Below, one piece after another: positions 1 to 44,934 of a stretch of DNA of 44,934 nt. Made by a program: the position numbers and the translations under genes. A model generated the notes under the pieces. The model was not told the DNA's origin. It saw only the letters and a program-made list of their open reading frames with translations, and did no database searches. How positions within the stretch are numbered: the first letter of the stretch is position 1; every line of letters begins with the position of its first letter. Location of the stretch: IMG/VR virus record IMGVR_UViG_3300021425_000059, positions 1 to 44,934 of that record, one strand, 5' to 3'. This stretch comes from a virus.

Positions 1-34
1 TTTCTATAGGGGGGGGGTACTTTTGTATAGGGGG
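1..34. repeat. Left copy of terminal direct repeat
   Basis: The first 34 bases recur at 44902-44934, differing only by one G in a run (9 G here, 8 there). If the ends are joined, the gene at 35-313 and the gene at 44717-44890 become adjacent on the minus strand in one transcript, which supports a circular or circularly permuted molecule. The repeat itself is C-rich on the minus strand, with TATAC and CTATAG motifs. It could be an assembly overlap with a homopolymer error rather than a biological terminal repeat. Confidence 0.8.
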
Positions 35-313
35 CTATGCTTCAGCCCACGGGTACAAAAACTTCTTTTTGATGTGCCACTTTTCTACGATAGGCTCTCC
101 AAACTCGTCTTCATCAACTACAATCCACGCAACAGTCTTTAGAACTTTTGCCTTACGAGATTCTCCATGAAACAAAGGTCCAACAAAGACTTCATGTGGA
201 TACTTGTCAGCAAGCCAACCAGTGTTTTCCGTAAACTCAAAGAAGTTGCCTCGGGACTTTTCGATGAAATTGCCCAGAAGATCAGACTCTTTTAGATTTT
301 GTGCATAAGCCAT
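35..313 (-). CDS. Hypothetical protein, 92 aa
   Basis: Small soluble protein of mixed charge with many aromatic residues (motifs FFEF, KKKFLYPW); no family recognised and no membrane segment. The start is supported by a good Shine-Dalgarno AAGGAG eight bases upstream and by a sigma-70-like promoter just beyond it (343-370, minus strand). It is the first gene of the leftward transcript that would, across the joined ends, continue into 44717-44890 and the sigma factor gene, so it is probably expressed early. Function unknown. Confidence 0.75.
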   Translation of the reverse strand: MAYAQNLKESDLLGNFIEKSRGNFFEFTENTGWLADKYPHEVFVGPLFHGESRKAKVLKTVAWIVVDEDEFGEPIVEKWHIKKKFLYPWAEA

Positions 314-342
314 TAAATTGCTCCTTAGTTAGTGATGCAAGG

Positions 343-370
343 AGTGTAACAGACTGTCAGTCAGTGTCAA
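343..370 (-). promoter_or_regulatory. Sigma-70-like promoter for leftward early genes
   Basis: On the minus strand TTGACA (365-370) and TACACT (343-348) are separated by 16 bases, followed by an AAGGAG ribosome site and the ATG at 313. The -35 lies directly beside the repeat array at 375-450, so the repeats are placed to act as activator or repressor sites. It lacks the TTAGGGCC block shared by the three other promoters and is probably read by the host housekeeping polymerase. Confidence 0.7.
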
Positions 371-374
371 GTCC

Positions 375-450
375 TCATTTTCCCACGGGGGCCTCATTTT
401 CCCACGGTGGGATCAGCCTCATTTTCCCACGAGGGGGTCATTTTCCCACG
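375..450. repeat. Four direct repeats TCATTTTCCCACG (iteron-like)
   Basis: Exact 13-base copies begin at 375, 394, 419 and 438 (steps 19, 25, 19); three are followed by a run of five G when the final G is counted. They sit immediately upstream of the leftward promoter. The same motif recurs at 13494-13505 (12 bases exact) and in the endolysin gene at 31322-31334, with a variant at 31343-31355. The arrangement resembles protein-binding iterons at an origin or a promoter, but the binding factor is unknown. Confidence 0.85.
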
Positions 451-553
451 GGGGAGGTAGCATTTATCTCAAATACCTTAAGTATTAGAATAAAATTTGA
501 TACGAATTTGAGGTAAGTTAGGTATGAATATTTGCATGGCTACACTTCCAGAA

Positions 554-580
554 TTAGATATGTCCTGAGCGCATATCTAA
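554..580. promoter_or_regulatory. 27-base inverted repeat, operator-like
   Basis: TTAGATATG (554-562) and its exact reverse complement CATATCTAA (572-580) flank a nine-base spacer. Half-sites lie 18 bases apart start to start, roughly two helical turns, as for dimeric DNA-binding proteins. It could also form an RNA hairpin; there is no T tract, so a terminator is unlikely. Confidence 0.5.
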
Positions 581-915
581 GCTATGCGTCCGGTGCATGT
601 CAAATCACTTTTTTATAAATCGCATTTAGATAGGTCTTTCAGCCTTAAGTAGAAAATAAAAATGGCGCAGGTTTGGTTTCTGACTCTAAGACCTAAAAGC
701 CTTGCCCGGAAAATACCCGTTATCAGATTGTTCCTTATCCTTACATATTCCAGCCCATAGGTCAAGGCATGCCAGCCATGATATTATTGCATAGCTCCTG
801 GGTGCATCAAAATTTAGTATTCCTATCTAAAGTTGTACCGACCTGGCAACCTATGCGGAAAAATCCCTGGCACAATACTACCCACAGTAGAAATCGACGC
901 TAGGCCGGTTTAAAC

Positions 916-929
916 GCCCGTGGGCGGGC
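916..929. terminator. GC hairpin, possible bidirectional terminator
   Basis: GCCCG-TGGG-CGGGC forms a five-base-pair stem with a four-base loop. On the plus strand it is followed by TTTGAGGCTTTT and on the minus strand by GTTTAAA, so either direction could terminate weakly. It would insulate the small-gene cassette at 1105 from transcripts entering from the left. Confidence 0.4.
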
Positions 930-967
930 TTTGAGGCTTTTCGAGCATGTTACCCCATAGAAAACGC

Positions 968-1031
968 TGTTCACGCTTGTTCTCTGGCTGTTCTCAGGCT
1001 GTTCTCTCTCCCGGCGCATGGCTGCTATGCT
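968..1031 (+). promoter_or_regulatory. Phased TGTTC boxes upstream of a -10-like element
   Basis: TGTTC begins at 968, 978, 989 and 1000, spacings of 10, 11 and 11 bases, placing all copies on one face of the helix. A -10-like TATGCT follows at 1026-1031 with only a poor -35 (TTCTCT near 1003), the pattern expected of an activator-dependent promoter. Further downstream GACAGTCAG occurs twice, about 20 bases apart, before the first gene at 1105. The promoter call is tentative. Confidence 0.45.
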
Positions 1032-1104
1032 ATTGACAGTCAGCCGCACATCTGAGACAGTCAGGCCATCAACAACGAACACGCACACATAGGGAAAACG
1101 AGAC

Positions 1105-1293
1105 ATGACAAACGAGACAGTGAAAACGTACCAGAACGACAGCATTCAGGCGCAAGTGATCCTTGACAGGGCTGCGCAGGCTTACCGGGTTGATTTGTCC
1201 CGGCTCGGCGCTCCGGTACATGACAGCCGCCATTTTAGTGAACCGATTGACGCCGTGCTTTACGCTCGGGATTTGGTCGAAGCCAGCAACTAA
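1105..1293 (+). CDS. Hypothetical protein, 62 aa
   Basis: First gene of the rightward small-gene cassette; no family recognised. The sequence looks like a small alpha/beta protein: N-terminal strand (VKTYQNDSIQAQVILD) and a helix near the C terminus (EPIDAVLYARDLVEA), reminiscent of compact modulators but without a diagnostic motif. A purine-rich AGGGAAAACGAG element precedes the ATG. The next gene starts 11 bases after its stop, indicating co-transcription. Confidence 0.65.
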   Translation: MTNETVKTYQNDSIQAQVILDRAAQAYRVDLSRLGAPVHDSRHFSEPIDAVLYARDLVEASN

Positions 1294-1303
1294 GGAAAAG
1301 ACG

Positions 1304-1534
1304 ATGGAAAACCTCAAGATGAAAGACAGCTTGATTGACCCGATTGCGGATTATAATCAGACGCTGGCCGACATAATCCACAAAGCAGACGTTGCCACCT
1401 TTAGAATGCAGGCCGCTGCACAGTTTGAACATGCCCCGGAATTTCATGCCAAGTGGAAGCGACAGGCCAAGCAAAGCATGGTTGAACTGCGCAAGGCTGT
1501 CAAAGCACTCAGCGATGAAATAGCGGCTGTCTAA
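1304..1534 (+). CDS. Hypothetical helical protein, 76 aa
   Basis: Start chosen at the ATG after AAGGA (1292-1296) rather than the longer upstream frame, which would overlap the previous gene. Predicted almost entirely alpha-helical, with heptad-like spacing and a basic stretch (KWKRQAKQSMVELRKAVKAL) near the C terminus, so a small coiled-coil protein is likely. No homologous family recognised. A UUCG hairpin follows directly. Confidence 0.65.
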   Translation: MENLKMKDSLIDPIADYNQTLADIIHKADVATFRMQAAAQFEHAPEFHAKWKRQAKQSMVELRKAVKALSDEIAAV

Positions 1535-1539
1535 CCCGT

Positions 1540-1557
1540 GCGACCCTTCGGGGTCGC
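1540..1557 (+). terminator. UUCG-capped hairpin between cassette genes
   Basis: GCGACCC and GGGTCGC form a perfect seven-base-pair stem around the very stable TTCG tetraloop, six bases after the previous stop codon. The following TTACAT is a poor T tract, so it may be an attenuating terminator or an mRNA-stabilising or processing element. Confidence 0.55.
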
Positions 1558-1665
1558 TTACATGGCTCGGCCCCTCTTTTGGCTATCTCTCCTCCCTATG
1601 GTCAAACTCAGGGAGCCGGGCTTTGCAAGCGACCGCTTGAACCTCAGAACAAGGAAAACCTGACA

Positions 1666-1950
1666 ATGAAAAACAGCAACATTGAAACCGCAATTGCGTC
1701 AATCCAGCAGCTTGGCCGTGACCTAGCAAAGCAGCGGAAAACCAAGGCTGAAATTCGGCCCGGTTATATGACCGTTTCCCAATTCGTGCAGCTAACCGGC
1801 TTAGCCCTTAGCCGTGGTGACCGCATCCTATTGGGCAAAATGTTGAACGCCTACGCTCGGGATCACGGATACCGGGTTATCAAACGACAGAACGCCGGTG
1901 CTGTCTATCCGGTGCGCCTGCTGCGTGATGCTATGGCGGGGCTGAATTAA
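1666..1950 (+). CDS. Hypothetical basic protein, 94 aa
   Basis: Start set at the ATG preceded by AAGGAAAA (1651-1658). N-terminal helix (ETAIASIQQLGRDLAKQRK), then a segment around residues 35-75 (TVSQFVQLTG ... GKMLNAYARDHGY) that resembles a small helix-turn-helix or winged fold, with many Arg/Lys. A DNA-binding role is an inference from composition only. Its stop codon overlaps the next start (TAATG), so the two are translationally coupled. Confidence 0.65.
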   Translation: MKNSNIETAIASIQQLGRDLAKQRKTKAEIRPGYMTVSQFVQLTGLALSRGDRILLGKMLNAYARDHGYRVIKRQNAGAVYPVRLLRDAMAGLN

Positions 1951-2159
1951 TGGCTGCTCTGGCGCTATTCTTTGCGCCGCTGATTGTGTCGCTGGCTGTT
2001 CCCGGTATGGATTGCCAGCGACATGCTCCCGGCTTCTACGTTCTCAGGCCGTTTTCAACAGAACGGTTTGAGACCTTCGACGCTGCCGCTGCTTCAATCG
2101 AAAGCACCGGCGGCATGCATCAACTTTGGTTTTGCTCCGGCGATCCTTTGGAAGATTAG
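1950..2159 (+). CDS. Small probable exported or membrane protein, 69 aa
   Basis: The ATG overlaps the previous stop. The first ~18 residues (MAALALFFAPLIVSLAVP) are strongly hydrophobic, like an uncleaved anchor or signal peptide, though no Lys/Arg lies at the extreme N terminus. The remainder is short with two Cys (MDCQRH, WFCSGD) that could pair in the periplasm. No family recognised. A competing overlapping frame at 1984-2175 has poorer start context. Confidence 0.55.
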   Translation: MAALALFFAPLIVSLAVPGMDCQRHAPGFYVLRPFSTERFETFDAAAASIESTGGMHQLWFCSGDPLED

Positions 2160-2161
2160 AC

Positions 2162-2758
2162 ATGTTCAAGACTGATCAGCCCCCGATTGCAGAATATGCC
2201 CTGTCATCCGACACCGGGCTTGAAAGAACCTTGCGTTTTGTGTTCCTGTCCATCAAGCAACCGTTCTGGAAAATGGCGGTTCAAATGCAGGATGTAGATA
2301 GCAAGGGTCTGGAAAGCGCCTACTTGTTCGGATGGAAGCGGCAAGGCTTGGCTCATGTCCGGGCTAATGCTTCCCGGCTCCGGGCTGTTCTGGCCGGTGT
2401 TCCTGCTGGCTATGGGGACGCTGACGCATTGTTGCAGATTGCCAGTGTTCCCGGCTTGGGGCTGGTGAAGGCTGGTTTTGTCTTGCAGCTTGTCACGGGC
2501 TCGGCTGGCTGCATAGATAGCCATAACCTGCAACGCTTCGGGCTGAATGCTAACGCCTTCCGGTTTGGTGCTGCTACTACCTATAAAACCAGACGCCGAA
2601 AGGCTCTGGCCTATCTTGACGCATGCCGCAACGCTGGCGGTTGTGCAGCCCTATGGGACGGCTGGTGCAATTATGTAGCAGAGCAGCAACCGAATAGGTG
2701 GACAAATGGCGCTGAGGTGTCTAGGCTACATCAAACCGCTATTTTAGGAGATTATTGA
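2162..2758 (+). CDS. HhH-GPD DNA glycosylase-like protein, 198 aa
   Basis: Around residues 98-130 the sequence reads VPGLGLVKAGFVLQL then CIDSHNLQRFGL. This matches the helix-hairpin-helix signature of EndoIII-type glycosylases (family pattern LPGVGxKTA ... VDTHVxR), including an Asp at the place of the catalytic Asp and a Lys near the lyase position. The rest is divergent and no iron-sulfur Cys cluster is visible. It may excise a modified or damaged base during infection, or only bind DNA. Start set at the ATG at 2162, three bases after the previous stop. Confidence 0.6.
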   Translation: MFKTDQPPIAEYALSSDTGLERTLRFVFLSIKQPFWKMAVQMQDVDSKGLESAYLFGWKRQGLAHVRANASRLRAVLAGVPAGYGDADALLQIASVPGLGLVKAGFVLQLVTGSAGCIDSHNLQRFGLNANAFRFGAATTYKTRRRKALAYLDACRNAGGCAALWDGWCNYVAEQQPNRWTNGAEVSRLHQTAILGDY

Positions 2759-2760
2759 TT

Positions 2761-2850
2761 ATGCCTAGTCCTGCAACCATTATCTTTTTCTTCGTCGCTA
2801 TGCTTTTGACTGCATGGTATCTGATCGGCTCCGGGATTGTCAGCCCATGA
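2761..2850 (+). CDS. Single-span membrane peptide, 29 aa
   Basis: A tiny open frame starting two bases after the previous stop and ending in a four-base ATGA overlap with the next start. It encodes one hydrophobic helix (about residues 5-24, IIFFFVAMLLTAWYLIG) with short polar ends. Tight packing on both sides is the main evidence that it is real. Possible roles include membrane effector or holin-like peptide; unproven. Confidence 0.5.
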   Translation: MPSPATIIFFFVAMLLTAWYLIGSGIVSP

Positions 2851-3011
2851 AAGAAACAGACAGCCCCTTCTGGCAAGTATGGGCGCAAAAGAAGTCCAGA
2901 GACAGACAGGCAGACTTTCGGGTTGTGTTCATGGGCAGTTATCCTGAATGCCGAAAGTACGTCTTAGAAGTAGAAACAAGCCATTTCAGAATTGAGAAGG
3001 TGAAAGCATGA
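2847..3011 (+). CDS. Hypothetical protein, 54 aa
   Basis: The ATG at 2847 overlaps the preceding stop (ATGA), so it is preferred over a longer frame beginning at 2814. Small basic protein with an aromatic N terminus (SPFWQVWAQKK) and a strand-rich centre (ADFRVVFMGSY). No family recognised. It ends in another ATGA overlap with the next gene. Confidence 0.6.
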   Translation: MKETDSPFWQVWAQKKSRDRQADFRVVFMGSYPECRKYVLEVETSHFRIEKVKA

Positions 3012-3211
3012 CTTACGACAGACGCCACGGCGGCCCATTTGACCGAGGTGCAGCAGATAGCTACTATCGCCGGGCATATCGTCCGCACTACTACGCAGGA
3101 TCAACCGGGCAGACTGAGAAGGTTGAGCAGCTAACCAAGGATGAATTGGCAGCATACGAAGCCGGATGGATGCATAACCAGCAAATCGGAGACTTCAAAG
3201 ACTATGGATAG
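3008..3211 (+). CDS. Conserved small phage protein (DRGxADSYYRR type), 67 aa
   Basis: The N terminus HGGPFDRGAADSYYRR followed by PHYY and a C-terminal GDFKDYG matches a short hypothetical protein widespread in phages of proteobacteria, known only as conserved and of unknown function. It starts by ATGA overlap with the gene before and its 3' end overlaps the next start. Identification rests on the recognisable motif from memory, not on a search. Confidence 0.7.
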   Translation: MTYDRRHGGPFDRGAADSYYRRAYRPHYYAGSTGQTEKVEQLTKDELAAYEAGWMHNQQIGDFKDYG

Positions 3212-3347
3212 ACAGCACCTCAACCAAGCAATCAGCGATATTGTGCAAGCCGCCACGCCGATGATCACTAACCGCAAGCCCGGTTTTGTTGTCTATGATT
3301 TTAGGACGCAAGCACCTGTCCAGGCGACAGGTCGCAAGGTGTCATAA
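3204..3347 (+). CDS. Hypothetical protein, 47 aa
   Basis: The ATG at 3204 lies within the last codons of the preceding gene (eight-base overlap). It encodes a short helix then a strand-like stretch (PGFVVYDFRT). No family recognised. It is the last gene of the rightward cassette and is followed by a long hairpin at 3359-3398. Confidence 0.5.
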   Translation: MDRQHLNQAISDIVQAATPMITNRKPGFVVYDFRTQAPVQATGRKVS

Positions 3348-3358
3348 TACCGCATAGG

Positions 3359-3398
3359 GCCAGACCCCTGCTCTGCTTTTGTTTTGCTTGGGTCTGGC
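3359..3398 (+). terminator. Hairpin after small-gene cassette
   Basis: GCCAGACCC (3359-3367) and GGGTCTGGC (3390-3398) pair perfectly over nine bases around a 22-base T-rich loop; TTTCGG follows. The position 12 bases after the last stop codon suggests termination, although the loop is long and the T tract short. Confidence 0.5.
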
Positions 3399-3702
3399 TT
3401 TCGGTAGCGGTTGGCGGTTTGAATTAAACGCCGGAGAGCCTGCGCTTTTGCGCTTCGAGTGCAAGAAAAACCTTCGGAATCCGCAGAAAATCGCAAGTTT
3501 TCTCAGGTTAACCCGTAAAATCCGTAATATCGACTGGGGCCCTCCAGATTGCTGCAATTTTAGGTATCTCGGGCTAGTATGCACCCATATCTGCAAAACA
3601 AACAAATACTTTTCCACTAGGGGGGAGGGGCTCAGTAGTGGCACAAATGCAACACTCTAGGTATATTCTACAAAACAACAAAAATATATTTTCGCTTACC
3701 CC

Positions 3703-3732
3703 TTGACTTTCTCTCGATTTAGGGCCTATACT
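3703..3732 (+). promoter_or_regulatory. Promoter of the structural operon with TTAGGGCC block
   Basis: TTGACT (3703-3708) and TATACT (3727-3732) are spaced 18 bases, and TTAGGGCC (3719-3726) abuts the -10. The same eight bases in the same place and the same 18-base spacer occur at the promoters before the SSB gene and the primase-helicase gene. TAGGGCCTA is a palindrome around a central G, so the block may be an operator or an extended -10 read by the phage sigma factor. Confidence 0.8.
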
Positions 3733-3822
3733 ATAGTAGAGCTATAGCACAGCCTGATAAGATAAAATACCAAATTGGTTAATAATCCATATCGACCAAG
3801 CTATAGACATTCTATAGAATGT
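3731..3822. promoter_or_regulatory. Two CTATAG-N5-CTATAG operator-like sites
   Basis: CTATAG occurs at 3731, 3742, 3801 and 3812, forming two pairs each with an 11-base period. The first pair overlaps the -10 and the predicted transcription start of the structural promoter; the second lies in the leader and is partly included in a perfect 16-base palindrome (3807-3822). Position and phasing suggest a repressor that holds the late operon off until needed. Confidence 0.55.
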
Positions 3823-3874
3823 GATTTTCTAAATCCCTAATTGTGTCTATAACTTTGTAGTCTAGGTTTGTAGT

Positions 3875-4270
3875 ATGCCAGCGGCACTCCCTCACAAGAA
3901 AGCGATTGCCAATCGAATCCGCAAGATGATTCGTGATGGCGTAGCTATGAAGGACATCATGGTCTCTATCCAAGACCTACAGGATGCACCTTCTTCCTTT
4001 GCCACCTTCTACAAGATTTACGGTCAGGACATTGCACAAGAGCGTTCTGACATTGTAGGGATGGTAGGCAACAAAGTAGTGCAACAGGCACTAGAAGGTG
4101 ACTTCAAGTCTCAGGAACTCTTCCTTCGTAGTAAGGGCGGTTGGTCTCCTAACTCTACCCTGAACGAGCAGGAGCAGGACACTGAGGCTGATATGGATGA
4201 ATCCGCTATCGACGCCCTGATGACCCTCCTTGGTAAATCCCGACCTGATGACTCTAGCGATAACGGCTGA
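3875..4270 (+). CDS. terS: Terminase small subunit
   Basis: 131 aa, directly upstream of and overlapping the large subunit, the standard position. The N-terminal ~60 residues form a helix-turn-helix-like region (KAIANRIRKMIRDGVAMKDI, then SSFATFYKIYG), as in DNA-recognising small terminases. The middle is helical and suited to ring assembly, and the C terminus is acidic and likely contacts the large subunit. It selects phage DNA for packaging. Name given from context and architecture; sequence similarity to any characterised TerS is not evident. Confidence 0.8.
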   Translation: MPAALPHKKAIANRIRKMIRDGVAMKDIMVSIQDLQDAPSSFATFYKIYGQDIAQERSDIVGMVGNKVVQQALEGDFKSQELFLRSKGGWSPNSTLNEQEQDTEADMDESAIDALMTLLGKSRPDDSSDNG

Positions 4271-5603
4271 AGATTTACGGAAGCTCCCCGATGAAGAAGT
4301 AGCCTCCCTGATGGACCAGCTAGGTCCAGCTAAGGTAGAAGAGCTACGACACACTTGGGAGTTCTGGGCTAGACCCAACCAGCTAGAGCCAAAGGGCAAT
4401 GACTGGGATATTTGGGTAGCCTTGGCAGGACGAGGCTGGGGCAAGACCAGAGCCGGTGCAGAGTGGGTAAGACACCGGGTCCGTAAGGGCGACAAGATCG
4501 TACATTGTGTAGCACCTACTAAAGGTGATGTACGCAAGGTGATGGTTGAAGGGGACTCTGGCCTCCTTAACGTCTGTTGGAAGGGTGACAAGACATATAG
4601 AGGGAAGCATATCGGCTACCCTGAATGGTCACCCACTAACAACACCATGACATGGGAGAATGGAGCTAAGGCTGTATTCTTCTCGGCAGAAGACCCCGAA
4701 CGACTCAGGGGACCGCAGGCCTTCTCTGCATGGTGTGATGAATTGTGTGCTTGGCGTAATGCCCAAGAGACTTGGGATATGTTGCAGTTTGGGCTTCGTT
4801 TGGGTAGCCACCCACAAGTCCTCATCACGACCACGCCCAAGACGACCAAGCTACTGAGAAACATTCTAGGTGATGACAAGACGGTAACGTCTACCGGCTC
4901 CACCTATGACAACTCGGCTAACCTAGCCTCTACGTTCCTTGACGCAGTTAAGAAGACGTATGAAGGCACTAGGCTGGGCCGACAAGAGCTATACGCAGAG
5001 ATCCTTGATGAAGCCTCCGGTGCCTTGTGGAACAGGGCAGGACTTGCTAAATGCGAGATTGAGGCAGACCAAGTTCCAGACTTAAACCGTATTGTAGTAT
5101 CAATCGACCCTGCTATCACCAGCAACTCCGAGTCAGACATGACTGGTATTGTTGTAGCAGGGGTTGATGTAAACGGTATCGCTTACGTTCTGGCAGACTG
5201 CACTGGTCGCTACACGCCTCAGCAATGGGCTGCGAGGGCGGTGTCACTCTTTGAAGAGTACCAAGCAGACCGCATTGTCGCCGAACGTAATCAGGGCGGA
5301 GATATGGTTCGCCATACTCTGCACACAGAGTCTGAAACGGTCCCTGTCAAGCTAGTCCATGCTAGTCGTGGCAAGATGGCCCGAGCAGAGCCTGTCTCCG
5401 CCCTGTATGAACAAGACAAAGTACGTCATGTAAAGGGCCTCAACGACCTAGAGGACCAGATGGTGACATGGGAGCCTCTAGGCTCTGTAGGATCACCAGA
5501 CCGCCTAGACGCCCTTGTATGGGCCATTACAGACCTATCACTACAGGGCTATGCCAAGCCCCAGCTAAAGTTGGCATATAGCTCTGCAAAAGGACTTAGA
5601 TAA
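4248..5603 (+). CDS. terL: Terminase large subunit (packaging ATPase-nuclease)
   Basis: 451 aa. The ATPase domain has a Walker A motif AGRGWGKTRAG at about residues 60-70, a Walker B with catalytic Glu (WCDEL, ~162-166) and the coupling motif LITTTPK (~192-198). The C-terminal RNase H-like nuclease shows the acidic residues SIDPAI (~285-290), a mid-domain AERNQGG and a terminal DRLDALVWA. It pumps DNA into the prohead and cuts headfuls or cohesive ends. I chose the ATG at 4248; a TTG at 4230 in the same frame would add six residues. It overlaps TerS by 23 bases. Confidence 0.95.
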   Translation: MTLAITAEDLRKLPDEEVASLMDQLGPAKVEELRHTWEFWARPNQLEPKGNDWDIWVALAGRGWGKTRAGAEWVRHRVRKGDKIVHCVAPTKGDVRKVMVEGDSGLLNVCWKGDKTYRGKHIGYPEWSPTNNTMTWENGAKAVFFSAEDPERLRGPQAFSAWCDELCAWRNAQETWDMLQFGLRLGSHPQVLITTTPKTTKLLRNILGDDKTVTSTGSTYDNSANLASTFLDAVKKTYEGTRLGRQELYAEILDEASGALWNRAGLAKCEIEADQVPDLNRIVVSIDPAITSNSESDMTGIVVAGVDVNGIAYVLADCTGRYTPQQWAARAVSLFEEYQADRIVAERNQGGDMVRHTLHTESETVPVKLVHASRGKMARAEPVSALYEQDKVRHVKGLNDLEDQMVTWEPLGSVGSPDRLDALVWAITDLSLQGYAKPQLKLAYSSAKGLR

Positions 5604-6955
5604 TGCCCAAGAAGCTCTCGGAGACAGAAGCTAAGAAGATTCTCGGTGTAGCCGGTGACAACACGCACAACGGCAACATCCGAGCGGACGAGTTCCTTCC
5701 AGAGCTTCGTGGCAAGAAGGCTATCCGCAAGTATCGTGAGATGCGGGACAACGACAGCACCATCGGTGCAGTTATGTACGCCACTGAGCAGGTACTCCGA
5801 GATGTAGACCTGAAGGTCGTACCATGCAATGATACACCAGAAGCCAAGAAAGAGGCAGAGTTCCTTGAGTCTGTTATTGACGATATGGAACACACTCTGG
5901 ATGACCACGTTGCAGAAGCCCTGTCTTGCCTGTCCTACGGCTTCTCTTGGTTTGAGGTAGTATATAAGCGTCGCAGCGGCCCAGAGTTTCGGGACTACAA
6001 GAAGTACTCCAAGTACAGCGACGGACGCATTGGTATCCGTAAGCTGGCCGCTAGAGCGCCTTGGACGGTCTCCCGCTTTGACGTAGACAAGAAGTCCGGT
6101 GAAGTGTTGGGCCTCTATCAGGAGGGCAGCTACTTTGGCAGAACAAACTATATCCCGGCTAACAAGTCTCTATACTATAAGACGACGAGCATCAACGGCG
6201 ACCCCAGTGGCCGTAGCATTCTTCGTAATGCTTATACTTCTTATGAGTATCTGAACAACCTTCAGGCTATCGAAGCCATTGCAGTAGAGCGTGAGCTTGC
6301 TGGTATCCCTGTAGCTCGTATTCCCTCGGAGTACCTTTCTAGTGATGCTACCTCTGCACAGGTAGCCTTCCGGTCTAACTTGGAGGAAATCCTCCGAGAC
6401 GTTAAGTTCAACGAACAGGGTTACATCATCACCCCGAGTGATACCTACCCTGACAAAGACGGTAGCCCAACTAACATCCGTCTTGTAGACGTAGAACTGA
6501 TGTCTTCCAACGGTTCACGAAACATTGACATCGACCCGATTGTTAGCCGCTATCAGCATGACATTGCTCGTAGTGTACTGTCTGAGTTTCTTCTACTCGG
6601 CGCACACAGCGCCGGTGGCTCGTATGCGCTATCTAAGTCTAAGACCGACCTATTTCTTAGAGCATTGGAGAGCTACATCGGTGCTATCACCGACGTACTC
6701 AACAAGCAACTCGTAGAACGCCTGTGGCAGCTTAACGGGCTTTCCTACGATACAATGCCTTACATCAAGGCTGGTGATGTAGCACCACACGATCTTCGTG
6801 AGATTGCAGCCTTCCTTCGTAATCTGAATGGCGCAGACATTAACGTCTCTGACCACCCAGAAGTTATCCAAGACCTCATGGACATTGCGGAACTGAGCTA
6901 TGAACCTAATGAAGCTCCCCGGCGAGATGTACAACCGGATGAAGCAGAAGGCTAA
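5603..6955 (+). CDS. Portal protein
   Basis: 450 aa, starting at TAATG overlap with the terminase. The sequence fits the DUF935/SPP1-like portal group: an N-terminal helical wing (KAIRKYREMRDNDSTIGAVM), the crown and stem region with LSYGFSWFEVVYK around residue 113, and a conserved central NPSGRSILR-like motif (GDPSGRSILRNAY, ~195-207). Twelve copies form the DNA channel and the docking site for the terminase and connectors. The position between TerL and the protease is canonical. Confidence 0.92.
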   Translation: MPKKLSETEAKKILGVAGDNTHNGNIRADEFLPELRGKKAIRKYREMRDNDSTIGAVMYATEQVLRDVDLKVVPCNDTPEAKKEAEFLESVIDDMEHTLDDHVAEALSCLSYGFSWFEVVYKRRSGPEFRDYKKYSKYSDGRIGIRKLAARAPWTVSRFDVDKKSGEVLGLYQEGSYFGRTNYIPANKSLYYKTTSINGDPSGRSILRNAYTSYEYLNNLQAIEAIAVERELAGIPVARIPSEYLSSDATSAQVAFRSNLEEILRDVKFNEQGYIITPSDTYPDKDGSPTNIRLVDVELMSSNGSRNIDIDPIVSRYQHDIARSVLSEFLLLGAHSAGGSYALSKSKTDLFLRALESYIGAITDVLNKQLVERLWQLNGLSYDTMPYIKAGDVAPHDLREIAAFLRNLNGADINVSDHPEVIQDLMDIAELSYEPNEAPRRDVQPDEAEG

Positions 6956-7064
6956 AGACAAAGCAGCCCTGCAAACTCTCTACTCTATGACCGACTACGA
7001 ACTAGCCGACATTGGCCTCACAAGAGGCACTATTAAAGACAAGTTCTACAAGGGAAAGAAGTGA
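6909..7064 (+). CDS. DUF1127-like small protein, 51 aa
   Basis: A short frame beginning inside the end of the portal gene and ending in a TGATG overlap with the protease start. The C-terminal half, LYSMTDYELADIGLTRGTI, closely resembles the DUF1127 signature (L ... LDDxxLxDIGLSRxxI), a family frequent in alphaproteobacteria where some members bind RNA and affect RNA turnover. The N terminus is very basic. Its position suggests that it fills the gap for translational coupling and may be a minor head component or a host regulator mimic. Confidence 0.7.
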   Translation: MKLPGEMYNRMKQKAKDKAALQTLYSMTDYELADIGLTRGTIKDKFYKGKK

Positions 7065-8167
7065 TGCCTTACAGCACCAACGCAGACCTCCCCAAAGCAG
7101 TACGACAGACTGTACCTGAAGAGAAGCAAAGCAAGTTCCGTCAGGTCTTCAACTCTGTTATGGAAGACACCGGCTCTGAGCAGCGTGCCTTTCAGGCTGC
7201 TTGGTCCTCTGTAGAAAAGGTGCAGATGTCCACTCTGGCTGAGAAGGCCAAGAACTGGAACGCCAAGCATGGCGCTAAGAAAGGCCGCATCACTGCCAAG
7301 ACCCTTAAGGCAGTGTATGATCGTGGTGTAGGAGCCTACAAGACCAACCCCGGTTCTGTGAGGCCTAACGTCACTTCCAAAGAACAATGGGCAATGGCCC
7401 GTGTAAACAGCTTTCTCAAGATTGCAGCAGGCCAGAAGGCCGCATCCCACGACAAGGACTTGTTGCCGGGACGCACTGAGAAAGCCGAGTATCGTGGTGA
7501 GAAGGTAGCTCTTGACAAGCCCTTCCGCCTTCCGAAAGGCTCTGCCAAGAAGTTTGGAGTCTACGTTAAGTCCGGTGACAAAGTGAAGCGAGTTACCTTT
7601 GGTAGCCCCACTATGGAAATCCGTCGAGACGACCCAAAGGCCCGTGCCAGCTTCCGAGCTAGGCACAACTGCGAGGGCAAGACCGATAAGACCACTGCTG
7701 GTTACTGGTCCTGCCGCATGTGGGAGCCGGGTGTCTCTGTAGGCGATATGCTTGCAAAGGACGACAACGAAGAACAAGCGAACCTTGAGGGTCAAATCGT
7801 AAAGACAGATGACGAGCAACGTCTGGTTTATGGTTGGGCCTCGGTCATCACTGAAGATGGTACACCTCTGGTAGACCGTCAAGGTGATGTTATTGAAGCC
7901 GACACTATGGTTAAGGCCGTGAATAAATTCATGGAACATATTCGTGTTGGTAAGATGATGCACAAGGGGGATCAAGTAGGCCAAGTGGTCCACTCGATGC
8001 CACTCACTAATGAGATTGGTGAGGCCTTGGGCATTTCCAGTAGCCGTGAAGGTTGGATCGTAGCATTGAAGGTATTCGATGATGAGGTCTGGTCTCTGGT
8101 AAAATCTGGCCAACTTACGGCCTTTTCTATCGGCGGCAAAGCTAAACGGAAGGAAGTCAATGACTAA
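7064..8167 (+). CDS. ChaB domain and XkdF-like prohead protease
   Basis: 367 aa. Residues ~1-60 resemble the ChaB family (N terminus PYSTNADLPKAVRQTVP, helical, ending AFQAAWSSVEK). After a basic middle, residues ~250-360 match the XkdF domain of phage-like elements: YGWASVITEDGTPLVD, then QGDVIE, a His in VVHSMPLTNE, GWIVALKV and SGQLTAFSIGG. XkdF has the herpes-type protease fold with a His and Ser pair, so this is likely the maturation protease that cleaves the scaffold. GTG at 7061 is an alternative start one codon upstream. It overlaps the next gene by eight bases. Confidence 0.85.
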   Translation: MPYSTNADLPKAVRQTVPEEKQSKFRQVFNSVMEDTGSEQRAFQAAWSSVEKVQMSTLAEKAKNWNAKHGAKKGRITAKTLKAVYDRGVGAYKTNPGSVRPNVTSKEQWAMARVNSFLKIAAGQKAASHDKDLLPGRTEKAEYRGEKVALDKPFRLPKGSAKKFGVYVKSGDKVKRVTFGSPTMEIRRDDPKARASFRARHNCEGKTDKTTAGYWSCRMWEPGVSVGDMLAKDDNEEQANLEGQIVKTDDEQRLVYGWASVITEDGTPLVDRQGDVIEADTMVKAVNKFMEHIRVGKMMHKGDQVGQVVHSMPLTNEIGEALGISSSREGWIVALKVFDDEVWSLVKSGQLTAFSIGGKAKRKEVND

Positions 8168-8999
8168 CATCTTGCTCGACTTGGAGTTGGACGAACTGTC
8201 ATTGGTAGATCGTCCGGCAAACCAAGCCGCTACAATCTGTCTTATTAAAAGGGACGAAAGCATGGAAGACATGGAAAAAGGGTACGACTCTTACCTCGAT
8301 GAGCGTAAGGCGTACTACATGGACAAAGGTATGGGTGAAGACGAAGCCATGAAGAAGGCTAAAGATGAACTCGACAAGATGTCCGCTAAGGAAAAAGAAG
8401 AAATGATGGCCCGTCTGGGTAAGGCTGATGAAGCCGATGTAACTGAAGCAGATCAGGGCGACCTGTTCCTTGCTGAGGTTGACGCCCTCAAGGCTGAGGT
8501 TTCTCGACTGTCTAAGGCTCTTGAAGAGAATGGTTTTGTAGTTACCGAAGAAGCGGTAGCTAAAGCCGAAGAGCCTGAGTACGTTGAATTTGACGGTGAG
8601 AAGGTTGTCAAGTCTGACATCCCCGCACCTGTCCTCAAAGCTCTCGAAGAAGCAGAGATTGCAAAGCAGCATATTGAGCTTAAGAAGCAAGCTGAAGAAA
8701 TCCTGCCTAACTTCGATAACGAAATTGCGGCCTCCCTCTTGGCTCATGTAGCTAAAGACGACGCAATCGTAGAGGCTCTCAAGGCTGCTGATGCAGCAAT
8801 GGGTGCTTCGATGTCTGAGATCGGTGAAGCGTCGGTAGAAGCAGACATGCTTTCTTCCAGCGATAAGCTCGATGCTCTTGTTAAGTCCTACATGGACGAG
8901 AACAACCTTGCTAAGAAGGATCACGCTAAAGCATACGCTGCTGTAGCTAAGACCGACGAAGGCAAGGCACTTATCACTAAGCTCTATAAAGGAGAGTAA
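8160..8999 (+). CDS. Scaffold-like protein carrying the protease C-terminal segment
   Basis: 279 aa, very acidic and helical. It opens with LDLELDELSLVDRPANQAA, a segment that in many phages forms the C-terminal end of the XkdF or prohead protease, so the usual single gene seems split here. Residues ~60-130 and 160-200 look like coiled coil, typical of a scaffold that shapes the prohead and is then degraded. It sits between the protease and the head proteins. No enzymatic motif is seen. Confidence 0.75.
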   Translation: MTNILLDLELDELSLVDRPANQAATICLIKRDESMEDMEKGYDSYLDERKAYYMDKGMGEDEAMKKAKDELDKMSAKEKEEMMARLGKADEADVTEADQGDLFLAEVDALKAEVSRLSKALEENGFVVTEEAVAKAEEPEYVEFDGEKVVKSDIPAPVLKALEEAEIAKQHIELKKQAEEILPNFDNEIAASLLAHVAKDDAIVEALKAADAAMGASMSEIGEASVEADMLSSSDKLDALVKSYMDENNLAKKDHAKAYAAVAKTDEGKALITKLYKGE

Positions 9000-9001
9000 A
9001 G

Positions 9002-9385
9002 ATGGCGACGAATGCAGGCCGCTTTAACAACATTTCTGTAGAGGCAGCAAGTGCTGTCAATCAATTCGAGTTCGTAAAAATGACCTCGACGGGTGCCGCT
9101 CAGGCAGGCGACGGTGAACTGGCAATCGGTGTTGCCCTTACCTCCGTTGATCCTTCGGCTACCCCAGCCACCACCAACCTTTCCGTCCAGATTGACGGCA
9201 TTGCTATGGTGCAGGCTGGTGAAGCAGTAGCTAAAGGTGCATTGGTTGGTTCTGATGCCAATGGCTACGCTACCGATGCTTTTACCACTGGCGACTACCA
9301 AGTTGGCGTAGCACTGGACGCAGCTTCGGGTGCGAATGAAATCATTCGTGTTCTGCTCAAGCCAGTAGCCAACCAGTCGGCGTAA
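9002..9385 (+). CDS. Capsid decoration protein, DUF2190-like
   Basis: 127 aa, starting two bases after the scaffold stop with a strong AAGGAGAG site. Small, Ala/Gly-rich, predicted beta protein (QFEFVKMTSTGAAQAGDGEL, then AIGVALTSVD) matching the DUF2190 pattern of phage head-stabilising proteins that sit at capsid axes. The location directly before the major capsid gene is typical. It binds the expanded shell; about one copy per capsomer subunit is expected from the family. Confidence 0.82.
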   Translation: MATNAGRFNNISVEAASAVNQFEFVKMTSTGAAQAGDGELAIGVALTSVDPSATPATTNLSVQIDGIAMVQAGEAVAKGALVGSDANGYATDAFTTGDYQVGVALDAASGANEIIRVLLKPVANQSA

Positions 9386-9407
9386 CTGAGGGAATAGGAG
9401 AAAACTA

Positions 9408-10403
9408 ATGCCTTTGCTGACCCCATCGAGCGTGCATATTGATCAGCCGCTCACCAACCTGACGACTGCTTATGCTCAGTCTCAGGAAAACTTCATCGCA
9501 GATAAAGTCTTCCCTATTGTAGGTGTAGACAAGCAGTCTGACAAGTACTACCAGTACGACCGTGCGAACATGAACCGTACCGGCGACGTTAAGAAGCTGG
9601 CACCTCGCACTGAAGTAGAGCGTATCGGTATGACCGTATCTAACGACAGCTACTTTGCTGACGTGTACGGCCTCGGTATGGACTTCGATGAGCAGACCCT
9701 CGCTAACGAAGATGCTGCTCTGGACATCCGTTCCGCCGGTGCGCAGACTCTGGCTATGCGTCTGATGATCCACCGTGAGAAGCAGTTCGCTGAGACGTTC
9801 TTTGCTGCTGGCGTATGGACGAGCCAAGACCTTCTGTCTGGTCGTACCATCACCGAATGGGATGAGGCTAACTCTACCCCTATTAAGAACATCACCGATG
9901 CGTCTCGTACCATCCAGCTCCAGTCTGGCGGCTTCCGTCCGAATACTCTGGTAGTTGGCCGTAAGGTACACGACTCTCTCGTTAGCAACTCTGACATCCT
10001 TGCTCGCTTGAACGGTGGTGCTACTGTCACCAATACCGCTCTGGTTACCAAGGCGAAGCTGGCAGAAATCTTTGAAGTAGAAAACTACTACGTCATGGAA
10101 GCTGTCCAGAACGACACCACTGAAGGTGCTGCTGAGGTGAATAGCTTTATCGGCGGTCGCCACGCTATGCTTTGCTACACTCCGGGTAATGCTGGTCTTA
10201 TGACCCCTGCGTCTGGTCTGACTTTCGCATGGAACAGCATTCCGGGTGCTAACAACCTCGGCATCACCGTTGAGTCCTTCTCTGACGACGCACTGAAGCG
10301 TCAGCAGATTGCAGAGATGATTCAGGTGAAGATGTCCTACGATATGAAGATGGTTGGCGCTGACTTGGGCTACTTCTTCGAGAACATCGTAGCTACCGAC
10401 TAA
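9408..10403 (+). CDS. Major capsid protein
   Basis: 331 aa, preceded by AGGGAATAGGAG. The order protease, scaffold, decoration, this protein, connector supports the assignment. The sequence resembles the HK97-fold capsid group related to phage E-type coat proteins: KVFPIVGVDKQSDKYYQYDR near residue 35, a central GGFRPNTLVVGRKVHDSL region at ~165-185, and a C-terminal YFFENIVATD. Codon use is strongly biased, as expected for the most abundant virion protein. Confidence 0.9.
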   Translation: MPLLTPSSVHIDQPLTNLTTAYAQSQENFIADKVFPIVGVDKQSDKYYQYDRANMNRTGDVKKLAPRTEVERIGMTVSNDSYFADVYGLGMDFDEQTLANEDAALDIRSAGAQTLAMRLMIHREKQFAETFFAAGVWTSQDLLSGRTITEWDEANSTPIKNITDASRTIQLQSGGFRPNTLVVGRKVHDSLVSNSDILARLNGGATVTNTALVTKAKLAEIFEVENYYVMEAVQNDTTEGAAEVNSFIGGRHAMLCYTPGNAGLMTPASGLTFAWNSIPGANNLGITVESFSDDALKRQQIAEMIQVKMSYDMKMVGADLGYFFENIVATD

Positions 10404-10415
10404 GGAAGCTAGAGT

Positions 10416-10823
10416 ATGACACCCGACTACTCTCTTCTTCCTTTTCAACTAAGCTGGGTCCAACTCATTAAGCAAGAGTTTAAGGGGTATGGAACCGAAT
10501 GGAAGCGAGGGGATGTCTTCGACTGGCAACAGCGAGGCATCCCTTGGCAAGACGTTATGTCTCTGTTCAATCGGGGTCTCCTTATGCAGGAGGCTCCGAC
10601 TGAAGACAACCAGAAGAAGGTTGTCGGAGACGGTCTCGATGAGCTTGGCCCCGAAGAGCTTGCAGTTATCGTTGAGAATATCAACGCTAAAGTCAAGCAG
10701 TTTGTCAAGACTGATCGTGAGTATCAAACGAAGAAGTGCAAGGCTTCTACGATCACGAAGAAACAACGTGGTCATATTCGTACATGGCGTAACAGCCCTT
10801 GGTCAGATTGGGAGCAAGCATAG
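10416..10823 (+). CDS. Hypothetical head-region protein, 135 aa
   Basis: Lies between the capsid and the head-tail adaptor genes. Tryptophan-rich ends (WKRGDVFDWQQRGIPW, and WRNSPWSDWEQA at the C terminus) and a basic central helix with KTDREYQTKKCK. No family recognised. Context suggests a minor head or connector-associated protein. Its stop overlaps the next GTG start (TAGTG). Confidence 0.7.
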   Translation: MTPDYSLLPFQLSWVQLIKQEFKGYGTEWKRGDVFDWQQRGIPWQDVMSLFNRGLLMQEAPTEDNQKKVVGDGLDELGPEELAVIVENINAKVKQFVKTDREYQTKKCKASTITKKQRGHIRTWRNSPWSDWEQA

Positions 10824-11281
10824 TGTCAGACTTTACCTACGATATTGACGACCTCGGCACCACCACTGCAACTGGTCGTCGGAACGCTGTACGGTTTCTC
10901 GTAGGTGACACTGACTCTACGGACGTACAAGCAAAGGATGAAGAAATTGCTTTCGCTCTTGCTCAGTCCTCTGACAATATCTATGAGGCTTCTGCTTATA
11001 TTTGCAGAGCTATTGCAGCTAAGTATGCTCGTCGTGTTGACACTGATCTCGATGGCGCTCTTAGCGCTAGTTACTCTGACCTTCACTCCCATTATCTGGC
11101 TCTTGCGGAAACTCTTGAATCTGAGTCCAAGAAACAGTCGGGCCTCGGCATCAAAGCCGGAGGCATTAGTGAAGCAGCTATCTCTGTGGTGAGGCAAGAT
11201 ACGGATCGTGTCACCCCATCCTTCCGCAGGGATCGTTTCCGCAACCCACCGAACTACGATGGTTCTGCGGATTACGAGTGA
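10823..11281 (+). CDS. Head-tail adaptor (gp6-like connector)
   Basis: 152 aa if read from GTG at 10823, which overlaps the previous stop; an in-frame ATG at 10799 would need a longer overlap. The pattern RFLVGDTDSTDVQAKDEEI followed by a helical bundle (EASAYICRAIAAKYARRVD) is characteristic of HK97 gp6/SPP1 gp15-like connectors that form a ring below the portal. The C terminus (DRVTPSFRRDRFRNPP) is a typical extended docking tail. Confidence 0.8.
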   Translation: MSDFTYDIDDLGTTTATGRRNAVRFLVGDTDSTDVQAKDEEIAFALAQSSDNIYEASAYICRAIAAKYARRVDTDLDGALSASYSDLHSHYLALAETLESESKKQSGLGIKAGGISEAAISVVRQDTDRVTPSFRRDRFRNPPNYDGSADYE

Positions 11282-11291
11282 GGAATAGTCC

Positions 11292-11648
11292 ATGTCGTTT
11301 AATGCAAGTGACCTCTTGAAGCTGGTCCAAGACTTTGGCGAAACCCTTACACTCCGCAAAGTCACCGCCGGAGGCACTTATGATGCTTCCACTGGTACTG
11401 TTAGTGGAAGTGCGACTACGGACTATTCCTTTACTGGATACTTTTACAACCTAGCAGAGGGTATTTCAGACCTCAATCAGACTAGGAAGGGCAGACGTGC
11501 CTGTGTCATCCCCGCCCACGGTCTTACTACTACCCCTGATGATGAAGACCAGATTTTAGGGCGTGGAGATACGGTAAATATTACGACCGTTCGTACCATC
11601 TTGAGTGGTGGTCAGGCCGTCTGTTACCTCTGTGAGGTGTTTGACTGA
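11292..11648 (+). CDS. Head closure protein
   Basis: 118 aa, beta-rich, with GETLTLRKVTAGGTYDASTG near residue 16, the usual start of SPP1 gp16-like head-completion barrels, and a C-terminal strand-rich region (GDTVNITTVRTI). It probably seals the portal channel and provides the tail-docking surface. Position between adaptor and the HK97 gp10-like gene agrees. Its stop overlaps the next ATG. Confidence 0.75.
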   Translation: MSFNASDLLKLVQDFGETLTLRKVTAGGTYDASTGTVSGSATTDYSFTGYFYNLAEGISDLNQTRKGRRACVIPAHGLTTTPDDEDQILGRGDTVNITTVRTILSGGQAVCYLCEVFD

Positions 11649-12088
11649 TGGCAGGTCGAGGCGTAGGCGTTGGTGCCAACATTTCCCCTAGCTTGCAACG
11701 AAAGCTGGACAGTATTAACGAGACCATAGCTGAGGCCGCAGAGTTTAAGCTGACGCAAATATCAGAAGATATTGTCAGGCTGTCTCCTGTAGACACAGGT
11801 GCCTTTGTCAACTCTTGGTCCTTTAAGGATAACCCCGGCGGCGGAAGGTCTAAGTCCTCTGCTGGCAAGCCTAGACAACGAGACCCTGCTTCGGAAAAGG
11901 GCAAAGCCCTGAGAAACCTCGCTAACGACATTGAGTTAGCTTTTGGCGAGGGCAGCGTAGGTGGCTCGGTAAAACCCGGCATTGAGATCGAGGTAGGACG
12001 ATACTACTTCCTCAATGGAGCGCCTCACGCTACCAAGGTGGACCTTAAGTCTGGGATAGTAGCACAGATCGAGAACTTGCATGGCTAG
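11648..12088 (+). CDS. Neck/tail completion protein, HK97 gp10-like
   Basis: 146 aa. The motif VRLSPVDTGAFVNSW near residue 45 is the hallmark of HK97 gp10-like proteins (xxxPVDTGxLRxS), followed by a basic flexible segment and a C-terminal strand region (IEVGRYYFLNGAPHA). Such proteins join the head connector to the tail. It overlaps the next gene by eight bases. Confidence 0.82.
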   Translation: MAGRGVGVGANISPSLQRKLDSINETIAEAAEFKLTQISEDIVRLSPVDTGAFVNSWSFKDNPGGGRSKSSAGKPRQRDPASEKGKALRNLANDIELAFGEGSVGGSVKPGIEIEVGRYYFLNGAPHATKVDLKSGIVAQIENLHG

Positions 12089-12503
12089 TATCTATCGTGA
12101 CATTCGAGCAGCCCTAGAAACTAAACTAGCCGCTGTCTCCGGCATTCCGGCTATTTCCTACGAGAACGTCTCTTACGACCGTGCTAACGGCACTTCGTAT
12201 GTTGAGACTAGCTTCCTACCTACTTTGCGTAGACCCGCTGTACGAGGCTTAAACCCCCAGCAACGCTATCAAGGGGTTTTCCGTATTGTCTGCTACGCAC
12301 CAGAGGGCAAAGGTCCGGGTGCAGCAGACGAGATTGCTGATAAGGTACTTAATGCCTTTGAGGCTGCTACAGATGTCTCTTACACCAACAGTGATGACGA
12401 GACGTTTGTTGTGTCTATCGACTATGCCGAACGAGAAGGTGGCGGGTTAGACACTCCGTTTTATTTTGTGCCGGTCAACATCGGCTTCTATATCTATAAC
12501 TAA
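12081..12503 (+). CDS. Tail terminator protein, DUF4128-like
   Basis: 140 aa. An N-terminal helix (IYRDIRAALETKLAAV), then strand segments with SYVETSFLPTLRRPA, RYQGVFRIVCYAP and a final FYFVPVNIGFYIYN match the DUF4128 tail-terminator group (lambda gpU fold). Hexamers cap the tail tube and dock it to the neck. It is directly upstream of the tail tube gene as in most siphoviruses. Confidence 0.82.
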   Translation: MASIYRDIRAALETKLAAVSGIPAISYENVSYDRANGTSYVETSFLPTLRRPAVRGLNPQQRYQGVFRIVCYAPEGKGPGAADEIADKVLNAFEAATDVSYTNSDDETFVVSIDYAEREGGGLDTPFYFVPVNIGFYIYN

Positions 12504-12514
12504 GGAGGAAGCAG

Positions 12515-13438
12515 ATGGCTTTCGCACAAGGTTCTCGTTCTGGTTTGTCTTTCCTCACGGAAAGCACCTTCGGAACTACTCCATCGGGTAACTTTGCCCG
12601 TCTCCCCTTTACCTCTCACTCGCTGAACCTGACCAAGGAACGAGTAGCTGGTAACGACATTCAGCCAGACCGCATGGCCCGTGTGGATCGTCATGGCAAC
12701 CGTTCTGCTGCTGGTGACATTTCGGTAGACCTTCGGGATGGCACCTACGACGCATTCCTTGAGTCTGCCATGCTTAACTCGTTTAGCACTAACGTCCTCA
12801 AGGTTGGCACTACGCCCAAGTTCTTTTCCATCGAGGACTATGCTGCTGACATTGACCAAGCTCGTCTGTTTACGGGCATGACCGTGTCGACTATGGGTGT
12901 TTCGATGGCCCCTAATCAGATGGTCACTGCTACCTTCGGCATGGTCGGTAAGAACATGACTGTCGGTGCTACAGAAAAGACTGTAGACGCAGACACCATT
13001 GCAGAACCATTCGATGCCTACTCTGGCGACATTAAGATTGCTGACGATGGTACGTCTACCATTCAGGCGTCCACTGCACTCTCGATTGTAACCAGTGTAG
13101 ACTTCACCGTAACCAACTCTTTTGCTCCTACCTTTGTTGTAGGCGACGACTCTGCTCCACAGCTTGAGTTTGGCCGTGCAGAAGTAGAAGGCACTATCAC
13201 TGCATACTTCGAGGATGCTACCTTGCTGAACCGCTTTGTCACTGAGACCGAAAGCGGTATTGAGGTGTCTGTCGAAGACCCATCTTCTAACAGCCTGACC
13301 TTCCTGTTCCCGAAGGTAAAGTTCAACGCTGCCGATGTCCCTGTAGACGGACCCGGTTCTCGTATTATCAGCCTTCCTTTCGTAGCTCTGTACGACGCTA
13401 CTGAGGATAGCAACCTTACGATTACCCGCTCCGCATAA
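12515..13438 (+). CDS. Major tail tube protein
   Basis: 307 aa, preceded by AAGGAGG. The N-terminal GLSFLTESTFGTTPSG and the internal GDISVDLRDGTYDAFLESAM pattern match the large tail-tube family (DUF2586/phage_TTP type) of siphoviruses. Mostly beta, with repeated VTSVDFTVTN-like strands in the second half. It polymerises around the tape measure. A strong terminator-like stem follows, which would lower expression of the downstream chaperone and tape measure genes relative to this abundant protein. Confidence 0.88.
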   Translation: MAFAQGSRSGLSFLTESTFGTTPSGNFARLPFTSHSLNLTKERVAGNDIQPDRMARVDRHGNRSAAGDISVDLRDGTYDAFLESAMLNSFSTNVLKVGTTPKFFSIEDYAADIDQARLFTGMTVSTMGVSMAPNQMVTATFGMVGKNMTVGATEKTVDADTIAEPFDAYSGDIKIADDGTSTIQASTALSIVTSVDFTVTNSFAPTFVVGDDSAPQLEFGRAEVEGTITAYFEDATLLNRFVTETESGIEVSVEDPSSNSLTFLFPKVKFNAADVPVDGPGSRIISLPFVALYDATEDSNLTITRSA

Positions 13439-13456
13439 GAATCCCTTGGCCGAGGG

Positions 13457-13500
13457 GAGAGAGGTGAGCTTGTCGGGTGGCTCCCTCTCTCATTCATTTT
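13457..13500 (+). terminator. Intrinsic terminator after tail tube gene
   Basis: GAGAGAGG-T-GAGC (13457-13469) pairs with GCTC-CCTCTCTC (13480-13491): twelve base pairs with one bulged T and a ten-base loop, followed by ATTCATTTT. It lies between a highly expressed tail tube gene and low-abundance assembly genes, so partial termination is likely. The T tract coincides with one copy of the dispersed TCATTTTCCCAC motif (13494-13505). Confidence 0.75.
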
Positions 13501-13505
13501 CCCAC
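13494..13505. repeat. Dispersed TCATTTTCCCAC motif
   Basis: An exact 12-base match to the four repeats at 375-450, here in the T tract of the terminator after the tail tube gene. It is a single copy and lacks the following G run (CCGCC follows), so it may be chance or a remnant. Confidence 0.5.
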
Positions 13506-13527
13506 CCGCCCATAAAGGAACCCGACA

Positions 13528-13929
13528 ATGGATTTGAAGAACCTTACCCCAGCTTCGGACACTATCGAAGTTATTCTGGTACATCCAAACACTCTTGAGC
13601 CTCTGATGAACGAAGGCTCAGACAATGAAATGAGTATTACTCTGTATGCACCACACTCCAAGGAGTACAAGAAGCTGGTGCATGAGCAGACCGACAAGCG
13701 ACTGGCTCAGATGCAAAAGAGCAAGAAGGTGCAAGTCTCTGCTGCTGACCTAGAGAAGTCGTCTATCGACATTCTGGCTAAGGCTACAAAGGAGTGGGAC
13801 ATCACTTATGACGGTGAAAGCCCCAAGCTAACTGTACCGAAGGCACGGGAAATCTACTCAGAGTATTTCTGGATCAAAGATCAGCTTGAAGAGGCGATTA
13901 ACGAAACTCTGGATTTTACGCAGGCCTAA
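13528..13929 (+). CDS. Tail assembly chaperone (gpG-like)
   Basis: 133 aa with an AAAGGA site. Located between the tail tube and tape measure genes, where siphoviruses encode the chaperone that coats the tape measure. The sequence is strand-rich at the N terminus (SDTIEVILVHPNTLEPLM) then helical and basic (KLVHEQTDKRLAQMQKSKKV), ending in an acidic helix. It ends just before a second short frame in the -1 phase, the classical G/GT arrangement. Confidence 0.8.
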   Translation: MDLKNLTPASDTIEVILVHPNTLEPLMNEGSDNEMSITLYAPHSKEYKKLVHEQTDKRLAQMQKSKKVQVSAADLEKSSIDILAKATKEWDITYDGESPKLTVPKAREIYSEYFWIKDQLEEAINETLDFTQA

Positions 13930-14264
13930 TTGACGATTTGGTTGAGTTCGCAGAGTGGACTTTCGACCTCAACAAAAGTCAAGACGGCGCAACAAAACTA
14001 GACCATTTAGAACAAGTAGAAAGGCAGACAGGACGTACTCCAAAGGAATTAGAAGGCCCCGACTTCCCTATTTCCCTAGAGTATCTCTGGTCTGCCTTTC
14101 TTTCGTTGTCAGTCAGTAGAACAATGGGCTTTAGCGCCCCCAACCCGATTACCTACGAAGAAATTAAAGCATGGAAGGAACTAACTCATACGCCTCTCAC
14201 TTCTAGGGATGTAGAAGCAATTAAGAGGCTAGACTTAGTTTACATGAGGGTTATGAATGGCTGA
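13902..14264 (+). CDS. Tail chaperone extension (gpT-like), probably made by -1 frameshift
   Basis: The -1 frame relative to the chaperone is open from 13902 to 14264, overlapping the chaperone end by 28 bases. Its first start-like codon is a TTG at 13938 with no ribosome site, so expression by frameshifting is favoured, giving a fusion of about 245 aa. No perfect X-XXY-YYZ heptamer is present; TTTT at 13914-13917 is the best slip site. The T part (KAWKELTHTPLTSRDVEAIK) resembles helical GT extensions that bind the tape measure. Confidence 0.65.
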   Translation, partial: RNSGFYAGLIDDLVEFAEWTFDLNKSQDGATKLDHLEQVERQTGRTPKELEGPDFPISLEYLWSAFLSLSVSRTMGFSAPNPITYEEIKAWKELTHTPLTSRDVEAIKRLDLVYMRVMNG

Positions 14265-16248
14265 CGTTAAGATCGTCATTGACAGTAGTGATGTTAAAAG
14301 GGCTAATGCCGATACCAAGGCCCTGAAGAGCACCTACACGGCTTTAGACAAGCAAATGAAGCCTCTTATTGCAAAGGAACAGGCCTTTGCCAAAACAGTA
14401 AGAGCAGTCAATGACGCAATGCGTCTTGGCCTTAAGACTAACAAAGAAGCGATTGCCGATATACAAAAGCTGGGCAAGGCTTACGGCTATACCGACACTC
14501 AGATAAATCGAGTGACAGCTTCTATGTCTGGTGTTCGTAAGAACACTAACCGCATGAATGCCGTAGTTCAGAATGCCGGTTACCAGTTTGGTGACTTCTT
14601 CGTACAGGTTCAATCTGGACAGAATGCACTCGTCGCTTTCTCACAGCAGGGTGCTCAGTTAGCTGGCTTGCTGCCGGGTGTTGCAGGCGCTGTAGCTGGT
14701 GTTGCTCTTGTTCTTGGGTCAAGCCTTGCTAGAGCTTTGATGGAAACTTCTGGCCTTTTTAAGTCTTTTTCAGACTCTGTTGAAGATGCAGGCGAAGCCT
14801 TAGAGACACTTAGGAGCAGGCAAAAAAGCCTAGGGTCTGCTATAGAGAATGACCTTGGTCCAGAGGTTAAAAGATTTCACGAAGTCATCTTAGAACAAGG
14901 CCTAACCAAAGCTGCTAAAGAGGCTAACGAAGCCCTAAAAGCAATGCAGAAAACTATCGAGGACCAAAAAGGTAAGCTCGATCTTGCAAACCTCTACAAC
15001 CGTGCGCTTGGGGGTTTTGTTGATCCTGCGTTGGCTCAACAATCGGAAGATATTCAGAGGGCTATAGATTTTGTTGAGGAGCTTGGGGACATTGATCCTA
15101 CGAATGCCCAAGAGCTTAGTAGTGCAATTGCTACAATAACCACAATTTTAAGTGGGGAGTTCGCACCTTCACTTAAAATGTCCGAAGAGTTTATGACAAG
15201 CCTCACAGAACTTGGGCTTGATCTTCAGGAACAGCTTGAGTCTATCCCGGGCGTGTTAAAAGAGCAGGTCGAAGAGCAAGAAAGAATCCTTGATTACGAT
15301 GAGAAACTTCTTGCCGTAGAAAGAGAACGTGCCTCTCTGGCAGAGTCTATTGAGCAGACTTTCGAGAGGACCGCTAGGCAAGCAAAGCTGATGCAAGAGG
15401 GCATGGACCGGGGAATTGCCGGTCAGGTGGCTTCTATGGAGATGCGGATTGCTAAAGAAAGAGAGCTTCTTATTCAGCTTGAGAACGCCGGAATGGTTTC
15501 CGACGGAACGGCTTTATCTACATCGGTGACTAGGGAAGGACAGCTTGAGCAGTACACCGCAAATCTGACAGAGATGGCGGCTAAAAAGGCCACTACCGGC
15601 ACAGAACAACTAGACGATGCCGGAAAGGCGCTAGAAGAATACGGAAAGAAGTTGGATCAGATCAGACTGCAAGTCTCAGGAGAGTTTGCAGGCACAATGA
15701 TCGACGCCTTCCGAGAGGTTGCTGACGGAACTAAGACCGTTGGTCAGGCCTTCGGCGACATGGCGGAGCAAATCATTAGGCAAATCCTAGACTTGTTGAT
15801 TTACCAACCCCTCTTGCAAGCTCTTACTAATGCCCTTCTTCCCGGCATGGGGTCAAGTGTGTTTGGCGCAGCAACTCAAGCTCTGGCCGGTCCCAAGCCT
15901 CTTCCCGGTGTTCCTGCTGGAGGCTCTGTCAGGGGCAGCTATAAGTTTGCTAATGGCGGCATCGTCAATTCTCCGACGATGTTTGGTATGTCCGGGGGCC
16001 GCACTGGTCTCATGGGCGAGGCTGGTCCAGAGGCTATCCTGCCACTGAAGCGAGGCCCCGGCGGTAAGCTAGGTGTAGAAGGTGGCGGCAACGTAACCGT
16101 ACAGCAGAACTTCAACTTTGCTGCTAACGGTGATGAGTCTGTCAAGAGGATTATTGCTGAGGCTGCTCCGGGCATTGCTAAGATGACTGAGGCTCAAATT
16201 GTAAACTCCCGCCAGCGAGGCGGTCAAATGCGGAGGGTCTTTAGCTAA
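14257..16248 (+). CDS. Tape measure protein
   Basis: 663 aa, overlapping the previous frame by eight bases. N-terminal coiled coil (DTKALKSTYTALDKQMKPLI), a hydrophobic segment at ~125-165 (LAGLLPGVAGAVAGVALVLG), long helical repeats to ~500, a second hydrophobic patch (LDLLIYQPLLQALTNALLPG), then a Gly-rich end with GGIVNSPTMFG and GEAGPEAILPL, the usual C-terminal motif of lambda-type tape measures. At roughly 1.5 angstroms per residue the tail would be about 100 nm. It sets tail length and helps DNA delivery. Confidence 0.93.
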   Translation: MADVKIVIDSSDVKRANADTKALKSTYTALDKQMKPLIAKEQAFAKTVRAVNDAMRLGLKTNKEAIADIQKLGKAYGYTDTQINRVTASMSGVRKNTNRMNAVVQNAGYQFGDFFVQVQSGQNALVAFSQQGAQLAGLLPGVAGAVAGVALVLGSSLARALMETSGLFKSFSDSVEDAGEALETLRSRQKSLGSAIENDLGPEVKRFHEVILEQGLTKAAKEANEALKAMQKTIEDQKGKLDLANLYNRALGGFVDPALAQQSEDIQRAIDFVEELGDIDPTNAQELSSAIATITTILSGEFAPSLKMSEEFMTSLTELGLDLQEQLESIPGVLKEQVEEQERILDYDEKLLAVERERASLAESIEQTFERTARQAKLMQEGMDRGIAGQVASMEMRIAKERELLIQLENAGMVSDGTALSTSVTREGQLEQYTANLTEMAAKKATTGTEQLDDAGKALEEYGKKLDQIRLQVSGEFAGTMIDAFREVADGTKTVGQAFGDMAEQIIRQILDLLIYQPLLQALTNALLPGMGSSVFGAATQALAGPKPLPGVPAGGSVRGSYKFANGGIVNSPTMFGMSGGRTGLMGEAGPEAILPLKRGPGGKLGVEGGGNVTVQQNFNFAANGDESVKRIIAEAAPGIAKMTEAQIVNSRQRGGQMRRVFS

Positions 16249-16880
16249 TGGCTATCGCCTATCCCCTAACAATACCTACTACAATAGGCATCGAGCAGAT
16301 TGAGCTACGAGCTAACAACGTAGTAGCTGTCAGTGAGTCTCCCTTCACCTTTGTGCAGCAGACTGTGGTGCATCAGGGCCAGCGTTGGGAAGCCTCAATT
16401 TCTATCCCCCCGGTTCGTAAAGACTTGGCTGAAGAGTGGATAGCCTTCTTATTGTCCCTTAAGGGGCGTCGAGGCACTTTCTACTTAGGCGACCCTAACA
16501 TGGCTACGCCAAGAGGCACGGTCCTTGCAGCCACTTCTGTGACCCTTGGGTCTGCTACTGCTGTGGGTGACGAGACCGTAGACCTCACAAAAGGTGCAGG
16601 CCCGGCTAAGTCCAATTTCCTACGGGCGGGGGACTACATCCAGATCGGTACAGGCTCCGACCGTACTTTGCATAAGGTTCTAACTGACACAAACCTAGAC
16701 TCTAACGGTGACGCAACCGTAGACATCTGGCCCCATACTAGGGCTGTTGTGGCCTCTGGCACTTCGGTTGTCCACCAGTCTCCGACTGGCGTGTTCCGTC
16801 TAGCGTCTAACGTCAGTTCTTGGTCTATTAATAATGCCAGCGCTTATGGCATTTCATTTGATGCTGTTGAGGTAGTATAA
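16248..16880 (+). CDS. Distal tail-like protein
   Basis: 210 aa, starting on the last base of the tape measure stop (TAATG). An N-terminal beta domain (FTFVQQTVVHQGQRWEASIS), a conserved GRRGTFYLGDPNMATPRG around residue 76, and a second strand-rich domain ending SAYGISFDAVEVV. The pattern and location just after the tape measure match the distal tail/baseplate proteins of phages lacking a lambda-style M-L-K set. It likely forms the ring between tube and tip. Confidence 0.7.
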   Translation: MAIAYPLTIPTTIGIEQIELRANNVVAVSESPFTFVQQTVVHQGQRWEASISIPPVRKDLAEEWIAFLLSLKGRRGTFYLGDPNMATPRGTVLAATSVTLGSATAVGDETVDLTKGAGPAKSNFLRAGDYIQIGTGSDRTLHKVLTDTNLDSNGDATVDIWPHTRAVVASGTSVVHQSPTGVFRLASNVSSWSINNASAYGISFDAVEVV

Positions 16881-17257
16881 TGGCAAACCTAGATCACAAA
16901 CGGGGTGATACATTTCAGCTTGACTTCACCCTTGAAAATAACGATGTCGCTGTAGACATCACTAACTTTGACATTCGAGCGCAAGCACGGGATGCTACTG
17001 GCAATCTGATTGTAGAATGGAATGAAACCCAAAGCCCTCCGGGCGTCAATATCACCAATGCTTCTGATGGTCAGTTCAATCTGAAGTCTGAAGCTGCCTA
17101 TACAACCACCCCAACAAATCAGCTTGCTACAGTATCTTGGCCTTTAGGGGTGTTAAACGTAGATGTGGAGTTTAAAGATACATCTGCCTCGCCCGACTCA
17201 GTGAGTTCCTCAGAGACCTTTACCATCACTGTCATCGAAGATATTACGAGGACTTAA
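16880..17257 (+). CDS. BppU N-terminal-like baseplate adaptor A
   Basis: 125 aa. HKRGDTFQLDFTLENND, VDITNFDIRAQARDATG and the C-terminal SSSETFTITVIEDITRT form an immunoglobulin-like beta sandwich seen at the N terminus of BppU-type baseplate proteins. It has a clear paralogue at 19193-19531 (same KxGDTFxL start, same ETFxIxVIxDITR end). Each paralogue is followed directly by a collagen-like tail fibre gene. It likely anchors that fibre to the baseplate. Confidence 0.72.
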   Translation: MANLDHKRGDTFQLDFTLENNDVAVDITNFDIRAQARDATGNLIVEWNETQSPPGVNITNASDGQFNLKSEAAYTTTPTNQLATVSWPLGVLNVDVEFKDTSASPDSVSSSETFTITVIEDITRT

Positions 17258-17259
17258 TA

Positions 17260-18201
17260 ATGGCTAAGTTTCAACTACAAGCCACTCTGAATACCTCTCT
17301 GGCAGGAACCACACTAGAGGGCGATCAGGCTATCACAGTCGGTGTCCTTAATGGCGTAGGTGCTACAGGACCACAAGGGGCTGCTGGTACGGATGGTGCG
17401 GACGGTTCTGGCTTTACTGGCGGCTCCTACAACTCATCTACTGGCGTGGTCACCTTCACCTCAGATGATGGCCTTGGCTTCTCCACAGGAGATCTTCGGG
17501 GTGCAGACGGCAGTGGTACAGGTACGGTTACCTCTATCACGGCAGGCACCGGCCTCTCAGGTGGCACCATCACCACTTCTGGCACTATTGACCACAGTAA
17601 CAGTGTAACCGCAGATACAGTCAGTGAGGGTGGTGGCGCTCGTACACTTTCCTACGGTGACACCTTCAACGTACCTTCTGTCACTTACGACGCACAAGGA
17701 CATGTTACCTCTACGACCACTACCACACTAACCCTGCCTGCTAGTGACAACACTGACACTGATACCACCTACAGTGCTGGCACTGGTATCACCCTTACCG
17801 ACACCACCTTTTCTATCGGGCAAGACGTTGGTACTGGTGATGACGTTACATTCAACTCCGTAGCAGATGTAAACGGCAGTGTCCGAGACATTCCGCAGAA
17901 CGCACAGACCAGCGCCTATACTCTGATTGCAGGAGACGCTGGTAAGCATATCTCCATCACTACCGGCGGTGTTACTGTTCCCACGGGGGTGTTTGGCGTA
18001 GGCGACACCATCTCTATCTACAATAACTCTGGCTCTGACCAGACCATCACCCAAGCTGCCTCTGGCGTAACCTTACGTCAGGCTGGTACTGCAAGCACAG
18101 GTAACCGCACTCTGGCTCAGTATGGCCTTTGTACGGTCATCTGTGTGGATGCTACCACTAACGCTAACGTCTTTGTTATCGGTGGAGCCGGTCTCAGCTA
18201 A
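17260..18201 (+). CDS. Tail fibre A with collagen-like stalk
   Basis: 313 aa. The N-terminal ~30 residues form an attachment strand region, followed by GATGPQGAAGTDGADGSG collagen-like triplets, then a Ser/Thr/Gly-rich beta stalk (TAGTGLSGGTITTSGTI, SYGDTFNVPSVTYDAQGHV). The latter segment is nearly repeated in the giant fibre (19531-23931), so the two are paralogues. The C-terminal ~100 residues form a compact head (GDTISIYNNSGSDQTITQAA). Likely a trimeric receptor-contacting fibre. Confidence 0.78.
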   Translation: MAKFQLQATLNTSLAGTTLEGDQAITVGVLNGVGATGPQGAAGTDGADGSGFTGGSYNSSTGVVTFTSDDGLGFSTGDLRGADGSGTGTVTSITAGTGLSGGTITTSGTIDHSNSVTADTVSEGGGARTLSYGDTFNVPSVTYDAQGHVTSTTTTTLTLPASDNTDTDTTYSAGTGITLTDTTFSIGQDVGTGDDVTFNSVADVNGSVRDIPQNAQTSAYTLIAGDAGKHISITTGGVTVPTGVFGVGDTISIYNNSGSDQTITQAASGVTLRQAGTASTGNRTLAQYGLCTVICVDATTNANVFVIGGAGLS

Positions 18202-19178
18202 TGTCGATTGCACAAGCCCTCTTCTTCAATGCCGGTGAAACAGCCGCTATCCTGACTTTGACGCCTTACAGTGGCTCTGCCGTTGAATATGACTTCTCTA
18301 ATGCTGGTGCAACCGTCACTAAAAGCGGCTATAGTGGGATTCAAAATCAAAGCTCTTCGCTGCCGGGAACTTACACCCTGACAGTTAATCAAGACATGGA
18401 CGTAACCTTTGATGTAAAGGGCGCTGGCGGAGGTGGTAAAAACTCTGCTGGAGGAAATGGGGGCAGAGTAGAGGGTACTGTTACCCTTTTACAGGGCGTG
18501 ACTTATAACCTTCTTGTCGGTTTTGGTGGTCGAGACGGTGGTAGTAGCTCCACCGCACCATATGGCGGCTTTGGTGGTGGCGCTGGCGGAGGCGGGACCA
18601 GCACTGGTAGCAACGGAAGTGCGTTTTCTTCTGGTGGGAACGGCGGCGGCGGAGACGGGCAATCTGGCGGCGGTGGCGGTGGCTTAAGTGGCCTTTTCCA
18701 AGGTAGTATTAGCTCATCTAACGCTTTGATAATCGCTGGTGGAGGAGGAGGCGGGAGCGATGTTCCCGGCGGCGCTGGTGGTGGAACCGGGGCTGGATTG
18801 GTAGGCGCTTCTGGCACATCAGACTCGTTTGCTATTGGTGGTGGAGGCGGGCAAGCCTCTTCTGGCGGCACTGGTGGTAGTGGAGGCAGTGGCGGAGATT
18901 CTGGAAACTCTGGCGCACAAGGTCGAGGCGGTGGCGGTGGTGGAAACTATGATTCTGGCTCTGATGACTACCACGGCGGCGCAGGCGGTGGCGCTGGCTG
19001 GTATGGCGGTGGCGGCGGTGGCGCAAATGCTGCTGGCAACGATGGCGCTGGAGGGGGTGGTGGCTCAGGCTACTACAATTCCTCTTCCGTAACTATTGGT
19101 ACTACACAACAAGGTGGTGGTGGTTCAGGTCGTACCAGTTCCGGTCTCGGTGGCTCCATCAAACTTACCAGAGCTTAA
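18201..19178 (+). CDS. Glycine-rich tail tip protein A
   Basis: 325 aa, starting at TAATG. A short beta N terminus is followed by ~200 residues dominated by GGG and GGGxG runs (residues ~75-315). This composition resembles the polyglycine-II sandwich of T-even gp38 adhesins and other Gly-rich phage tip proteins, where loops between Gly helices bind the receptor. A second such protein lies at 24298-25188. Receptor specificity cannot be read from sequence. Confidence 0.7.
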   Translation: MSIAQALFFNAGETAAILTLTPYSGSAVEYDFSNAGATVTKSGYSGIQNQSSSLPGTYTLTVNQDMDVTFDVKGAGGGGKNSAGGNGGRVEGTVTLLQGVTYNLLVGFGGRDGGSSSTAPYGGFGGGAGGGGTSTGSNGSAFSSGGNGGGGDGQSGGGGGGLSGLFQGSISSSNALIIAGGGGGGSDVPGGAGGGTGAGLVGASGTSDSFAIGGGGGQASSGGTGGSGGSGGDSGNSGAQGRGGGGGGNYDSGSDDYHGGAGGGAGWYGGGGGGANAAGNDGAGGGGGSGYYNSSSVTIGTTQQGGGGSGRTSSGLGGSIKLTRA

Positions 19179-19192
19179 TAAGGCGAGATAAA

Positions 19193-19531
19193 ATGACGAC
19201 TATCACTCATAAGCAGGGTGACACTTTTGAGCTTACATTCCAGCTTAAGAGAGATGGCTCTGCGGCAGACATTACCAACTTCACGATCACCAGTCAGTTG
19301 AGGGACTCTACGGACACTCTCCTGACCACAGACAACTTTAACGGAAGCCTGACCTTCACACTGATTGACCCTAATGCGGGTCAGTTTGAACTATCCGCAT
19401 CCTCTACTGCTACGGCTGAATGGCCTGCCAGAGAGTATGACTGTGACGTACAGTTTATTGACACCGACAACGAAACAAGCTCTTCCGAGACATTCAAGAT
19501 CAAAGTTATTAAAGACATTACGAGGGTATAA
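19193..19531 (+). CDS. BppU N-terminal-like baseplate adaptor B
   Basis: 112 aa paralogue of the protein at 16880-17257: KQGDTFELTFQLKRDGSAAD, ITNFTITSQLRDSTD and the ending SSSETFKIKVIKDITRV. Immunoglobulin-like beta fold expected. Its stop overlaps the ATG of the giant fibre gene (TAATG), so adaptor and fibre are produced together. Together with the following gene it forms the second copy of a duplicated adaptor-fibre module. Confidence 0.72.
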   Translation: MTTITHKQGDTFELTFQLKRDGSAADITNFTITSQLRDSTDTLLTTDNFNGSLTFTLIDPNAGQFELSASSTATAEWPAREYDCDVQFIDTDNETSSSETFKIKVIKDITRV

Positions 19532-22500
19532 TGGCTAAATACGAATTGGTGGTGACGAGCGACGATGCTCTGTCCAGCCCTCTAACTCTCACTGTACTTA
19601 ACTCTGTAGGCCCCCGTGGCCCTGCTGGCCCTGCCGGTCCTACTGGTCCCGCCGGGGCTACTACTTTTGCTGACCTTACGGACGTAGACAGTTCTAGTGC
19701 TACCACTGGTCAGCTTCTACAAGCGGATGGTGATGACACCTTCAGCTTCGTTACTGTTGCTGGTGCTACTAACACCCTTGATGACGTAACTGACAATGGT
19801 AATACCACTACTAACGACATCTCTGTAGGTGGTGTAACAGCTACGTCTCTTAATACTCACACGATCCCCGGTGGGACTGGCACCCTTGCTCTTACTTCCG
19901 ATGTTCCTACTGTAGACCTTGATGACGTAACTGATAACGGCAACACTACCACTAATAGTATCTCTGTAGGGGGTATCACTGCTACCTCCCTTAACACTCA
20001 TACGATCCCGTCTGGCACCGGCACTCTTGCCAAGACCTCTGACATCCCCACGAACAACAATCAGCTTACTAACGGCGCTGGCTACATCACCGACTACACT
20101 GTAACCCAAGGCGACGTAACTGCACACCAAGCGGCTCTGTCTATCACCGAGAGCCAAATCTCTGATCTGGGTACTTACCTTACTGCTGAGACCAACGACC
20201 TTAGCTCTACTGTAACTTGGGCCAACGTGCCTGACGCCAATATCACCGAAAGCTCTGTCACTCAGCACCAAGCCGCTCTGAGCATCACTGAGAGTCAGAT
20301 TAGTGACCTTGGCACCTACATTCCCACGTCACAGAAGGGTTCTGCAAGTGGTGTAGCCTCTTTGGATGGCAGCGGTCTGGTTCCTACCAACCAGCTTCCT
20401 AGCTATGTAGACGACGTTCTGGAATACACTAACTACTCTAGCTTCCCGGTCTCTGGCGAGACTGGTAAGATTTATGTAGACCTTGCTACCGGCGACATCT
20501 ACCGCTGGTCAGGCTCTGCCTATGTCCAGATTAACAATGCCGTATCCTCTGCCGACCAAGCTACTCAGCTTGCTACGGCTCGCACCATTTCCCTTGGTGG
20601 GGATGTCTCAGGCTCTACGTCTTTTGATGGCACAGCAGATGTTACGATCACTGCCACTGTAGCAGACGACAGCCACGACCATATTATCAGTAACGTAGAC
20701 GGCCTTCAGGCGGCTCTGGACGCCAAGATTAACACTGCTGATCTTGCTGACACAGACGACCTTACCGAAGGCTCTACGAACCTTTACTACACTGATGCTA
20801 GGTCACGACAGGCTATTAGCCTAAGTAGTAGTAGCAGTGAACTGAGCTACAATAACACAACGGGTGTGTTCAGCTACACTAGCCCCACCACTGTAGCCGA
20901 AACTAACGCTGTCACCATTGAGGTTAGGAACACTACTGGCAGCACCATTGCCAAGGGTGTACCTGTTTACGTTTCTGGTCACAGCGGTACTGATATTCTT
21001 GTGGCTCCGGCGGATGCTGATGATGCTAACAAGATGCCAGCTATTGGCCTTATGAGCGCTGCCCTTAATAACAACTCTAATGGCACAGCGACAAGCATTG
21101 GCTTGATCACCGGGATTGACCTTAGCAGCTTTTCTGTAGGGGATGTTCTCTATGTAGATACTACCCCCGGCGGCTCGACCTTTGGCGGTCTTACGAATAC
21201 TAAACCAACCGGTGAAAGCTCTAAGGTTCAAAACCTTGGTAAAGTAGCTAGGGCAACTTCTAATGGTGAGTTTATCATTAGCGGTCCCGGTCGCTCGAAT
21301 GATACGCCTAACCTTGATAACGGCGACATCTTCATAGGTAACGACAGCAACCAAGCTGTTACTAGCTCTCTCAGCACTGAGGTTAGCTCGATTGTCGGCA
21401 GTCTGAGTCTGAATGCAGACAACATTGGTTCTGGCACTCTGGCGTCTGCTAGGCTCCCTGACCTTACTGTAGCAGACTTTGCAGGGTCAGCAATCATCAC
21501 TGAGGCTGAGGGCCTCTCTAGCAACGATAACGACACCAGTATTCCCACGGCGGCAGCGGTCATTGACTATGTAGATGGCACGGGGTCTGTAGCTAACGAC
21601 GCTACAATCACGATTACCGCTGGTACGGGTCTTTCAGATGGTGGCGACTTTACCACTAACCAAGGTGCCGCTGAAACTATCACCATTAACCATAGTAACA
21701 GTGTCACTGCTGGTACGGTTAGTGAAGGTGGGTCAACACGAACACTTTCTTACGGTGGAGCCTTTAATGTCCCTTCGGTGACCTATGATGCACAAGGTCA
21801 TATCACCGGCACCACTACTACTGCTCTGACGCTCCCGGCAAGTGACAACACAGATACCGTACCTAATGACTCTGCTATCACGATCTCTAGCAGTAGCGAC
21901 AAGGGTATTGTAGTTACTAACGGTGGCTTTACTCTCGACCAGTCCTCCGGTCAGACTGTCACCCTTGAAGCAGACCTCACCGATCTCCGCACTAAGATTG
22001 GTGATGATACCACCTCTTCGATTGGGCAAATCACCATTCGTCCAGTTAGCAGCACCTCGGGACAACTTCGGTTGCAGTGTGAGGATTCTGCGGCAGACAC
22101 TCACCTGTTTACGCTGGAAGGGCCTGCACACTCTGGTTTCGGTGGAGCCTATACTTGGAAGGTTCCCGGCTCTCAGGGTACTGCCGGTCAGGGTATCAAA
22201 CTCAACACGGTCTCTACTGGTGTAGCCACTCTCGGCTATTTTGACATTCCGGCTGATACGGATGACATCACCGAAGGCAGTAATCTCTACTACACAGACG
22301 CTAGAGCCAACTCCGCTTTTGACACTCGCCTTGCTACTAAAGACACTGACGACCTGTCAGAAGGCTCTACGAACCTTTACTACACCGATACGAGAGCTAA
22401 CTCTGCCTTCGACACTCGGTTGGCCACTAAGGATACCGGAGACCTCTCTGAAGGCACTAACCTCTACTACACCGATGCTAGGGCAGACGCTAGAGTTAAC

Positions 22501-23931
22501 CTCCAAACTGGCACTAACCTAGACCTTAGCAATCAGTCTACCTCAGACCTTTCTGAGGGTACTAATCTCTACTACACTGATGCGAGAGCAGACGCTAGAG
22601 TTGCAGCAGCAACAGGCGTCAACCTAAGCCTTACTAATCAAGACACTGACGACCTTAGTGAAGGTACTACCAACCTCTACTTTACTGATGCCAGAGCGCA
22701 AGGCGCTATCACGGTAACGGACGCTGGTGGTGACGGGTCTCTGGGATACTCTGGTGGCACCATCACCTACACCGGCCCTTCGGCTGCTGAGACCAGAGCG
22801 CACTTCTCAGGCGGCACGGGTGTAACCATCACCAACGGTTCTGTAGCAATCGGTCAGGCTGTAGGCACCGGAGATAGTCCTCAGTTTACTGACCTGACCC
22901 TTAGCGGTGACCTCACCGTCAACGGTTCGACTACCACCATTGACACCACTAACCTCGCTGTCGAAGATAGCCTGATCGAGCTTTCTAGCGGACTGACTGG
23001 TGCCGCTGGTAATGATGCTGGTCTGGTGATCGAACGTGGTAGCACGGGTGCCAACGCCTTCATTGGTTGGGATGAGTCAGAAGACAAGTTTACGGTAGGT
23101 ACGACTACAGCTACCGGTAGCTCCACAGGCAACCTTACCATCACTACTGGCACCCTTGTAGCCAACATTGAGGGTAACGTAACTGGTAACGTCACCGGGA
23201 CTGTCAGTGATGTGTCGAACCATGATACTGACGACATCTCTGAAGGTAGCACCAACTTCTACTACACTGATGCCCGTGCTAACTCTGCCTTTGACACTCG
23301 CCTTGGGACTAAAGATACTGGTGACCTTTCTGAGGGTACTAACCTTTATTATACGGACGCTAGGGCAGACGCTAGAGTCAACCTCCAGACAGGGGCTAAC
23401 CTCGATCTAAGCAGTAAAGACACCGACGATCTTGGTGAAGGCAGTACCAATCTGTACCACACGACTGCCCGTGCAAGAGGTGCAGTCTCGGTTACTGATG
23501 CAGGCGGCGATGGTTCTCTGTCCTACAACAGCACTACTGGCGTCATCACTTACACTGGCCCCTCTGCGGCTGAGACCAGAGCGCACTTCTCTGTCTCCGG
23601 CGATCTGAGCTACAACAGCAGCACTGGTGCCTTCAGCTTCACTGAGCGTACTGATGCAGAGGTTCGTGGACTGATCTCCGTCACCGATGCAGGTGGCGAT
23701 GGCTCTCTGGCTTACAATAACAGCACTGGTGTGCTAACCTACACCGGAGCCTCTGACACTGTTAAGACTGGCGATACTGACGCTTCTAGCTACAGCTTTG
23801 TAGTAGATGAAGATGACATGGCCTCTAACAGTGCCATCAAGGTTCCTACTCAACAATCCGTCAAGGCTTACGCAGATACCAAAGCCTCGACCGGCAAAGC
23901 CATTGCAATGGCTATCGTATTCGGAGGATAA
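19531..23931 (+). CDS. Giant repetitive tail fibre B, 1466 aa
   Basis: The N terminus KYELVVTSDDALSSPLTLTV is paralogous to fibre A and leads into GPRGPAGPAGPTGPAG collagen triplets. Residues ~80-230 have tandem repeats (DDVTDNGNTTTN, SLNTHTIP, ALSITESQISDLGTY). About nine copies of the EGSTNLYYTDAR repeat, one near residue 420 and the rest between ~910 and 1320, form a trimeric beta shaft. A segment around 700-780 nearly duplicates fibre A. The end (VPTQQSVKAYADTKA) is a common fibre C terminus. It is the longest gene of the phage and probably the side or central fibre. Confidence 0.88.
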   Translation: MAKYELVVTSDDALSSPLTLTVLNSVGPRGPAGPAGPTGPAGATTFADLTDVDSSSATTGQLLQADGDDTFSFVTVAGATNTLDDVTDNGNTTTNDISVGGVTATSLNTHTIPGGTGTLALTSDVPTVDLDDVTDNGNTTTNSISVGGITATSLNTHTIPSGTGTLAKTSDIPTNNNQLTNGAGYITDYTVTQGDVTAHQAALSITESQISDLGTYLTAETNDLSSTVTWANVPDANITESSVTQHQAALSITESQISDLGTYIPTSQKGSASGVASLDGSGLVPTNQLPSYVDDVLEYTNYSSFPVSGETGKIYVDLATGDIYRWSGSAYVQINNAVSSADQATQLATARTISLGGDVSGSTSFDGTADVTITATVADDSHDHIISNVDGLQAALDAKINTADLADTDDLTEGSTNLYYTDARSRQAISLSSSSSELSYNNTTGVFSYTSPTTVAETNAVTIEVRNTTGSTIAKGVPVYVSGHSGTDILVAPADADDANKMPAIGLMSAALNNNSNGTATSIGLITGIDLSSFSVGDVLYVDTTPGGSTFGGLTNTKPTGESSKVQNLGKVARATSNGEFIISGPGRSNDTPNLDNGDIFIGNDSNQAVTSSLSTEVSSIVGSLSLNADNIGSGTLASARLPDLTVADFAGSAIITEAEGLSSNDNDTSIPTAAAVIDYVDGTGSVANDATITITAGTGLSDGGDFTTNQGAAETITINHSNSVTAGTVSEGGSTRTLSYGGAFNVPSVTYDAQGHITGTTTTALTLPASDNTDTVPNDSAITISSSSDKGIVVTNGGFTLDQSSGQTVTLEADLTDLRTKIGDDTTSSIGQITIRPVSSTSGQLRLQCEDSAADTHLFTLEGPAHSGFGGAYTWKVPGSQGTAGQGIKLNTVSTGVATLGYFDIPADTDDITEGSNLYYTDARANSAFDTRLATKDTDDLSEGSTNLYYTDTRANSAFDTRLATKDTGDLSEGTNLYYTDARADARVNLQTGTNLDLSNQSTSDLSEGTNLYYTDARADARVAAATGVNLSLTNQDTDDLSEGTTNLYFTDARAQGAITVTDAGGDGSLGYSGGTITYTGPSAAETRAHFSGGTGVTITNGSVAIGQAVGTGDSPQFTDLTLSGDLTVNGSTTTIDTTNLAVEDSLIELSSGLTGAAGNDAGLVIERGSTGANAFIGWDESEDKFTVGTTTATGSSTGNLTITTGTLVANIEGNVTGNVTGTVSDVSNHDTDDISEGSTNFYYTDARANSAFDTRLGTKDTGDLSEGTNLYYTDARADARVNLQTGANLDLSSKDTDDLGEGSTNLYHTTARARGAVSVTDAGGDGSLSYNSTTGVITYTGPSAAETRAHFSVSGDLSYNSSTGAFSFTERTDAEVRGLISVTDAGGDGSLAYNNSTGVLTYTGASDTVKTGDTDASSYSFVVDEDDMASNSAIKVPTQQSVKAYADTKASTGKAIAMAIVFGG

Positions 23932-23935
23932 TTAA

Positions 23936-24286
23936 ATGGCTAACCCAAATATCGTAGGCGTCACTGAGATTTTCGGTAAGACCGTCTGCAAAAATGTCGA
24001 AGCAACTGTCACTACAGTTATTGGCGCTGTACCTACAGGCGATATTTATAAGGTCAATAGCATTCTGTGTTGCAATGTTGATACAACCGACCGTACTATT
24101 GACATTAAGATTGACAAAGCAAGTGGCGATGACTGTTTTTTAGTTAAGGGCCTTACTATCCCTACTGGCGCAACTCTGGATGTTCTTAACAAGCCTATCT
24201 ACCTAGAAGAGGGTGATGTCCTAGCGGCAGGGTCTGACGTTGTTGATAAAGTAGATATGACTGTTTCCTACGAAGACATTGCCTAA
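23936..24286 (+). CDS. Small virion tail protein, 116 aa
   Basis: Begins four bases after the giant fibre with GGAGGATAATTAAATG. Beta-rich (KTVCKNVEATVTTVIGAVPT, TIDIKIDKASG, PIYLEEGDVLAAGS), similar in style to small tail proteins of marine phages found between fibre genes; no defined family recalled with certainty. Probably a fibre-associated or tip component. Confidence 0.65.
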   Translation: MANPNIVGVTEIFGKTVCKNVEATVTTVIGAVPTGDIYKVNSILCCNVDTTDRTIDIKIDKASGDDCFLVKGLTIPTGATLDVLNKPIYLEEGDVLAAGSDVVDKVDMTVSYEDIA

Positions 24287-24297
24287 GGAGCAGCGTA

Positions 24298-25188
24298 ATG
24301 CCAAGGAATTATATTGGCGGAATTATGGGTGTCACGCCTTTGGTGGAGGCTGCTGCTGAATTTCACTTTCTTGTTGTCGCTGGCGGCGGGAGTGGCGGTA
24401 GCAACCACGCTGGCGGTGGCGGCGGTGGCGGCGGGGTGCTTAGCGGCACCACACCCTCGATCTCTTCCGGTACAAACCTCACAATCACCGTCGGCGATGG
24501 TGGAGCAACTAACACCAACGGCTCTGACAGTGAGCTGGACTACGGCACGGCGGTCACTGCTACAGGTGGCGGTCGGGGTGGCACAGAAAACAGTCACGGC
24601 GGCGGTAACGGTGGCTCTGGCGGCGGTGGTTCTGGCCACCTAGTTTCCAACTACAACCTCGGCGGTAACGGCGAAGCGGGACCACCAAGGCAAGGTTATG
24701 ACGGTGGAGACGGGGCGCAATCCGGCCAGTACAGCCAGTACGGCAATGGCGCAGGCGGCGGTGGAGCTGGCAGCGCTGGCGCAAACGCAACCTCGCAGAC
24801 CGCTGGCAACGGCGGCGACGGCGTTCAAAGTTCGATCACCGGCACCCAGACTTACTACGGCGGTGGCGGCGGGGGCGGCAGATATGCAGGCAGCGGCTCG
24901 CCCGGCTCTGGTGGCCAAGGTGGCGGCGGCGATGGAGTGTCCTTCAACGCAGGCAACGATGGCTCGGCAAACACCGGCGGTGGCGGTGGTGGTTCTGGTG
25001 GGTCTGGAACTAGCCGTGTCGGCGGCGACGGCGGCTCTGGCGTGGTTATCCTGCGGATGCCTACGAGCGTGACGCTAACCGCAACTAGCGGCAACCTGAC
25101 TGTTTCGCAGCCGCAATCGGTAGGGAGCGGGGAGCGCTACTACGAGTTCACCGGCGGCAGCGGCACTGTAGAGGTAACAGTAGGATAA
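24298..25188 (+). CDS. Glycine-rich tail tip protein B
   Basis: 296 aa. Residues ~20-265 are dominated by GGG, GGGG and GxG runs, with an IVVILRMPT-like strand near the end (GSGVVILRMPTSV) as is common at the close of Gly-rich tip domains, then a C-terminal strand region (YYEFTGGSGTVEVTVG). Similar in kind to the protein at 18201-19178 but only low direct similarity. GC content is visibly higher than in neighbours, so it may be a recent acquisition. Likely receptor contact. Confidence 0.7.
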   Translation: MPRNYIGGIMGVTPLVEAAAEFHFLVVAGGGSGGSNHAGGGGGGGGVLSGTTPSISSGTNLTITVGDGGATNTNGSDSELDYGTAVTATGGGRGGTENSHGGGNGGSGGGGSGHLVSNYNLGGNGEAGPPRQGYDGGDGAQSGQYSQYGNGAGGGGAGSAGANATSQTAGNGGDGVQSSITGTQTYYGGGGGGGRYAGSGSPGSGGQGGGGDGVSFNAGNDGSANTGGGGGGSGGSGTSRVGGDGGSGVVILRMPTSVTLTATSGNLTVSQPQSVGSGERYYEFTGGSGTVEVTVG

Positions 25189-25191
25189 ACA

Positions 25192-26133
25192 ATGGCTAAT
25201 CAACTTAGAACAAGTGGCGTGTTTAACCTTGGGTCTCTTGGGGGCGACAGTGCTGCTGTAAGCGCAGATGCAGACTTTGACAGCGTAGTTCTGTTACTGG
25301 ATGGTGAGGGGTCTAGTATTACAGATGAATCTTCCTCGTCGCATACAATTACAGCAAGCGGTGATACCCAAGTAGATACCGCAGAAAAAAAGTTTGGTAG
25401 TGGGTCTATTGAATTTGATGGTGCTACTGACCATCTGAGTGCAACTTCAAGTTCTGATTTTACATTTGGCACTGGTGATTTTACTATCGAGACTTGGGTT
25501 AAGTTTCGTAACGGTGCAAGTGATAGAGACATGACTCTATTTGATAACGGAACCGTAAACACTGCTGGTCATTTATGTATTTTTGCAGATGTTAATACTC
25601 TATATTGTAGATTTGGTACTTCTGGTGCGACCTTGAGCACTGCATGGACAACTTTAGGAATGTCCAATAATAACTGGAATCATCTTGCTATCGTAAGAGA
25701 TAGCGGGACTTGTAGGGTTTTTGTAAATGGTGTTCAAAAAAACTCAGGCACAAGAAATGAAAACCTTACCGCTACTGGTTGTCGGATTGGAACTTTAAGT
25801 GGATATGAGGCTTATTATGCTTTTGATGGCTACCTAGATGACTTCCGTATCACCAAAGGCGTAGCAAGATACAGCAGTAGCTTCACTCCACCTACTTCTG
25901 CACTACCCACAACTGGTGCTGTAGCTGGTGCCATCAAACCAACCCGCAAGTGGGGGGGCTTAGTCGGTCGGTCTCTTATTGCTTCTGATGCACTTGTAAA
26001 AACCGGCAATCTCAAACTCTCTGAGCTTCTTCAGGCGACTTATCCTGCTCCGGGCGCTGTTGATGGCATTAAAGATCGCTCTGGTGCAGTAATTCAAGAC
26101 AGGGCTGGTCAAGCAATCCAGCCAAGGAGTTAA
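25192..26133 (+). CDS. LamG/concanavalin-like tail protein
   Basis: 313 aa. Residues ~27-225 form a LamG_3-type jellyroll: VVLLLDGEGSSITDESS, FGSGSIEFDGATDHL, FTIETWVKFR, NWNHLAIVRDSGTCRVFVNG and FDGYLDDFRITKGVARY. Such domains bind carbohydrates and are common on phage tails and fibres. The last ~70 residues (KTGNLKLSELLQATYPAPGA) look like a separate attachment or chaperone end. A sugar-binding receptor function is inferred. Confidence 0.85.
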   Translation: MANQLRTSGVFNLGSLGGDSAAVSADADFDSVVLLLDGEGSSITDESSSSHTITASGDTQVDTAEKKFGSGSIEFDGATDHLSATSSSDFTFGTGDFTIETWVKFRNGASDRDMTLFDNGTVNTAGHLCIFADVNTLYCRFGTSGATLSTAWTTLGMSNNNWNHLAIVRDSGTCRVFVNGVQKNSGTRNENLTATGCRIGTLSGYEAYYAFDGYLDDFRITKGVARYSSSFTPPTSALPTTGAVAGAIKPTRKWGGLVGRSLIASDALVKTGNLKLSELLQATYPAPGAVDGIKDRSGAVIQDRAGQAIQPRS

Positions 26134-26135
26134 TA

Positions 26136-26699
26136 ATGACAACTTTTATTTATGATTTGACCGACACTTGGGACGACGCCTCGACCGAGTTCACCTCGAT
26201 CAAGATGAATGTCATCGACACCAACTCGGATTCAGCCTCTAAGCTGATGGACCTTCAGGTGGGCGGGACTAGCAAGTTCACCGTCGATAAGAGCGGCAAC
26301 ATCACTGTTGGTGGTGGGGGAGTGCCGTCTGGCACGAAACAGCTTTTTGTGCAGACTGCTGCACCAACCGGCTGGACGAAAGACACAACGCACGACAACA
26401 AAGCGCTGCGCATTGTTTCAGGCACGGCTGGTTCTGGCGGTTCTGATGCGTTCACGACCACGTTTGGGTCGGGAAAGACAACTGAGCCACATACGCTGAC
26501 CATCTCACAAATGCCGAGCCACAATCACTCCATTAGTTACGCAACTCAGTATAATTCAAGCAACTCTATAGGAAGTACTCAAAATTCCCCCAGCTTGTCA
26601 ACCACAACGAGCAGCAAGGGCAGCAGCCAGTCACACAGCCACAACCTCTCTGGCTTCGACCTCCAATATGTCGATGTTATTGTAGCAACAAAGGACTAA
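26136..26699 (+). CDS. Tail collar-like tip protein with His clusters
   Basis: 187 aa. N-terminal beta region (IKMNVIDTNSDSASKLMDLQ, GGTSKFTVDKSGNITVGG), then a collar-like part starting PSGTKQLFVQTAAPTGWTKD, with ISQMPSHNHSIS and SQSHSHNLSGFDLQYVDVIV near the C terminus. HxH motifs of this kind bind metal ions along the trimer axis in T4 gp12/gp37-type tips. It is likely a trimeric receptor-binding or tip protein. Confidence 0.78.
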   Translation: MTTFIYDLTDTWDDASTEFTSIKMNVIDTNSDSASKLMDLQVGGTSKFTVDKSGNITVGGGGVPSGTKQLFVQTAAPTGWTKDTTHDNKALRIVSGTAGSGGSDAFTTTFGSGKTTEPHTLTISQMPSHNHSISYATQYNSSNSIGSTQNSPSLSTTTSSKGSSQSHSHNLSGFDLQYVDVIVATKD

Positions 26700-26702
26700 A
26701 CG

Positions 26703-26981
26703 ATGAGACTTTCGATCATTCCCGAAGACCGTGCCGTTGTGAAGGACATGCAGGGCGTCAACTTCGCCGACAACCTGAACGACTACATCGCCACACCAAT
26801 CCCCGCAGATATTCATGCTCTCCAATGGAACGAAGGCTCCGGTGAAATCGAATATACTGAGCTTGGCAGGGCAAACGAGCAAATCTCTGAGCTTCCCGCT
26901 TGGGCGAATGAGTGCGTTTCTTTGCATGAAACCACACTTGCCGCACTAGCGGAGACTGACAGCCCGGAGGCCTCTGAGTGA
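26703..26981 (+). CDS. Small tail-associated protein, 92 aa
   Basis: The N-terminal half (MRLSIIPEDRAVVKD, then PADIHALQWNEGSGEIEYTE) matches a short widespread phage protein with the pattern DIHAVQWxxxxGEVE, usually found beside tail fibre and fibre-assembly genes. It overlaps the following start by four bases (ATGA-like packing). Function unknown; fibre assembly is the best guess. Confidence 0.65.
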   Translation: MRLSIIPEDRAVVKDMQGVNFADNLNDYIATPIPADIHALQWNEGSGEIEYTELGRANEQISELPAWANECVSLHETTLAALAETDSPEASE

Positions 26982-27271
26982 AGTTCGAGGCAAAACAGAA
27001 TTGCCCGTTGAATGGGTTTGAGCCGTGCAAGCAACTAGATTGCGCTTGGTTCATCCAGCTTCGTGGTAAGAACCCGAACACCGGCGAGGACGTAGACGAA
27101 TGGGGCTGCGCTATCGCATGGCAACCAATTCTAGCTATCGAAGGCGCACAACAAATGCGTCAGACCGGGGCTGCTGTGGAGAGCTTCCGTAACGAGGTTG
27201 TAAAAGCCAACGAGGAAGCGCTACTGCTAAGCCAAGCCCCAAAGCCATTAAAGGTTTTAGAGGCAGAGTAA
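26978..27271 (+). CDS. Conserved Cys-containing phage protein, 97 aa
   Basis: The start KFEAKQNCPLNGFEPCKQLD, CAWFIQLRGKNPNTG and DEWGCAIAW gives a four-Cys pattern that matches a short conserved phage protein of unknown function seen near tail genes in alphaproteobacterial and marine phages. The cysteines could bind a metal or form a cluster. The C-terminal half is helical (RQTGAAVESFRNEVVKANEE). Confidence 0.65.
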   Translation: MKFEAKQNCPLNGFEPCKQLDCAWFIQLRGKNPNTGEDVDEWGCAIAWQPILAIEGAQQMRQTGAAVESFRNEVVKANEEALLLSQAPKPLKVLEAE

Positions 27272-27286
27272 ACTAAGGAGAATATT

Positions 27287-27493
27287 ATGACTGATCAAAA
27301 GCAATGGTTTATGTCGAAGACTGTATGGGGGGTACTGCTTATGCTTGCCTCTTCCGTTCTGGCCAGCCTTGGCCTTGAGCTAGATGCAGCTTCCCAACAA
27401 CAGATTGTAGACCTTATCATGCAGGCTATCACTGTAGGTGGTGGTGCATTGGCTGTCTACGGTCGAGTGACGGCTAAGACTGCCCTTAAATGA
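27287..27493 (+). CDS. Holin-like small membrane protein, 68 aa
   Basis: Preceded by AAGGAGAA. Two hydrophobic stretches: residues ~11-28 (TVWGVLLMLASSVLASLG) and ~42-60 (IVDLIMQAITVGGGALAVYG), with a charged tail, as in small phage holins and in the group described as phage holin or DUF-type membrane proteins beside tail hubs. It could set lysis timing by forming membrane holes, though it lies 3.7 kb before the endolysin. It overlaps the next start by ATGA. Confidence 0.6.
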   Translation: MTDQKQWFMSKTVWGVLLMLASSVLASLGLELDAASQQQIVDLIMQAITVGGGALAVYGRVTAKTALK

Positions 27494-28068
27494 GTAGAGA
27501 CCTTACCTCTGTAGTAGAGACAGCGTTGACGGCTGATGTTATTGAGCCGTTCTTCGCTGTCGATCTACTCTTTGATTCCCCTAGTGAGCTATACCTGTGG
27601 ACTGGCGTTGGTGACAAAACCATTAACAGCAAGACCTATCAGGGCGCTGGTGCCTTGCTACAGATTGAGCCTATCGAAGAGACAGCCGATATAGCAGCTA
27701 GGGGGGCTACTCTTACTATGAGTGGCATCCCGTCAAGCCTACTTAGTCACGCCCTACAAACACAGTACCAAGGCCGAGTCTGTAAGATATACTTCGGTGT
27801 CATGGGGACGCCAGCAGACTACGTTGAGATTTTTTCCGGCTACATGGATCAGATGATGATTGATGAGGGGCCTGAAACCGCTACTATTGTTATAACCGTA
27901 GAGAATAAGCTGGTGGCCTTAGAGCGTCCAGCAGCAACTCGTTACACGTCTGGTTATCAAAGAAGTAAGTACCCCACAGTAGCGCCCGGAAGTACACCTG
28001 ATAAGGGATTAGATTTTGTAGAGGGCCTCCAGACTAAGAGAATTATATGGGGGGCTATACCCGAGTGA
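27490..28068 (+). CDS. Baseplate hub/tail protein, DUF2163-like N terminus
   Basis: 192 aa. Residues ~10-140 contain FFAVDLLFDSPSELYLWTGV, LLQIEPIEETADIAARGATL and VEIFSGYMDQMMIDEGPE, the pattern of hub proteins that precede the lambda J-like tip protein in many alphaproteobacterial phages. The C terminus includes basic YTSGYQRSKYPTVAPGSTPD. Overlap by GTGA or longer with the acetyltransferase gene. Confidence 0.75.
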   Translation: MSRDLTSVVETALTADVIEPFFAVDLLFDSPSELYLWTGVGDKTINSKTYQGAGALLQIEPIEETADIAARGATLTMSGIPSSLLSHALQTQYQGRVCKIYFGVMGTPADYVEIFSGYMDQMMIDEGPETATIVITVENKLVALERPAATRYTSGYQRSKYPTVAPGSTPDKGLDFVEGLQTKRIIWGAIPE

Positions 28069-28517
28069 ACTATCAGCAAGAGTTCTTGATACAAGTCAAG
28101 GACGACATCCGACCTTTGCTAGAAGAACATTGGCAAGAGATTGCCCTAAATAGAGACAAGATAAAGCTAAACCCTGATTGGGAGATGTATCACTATCTGG
28201 AAAGTAAAGACCTGCTAAAGATTTTTACTGCTAGAGAAGAGGGCAAGTTAGTAGGGTATTTTGTAGTTGTTAGCTCTTACAACCTACACTACAAAGACCA
28301 TATCTTTGCCGTCAATGATGTCATCTACTTACATCCTGACTACAGAAAAGGCCGCACTGGCATTAAGCTAATCCAGTTTGCAGAGAAATGCCTTCGGCAG
28401 GATGGGGTTTCAGTTCTGACAATCAATACAAAAGTACACAGACCATTTGACGTGGTGATGAAGTTCTTGGGCTTCGGTCTGATCGAGCGAGTGTACTCCA
28501 AGTATATAGGAAAATAG
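28065..28517 (+). CDS. GNAT family acetyltransferase
   Basis: 150 aa from the GTG at 28065, which gives a four-base GTGA overlap; an ATG at 28047 would add six residues. The acetyl-CoA binding motif A is visible as VIYLHPDYRKGRTGIKLIQF (~85-105), preceded by KLVGYFVVV and followed by VLTINTKVHRPFDVVMKFLG, a typical GNAT tail. The substrate is unknown. Similar acetyltransferases sit between tail hub and tip genes in other phages, suggesting modification of a tail protein or of a host target. Confidence 0.85.
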   Translation: MNYQQEFLIQVKDDIRPLLEEHWQEIALNRDKIKLNPDWEMYHYLESKDLLKIFTAREEGKLVGYFVVVSSYNLHYKDHIFAVNDVIYLHPDYRKGRTGIKLIQFAEKCLRQDGVSVLTINTKVHRPFDVVMKFLGFGLIERVYSKYIGK

Positions 28518-28518
28518 T

Positions 28519-30903
28519 ATGGCAATTACTGCCGCTGGAGTTTTATCCGGTGTTGCCCTTGGTGTTGGCGCAGTGGGGTCAATCAACGCCGTTCTAGCTG
28601 GTGCAGGGCTTACCCTTACCGCTTTTGGGGCTTTCGCTGTTGTCGGCACTGCCGCTGCCGGTCAAGGCTATCTTGCTTATAGGAATAAGCAGGAGATGGA
28701 CGAGCTTCAGTCCAAAGTGGCTGGGCTTTCCACTGGTGGGTACGCCTTTAACCAAAAAGGCGCTGGCCTACACCGTCAAGTCATCTACGGTAAGACCAAG
28801 ATCGGGGGTGTAGTTGTCTTTGACCATGCGCATGGTACTGACAACAAGTACCTTAGTCGTATCCTTGCTGTGGCAGCGCATGAGATAGATGACTTTGAAG
28901 ACATCTTTATTGATGACTACAAGGTTACATCTCTTGGTTCAGACGGTAGTGTAACCCTTGCACAGAAGGTAGACGAGAAGGGCAACCTGATCTCTGGTAC
29001 TTCTACAAATAAGTTTGACGGCTTTATTAAAATCCGCAAAGTTTTGGGCGGTCACAGTGCCTCCTTGGGTGGGCAGAGCCTATCTATTGACGGGCAACCT
29101 TTTGGTGGCTCCCCTACAAAATGGACCTCTAGTCATATCCTCAAAAATGTTGCCCACTTGGCAATCATGTTTAAGTTTGACAGGCCGGAAGAAGAGGGGG
29201 ATGTTGACCGTTACGAGAATGGCCTTCCCACTGTTACCACGATTGTCCGAGGCAAGAAGGTCTACGACCCTCGTACTGCCACTACAGCTTGGTCAGACAA
29301 TCCTGCGCTTATTGTTCGTGACTACCTGACCAATGACGACTATGGCCTTGGTGAGTCTGCCAGCAACATTGATGATACTAGGGTTGCTACAGCGGCTAAC
29401 ATCTGTGACCAGACTGTTACCACAGACAGTAGCACAAGATACACCTGTAACGGGGCTTGGCTAACCTCCAAAGTTCCAGCCGACCTTCTTGCTCAGATTG
29501 TAGGCACCTGTGCTGGCACTCTTTGGTATGCTCAAGGAGAGTGGAGACTTAGAGCCGGTGCATACACTGCCCCCACCATTACTCTGACTGAAGATGATCT
29601 ACGATCTCCTCTCAACATTTCCACTCGTCACTCTCGCAGAGAGAACTTTAACGGTGTTAGGGGTATCTTCAAAGGACCAGCCAGTAACTACCAACCCACT
29701 GACTATCCTCTTGTATCTAGCCAGACCTTCATTGATGTAGATGGGGGGCTAGAGTCTGTACTAGACTTCCCTCTACCTTTTACTGACACCCCCGGTGAAG
29801 CACAACGACTGGCCAACATTGCTCTTGAGCGGATCAGAAATCAAATTACTCTGACTGGTGCGTTTGGCCTTAAAGCATTTGAGCTTCAGATTGGTGATTT
29901 CGTCAGTCTGACTAACACTCGTCTTGGCTTTTCCAATAAACTGTTTGAGGTGGTCAACTGGAGCTTTGGCCTCACTGAGGACAATGACCTACAGACTAAT
30001 CTAATTCTCAGAGAGACTACCACCACAACTTATGATGAGGTAGCAGATACCGACTTTGAGTCTGACAACACTACCCTTCCCGGCATCCTTGGTCCTACGG
30101 TTATCCCCGGCTCTGGTGATGTAAGCTCTACTACTAATGTCACTGGTCTGACTGCATCTGGTGGTGTACGAGAGATTTACATTAACTGGACTAACCCGAT
30201 TAACAACGACTTTGCCCACACAAAAATATATGTCAACACTACGGATAACTTCTCTGGTGCCACTCAACTAGGCGGATCAAGTAACAACATAACAGGCGAG
30301 TCTGCTGTTCATACTGGTCTAAGTGCTAATGATACTAGGTATTATTGGGCGCAGGCTTTTACTAGCTCCGGCGCTTTAGGAACTCTAGCTGGTTCTGCGT
30401 CCGCTACCGTAAAAGACATCACTACTGATGATATTGAGAATGACGCTATCACCAATGCGTTGATTGCTAATGATGCTGTAGACGAAAATCAGATAAATAC
30501 AAACGCTGTTAGCACTATTAAAATTCAAGAAGATGCTATTTCTACAACAACTTTAACAGAAGATACGGGAAATAGCGGAAGATCTTTTGACAGAACCTAC
30601 TACTTTGATATGGATTCCGATGGGAATCTTACTGTAATTGCTTTTATCCAAGTTATTGGCAACCTTACTACAGGTACTGATGGGCTTGTTTGCAGGCTTT
30701 ATATTGACGGAACTTTAGTTGGGTTTTATCAGGCTTACGAAGAAGAGCAAATAACTGGGGGCCAAACTCTGGTAGGAACTAAAGCAGTAACACAAGGAAC
30801 AAATAAAGCAGTGCGAGTTGATATAGACATTACTGGTCTAGCAGACGATCAATTAGGGCCAAATAACGATGTTTATTTGCTTGTAACTAGGACATACAGA
30901 TAA
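28519..30903 (+). CDS. Tail tip protein (TipJ-like)
   Basis: 794 aa. Residues ~5-55 are hydrophobic (GVLSGVALGVGAVGSINAVL), possibly a membrane-inserting segment. Then the GLHRQVIYGKTKIGGVVVFD and RILAVAAHEIDDFEDIFID regions typical of lambda J/TipJ N-terminal hub domains follow. A fibronectin type III-like domain covers ~540-630 (REIYINWTNPINNDFAHTKI), then coiled repeats (DDIENDAITNALIANDAVDE), and a C-terminal beta domain. It probably closes the tube and triggers DNA release. Confidence 0.88.
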   Translation: MAITAAGVLSGVALGVGAVGSINAVLAGAGLTLTAFGAFAVVGTAAAGQGYLAYRNKQEMDELQSKVAGLSTGGYAFNQKGAGLHRQVIYGKTKIGGVVVFDHAHGTDNKYLSRILAVAAHEIDDFEDIFIDDYKVTSLGSDGSVTLAQKVDEKGNLISGTSTNKFDGFIKIRKVLGGHSASLGGQSLSIDGQPFGGSPTKWTSSHILKNVAHLAIMFKFDRPEEEGDVDRYENGLPTVTTIVRGKKVYDPRTATTAWSDNPALIVRDYLTNDDYGLGESASNIDDTRVATAANICDQTVTTDSSTRYTCNGAWLTSKVPADLLAQIVGTCAGTLWYAQGEWRLRAGAYTAPTITLTEDDLRSPLNISTRHSRRENFNGVRGIFKGPASNYQPTDYPLVSSQTFIDVDGGLESVLDFPLPFTDTPGEAQRLANIALERIRNQITLTGAFGLKAFELQIGDFVSLTNTRLGFSNKLFEVVNWSFGLTEDNDLQTNLILRETTTTTYDEVADTDFESDNTTLPGILGPTVIPGSGDVSSTTNVTGLTASGGVREIYINWTNPINNDFAHTKIYVNTTDNFSGATQLGGSSNNITGESAVHTGLSANDTRYYWAQAFTSSGALGTLAGSASATVKDITTDDIENDAITNALIANDAVDENQINTNAVSTIKIQEDAISTTTLTEDTGNSGRSFDRTYYFDMDSDGNLTVIAFIQVIGNLTTGTDGLVCRLYIDGTLVGFYQAYEEEQITGGQTLVGTKAVTQGTNKAVRVDIDITGLADDQLGPNNDVYLLVTRTYR

Positions 30904-31268
30904 TGAGAAACTACTCTTGGTACAACCTAGAAACGGGTCAGATTAAGGGCAAATATATTGGCCGTCCTGAAGAAGTTTTAGAAGGTTATGGTCTTATAGA
31001 AGGGTTCTATTCCCCAAAAGAGTATGTTGTTGTAGGGGGCTTACCTCAGCGAAAATCTGATGAAGAGTTAGAAGAAAGAGAGGTTGTTGTTGCATGGGCT
31101 ATGTTAAGGAGAAAGCGGGCAAAGCTGCTTAGTAAGTCTGACTGGACTCAAGTACCAGACGCTCCGGTTGACAGTGCGGCTTGGGCAGTGTATCGTCAGC
31201 AGCTTCGTGACTTGCCTGCTAACACTACAGACCCGAGAGACGTAACATGGCCCGTACAGCCTTCCTGA
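30903..31268 (+). CDS. Tail assembly chaperone-like protein (Phage_tail_APC type)
   Basis: 121 aa. The C-terminal half (RRKRAKLLSKSDWTQVPDAP then AAWAVYRQQLRDLPANTTDP) matches the RxxLLxxSDWTQxxDxP ... YRQxLRDxP signature of small tail fibre-associated chaperone proteins. The N-terminal half (GQIKGKYIGRPEEV) is specific to this protein. Expected to aid fibre folding or attachment. It overlaps the endolysin start by 22 bases. Confidence 0.82.
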   Translation: MRNYSWYNLETGQIKGKYIGRPEEVLEGYGLIEGFYSPKEYVVVGGLPQRKSDEELEEREVVVAWAMLRRKRAKLLSKSDWTQVPDAPVDSAAWAVYRQQLRDLPANTTDPRDVTWPVQPS

Positions 31269-31729
31269 TTTTCATTGTCCTTGCGTGGGTTATTCTTGTC
31301 AACCTGTTTTACGCACAGCGCTCATTTTCCCACGATGGGGGGTCAATTTCCCATGAGGGGGGTTTCTCAGAGCGATCTAAGGAGCATTTATCAGAAATTC
31401 ATCCTGACTTGTATCATGTCGTGATACTAGCTAGAGAAATCTCAGACGTTCCATTCAAGGTCATTGATGGCCTTAGAACGATAGAGGAACAAAGGCACTA
31501 CTACGAGACTGGTAAGAGCAAGACTATGAAGTCTAAGCACTTGACTGGTCTAGCTGTTGATGTAGCGCCTATCCCGGTCAGATGGGATAAAGAAGCCTTC
31601 CTGCCTATTGCAGAGGCTATGTTTAAAGCAGCCGACATGCTCGACACTCCTATAGTCTGGGGAGGTAACTGGCGTACCTTTAAGGACTATCCTCATTTTG
31701 AATTAAAGGAGAGACCTGATGGTCATTGA
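31247..31729 (+). CDS. Endolysin, M15 peptidase with N-terminal signal anchor
   Basis: 160 aa. Residues ~4-24 form a hydrophobic helix (AFLIFIVLAWVILVNLFYAQ), as in SAR endolysins exported by the host Sec system. The catalytic part has VIDGLRTIEEQRHYY, the zinc motif SKHLTGLAVDV and the final DYPHFEL, as in L-alanyl-D-glutamate/VanY-type M15 peptidases that cut the peptidoglycan peptide. Between them, residues ~26-40 (FSHDGGSISHEGG) are encoded by two copies of the dispersed DNA repeat, an unusual insertion. Confidence 0.9.
   Translation: MARTAFLIFIVLAWVILVNLFYAQRSFSHDGGSISHEGGFSERSKEHLSEIHPDLYHVVILAREISDVPFKVIDGLRTIEEQRHYYETGKSKTMKSKHLTGLAVDVAPIPVRWDKEAFLPIAEAMFKAADMLDTPIVWGGNWRTFKDYPHFELKERPDGH
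31322..31355. repeat. Dispersed repeat copies inside the endolysin gene
   Basis: TCATTTTCCCACG (31322-31334) is an exact copy of the repeat at 375-450; TCAATTTCCCATG (31343-31355) differs at two positions and starts 21 bases later. Both are followed by G-rich sequence and translate in frame as SHxGG linkers between the signal anchor and the catalytic domain. Confidence 0.8.
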
Positions 31730-32015
31730 GTTCTTGAGCATGGTAGGGGTGCCGGTCATTGTGGCCCTCCTATCTTCAGCCGGATTGTGGCGCTTCTTTC
31801 AGGCAAGGTCTGAACAGGAACACGAACGCAGATCAGAGTTTCGTCGGACATTGCAAGACCAGATTGATACCCTTTCCGAACAAGTAGGAAAGTTGAACTA
31901 CCAAAAGGAATCTCTCCTTCGTGAAATCGGAGAACTTCGTGAGGCATTGGCGGAAGCTAAGACTACCATCCTGCACCTAGAAGAACTCCTGCGGAGACGA
32001 TCCTATGAGGACTAG
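31719..32015 (+). CDS. i-spanin-like protein
   Basis: 98 aa, overlapping the endolysin by 11 bases. An N-terminal membrane helix (residues ~6-24, SMVGVPVIVALLSSAGLWRF) is followed by a long coiled coil (QDQIDTLSEQVGKLNYQKES, then LREIGELREALAEAKTTI), the architecture of Rz-type inner-membrane spanins that fuse the two membranes at lysis. It overlaps the following lipoprotein gene by 11 bases, matching Rz/Rz1-type adjacency. Confidence 0.78.
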   Translation: MVIEFLSMVGVPVIVALLSSAGLWRFFQARSEQEHERRSEFRRTLQDQIDTLSEQVGKLNYQKESLLREIGELREALAEAKTTILHLEELLRRRSYED

Positions 32016-32325
32016 AATCCTTGCAGCCCTGATCGTAGTCCTGTTCACTCTGAGCGGCTGTGCTGGCCTAGGGATAGCCACACAAGGAGCCACCATCCTC
32101 GCTGAGGCTACTGGAAATGCTCAGATTGAACAGGCTACTGAAATGCTAACAGAGGTAGCAGGAACTGCTGCAACGACAGCAGGCATTATAAACATAACTA
32201 ACACAAACTTTATGCTTTTGGCACTGTTGATACTAGGCTGGGTTCTGCCCTCGCCGGGAGAAATCCTAAGAGGTATCTTCAGTCCCATTGGATGGCTGAT
32301 CAAAACACTGCTAATTAAAAAATAG
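32005..32325 (+). CDS. Lipoprotein with C-terminal membrane span, o-spanin or lysis partner
   Basis: 106 aa. A lipoprotein signal peptide ends in LSGC (Cys at residue ~19), consistent with signal peptidase II processing. The middle is Ala/Thr-rich (AEATGNAQIEQATEMLTEVA), and unlike typical o-spanins there is a second hydrophobic helix at ~66-82 (FMLLALLILGWVLPSPGE) and a basic end. It may be the o-spanin partner of the preceding protein or a holin-type lipoprotein. Last gene of the rightward operon. Confidence 0.65.
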   Translation: MRTRILAALIVVLFTLSGCAGLGIATQGATILAEATGNAQIEQATEMLTEVAGTAATTAGIINITNTNFMLLALLILGWVLPSPGEILRGIFSPIGWLIKTLLIKK

Positions 32326-32339
32326 ATTAGCCAAACTAA

Positions 32340-32374
32340 AACCCCCGTAGGTTGATTCCCACGGGGGTTCTTTT
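32340..32374. terminator. Bidirectional intrinsic terminator between convergent operons
   Basis: AACCCCCGT (32340-32348) pairs with ACGGGGGTT (32361-32369), followed by CTTTT on the plus strand and preceded by AAAA on the plus strand, which reads as a T tract on the minus strand. It lies between the rightward lysis genes (ending 32325) and the leftward gene ending at 32395, so it can stop both operons. Confidence 0.9.
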
Positions 32375-32394
32375 ATGCCTAGATTTAGGGCAAC

Positions 32395-32976
32395 CTAGAA
32401 GCGGAGGCCGATACCTGCAAGGATGCGACGCTGGCCACCCTCAAACTGGTCGTCGTAGGACCAGCTTACACGGCCATCAAGATAGACGTTCTCGGCAAGG
32501 TCCAGCTTGTAGCCAGCACCTACTTCGCCACCACGCCAGTCCAGAGACCAGCCGTCGAAGCCTACTTCAGTGTTAGCGAATGCGTACTCACCACCAACAA
32601 TCTGAGGATGGATGGAGAGTTCCAGATCAGCGGTAACCTCACCCCACTCGTTGCCGTCACCAAGGCCGATGATGTCGCCACCGTCTGCACCCCAGTTGTA
32701 GTTCAGGCCCGGAGTGATCTTGAACTTGCCAAGGTCTGCCTCAGTGTAAGCCCGTGCCTTGAAGTTGCTGTCAGTGGTGCCAGAGAGTTCTGCGAATGCA
32801 GATACAGCACCAGCAGCCACACCAGTACCGAGAGCAATAATAGTCTCGTCTTCAAAGGTGGTGCCAATCTCAAGGTAGGTATTGGAGGGGCTTGCGGTAT
32901 ATACCTCTTCTACCTGTGCTGCTGCTACACCGGCCAGTGCAACAGCGATAATGCCGGAAGTTAGAACCTGTTTCAT
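32395..32976 (-). CDS. Outer-membrane beta-barrel protein
   Basis: 193 aa. A clear Sec signal peptide (residues 1-20, VLTSGIIAVALAGVAAA) with AAA-Q cleavage. The mature part alternates amphipathic strands and glycine turns (TYLEIGTTFEDETIIALGTG, KFKITPGLNYNWG, LGDGNEWGEVTADLELSIHP) and ends with ILAGIGLRF, the C-terminal Phe signature recognised by the BAM assembly machinery. About eight strands are expected. Preceded by AGAGGAAAAA. As a phage product it may alter receptors, block other phages or change permeability. It is the last gene of the leftward transcript, right after the tmRNA. Confidence 0.82.
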   Translation of the reverse strand: MKQVLTSGIIAVALAGVAAAQVEEVYTASPSNTYLEIGTTFEDETIIALGTGVAAGAVSAFAELSGTTDSNFKARAYTEADLGKFKITPGLNYNWGADGGDIIGLGDGNEWGEVTADLELSIHPQIVGGEYAFANTEVGFDGWSLDWRGGEVGAGYKLDLAENVYLDGRVSWSYDDQFEGGQRRILAGIGLRF

Positions 32977-33006
32977 TTTTTCCTCTTATTATAATTATAA
33001 ACGAGT

Positions 33007-33022
33007 GGGGGCCGAAGCCCCC
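33007..33022 (-). terminator. UUCG hairpin at the 3' end of the tmRNA
   Basis: On the minus strand GGGGGC-TTCG-GCCCCC is a six-base-pair stem with a TTCG loop, followed by ACTCGTTTATAATT. It marks the end of the tmRNA coding piece and is probably both an RNA 3' stabiliser and a partial terminator before the outer-membrane gene. Confidence 0.75.
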
Positions 33023-33240
33023 TTCTGTTCCAAGGCCTCCCGTAGGCCCGTCTGTTATGCCGCAAGGGCTACAGAAGGTGCAACATAGTTGTTAGCACTT
33101 ATCAAGGTTGGTTCTTACGGAACCACTCGGTTGCCTCATTGTAGCGTCTAGTACCAGTCGATCCTAGTTCACCCCCATAGTTGGTGGAGGTGCGGGGTAC
33201 TGCCCCCCGGTCCTGCTTACTGTCTTCTACAAATCAACGG
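33007..33240 (-). ncRNA. ssrA: Permuted two-piece tmRNA (alphaproteobacterial type), tag ANNYVAPSVALAA
   Basis: Read on the minus strand. The acceptor piece comes first: CGGGG-GGCAGTA-CCCCG T-arm (33193-33209) and CACCTCC plus ACCA (33182-33192). Five bases later the coding piece opens with GGGGGTG (33170-33176), which pairs with CACCTCC (one G-T pair), and AACTAGGATCGACTGG, the usual tmRNA 5' motif. CTACAA (coding piece) pairs with TTGTAG (acceptor piece). A resume codon GCT starts tag ANNYVAPSVALAA, stop TAA (33055-33096). CCTTCTGT in the tag pairs with ACAGAAGG after the stop. It rescues stalled ribosomes and tags proteins for degradation. Acceptor 5' end is approximate. Confidence 0.9.
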
Positions 33241-33247
33241 CGAACAA

Positions 33248-33475
33248 CTAGACCAGCGTAAGGGTCTTATTTCCCTTGGGGGTGGTCCCTGTTTCTGCGT
33301 AGATAGAGAGCGCTTCTGACCAAGTGCCGGGGCCTAAATCGTCAAGGTACTTGAGCAGAGTCTTCTTTCTGATCCTGACTGGCACTCTAACAGCAGCGTT
33401 AAGGCTAACCCTGCCGTAGATCATATCAGCATCTTCTACAAGTTTCTTAAACTCTTTCAGGTTGTATGCTTTCAT
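33248..33475 (-). CDS. Hypothetical protein, 75 aa
   Basis: Basic protein with RVPVRIRKKTLLKYLDDLGP in the middle, possibly a small nucleic acid-binding or helical protein. It starts by ATGA overlap with the secreted protein gene (33472) and ends only about eight bases before the tmRNA acceptor piece, so the tmRNA is probably processed out of the same transcript. No family recognised. Confidence 0.65.
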   Translation of the reverse strand: MKAYNLKEFKKLVEDADMIYGRVSLNAAVRVPVRIRKKTLLKYLDDLGPGTWSEALSIYAETGTTPKGNKTLTLV

Positions 33476-33858
33476 AGGCTATCCAGTGGTGTGTACAGGT
33501 CGTAGAGGCTGTCCATATAGTTCATACCGCCCTCATACTCATCTATCATAGCGTTGAAGCCCACACAACCATTTTCTTGGATGTAGCCTCTGGCCTGCAT
33601 GAATGCCTCAAGGAACTGCCGCTTCTGTACCTCTATGACAGTCTCATCGCTAAACTCGTCCTGAGATGAGGTCATAATGGTAAGCAGAGCGCCCAGAAAG
33701 GCTGGTGTAGCCTCTGGGTCCAACTCTCCGCACTGAGCGATATGGGCTGCTGTAAGCGCCCCTATGTCCTTGGTGTCGCTCATAGCCTTCTGGATAGGCT
33801 CTTCAGCTAAGGCGACACCGGGGGCTGACAAGGCTAACCCCAACAAAAAGTACTTCAT
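33472..33858 (-). CDS. Secreted protein of unknown function, 128 aa
   Basis: Signal peptide KYFLLGLALSAPGVALA with probable ALA-EE cleavage at residue ~18. The mature part is helical and acidic with two Cys (HIAQCGELD, NGCVGFNA), which could form a disulfide in the periplasm. It is compact at ~110 residues. No family recognised. Periplasmic phage proteins near an outer-membrane protein could work in superinfection exclusion or envelope control. ATGA overlaps on both sides. Confidence 0.7.
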   Translation of the reverse strand: MKYFLLGLALSAPGVALAEEPIQKAMSDTKDIGALTAAHIAQCGELDPEATPAFLGALLTIMTSSQDEFSDETVIEVQKRQFLEAFMQARGYIQENGCVGFNAMIDEYEGGMNYMDSLYDLYTPLDSL

Positions 33859-34148
33859 TCTTCTTGGTCCTCTAAGGCTTCAATCATTGCTTTCAAGTAC
33901 CACTGCGCCTTCTTGAGGTCTTGTAGCTGCTTGCCCTTGTAGTCACTTCTGTGCAGGTACTTCATTACGTTTCCCTTGCAATAGGAAGGGAAGCCTTCTC
34001 CAAGTACTTGCTTAATGTAGTCAATGCACTCAATACCACCTTGATTGTAGTGTGGTGGACTGTTTACTTCGTCGCTGTACGGAATAGTCCGATTGACGTA
34101 CTGCTCTAAATGTTCTCCTGCATGAAGACTGAAATCCACTGTTTGCAT
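33855..34148 (-). CDS. DUF3310 protein (nucleotide kinase-like small phage protein)
   Basis: 97 aa. SPPHYNQGGIECIDYIKQVL followed by KGNVMKYLHRSDYKGKQLQD and LKKAQWYLKAMIEALE match DUF3310, a short domain widespread in T7-like and marine phages, sometimes found near nucleotide metabolism genes; molecular function is unclear. The first ~27 residues are extra. Its 5' end overlaps the PhoH gene by 43 bases. Confidence 0.88.
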   Translation of the reverse strand: MQTVDFSLHAGEHLEQYVNRTIPYSDEVNSPPHYNQGGIECIDYIKQVLGEGFPSYCKGNVMKYLHRSDYKGKQLQDLKKAQWYLKAMIEALEDQEE

Positions 34149-34795
34149 ACTTCGCTCCTAACGACATCATCTATTGTAAACTCGATAACCGGGACGCTCA
34201 CGTCATACTTCTTACTGAGGTAAACGATCTTAGCTAGACCGTTGGCCTCTTTGAGGTCTGACTGCTGAACGTCGCCATTAAGCACAATCTTAGACCCTTC
34301 TGCCACCCGTGTCAACAACATCTTTATCTCATGGGTGGTTATGTTCTGGGCCTCATCTACAATGATGAAGGAGTTCTCGAAGCTCCTGCCTCTCATTAAG
34401 GCTAAGGGGGCTATCTCGATGTTACCGTTCTTTAGTGCGGTATCGAGAACCCCCTTGCCCATCCATTGCTCTAGGACATCCAGAGTAGGCATTGCCCAAG
34501 GCGTAGCCTTATCTAAGACTCCACCGGGTAAGAACCCTATATCTTTGCCGACGGAGACGTGAGGTCTGGTTATGACGATCTTGTCTATGTCTTTGGCTAG
34601 ATACATCTGTGCAGCATACGAGGCTGCTATGTAAGTCTTACCCGTCCCCGCTGGTCCCAGAACTATCGTCTGTGGACTTGTTCTTAGGGCGTTTAGGTAC
34701 AGCTTTTGTCTTTCTGTCTTTGGTTGTAGAGGTGGCCTTCTTGGTGGTTGTGGTTGCTGCTTCTTGGACGACTTCCGACCAGCCGTTTTCGTCAT
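34106..34795 (-). CDS. phoH: PhoH-like ATPase
   Basis: 229 aa. Walker A GPAGTGKTY at about residues 47-55, TRPHVSVGKDIGFLPGG, Walker B FIIVDEAQN (~143-151) and LNGDVQQSD (~173-181) are the signature of PhoH family ATPases common in marine phages, perhaps linked to RNA metabolism or phosphate stress. A basic Pro/Gln-rich leader (KSSKKQQPQPPRRPPLQPK) precedes the core. The first 158 bases overlap the preceding nuclease-like gene in another frame; no internal start was found that keeps the Walker A region. Confidence 0.9.
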   Translation of the reverse strand: MTKTAGRKSSKKQQPQPPRRPPLQPKTERQKLYLNALRTSPQTIVLGPAGTGKTYIAASYAAQMYLAKDIDKIVITRPHVSVGKDIGFLPGGVLDKATPWAMPTLDVLEQWMGKGVLDTALKNGNIEIAPLALMRGRSFENSFIIVDEAQNITTHEIKMLLTRVAEGSKIVLNGDVQQSDLKEANGLAKIVYLSKKYDVSVPVIEFTIDDVVRSEVCKQWISVFMQENI

Positions 34796-35219
34796 GTCGA
34801 ATTAGTTTCGCTTCTTTAATTGGAATATGGAAGAACAGTTCCCCGGATCGGATGTTAGGACCGTAGGCTTGCTTAAGGGTTTCAGAGGTTAGCTGTTCGC
34901 CTTTTACGATCCAGCATTCTTTGCAGTCACCACGAAATACGAAGAACGTGATGATCGAGTGTTTCTTGAGCAACCGGGCTTTCCGGCCCGGAATACGGAG
35001 TTCGAGCCAGTCCTCCGGCCACTTTTCCTTCCAAGACGCTTTGACTTCTGCTTCACTGTAGTACGTTGCTCCCTGCTTGGTAGAGACTACATCTGCATAG
35101 TAGGTCTCATCAGTCCGCTTAATGCTGTGTCCCTCCTGCTCAAGGTAGCTTACTAGAGCGTCCTTAGCAGGAGTGTCGTACTTGTCGTAAAGATCTTTCT
35201 CAAACGGTTTGTAGGTCAT
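34638..35219 (-). CDS. PD-(D/E)XK nuclease-like protein, 193 aa
   Basis: The core (~residues 10-120) has YYADVVSTKQG then YYSEAEVKASW, an Asp followed at a distance by ExK, as in PD-(D/E)XK nucleases, with preceding helix DTPAKDALVSYLEQEGHSI and following strand SIITFFVFRGD. The C-terminal ~50 residues are a Lys/Thr/Ser-rich tail encoded in DNA that also encodes the PhoH N terminus. It could process branched DNA or packaging ends. Overlaps glutaredoxin by 20 bases. Confidence 0.6.
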   Translation of the reverse strand: MTYKPFEKDLYDKYDTPAKDALVSYLEQEGHSIKRTDETYYADVVSTKQGATYYSEAEVKASWKEKWPEDWLELRIPGRKARLLKKHSIITFFVFRGDCKECWIVKGEQLTSETLKQAYGPNIRSGELFFHIPIKEAKLIRHDENGWSEVVQEAATTTTKKATSTTKDRKTKAVPKRPKNKSTDDSSGTSGDG

Positions 35220-35436
35220 GCTTCTGGACTCCTTCGTAGCCTCCTAAATACTGGCCCTCATGGGTCCAGACTTGCGGTACTGTACTATAGCCTGCTTGCT
35301 TTAGCAAGTACCTAATCCATTGGTTCTTGTACTCAGTGATGTCAAATTCATCGTATGATATATCGTGGATGTCTAGGTGTTCCTTCACTGCACGACAGGA
35401 GGGGCAGTTAGGTTGGGTGATAACGGTCCAAGCCAT
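35200..35436 (-). CDS. Glutaredoxin
   Basis: 78 aa from ATG at 35436, which overlaps the ThyX stop (TGATG). The thioredoxin fold shows active-site CPSC (in QPNCPSCRAVKEHL, ~residue 10), the cis-Pro segment YSTVPQVW at ~50 and GGYEGV. It supplies reducing equivalents, most likely to the phage ribonucleotide reductase encoded two genes upstream in the same operon. Confidence 0.92.
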   Translation of the reverse strand: MAWTVITQPNCPSCRAVKEHLDIHDISYDEFDITEYKNQWIRYLLKQAGYSTVPQVWTHEGQYLGGYEGVQKHDLQTV

Positions 35437-36074
35437 CAAGCATTCTCCATCAGGGCTTTCCAAGAGACAGGGAACAGGTTCACCATTTCCTCAGCAATCT
35501 GGATTGCCACCTCTCGGGTTTCGGTTTGACTGTCAGGCCCGAGCCTCAGCTTACACATATCGGCAAAGGCATCAAGGCTACCAGACCACCACCAGCTAGT
35601 CATCATGGACTGTGGCAGCATCATACGAGCCTGCTCTGGCGCTACACCATAGGCCAGCATATACTCGTACATCTTCAGCACCCGGTCCATGATCTCGACG
35701 TACTGCTGCTGCATGAACTGCTGGTGTTCTTTCTCGAAAGCCTGACCAGAGCCTTGCTTCTTGTTCTCTGGCCGCTGCCGCCAGTGGTCAGGGCTGTAGA
35801 TGTCAGGCTCATTGTCAACGTACCTACGGCTCACCTCGTTCCAGCGCAGGAACTTATGCTTCACCAGTTGACGGGCTACAAACACAGGAGCATCCACCTT
35901 GAAGGTCACGAAGGCATGACCGAAGGGCGAGGTGTGCTTGTGCTTGGCGAGGTAGTGGATCAGCTTCTCATCTTTGTCGGAAAGAGACGAGGACTCCTTA
36001 TCAAAAGAAACCCTCGCCGAGTTTACTACCGACAGATCACTACCACAGTGATGCTTTAGTACTACGTTAATCAT
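35436..36074 (-). CDS. thyX: Flavin-dependent thymidylate synthase
   Basis: 212 aa. The ThyX signature appears as VKHKFLRWNEVSRRYVD near residue 75, where most members have RHRxxSxNExSxRY; here the first motif is KHK. HTSPFGHAFVTFKVDAPVF precedes it, and MPQSM-type PQSMMTSWWWSGSLDAFADM follows, a typical ThyX substrate region. It makes dTMP from dUMP with FAD and NADPH. It starts in ATGA overlap with the reductase and continues into glutaredoxin, forming a dNTP supply unit. Confidence 0.92.
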   Translation of the reverse strand: MINVVLKHHCGSDLSVVNSARVSFDKESSSLSDKDEKLIHYLAKHKHTSPFGHAFVTFKVDAPVFVARQLVKHKFLRWNEVSRRYVDNEPDIYSPDHWRQRPENKKQGSGQAFEKEHQQFMQQQYVEIMDRVLKMYEYMLAYGVAPEQARMMLPQSMMTSWWWSGSLDAFADMCKLRLGPDSQTETREVAIQIAEEMVNLFPVSWKALMENA

Positions 36075-37966
36075 GTCAGGTCTACGATCTCACAGCTATC
36101 TGCACTACAGGCCAGAGACTGCATGCCTGTAGTATTGTCCTCTGCTTCATATTCCCCTAGCTGGGTCCAGTCAATAGTCACTGGCATGAATGTTGCCAGA
36201 GCCTCATAGTCTTCCTTGCTGCACTCTTGGTAGGGGGCTTGCTGGTAGACATGATCAGAGTGTGGCAGAAAAGACACACCGGACATCTCGTCAAAGTGCT
36301 TGTAGACAAAGGCACCCACTTCCAGCCACTCGTCATCCTTGACGGTGATGGTCACAGACGGCTTGTGTTCACACCAGTGCCGCTGATACACCAGCCACGT
36401 CTCAAGCTGTTCTACAGCCGTCATGTCGTTGCGAGTGATGCAGTTGTCAGGGGCCTTTACCGGGAAGCTAAAGACAGTTGTGGTGTCAGGCTTCATCACA
36501 CAAGGCTCAGACGGAACACCAACATCCTGCATGAACTTGGTCAGAGGGTCTTTGTTGTCGCCTCTTACAGTGCGGACATAGTATTGGGAATGCCGAGCAT
36601 GAATACCAGAGGCACTATCCACAAGCTGAGATACCGTGCCAGACGGTTTAACACAGGTGATGGCTGCTGAGTGAGGAATGCCAAGACGGTCGGCCCACTC
36701 TGCATTAGTGCTAACTGCGACATCTCGTAAATGTTCAAGGGTCTTCTCCAGTCCAGCGTTCTTGCTGGTCATAAGCGGGTTGTCCATAATTCCCGTGAGG
36801 GACACACCAAGCAGACGCTCTTCCTCTGTGTTCTTCTGCCAGACCTTACGCAGGTATGGGAAGTCAGTATACTTGGACTGGATAGTGCCAAGGATCGTGG
36901 CAATCCGTACCTTGTTCTTCAGGGTGTCGATGGTGTCAGTAGCCCGTACTACAACCTCGGTCAGGTTACAGAACTGATACGGGCGCAAGATGATCTCTGA
37001 GCAGGGGTTAGTACCAAATTCCCACTCTGGGTCTCGACGCCCATTCTTGGCTGCTTGGTTCTTGGAGGCCTGCCGGTTGAAGATACCACGCTCACCAGAC
37101 TTGGACTCGATGAGGGACTGCCACTCTTTCATAAAGAGTTCTACGTCTGGCTTCTCGGTGGAGGCCACGGAGTTGTTAGCCAAGGCACGCTGGCCTTCGT
37201 TGTCCCACCAGTTGCCAGACTTGGCATTCCGCATGCGGTCGTCAGACAGGTTAGACAGGCTGATCATAGCGGAACGACGGACGCCACCTACCACTACGAC
37301 TTGACCAATCTTACACATCAGGTCGTGACACTCAAGCGAGGTCAGCTTGCGGCCCTGTGCTTTCTTGAAGATAGAGACAGCAAAGTTGAACAGGTCTACC
37401 AGAGGTGCAGGACCACTAGCACGGCCACCGAATGTCTTAAGGCGAGCGCCAGCAGGACGCACCTTAGAGACATCCCACTTAGGGATTTCGCCAGCCCACA
37501 GGAGGGACAGGACTTGACGCAGGGACTTAGCCCAGCCCTCTTTGCTGTCCTTGACCACTACGGTCGTCTCAGAGTCAAACAGCGTCTCTGGAACCTCTGG
37601 CAGCTTTGAGATGTACTGACGCTCCACAGAGAAGCCTACACCCGTGCCACAAAGCAGGATGAACATAGCCTCATCAAAGCTCTTAGGGTCGTCTACCGGG
37701 AGGTAGCTACAGTTGTAGCCGGAGGTGTTATCCCGTGTCAGAGCAGGACCAGCCGTCATCATAGCACGCATAGACGGCATGACTTCAAGGTTCAGGATAG
37801 CCTCTTCGATCTCAAAGGACTCAGGGCCACTGATTTTGACCACGTTCTCCATGTAACGTGAGACAGTCTCAGACCATGTTTCTCGACGGCCTTCGTTTTC
37901 GAGCCAGCGAGCGTATCGGGACTTAGCAATGAATTGCTGGTAAGATGTCGGTAGGTAGTTATCCAT
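36071..37966 (-). CDS. nrdJ: Class II (adenosylcobalamin-dependent) ribonucleotide reductase
   Basis: 631 aa from the ATG at 37966 (eight-base overlap with MazG). Features match monomeric B12-type reductases: SMRAMMTAGPAL, NTSGYNCSYLPVD with the first active Cys, FGTNPCSEIILRPYQFCNLT containing the radical-site Cys, KPSGTVSQLVDSASGIHARH, and a C-terminal redox pair in LACSADSC. No small subunit or metallocofactor gene is needed. It makes deoxynucleotides independent of oxygen but dependent on host B12, consistent with a marine alphaproteobacterial host. Confidence 0.95.
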   Translation of the reverse strand: MDNYLPTSYQQFIAKSRYARWLENEGRRETWSETVSRYMENVVKISGPESFEIEEAILNLEVMPSMRAMMTAGPALTRDNTSGYNCSYLPVDDPKSFDEAMFILLCGTGVGFSVERQYISKLPEVPETLFDSETTVVVKDSKEGWAKSLRQVLSLLWAGEIPKWDVSKVRPAGARLKTFGGRASGPAPLVDLFNFAVSIFKKAQGRKLTSLECHDLMCKIGQVVVVGGVRRSAMISLSNLSDDRMRNAKSGNWWDNEGQRALANNSVASTEKPDVELFMKEWQSLIESKSGERGIFNRQASKNQAAKNGRRDPEWEFGTNPCSEIILRPYQFCNLTEVVVRATDTIDTLKNKVRIATILGTIQSKYTDFPYLRKVWQKNTEEERLLGVSLTGIMDNPLMTSKNAGLEKTLEHLRDVAVSTNAEWADRLGIPHSAAITCVKPSGTVSQLVDSASGIHARHSQYYVRTVRGDNKDPLTKFMQDVGVPSEPCVMKPDTTTVFSFPVKAPDNCITRNDMTAVEQLETWLVYQRHWCEHKPSVTITVKDDEWLEVGAFVYKHFDEMSGVSFLPHSDHVYQQAPYQECSKEDYEALATFMPVTIDWTQLGEYEAEDNTTGMQSLACSADSCEIVDLT

Positions 37967-38339
37967 TGAACAAATCATCCAGTTTGGGCGGTTGATAGTT
38001 TGGGCCTTTGAGTACCTTGCCGTCTTGTCGCTTCAGTGGCTTACCGTCCAGCAGCTTGCTCATGTTGGAAGCATGCACACGGTTAAACACAGCATCCAGC
38101 GGCAGACCGAAGGTTACGGCTGCACCGTACACTACATAGAGCAAGTCTGCAAGCTCTTTTGTTAAGGCAGCTTTGTCTAGCTTGTCTGCCTCAAACTCAG
38201 CGATAACCTCGCTGGTTTCTTCTGCAATCAGGTTTGCCCTCAGCTTTAGAAGGGAGGGGGTAGGGTCTACACCTACCGGCTGTTGCATGGATCGAGTGAA
38301 GGTTTCTACTTTGTTGCTTTTAGTTATCGGGGGCATCAT
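37959..38339 (-). CDS. MazG-like nucleotide pyrophosphohydrolase
   Basis: 126 aa. NLIAEETSEVIAEFEADKLD and KELADLLYVVYGAAVTFGLP show the EExxE ... ELxDLLY pattern of all-alpha NTP-PPases (MazG superfamily), which hydrolyse NTPs such as ppGpp precursors or damaged dNTPs. The C-terminal GKVLKGPNYQPPKLDDLF is typical of phage members. Common in marine phages, where it may keep the host in a growth-like state. Start could be 38336 or 38339 (tandem ATG). Confidence 0.88.
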   Translation of the reverse strand: MMPPITKSNKVETFTRSMQQPVGVDPTPSLLKLRANLIAEETSEVIAEFEADKLDKAALTKELADLLYVVYGAAVTFGLPLDAVFNRVHASNMSKLLDGKPLKRQDGKVLKGPNYQPPKLDDLFNG

Positions 38340-38500
38340 TCTTCTTCTTGTCCCATTCCAAGGAGGGACACCATACCCATAACTATGCCAAGCATCAAGT
38401 TCATAATACCAAGAGTTAGCCCTAAAACCACTCCGGTGCCTACGATGATGAAGGGAGCCATCAGCCCCACCAGCATCGCCATATTAATCATCTGGTCCAT
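38336..38500 (-). CDS. Small two-span membrane protein, 54 aa
   Basis: Frame from ATG at 38500 to TGA overlapping the MazG start. Met-rich and hydrophobic throughout: segments LVGLMAPFIIVGTGVVLGLT and MNLMLGIVMGMVSLLGM, then GQEEE. It could be a second holin-type peptide or membrane anchor. Tight overlaps on both sides support it. Confidence 0.6.
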   Translation of the reverse strand: MDQMINMAMLVGLMAPFIIVGTGVVLGLTLGIMNLMLGIVMGMVSLLGMGQEEE

Positions 38501-38648
38501 CTTCTTCCTTGTACTGTTCTAAGTCAATGAAGCCTAACTCATCTAGTATTTCAAAGGCTTCTACAATGGTAAGGTTGCTATCAGCGAGTATTTGTCTGAC
38601 GCCATACTTCTGAATCAGATAACTAATGTACTGTTTCCCCCTCAACAT
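38484..38648 (-). CDS. Small hypothetical protein, 54 aa
   Basis: ATG at 38648 lies inside the end of the previous gene (26-base overlap) and the stop lies inside the next (17-base overlap). The sequence (YISYLIQKYGVRQILADSNL, then TIVEAFEILDELGFIDLEQY) is helical and resembles short conserved replication-operon proteins in marine phages; no function known. Confidence 0.6.
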   Translation of the reverse strand: MLRGKQYISYLIQKYGVRQILADSNLTIVEAFEILDELGFIDLEQYKEEDGPDD

Positions 38649-38856
38649 AACCAATCATGCTCTCCATGTTGCTCAAGTCCTCTTCGTCCCAAATAACGAA
38701 AGAGATATAGACCCCCATTTCTAGGTCAAGTTGAAACTGTGGAGCATTCACGAAATCTACACAACTAGCGTAAGGTCCGCTCCACAGTTCAACAAAGCCT
38801 CCTTGAGATTCAAGGTCCATCAGTCCGTAGACGTAGTAGGTTTCTGACTCTGACAT
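38623..38856 (-). CDS. Hypothetical acidic protein, 77 aa
   Basis: Aromatic, acidic, beta-rich (TYYVYGLMDLESQGGFVELW, LEMGVYISFVIWDEEDL). No family recognised; an anti-restriction or inhibitor protein would be compatible with the charge, but nothing specific supports that. It overlaps the endonuclease gene by 37 bases. Confidence 0.6.
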   Translation of the reverse strand: MSESETYYVYGLMDLESQGGFVELWSGPYASCVDFVNAPQFQLDLEMGVYISFVIWDEEDLSNMESMIGYVEGETVH

Positions 38857-39182
38857 AACTCTAAATAATGCTCCATGCTAACGACAGCCAGCCAAGGCTT
38901 TCGGTCTCCCCGTAGGAAGACTACAGGCTCATAGTAGCCGTCTTGTTTTGCTTGGTCAACATAGTTATAGAGAGTAGCAAAGTCTCTACGACGCTTAACT
39001 TCCACAGAAATGGGAAGGCTGTTTCGGGCTAGAGGGGACAGTTGGATGTCCTCTCCGTTTTGTCCCATCGCTGTAGACCTGACATCATCAGGCTTCAGAT
39101 GGGGAAAGGCTTTCAGGATAGCGTCTCTGACTTCTTGTTGTCCGAGCCGACCCTTCGCCTTGGAAGACCTAGCGTTAGCCAT
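38820..39182 (-). CDS. PD-(D/E)XK endonuclease-like protein, 120 aa
   Basis: Start set at the ATG at 39182, which overlaps the exonuclease stop by eight bases. Nuclease signature: GEDIQLSPLARNSLPISVEV followed by KRRRDFATLYNYVDQAK, giving D ... ExK, with a basic N terminus (ARSSKAKGRLGQQEV). It takes the place of the T7 gp3 endonuclease VII-like junction resolvase in this operon, so Holliday junction resolution or host DNA breakdown is likely. Confidence 0.78.
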   Translation of the reverse strand: MANARSSKAKGRLGQQEVRDAILKAFPHLKPDDVRSTAMGQNGEDIQLSPLARNSLPISVEVKRRRDFATLYNYVDQAKQDGYYEPVVFLRGDRKPWLAVVSMEHYLELCQSQKPTTSTD

Positions 39183-39882
39183 CTGGTGGTTCCCATAGTT
39201 CTTCTGGCTCACGTCTTAGCCAGAGAAGTCTTCCGTTCTCTACTACCCTATCCCTGTCGCCGTTGTAGGCCTCAAGGCAGCGCTTGTAGAGGTCTTCTTC
39301 GGTTTCACACCCCTTAAGGATGATAGAGGCCCGTAGGGGGCCTACTCCGTCAATACCCTTAATGTTGTCGGCGTTATCGCCCATAAGGATTTGCTGATAG
39401 AAGAAGGACAGACCCTCGAACTCTTCGACAAACTTCCACTGACGTTTTACGAAGTTATAATGCCAGCAATGTAGCTGGTGCATATCTTTGTCGATGGATG
39501 CTACACAAGAGGTAGGGCCTTCCTGTGTAGCAGCCAGAGAGATCAAGTCGTCTGCCTCTTCTCCTTCCGATACGATAGCTCGCCACTTCTGTTCCATATG
39601 CAGCCGTAGGTCCATCAAGTAGACTGGTTTAGGTTTGCCTGACCTGTTGGCTTTGTATGGGGCAACTTTGGCAACATCGTATCGGAAGTTCCCCCGACCT
39701 GTCAGATAGACTTCAAAACAGTCTGGGCCGGGGAAATCCATAGCTTCGTGGATAATGTCTTCTATCATCCTATCGACGTTGGCAGCGGCGGTATCAAAGT
39801 CATAGCCTTTGGAGTCCGCTGATGCTGCCATGCGATATGCAATTATATCGCCGTCGATAAAGGTCTTAGAAATGAACCTCAC
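39175..39882 (-). CDS. 5'-3' exonuclease, T7 gp6-like
   Basis: 235 aa. N-terminal IDGDIIAYRMAASAD, the KVAPYKANRSGKPKP motif, the acidic cluster EGEEADDLISLAAT and KDMHQ, and a helix-hairpin-helix-like MGDNADNIKGIDGVGPLRAS around residue 170. These are the FEN/5'-nuclease signature of T7 gp6 and Pol I N-terminal domains. It removes RNA primers and degrades host DNA to supply nucleotides. ATGA overlap with the preceding 72-aa gene. Confidence 0.93.
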   Translation of the reverse strand: MRFISKTFIDGDIIAYRMAASADSKGYDFDTAAANVDRMIEDIIHEAMDFPGPDCFEVYLTGRGNFRYDVAKVAPYKANRSGKPKPVYLMDLRLHMEQKWRAIVSEGEEADDLISLAATQEGPTSCVASIDKDMHQLHCWHYNFVKRQWKFVEEFEGLSFFYQQILMGDNADNIKGIDGVGPLRASIILKGCETEEDLYKRCLEAYNGDRDRVVENGRLLWLRREPEELWEPPDG

Positions 39883-40097
39883 GGAAGGGATCGAATATCA
39901 TCCGAAGAATAAGATTGACCCGCCCCTGATTGCGCACTTAGGGTCTCGATATAGGTGTACCCAATCATACGCATGGCCTCAAGGAAGAAGCGGAGGTTGT
40001 CGTCAACATAGTCTCCGACATTGGCCTCTTCAAGGGTCAGCACCTGATCAATGCCGTCTTCCTCAAGGTCACGGGTTACTGTTACTTTGAGCTTCAT
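39879..40097 (-). CDS. Hypothetical acidic protein, 72 aa
   Basis: Lies between SSB and exonuclease with single-base and four-base overlaps. Beta start (KLKVTVTRDLEEDG) then helix (NLRFFLEAMRMIGYTYIETL). No family recognised; likely a small accessory replication protein by position. Confidence 0.65.
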   Translation of the reverse strand: MKLKVTVTRDLEEDGIDQVLTLEEANVGDYVDDNLRFFLEAMRMIGYTYIETLSAQSGAGQSYSSDDIRSLP

Positions 40098-40591
40098 TAG
40101 AAGTCATCCCCCGTTGCACCAGCCTCGTAAGGCTCATGCTCAAGAATGGCCACCTTCTCAAGTGTGTCGATAACGGCACGACCTTCGTAGATGTTGACCA
40201 GCACCTTGACACGGGAGCCGTTGCCGATAGCACCATCATTGGTGAACGACCACTCAGAAGAACCCTTCGGGTCTGAGGTGCGGTTGAGTACCTTTGGTGG
40301 ACCCATCTCTACGCCCTTAGTACCATCGTCGTTTGGCAGGTTGGGGTTGAAGACAGGACGCTTCAGCTTGACGTACTTGCCAGAACCATAGCTAGGGTTA
40401 CCATCCTTGATGGTTTTCCACTGGCCCTTGGTCTCTGGGAAGCCTTGGTTAATAAACTCTTCTACATTGTCGGGGTAGAAGTTCATGTTGTACTGACCTT
40501 TGGTATTCTCATGGAACTCCATGTTGTCGTCGTAGTTGTCCGCAAAGATGCGTGCATATTCTACGATACCTTCAGCCTGAATTTTAGCCAT
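40097..40591 (-). CDS. Single-stranded DNA-binding protein, T7 gp2.5-like
   Basis: 164 aa. OB-fold-like beta protein with YARIFADNYDDNMEFHENTK, KRPVFNPNLPN, GSRVKVLVNIYEGR and an acidic C-terminal tail ending in DDF, which in gp2.5 contacts polymerase and helicase. It coats single-stranded DNA and coordinates the replisome. It is the first gene after the promoter at 40621-40650. Confidence 0.85.
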   Translation of the reverse strand: MAKIQAEGIVEYARIFADNYDDNMEFHENTKGQYNMNFYPDNVEEFINQGFPETKGQWKTIKDGNPSYGSGKYVKLKRPVFNPNLPNDDGTKGVEMGPPKVLNRTSDPKGSSEWSFTNDGAIGNGSRVKVLVNIYEGRAVIDTLEKVAILEHEPYEAGATGDDF

Positions 40592-40620
40592 GTCGGGTCT
40601 CCTTTTGTTGGCTATACTAT

Positions 40621-40650
40621 ATAATAGGCCCTAAATGAGCCAGAAGTAAA
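40621..40650 (-). promoter_or_regulatory. Promoter of the SSB operon with TTAGGGCC block
   Basis: On the minus strand TTTACT (40645-40650) and TATTAT (40621-40626) are 18 bases apart, with TTAGGGCC (40627-40634) abutting the -10, then AAAAGGAG before the ATG. Spacer length and block are identical to those at 3703-3732 and 44105-44134. It drives SSB, exonuclease, nuclease and nucleotide genes. Confidence 0.8.
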
Positions 40651-40657
40651 GGGTTGG

Positions 40658-42499
40658 TTAGTGGATTTCTGCATAATTTTTGCCGAACTGAGCCTCGATA
40701 CCAAGGGGGACATTCAGCTTCAACTTGTCGTTTAGTCGCTCTATAGCTTTCTCCATTGTTTGTTGTACCTGTGACTGTTGCCCATCTGCAACAAGTGCAA
40801 TAATTTCGTCATGGAACTGTCCGATAGTCTGGATACCGTTGCTACGACACAGGGCTACCCAGCTATCGAAGCAGAAGACGCCGGTAGACTGGTTCAGGGT
40901 GCTGAAGCGGTCCTTGTCACTGCGTAGGCTGTGGTAGTAGCCACTGACAGGGTTCTTGATCCAGTACCCACTCTGCCTATTTCCTCTAGGGGGGAGGTCA
41001 TTAGCCACCTTCTGCACTGCCCAGTTGCGGTCCCAGAATGCAGTTAGCAGCTTTGCAGCCTCCTTGACAGACAGCCCGGTTGTACGACTGAGCTTGGTGG
41101 CTCCTACGCCGTAGGTAGCAGAGTAGTTGACTACCTTGTAGTTCTTGCGCAGAGCCTTGAGGTCTTTCTCACCTGAGTTGTGCTTGTCGATGTCCTCTTG
41201 TGTGATGGCACCAGCATGCTTCGCCAAGTCAAGGTGGGGGTCAAAGCCCTCCTTGCTCATCTCTGCTACATACTCAGGATCATGCGGCTGCATGTAGTGC
41301 CGCTTGGTTGTGTCCTCAAGACTGGTCATATCAGCACCACACAGGACATAGCCCTCTGGTGCAGTCAGACAGCCTCTGATCTCTGCACCCCACGGCTTGT
41401 CCACGCCGGGAAGGTTGACCAGCGGCTTGTAGTGCCGGAACCGCAGGGTGTTAGTGAACCCTGCAATCTCAGCCTTGAGCCAGCCGTCCTTGTGGCACTC
41501 AAGGAAGCCCTTGAAGATACCGAGCCGGTGGTTGATCACCGTCAGGCCGTCTAGTAGGCCCACAGAGGGGTGATACCGGATAAGGTTCTTCACACTGCGG
41601 CAAAGCTCAGAGCCGTCTCTGACCTGCTCTACAGACCGCTCAGAACCGTCTGGGTTGCGGTGGTACTTGAAGGTAGCAGGCTCCCAGCCCAGACCCTTCA
41701 GCCATTCCTTGACCTGATCGTTGCTGTTAGGGTTAGCACGCTCTTCCTTGTCCAGCACCTGAATGGGGCCTACTGTGGTGCGAGGGTGGCCACCAGCCCG
41801 TAGCAGGGCATGCCAGCGCTCTCCGTACACAGTCAGGCTACCATCAGCCTTGGTCATACGCTTAGGCATCTCTACCTTTTTGTAGACCCTATTCCTCGGC
41901 ATAGCTTCGGCGAGTTGCTCGATTTTCTCGCCTTTGAGCCGCAAGAGTTCGTCGTAGTGAGACTGAGCCTTTGCCACGTCCAGCTTCCATCCCAGAGCTT
42001 CCTGCTGCCGAGCGCAGTCCATTTTGAACGACAAGTACTGTACGAAACTTTCTCGTACCGTCTGGTCCGAGTACAGCCACTCTAGCTGGCTCGACAAGTC
42101 TTTGTACAGTCTTACGTTGATCTTCACGTCTTCTTCGCATCTGTGACGGTACTCCTCTGGTGTCAGGTTGTTCCAGTCTCCAATCTTCGGCTTAGGTACG
42201 CCGTAGTCTTCGCCGTAGCCCTCAAGGCCATGACGTGGGCGGTCATGGTTGAGATACCAAGACAGAGCCAGCGTGTCCACCAGCTTTGCCTTGACCTTGA
42301 TACCCAGCAGCTTTTCTACTACGGGGATGTCGAACCGGATGATGTTGTGACCCACCAAGGTCTCAGTCTCGGTGAAGAACTTACGCATGCGGTCATAGTC
42401 ATGCGTCCAGTTCAACTCACCTTTGTCCATCCAGCAGAGGACGTGGATTTTGGTGGCCTCTTCTAGGAGGCCATCCGTTTCAATGTCGAATACTGTCAT
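40658..42499 (-). CDS. DNA polymerase, family A (T7-like)
   Basis: 613 aa. The DEDD 3'-5' proofreading domain has FDIETDG at residues ~4-10, GHNIIRFDIPVVEKL (~50-64) and YRHRCEEDVKIN (~115-126). The polymerase domain has motif A CGADMTSLEDTTKRH (~385), motif B KNYKVVNYSATYG (~456) and motif C FHDEI (~561). Shorter than T7 gp5 (704 aa), probably lacking much of the thioredoxin-binding insertion, so processivity may rely on another factor. ATGA overlap with the primase-helicase. Confidence 0.95.
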   Translation of the reverse strand: MTVFDIETDGLLEEATKIHVLCWMDKGELNWTHDYDRMRKFFTETETLVGHNIIRFDIPVVEKLLGIKVKAKLVDTLALSWYLNHDRPRHGLEGYGEDYGVPKPKIGDWNNLTPEEYRHRCEEDVKINVRLYKDLSSQLEWLYSDQTVRESFVQYLSFKMDCARQQEALGWKLDVAKAQSHYDELLRLKGEKIEQLAEAMPRNRVYKKVEMPKRMTKADGSLTVYGERWHALLRAGGHPRTTVGPIQVLDKEERANPNSNDQVKEWLKGLGWEPATFKYHRNPDGSERSVEQVRDGSELCRSVKNLIRYHPSVGLLDGLTVINHRLGIFKGFLECHKDGWLKAEIAGFTNTLRFRHYKPLVNLPGVDKPWGAEIRGCLTAPEGYVLCGADMTSLEDTTKRHYMQPHDPEYVAEMSKEGFDPHLDLAKHAGAITQEDIDKHNSGEKDLKALRKNYKVVNYSATYGVGATKLSRTTGLSVKEAAKLLTAFWDRNWAVQKVANDLPPRGNRQSGYWIKNPVSGYYHSLRSDKDRFSTLNQSTGVFCFDSWVALCRSNGIQTIGQFHDEIIALVADGQQSQVQQTMEKAIERLNDKLKLNVPLGIEAQFGKNYAEIH

Positions 42500-44076
42500 G
42501 CCAGTTCCTTCAGGATAAACGTCTTAGCATCGAACCGCAGTCTACCAGATGGACCCACCTCAGCGCAAGGCCTATTCTTCTCTACAGACAGATAGGTGGT
42601 ATTGCGGTCATCCTCACTCTCGGCCTCTTTGTCACGGTAGAGGTTGACGATCACAGAGGCACGTTGAGCGATCATCTTACAGTACTTAGGGTCGCCGTTG
42701 TCGTTGGTGTGGGCAATGGTGACGATCCCTACGTTAAGCTCTGCTGCCAGCTTGGACAGGCGGACGGACAGGTCAGCAAGGATTTGCTCTTTGCCGTCCT
42801 CGGTCAGCCCAGCTACTACATCTTGGATAGGCTCGAAGAAGATGTACTGACAGCCACAGGCTTCACGGAAGAAGCGGATTTGCTCGATAAGCTCATCAGC
42901 ACCCTGACCGTCTGGCAGGTAGAACTGGTAGAAGTTCTCATCCTTGGTCAGGTCCACAATGGCTTCTTCGACTAGGGGGGCTGTGTCTTCGTCAATCAGG
43001 TCTCTACGGGTGACGTTGCCGCCCATATGGTATGACACCAGACCGAGAAGGCTGCGGAGCTTGGTTTCCTCAAGGTGCCAAGTGGCAAAGGGAACCTTGC
43101 GCTGCAACAGATTGTATTCGAGGTAACGCATCACCTCCGTCTTTCCTACGCCGGTAGGTGCCTTGATCACAGTGAAGTGGCCCTGCATCAGCCCCATGAT
43201 CTTGTCGTCAAGGGCTTGGATGCCGGTGGGTACATACTGGTGTTCAGGGGTGTCCCGGTACAGGCTGAGGAACTGATCACTGGTGTTCAGGATGTTCTCG
43301 GGTACGAACTTCTTAGCCCCGTACCATGCGTTCTTGAATGCAGCAGCTTGGCCGTTTTGCAGGAACTCGTTGGCGTCCTTGTACTTGTCGTGTGGGACAC
43401 GGTACACCTTGTTAGGGAAGAGGTTGGCCATCTTGGCAGCAATCGCATTACCAGCGTCATCGGTGTCTACTGACAGGATGATCTTCTCGAAACTGTCGAG
43501 CCACGCTTTACACTTTTCCCACAGGGCCTTTGACGGGGTGGCCGAAGGCAGAGAGACTACAGGGTTAGTGTAGTTGCCCTTGAGCATCTGGTAGGCAGAC
43601 ATAGCATCTACCTCACCTTCGGTCACAGTGACGTAACGTGCAGAGCCAGCGTTCCAGAGGTTCATGCCGAACAGTTCATCTGCACGCAGACCTTCGGTGC
43701 TGAATGCCTTCGGGTAGTACCTGATCTTTTTCCCACCGGAGGGGTAGACGTACTCCTGCTTCACAGGGCCGTCAGCGTCAGAATAAGTCTTGACGCCGTA
43801 GAACTCCATAGTCTGTTGCGTGATCCCACGCTCTGCTACAAAGCCTCCATTGCCAACCTGCATGCTAGTAGCTGGTCGGATGTTCTTCGGGATGTAGTTC
43901 ATGTCGTTGTTCCTTTCTTTCAAGGGATACTTGGCTAGTATCTCTTCCGAGTACCGTTGCCCCTTAGCCGGGTAACCACTACCACAACTGAAGCACTTGC
44001 CATAGCCTTCTGTGTTGTAGCTGAAGGCATCAGAGCTATCGCAGTGTGGGCAGGGTTGATGGGCTATTTCAGTCAT
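42496..44076 (-). CDS. Primase-helicase, T7 gp4-like
   Basis: 526 aa. N-terminal zinc ribbon CPHCDSSDAF ... GKCFSCG (residues ~9-36), TOPRIM primase with VTEGEVDAMSAYQMLK (~153-168) and SVDTDDAGN, then a RecA-like hexameric helicase with Walker A APTGVGKTEVM (~305-315), QYIFFEPIQD as Walker B (~405) and IVTIAHTNDNGDPKYCK (~450). It opens DNA and makes primers for the coupled polymerase. Confidence 0.95.
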   Translation of the reverse strand: MTEIAHQPCPHCDSSDAFSYNTEGYGKCFSCGSGYPAKGQRYSEEILAKYPLKERNNDMNYIPKNIRPATSMQVGNGGFVAERGITQQTMEFYGVKTYSDADGPVKQEYVYPSGGKKIRYYPKAFSTEGLRADELFGMNLWNAGSARYVTVTEGEVDAMSAYQMLKGNYTNPVVSLPSATPSKALWEKCKAWLDSFEKIILSVDTDDAGNAIAAKMANLFPNKVYRVPHDKYKDANEFLQNGQAAAFKNAWYGAKKFVPENILNTSDQFLSLYRDTPEHQYVPTGIQALDDKIMGLMQGHFTVIKAPTGVGKTEVMRYLEYNLLQRKVPFATWHLEETKLRSLLGLVSYHMGGNVTRRDLIDEDTAPLVEEAIVDLTKDENFYQFYLPDGQGADELIEQIRFFREACGCQYIFFEPIQDVVAGLTEDGKEQILADLSVRLSKLAAELNVGIVTIAHTNDNGDPKYCKMIAQRASVIVNLYRDKEAESEDDRNTTYLSVEKNRPCAEVGPSGRLRFDAKTFILKELA

Positions 44077-44104
44077 TCTCTTGTCCTCTTGTATTCTGTA
44101 GTAT

Positions 44105-44134
44105 TGTATAGGCCCTAAGTCAGAAAAAGGTAAA
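44105..44134 (-). promoter_or_regulatory. Promoter of the primase-polymerase operon with TTAGGGCC block
   Basis: On the minus strand TTTACC (44129-44134) and TATACA (44105-44110) flank an 18-base spacer whose last eight bases are TTAGGGCC (44111-44118). An AAGAGGACAAGAG ribosome site precedes the ATG at 44076. Third member of the promoter set also seen at 3703 and 40621; it follows directly on the sigma factor gene. Confidence 0.8.
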
Positions 44135-44144
44135 GGGGGGCTAC

Positions 44145-44720
44145 CTATATTTCTGCTACCTCTTTCAGTTTTTCTCTGATCCTGTTGTCAATCTGCAACA
44201 CCCGTTGTTTGGTGATGTTGTATATCTCACCTATCTCAACCAGTGTGGCTTCATTGGGGCCATACCGCATGAGGAAGATGTCATAGTCCCTCTCAGAGAG
44301 TGTCTCTTTCATCTTAGCCTGAACCTGCTGCACCCAGAGGAATGCCTCCGTCTCACCCTGATAGACTACCTCATCACCCTCTAGGAGGGCCGTAGAAGCC
44401 CCTAGAGCGGCCTTGAGGCTATCATAGGTATCAGAGGTCATGGATTCTGTCACAGGTGCTTCAGCGCCGCTCCTGATGGCTTTCGCATTCTCCCTCGTTT
44501 CAGAAGAGGGGGCTATACTCAGTGGACCCTGACGAAGTGATATAAAATCCTGCATCCGCTTACGAGCATTAGTCCGCAAGGTATCGGGGTGGGTATTACC
44601 CCGGGCCTCTGTTTCTAGGAGGGCTAGTATTCCCTCCTGTATCAGGTCTTCGGTTAGCTCTGGTCGCCGGAAGCTAAGTGCTAACTTCCGGCAAACCTCC
44701 ATTTTCTCTTCGGTGTTCAT
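44145..44720 (-). CDS. Sigma-70 family RNA polymerase sigma factor
   Basis: 191 aa. Region 2-like LTEDLIQEGILALLETE near residue 23 with following basic helix, a variable middle, and a clear region 4 helix-turn-helix: LSERDYDIFLMRYGPNEATL, then VEIGEIYNITKQRVLQIDNR. Region 2 is weak and region 3 missing. It probably redirects host polymerase to the phage promoters with the TTAGGGCC block. ATGA overlap with the preceding small gene places it in the first leftward transcript, as expected for an early regulator. Confidence 0.82.
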   Translation of the reverse strand: MNTEEKMEVCRKLALSFRRPELTEDLIQEGILALLETEARGNTHPDTLRTNARKRMQDFISLRQGPLSIAPSSETRENAKAIRSGAEAPVTESMTSDTYDSLKAALGASTALLEGDEVVYQGETEAFLWVQQVQAKMKETLSERDYDIFLMRYGPNEATLVEIGEIYNITKQRVLQIDNRIREKLKEVAEI

Positions 44721-44890
44721 CGAATAGGCCTGCTCACAAGAAAGTCGTCTACATGATCACAGAGGTCGCTGGCATACATCTGGATGCGACCAGCAGCATC
44801 TGAGCTTGGGTAGGTCTTGTTCTTGCAATCCTCAAGCATGGCCATTGCGTCATCAATGATGTCCTTGAGTACATGTTCTATCTCGTCCAT
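44717..44890 (-). CDS. Small helical protein, 57 aa
   Basis: ATG at 44890 with AAGGA eight bases upstream; the stop overlaps the sigma start (ATGA). Acidic helices: DEIEHVLKDIIDDAMAMLED and SDLCDHVDDFLVSRP, with an acidic-helical style seen in small phage anti-host regulators. No family recognised. Across the joined ends it follows the gene at 35-313. Confidence 0.65.
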   Translation of the reverse strand: MDEIEHVLKDIIDDAMAMLEDCKNKTYPSSDAAGRIQMYASDLCDHVDDFLVSRPIR

Positions 44891-44901
44891 AGGGGCTATC
44901 C

Positions 44902-44934
44902 TTTCTATAGGGGGGGGTACTTTTGTATAGGGGG
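44902..44934. repeat. Right copy of terminal direct repeat
   Basis: 33 bases matching positions 1-34 except for one G fewer in the first G run. On the minus strand it lies just upstream of the ribosome site for the gene at 44717-44890 and carries short C-run units (TATAC, C run, CTATAG) that recur in the leader. Confidence 0.8.

Follow-up and report, generated by a model that had tools for sequence, protein, structure and literature searches.

The window, the whole of a 44,934-base IMG/VR virus record, carries on its minus strand (33249-33007) a complete, circularly permuted tmRNA gene, with a 75-aa gene directly before it and a 193-aa gene after it. The record also has genes for a terminase, portal and head proteins, a tape measure, and tail tip/fibre proteins, as well as for a DNA polymerase, primase/helicase, ribonucleotide reductase (RNR), ThyX, MazG, and PhoH. 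A further small protein (44145-44720, minus strand) contains a sigma-70 region 4 domain and is possibly a phage sigma factor. The record is classed as linear; its two ends (1-35 and 44900-44934) carry nearly the same sequence of about 35 bases in direct orientation, differing by one G, and the genome may thus be complete, whether circular or terminally redundant.

The nearest isolate was found to be Roseobacter phage CRP-6 (terminase, 80.5%; capsid, 74%), which makes a marine roseobacter the probable host. The original prediction of a lytic siphovirus stands in part. The tail genes fit a siphovirus, but CRP-6 is grouped with short-tailed phages (PMC6918029), and the sole basis for a lytic lifestyle is that no tyrosine integrase was found in the window.

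Identification and anatomy of the tmRNA gene

An Rfam scan matched the locus to RF04321 (tmRNA_permuted) with 97.3 bits (cut-off 47, E 8.1e-18), and to RF01849 (alpha_tmRNA), the model proposed as a check in the original prediction, with 65.9 bits (cut-off 50, E 6e-16); both scores are far outside chance expectation. The permuted order is present, with the acceptor piece and its encoded CCA lying 5′ of the coding piece, and the acceptor strands pair across the spacer. The short tag frame (GCT AAC AAC TAT GTT GCA CCT TCT GTA GCC CTT GCG GCA TAA) opens with an alanine resume codon and closes with a stop after a hydrophobic/AA end, and the GGCAGTA loop, AGGATCGAC, and an AACAGAA motif are features of the alpha-type (Table 1). 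Each element named beforehand was found in its place, and the reading of the locus as a phage-borne, permuted two-piece tmRNA of the alpha type is borne out by the Rfam matches, the virus record, and the covariation described below.

Table 1. Elements of the permuted tmRNA gene and their positions in the window
Feature	Position	Strand	Basis or remarks
3′ acceptor piece, first in gene	33182..33249	minus	RF04321 alignment starts at 33249; contains helix strands, T-arm, CACCTCC, discriminator A, and encoded CCA
TTGTAG with CTACAA, cross-piece pairing	33232-33227 with 33144-33139	minus	
T-arm CGGGG-GGCAGTA-CCCCG	33193..33209	minus	Two-sided changes; loop is alpha consensus
CACCTCC acceptor strand	33192-33186	minus	Followed by A and CCA, ending at 33182
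Spacer ACTAT, 5 nt	33177..33181	minus	Direct reading; expected to be removed
5′ coding piece	33007..33176	minus	Contains GGGGGTG strand, AGGATCGAC, tag frame, and 3′ hairpins
GGGGGTG acceptor strand	33176-33170	minus	Direct reading
AGGATCGAC motif	33165-33157	minus	Direct reading
Coding-piece hairpin TGGTTC-CGTAA-GAACCA	33109..33125	minus	One relative has C-G in place of U-A (double change)
Tag reading frame GCT...GCA TAA, peptide ANNYVAPSVALAA	33055..33096	minus	Direct reading
Hairpin spanning tag end and stop codon	33051..33075	minus	TCTGT/ACAGA plus GCC/GGC
Hairpin GGCCT/AGGCC, 3′ of stop codon	33034..33048	minus	100% paired among relatives
Terminal GC hairpin GGGGGC-TTCG-GCCCCC	33007..33022	minus	G-C to A-U double change; terminator-like scan hit

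The terminal GC hairpin is possibly the gene end or a weak terminator. No recognisable sigma-70 promoter was found beside the tmRNA on the minus strand. The fold energy of the gene was not unusual relative to shuffled sequences (z -1.0), and was uninformative. ARAGORN reported no tmRNA anywhere in the window, and it was also blind to most of the relatives tried, indicating that ARAGORN-based surveys undercount phage tmRNAs.

Relatives and conservation

A search with one exact pattern identified 101 IMG/VR stretches carrying a permuted tmRNA sequence, and a 2022 study had already described two-piece tmRNAs in marine phages (PMC9004378); the original description of a permuted alpha-type gene on a phage as unusual is therefore not supported. 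About 30 of the 101 stretches belong to the family of the window tmRNA; their spacers measure 5, 7, or 9 nt, and their tags read ANNYVAPSVALAA, ANNYVAPSVAIAA, or ANNYVAPSLAVAA. At least 21 distinct versions of the gene were collected from related metagenomic phage contigs. Searching with phoH added further relatives, in some of which the spacer is structured and 93-149 nt long, extending the spacer range to 5-149 nt. A DNA search of annotated phages with the window tmRNA returned nothing.

The tmRNA was present, as checked by pattern or Rfam, in every relative with phoH identity of at least 88% whose contig covers the site, and contigs without it end short of or near the site, as judged from their extents. 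No tmRNA was found near phoH in the scanned relatives at 54-65% identity or anywhere in four whole records, and CRP-6, an isolate that shares phoH, gave no tmRNA match, indicating that the gene is dispensable across the wider group of phoH-sharing phages. Among near relatives, identity is 97-98% for the tmRNA, compared with 91% for phoH and 87% for the downstream gene; among farther relatives, the values are 89-93%, 81-82%, and 74-77%, respectively. In its neighbourhood, the tmRNA ranks at or near the top for DNA conservation, the contrast with the genes being clearest in the farther group, since ThyX and RNR are similarly high (93-97%) in the near group. Conservation of the acceptor piece begins at GCCGTTGA (33241) in all relatives. 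Although the tag differs in sequence among relatives, its resume codon, length, stop codon, and final AA are preserved.

Several relatives and other phage contigs depart from the arrangement in the window. L116 (2053-2274) is chimeric, its acceptor piece coming from the family and its coding piece (tag ANDNFAIEDYRLAA) from another lineage, with the junction near the T-arm; its acceptor stem is kept by a matching change, and a cytidylyltransferase-like gene follows. L118 (7718-7989) belongs to the same family, but its T-arm (AGGGG-TGCAAAT-CCCCT) differs and its spacer is about 90 nt long, which suggests an exchange of parts at the T-arm. In L117 (2816-3107) and L130 (3641-3979), spacers of about 100-150 nt are bounded by inverted repeats, compared with 5-9 nt in their relatives, so that the intervening segment varies greatly within one phage group. 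L052 (182-464) contains an extra hairpin insert of about 38 nt directly 3′ of the tag stop codon. Permuted tmRNAs were also observed in larger virus records: L193 (120-kb record G015) has a 3-nt spacer, a tRNA-like sequence directly after the gene, and a frame from ANDN, ANDNVVQLSSYAARRKY, without the usual AA end; L189 (125-kb record G012) has an unusually long likely tag of about 34 residues (ANLVNAKASTGEVTVSAKNLKFRTLAAKGQSLAV); and the very large L190 (328-kb record G013) has the tag ANTFTNADENLALAA. In a more distantly related phage contig (L151), a group I intron match (78 bits; 4081-4324) lies close to phoH.

Secondary structure and covariation

The structure was evaluated with 21 distinct relatives and 52 base pairs, counting nested helices only. 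Across these sequences, 99.5% of the predicted pair cells were formed, and two-sided changes occurred at seven pairs, distributed over the T-stem, the coding-piece hairpin, the tag-end hairpin, and the 3′ hairpin. In total, 37 two-sided change cells were observed, compared with a mean of 11.6 for shuffled sequences and 0-2 for a control in which partners were slid. Double changes in the T-stem convert C-G to U-A or A-U, and G-C to C-G. This strong covariation shows that the tmRNA is maintained in the phage family.

The tag end had been proposed to be closed by an 8-bp stem of CCTTCTGT and ACAGAAGG. These strands are complementary in the window, but two of the eight pairs are broken in 16-17 of the 21 relatives, and the stem, with 80.4% of its cells paired and no covariation, was rejected. 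The tag end is closed instead by TCTGT (33075-33071) and ACAGA (33055-33051), which become TCCCT/AGGGA in relatives; two-sided changes affect two pairs of this stem and one further pair in the hairpin extension. The acceptor stem showed no variation among the 21 sequences, a constancy that is partly by construction because the pattern search required exact letters, and its third pair, a U·G at the AlaRS identity position, was invariant (21/21). Independent evidence for the proposed CACCTCC/GGGGGTG pairing, which is kept among related phages, comes from the chimeric L116, found via phoH, in which the strands are CATCTCC/GGGGATG, and most of the sampled bacterial copies provide further covariation with CGCCTCC/GGGGGCG.

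These conserved elements bear on whether the RNA might be a decoy that binds SmpB or ribosomes and thereby inhibits host trans-translation. A precedent exists in the tag-less, tRNA-like-only DS6A phage molecule, for which an inhibitory role was proposed (PMC11915505, PMC4131195), but the tag frame, resume codon, stop codon, and tag-end hairpin are all kept in relatives and would be superfluous for a decoy, making such a role highly improbable.

Bacterial counterparts and origin

Two apparent oddities of the phage gene proved to be ordinary features of its bacterial counterparts. The GGCAGTA T-loop, initially considered non-canonical, is the alpha consensus (GGCgGUA in RF01849), and GGCAGTA or GGCGGTA occurs in most sampled alphaproteobacteria; likewise, the very short spacer is matched by the 5-nt spacer of the bacterial tmRNA L218. 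The RF04321 cut-off was passed by 131 of 142 alphaproteobacterial genomes, mostly at 109-166 bits. The window tmRNA, at 97 bits, lies below most of the sampled copies, and by this measure is a divergent member of RF04321.

In a maximum-likelihood tree built from short rows, the phage family formed one clade (support 100/99) apart from the 27 bacterial copies, a small sample weighted to high scorers. This position suggests a long-standing phage tmRNA lineage, and recent capture from a sampled host is unsupported by the tree, within the same small, high-scoring sample. The gene might alternatively be a decaying passenger, that is, a host fragment acquired by imprecise excision, as ssrA is a common integration site (PMC9004378) and some relatives (L116, L118) are chimeric at the T-arm. 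However, the gene is complete and conserved with compensatory changes, the family has its own long-stemmed clade, and the window yielded no tyrosine integrase, so that a passenger origin is scarcely credible.

The tag peptide

All members of the phage family encode ANNYVAPS, whereas ANDN is present in most of the sampled bacterial tags. When the genome collection was scanned for the tmRNA motif followed by ANNYVAP, only three stretches were recovered, all from alphaproteobacterial MAGs with the tag ANNYVAPR[VA]ALAA. An ANNYVAP-type tag is thus rare but not phage-only; in the tree, the likeness of these three tags is not accompanied by close tmRNA kinship. Most other phage tmRNA families found have host-like ANDN tags.

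The distinct tag might alter the fate of tagged proteins; it might, for example, escape SspB, the host adaptor, yet retain the ClpX end, or mark selected host proteins. The difference from ANDN throughout the family and the recovery of only three similar stretches are consistent with such a role, but the near-identical tags of the three alphaproteobacteria, the LAA, IAA, or VAA ends shared with host tags, and the host-like tags of most other phage families argue against it, and we consider it unlikely. It is similarly doubtful that the phage's own tag places ribosome rescue under phage control, for example by bypassing the host adaptor for infection-stalled proteins. Nothing on SspB-tag contacts in alphaproteobacteria was found in the open-access papers searched.

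Proposed function and significance

The phage gene is a real, intact, and selectively maintained two-piece tmRNA of a kind already documented in phages, and very probably functions as an alpha-type tmRNA together with host SmpB, AlaRS, and ClpXP. No match to SmpB (PF01668) was found in the virus record, which thus contains no phage-encoded SmpB-tmRNA pair, and the tmRNA would depend wholly on the host. In bacteria, it is established that two-piece tmRNAs function, as in Caulobacter, and that AlaRS recognises the G·U pair for charging (PMC3985003). By strong analogy, the minus-strand precursor would fold with CACCTCC paired to GGGGGTG and with ACCA and the 5-nt spacer in a loop, from which host RNase P and 3′-end enzymes would excise the spacer to leave two base-paired RNAs. 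Host AlaRS would charge the molecule via the G·U third pair, and host SmpB and EF-Tu would deliver it to ribosomes stalled during infection, where ANNYVAPSVALAA would be added to the stalled product and its C-terminal LAA would direct that product to host ClpXP. The most likely benefit to the phage would be that ribosomes are kept available during mRNA degradation in infection; ribosome maintenance and host protein recycling have both been proposed as roles of phage tmRNAs (PMC9004378).

With these findings, the carriers of two-piece tmRNAs include a further, well-conserved phage family that has small genomes and probably infects roseobacters. Given the undercounting noted above, phage control of ribosome rescue becomes a broader, testable question.

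Comparison with known systems

The window tmRNA resembles the alphaproteobacterial permuted tmRNAs (RF01849/RF04321) in the order of acceptor, CCA, spacer, and coding piece, in the G·U pair of its acceptor stem, and in its T-loop (GGC[AG]GTA), AGGATCGAC, alanine resume codon, AA tag end, and AACAGAA motif. It differs from them in its location on a phage, its shorter 3′ region, its tag (ANNYVAPSVALAA), its lower score than most, and its sixth acceptor pair, which is A-U rather than the G-C of most sampled bacteria.

As a phage-encoded ssrA, it is also comparable to those of the mycobacteriophages (Bxz1 group and Wildcat) and of DS6A. The tmRNAs of the Bxz1 group and Wildcat are one-piece molecules. 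That of DS6A is reduced to the tRNA-like domain (PMC4131195). RF04321 and 79 bacteriophage tmRNA sequences have been described (PMC11915505), phages of Bradyrhizobium elkanii also carry a tmRNA (PMC12632393), and 50 of 53 reported two-piece structures are from marine or aquatic phages (PMC9004378). Among these systems, the Methylophilales phage Melnitz is, like the phage studied here, a marine phage with a permuted alpha-type ssrA (PMC9004378). The Melnitz gene has an attached glutamine riboswitch, whereas no riboswitch was matched by Rfam in the window, and Melnitz is a 141-kb myovirus, whereas the window represents a 45-kb phage with siphovirus-like tail genes.
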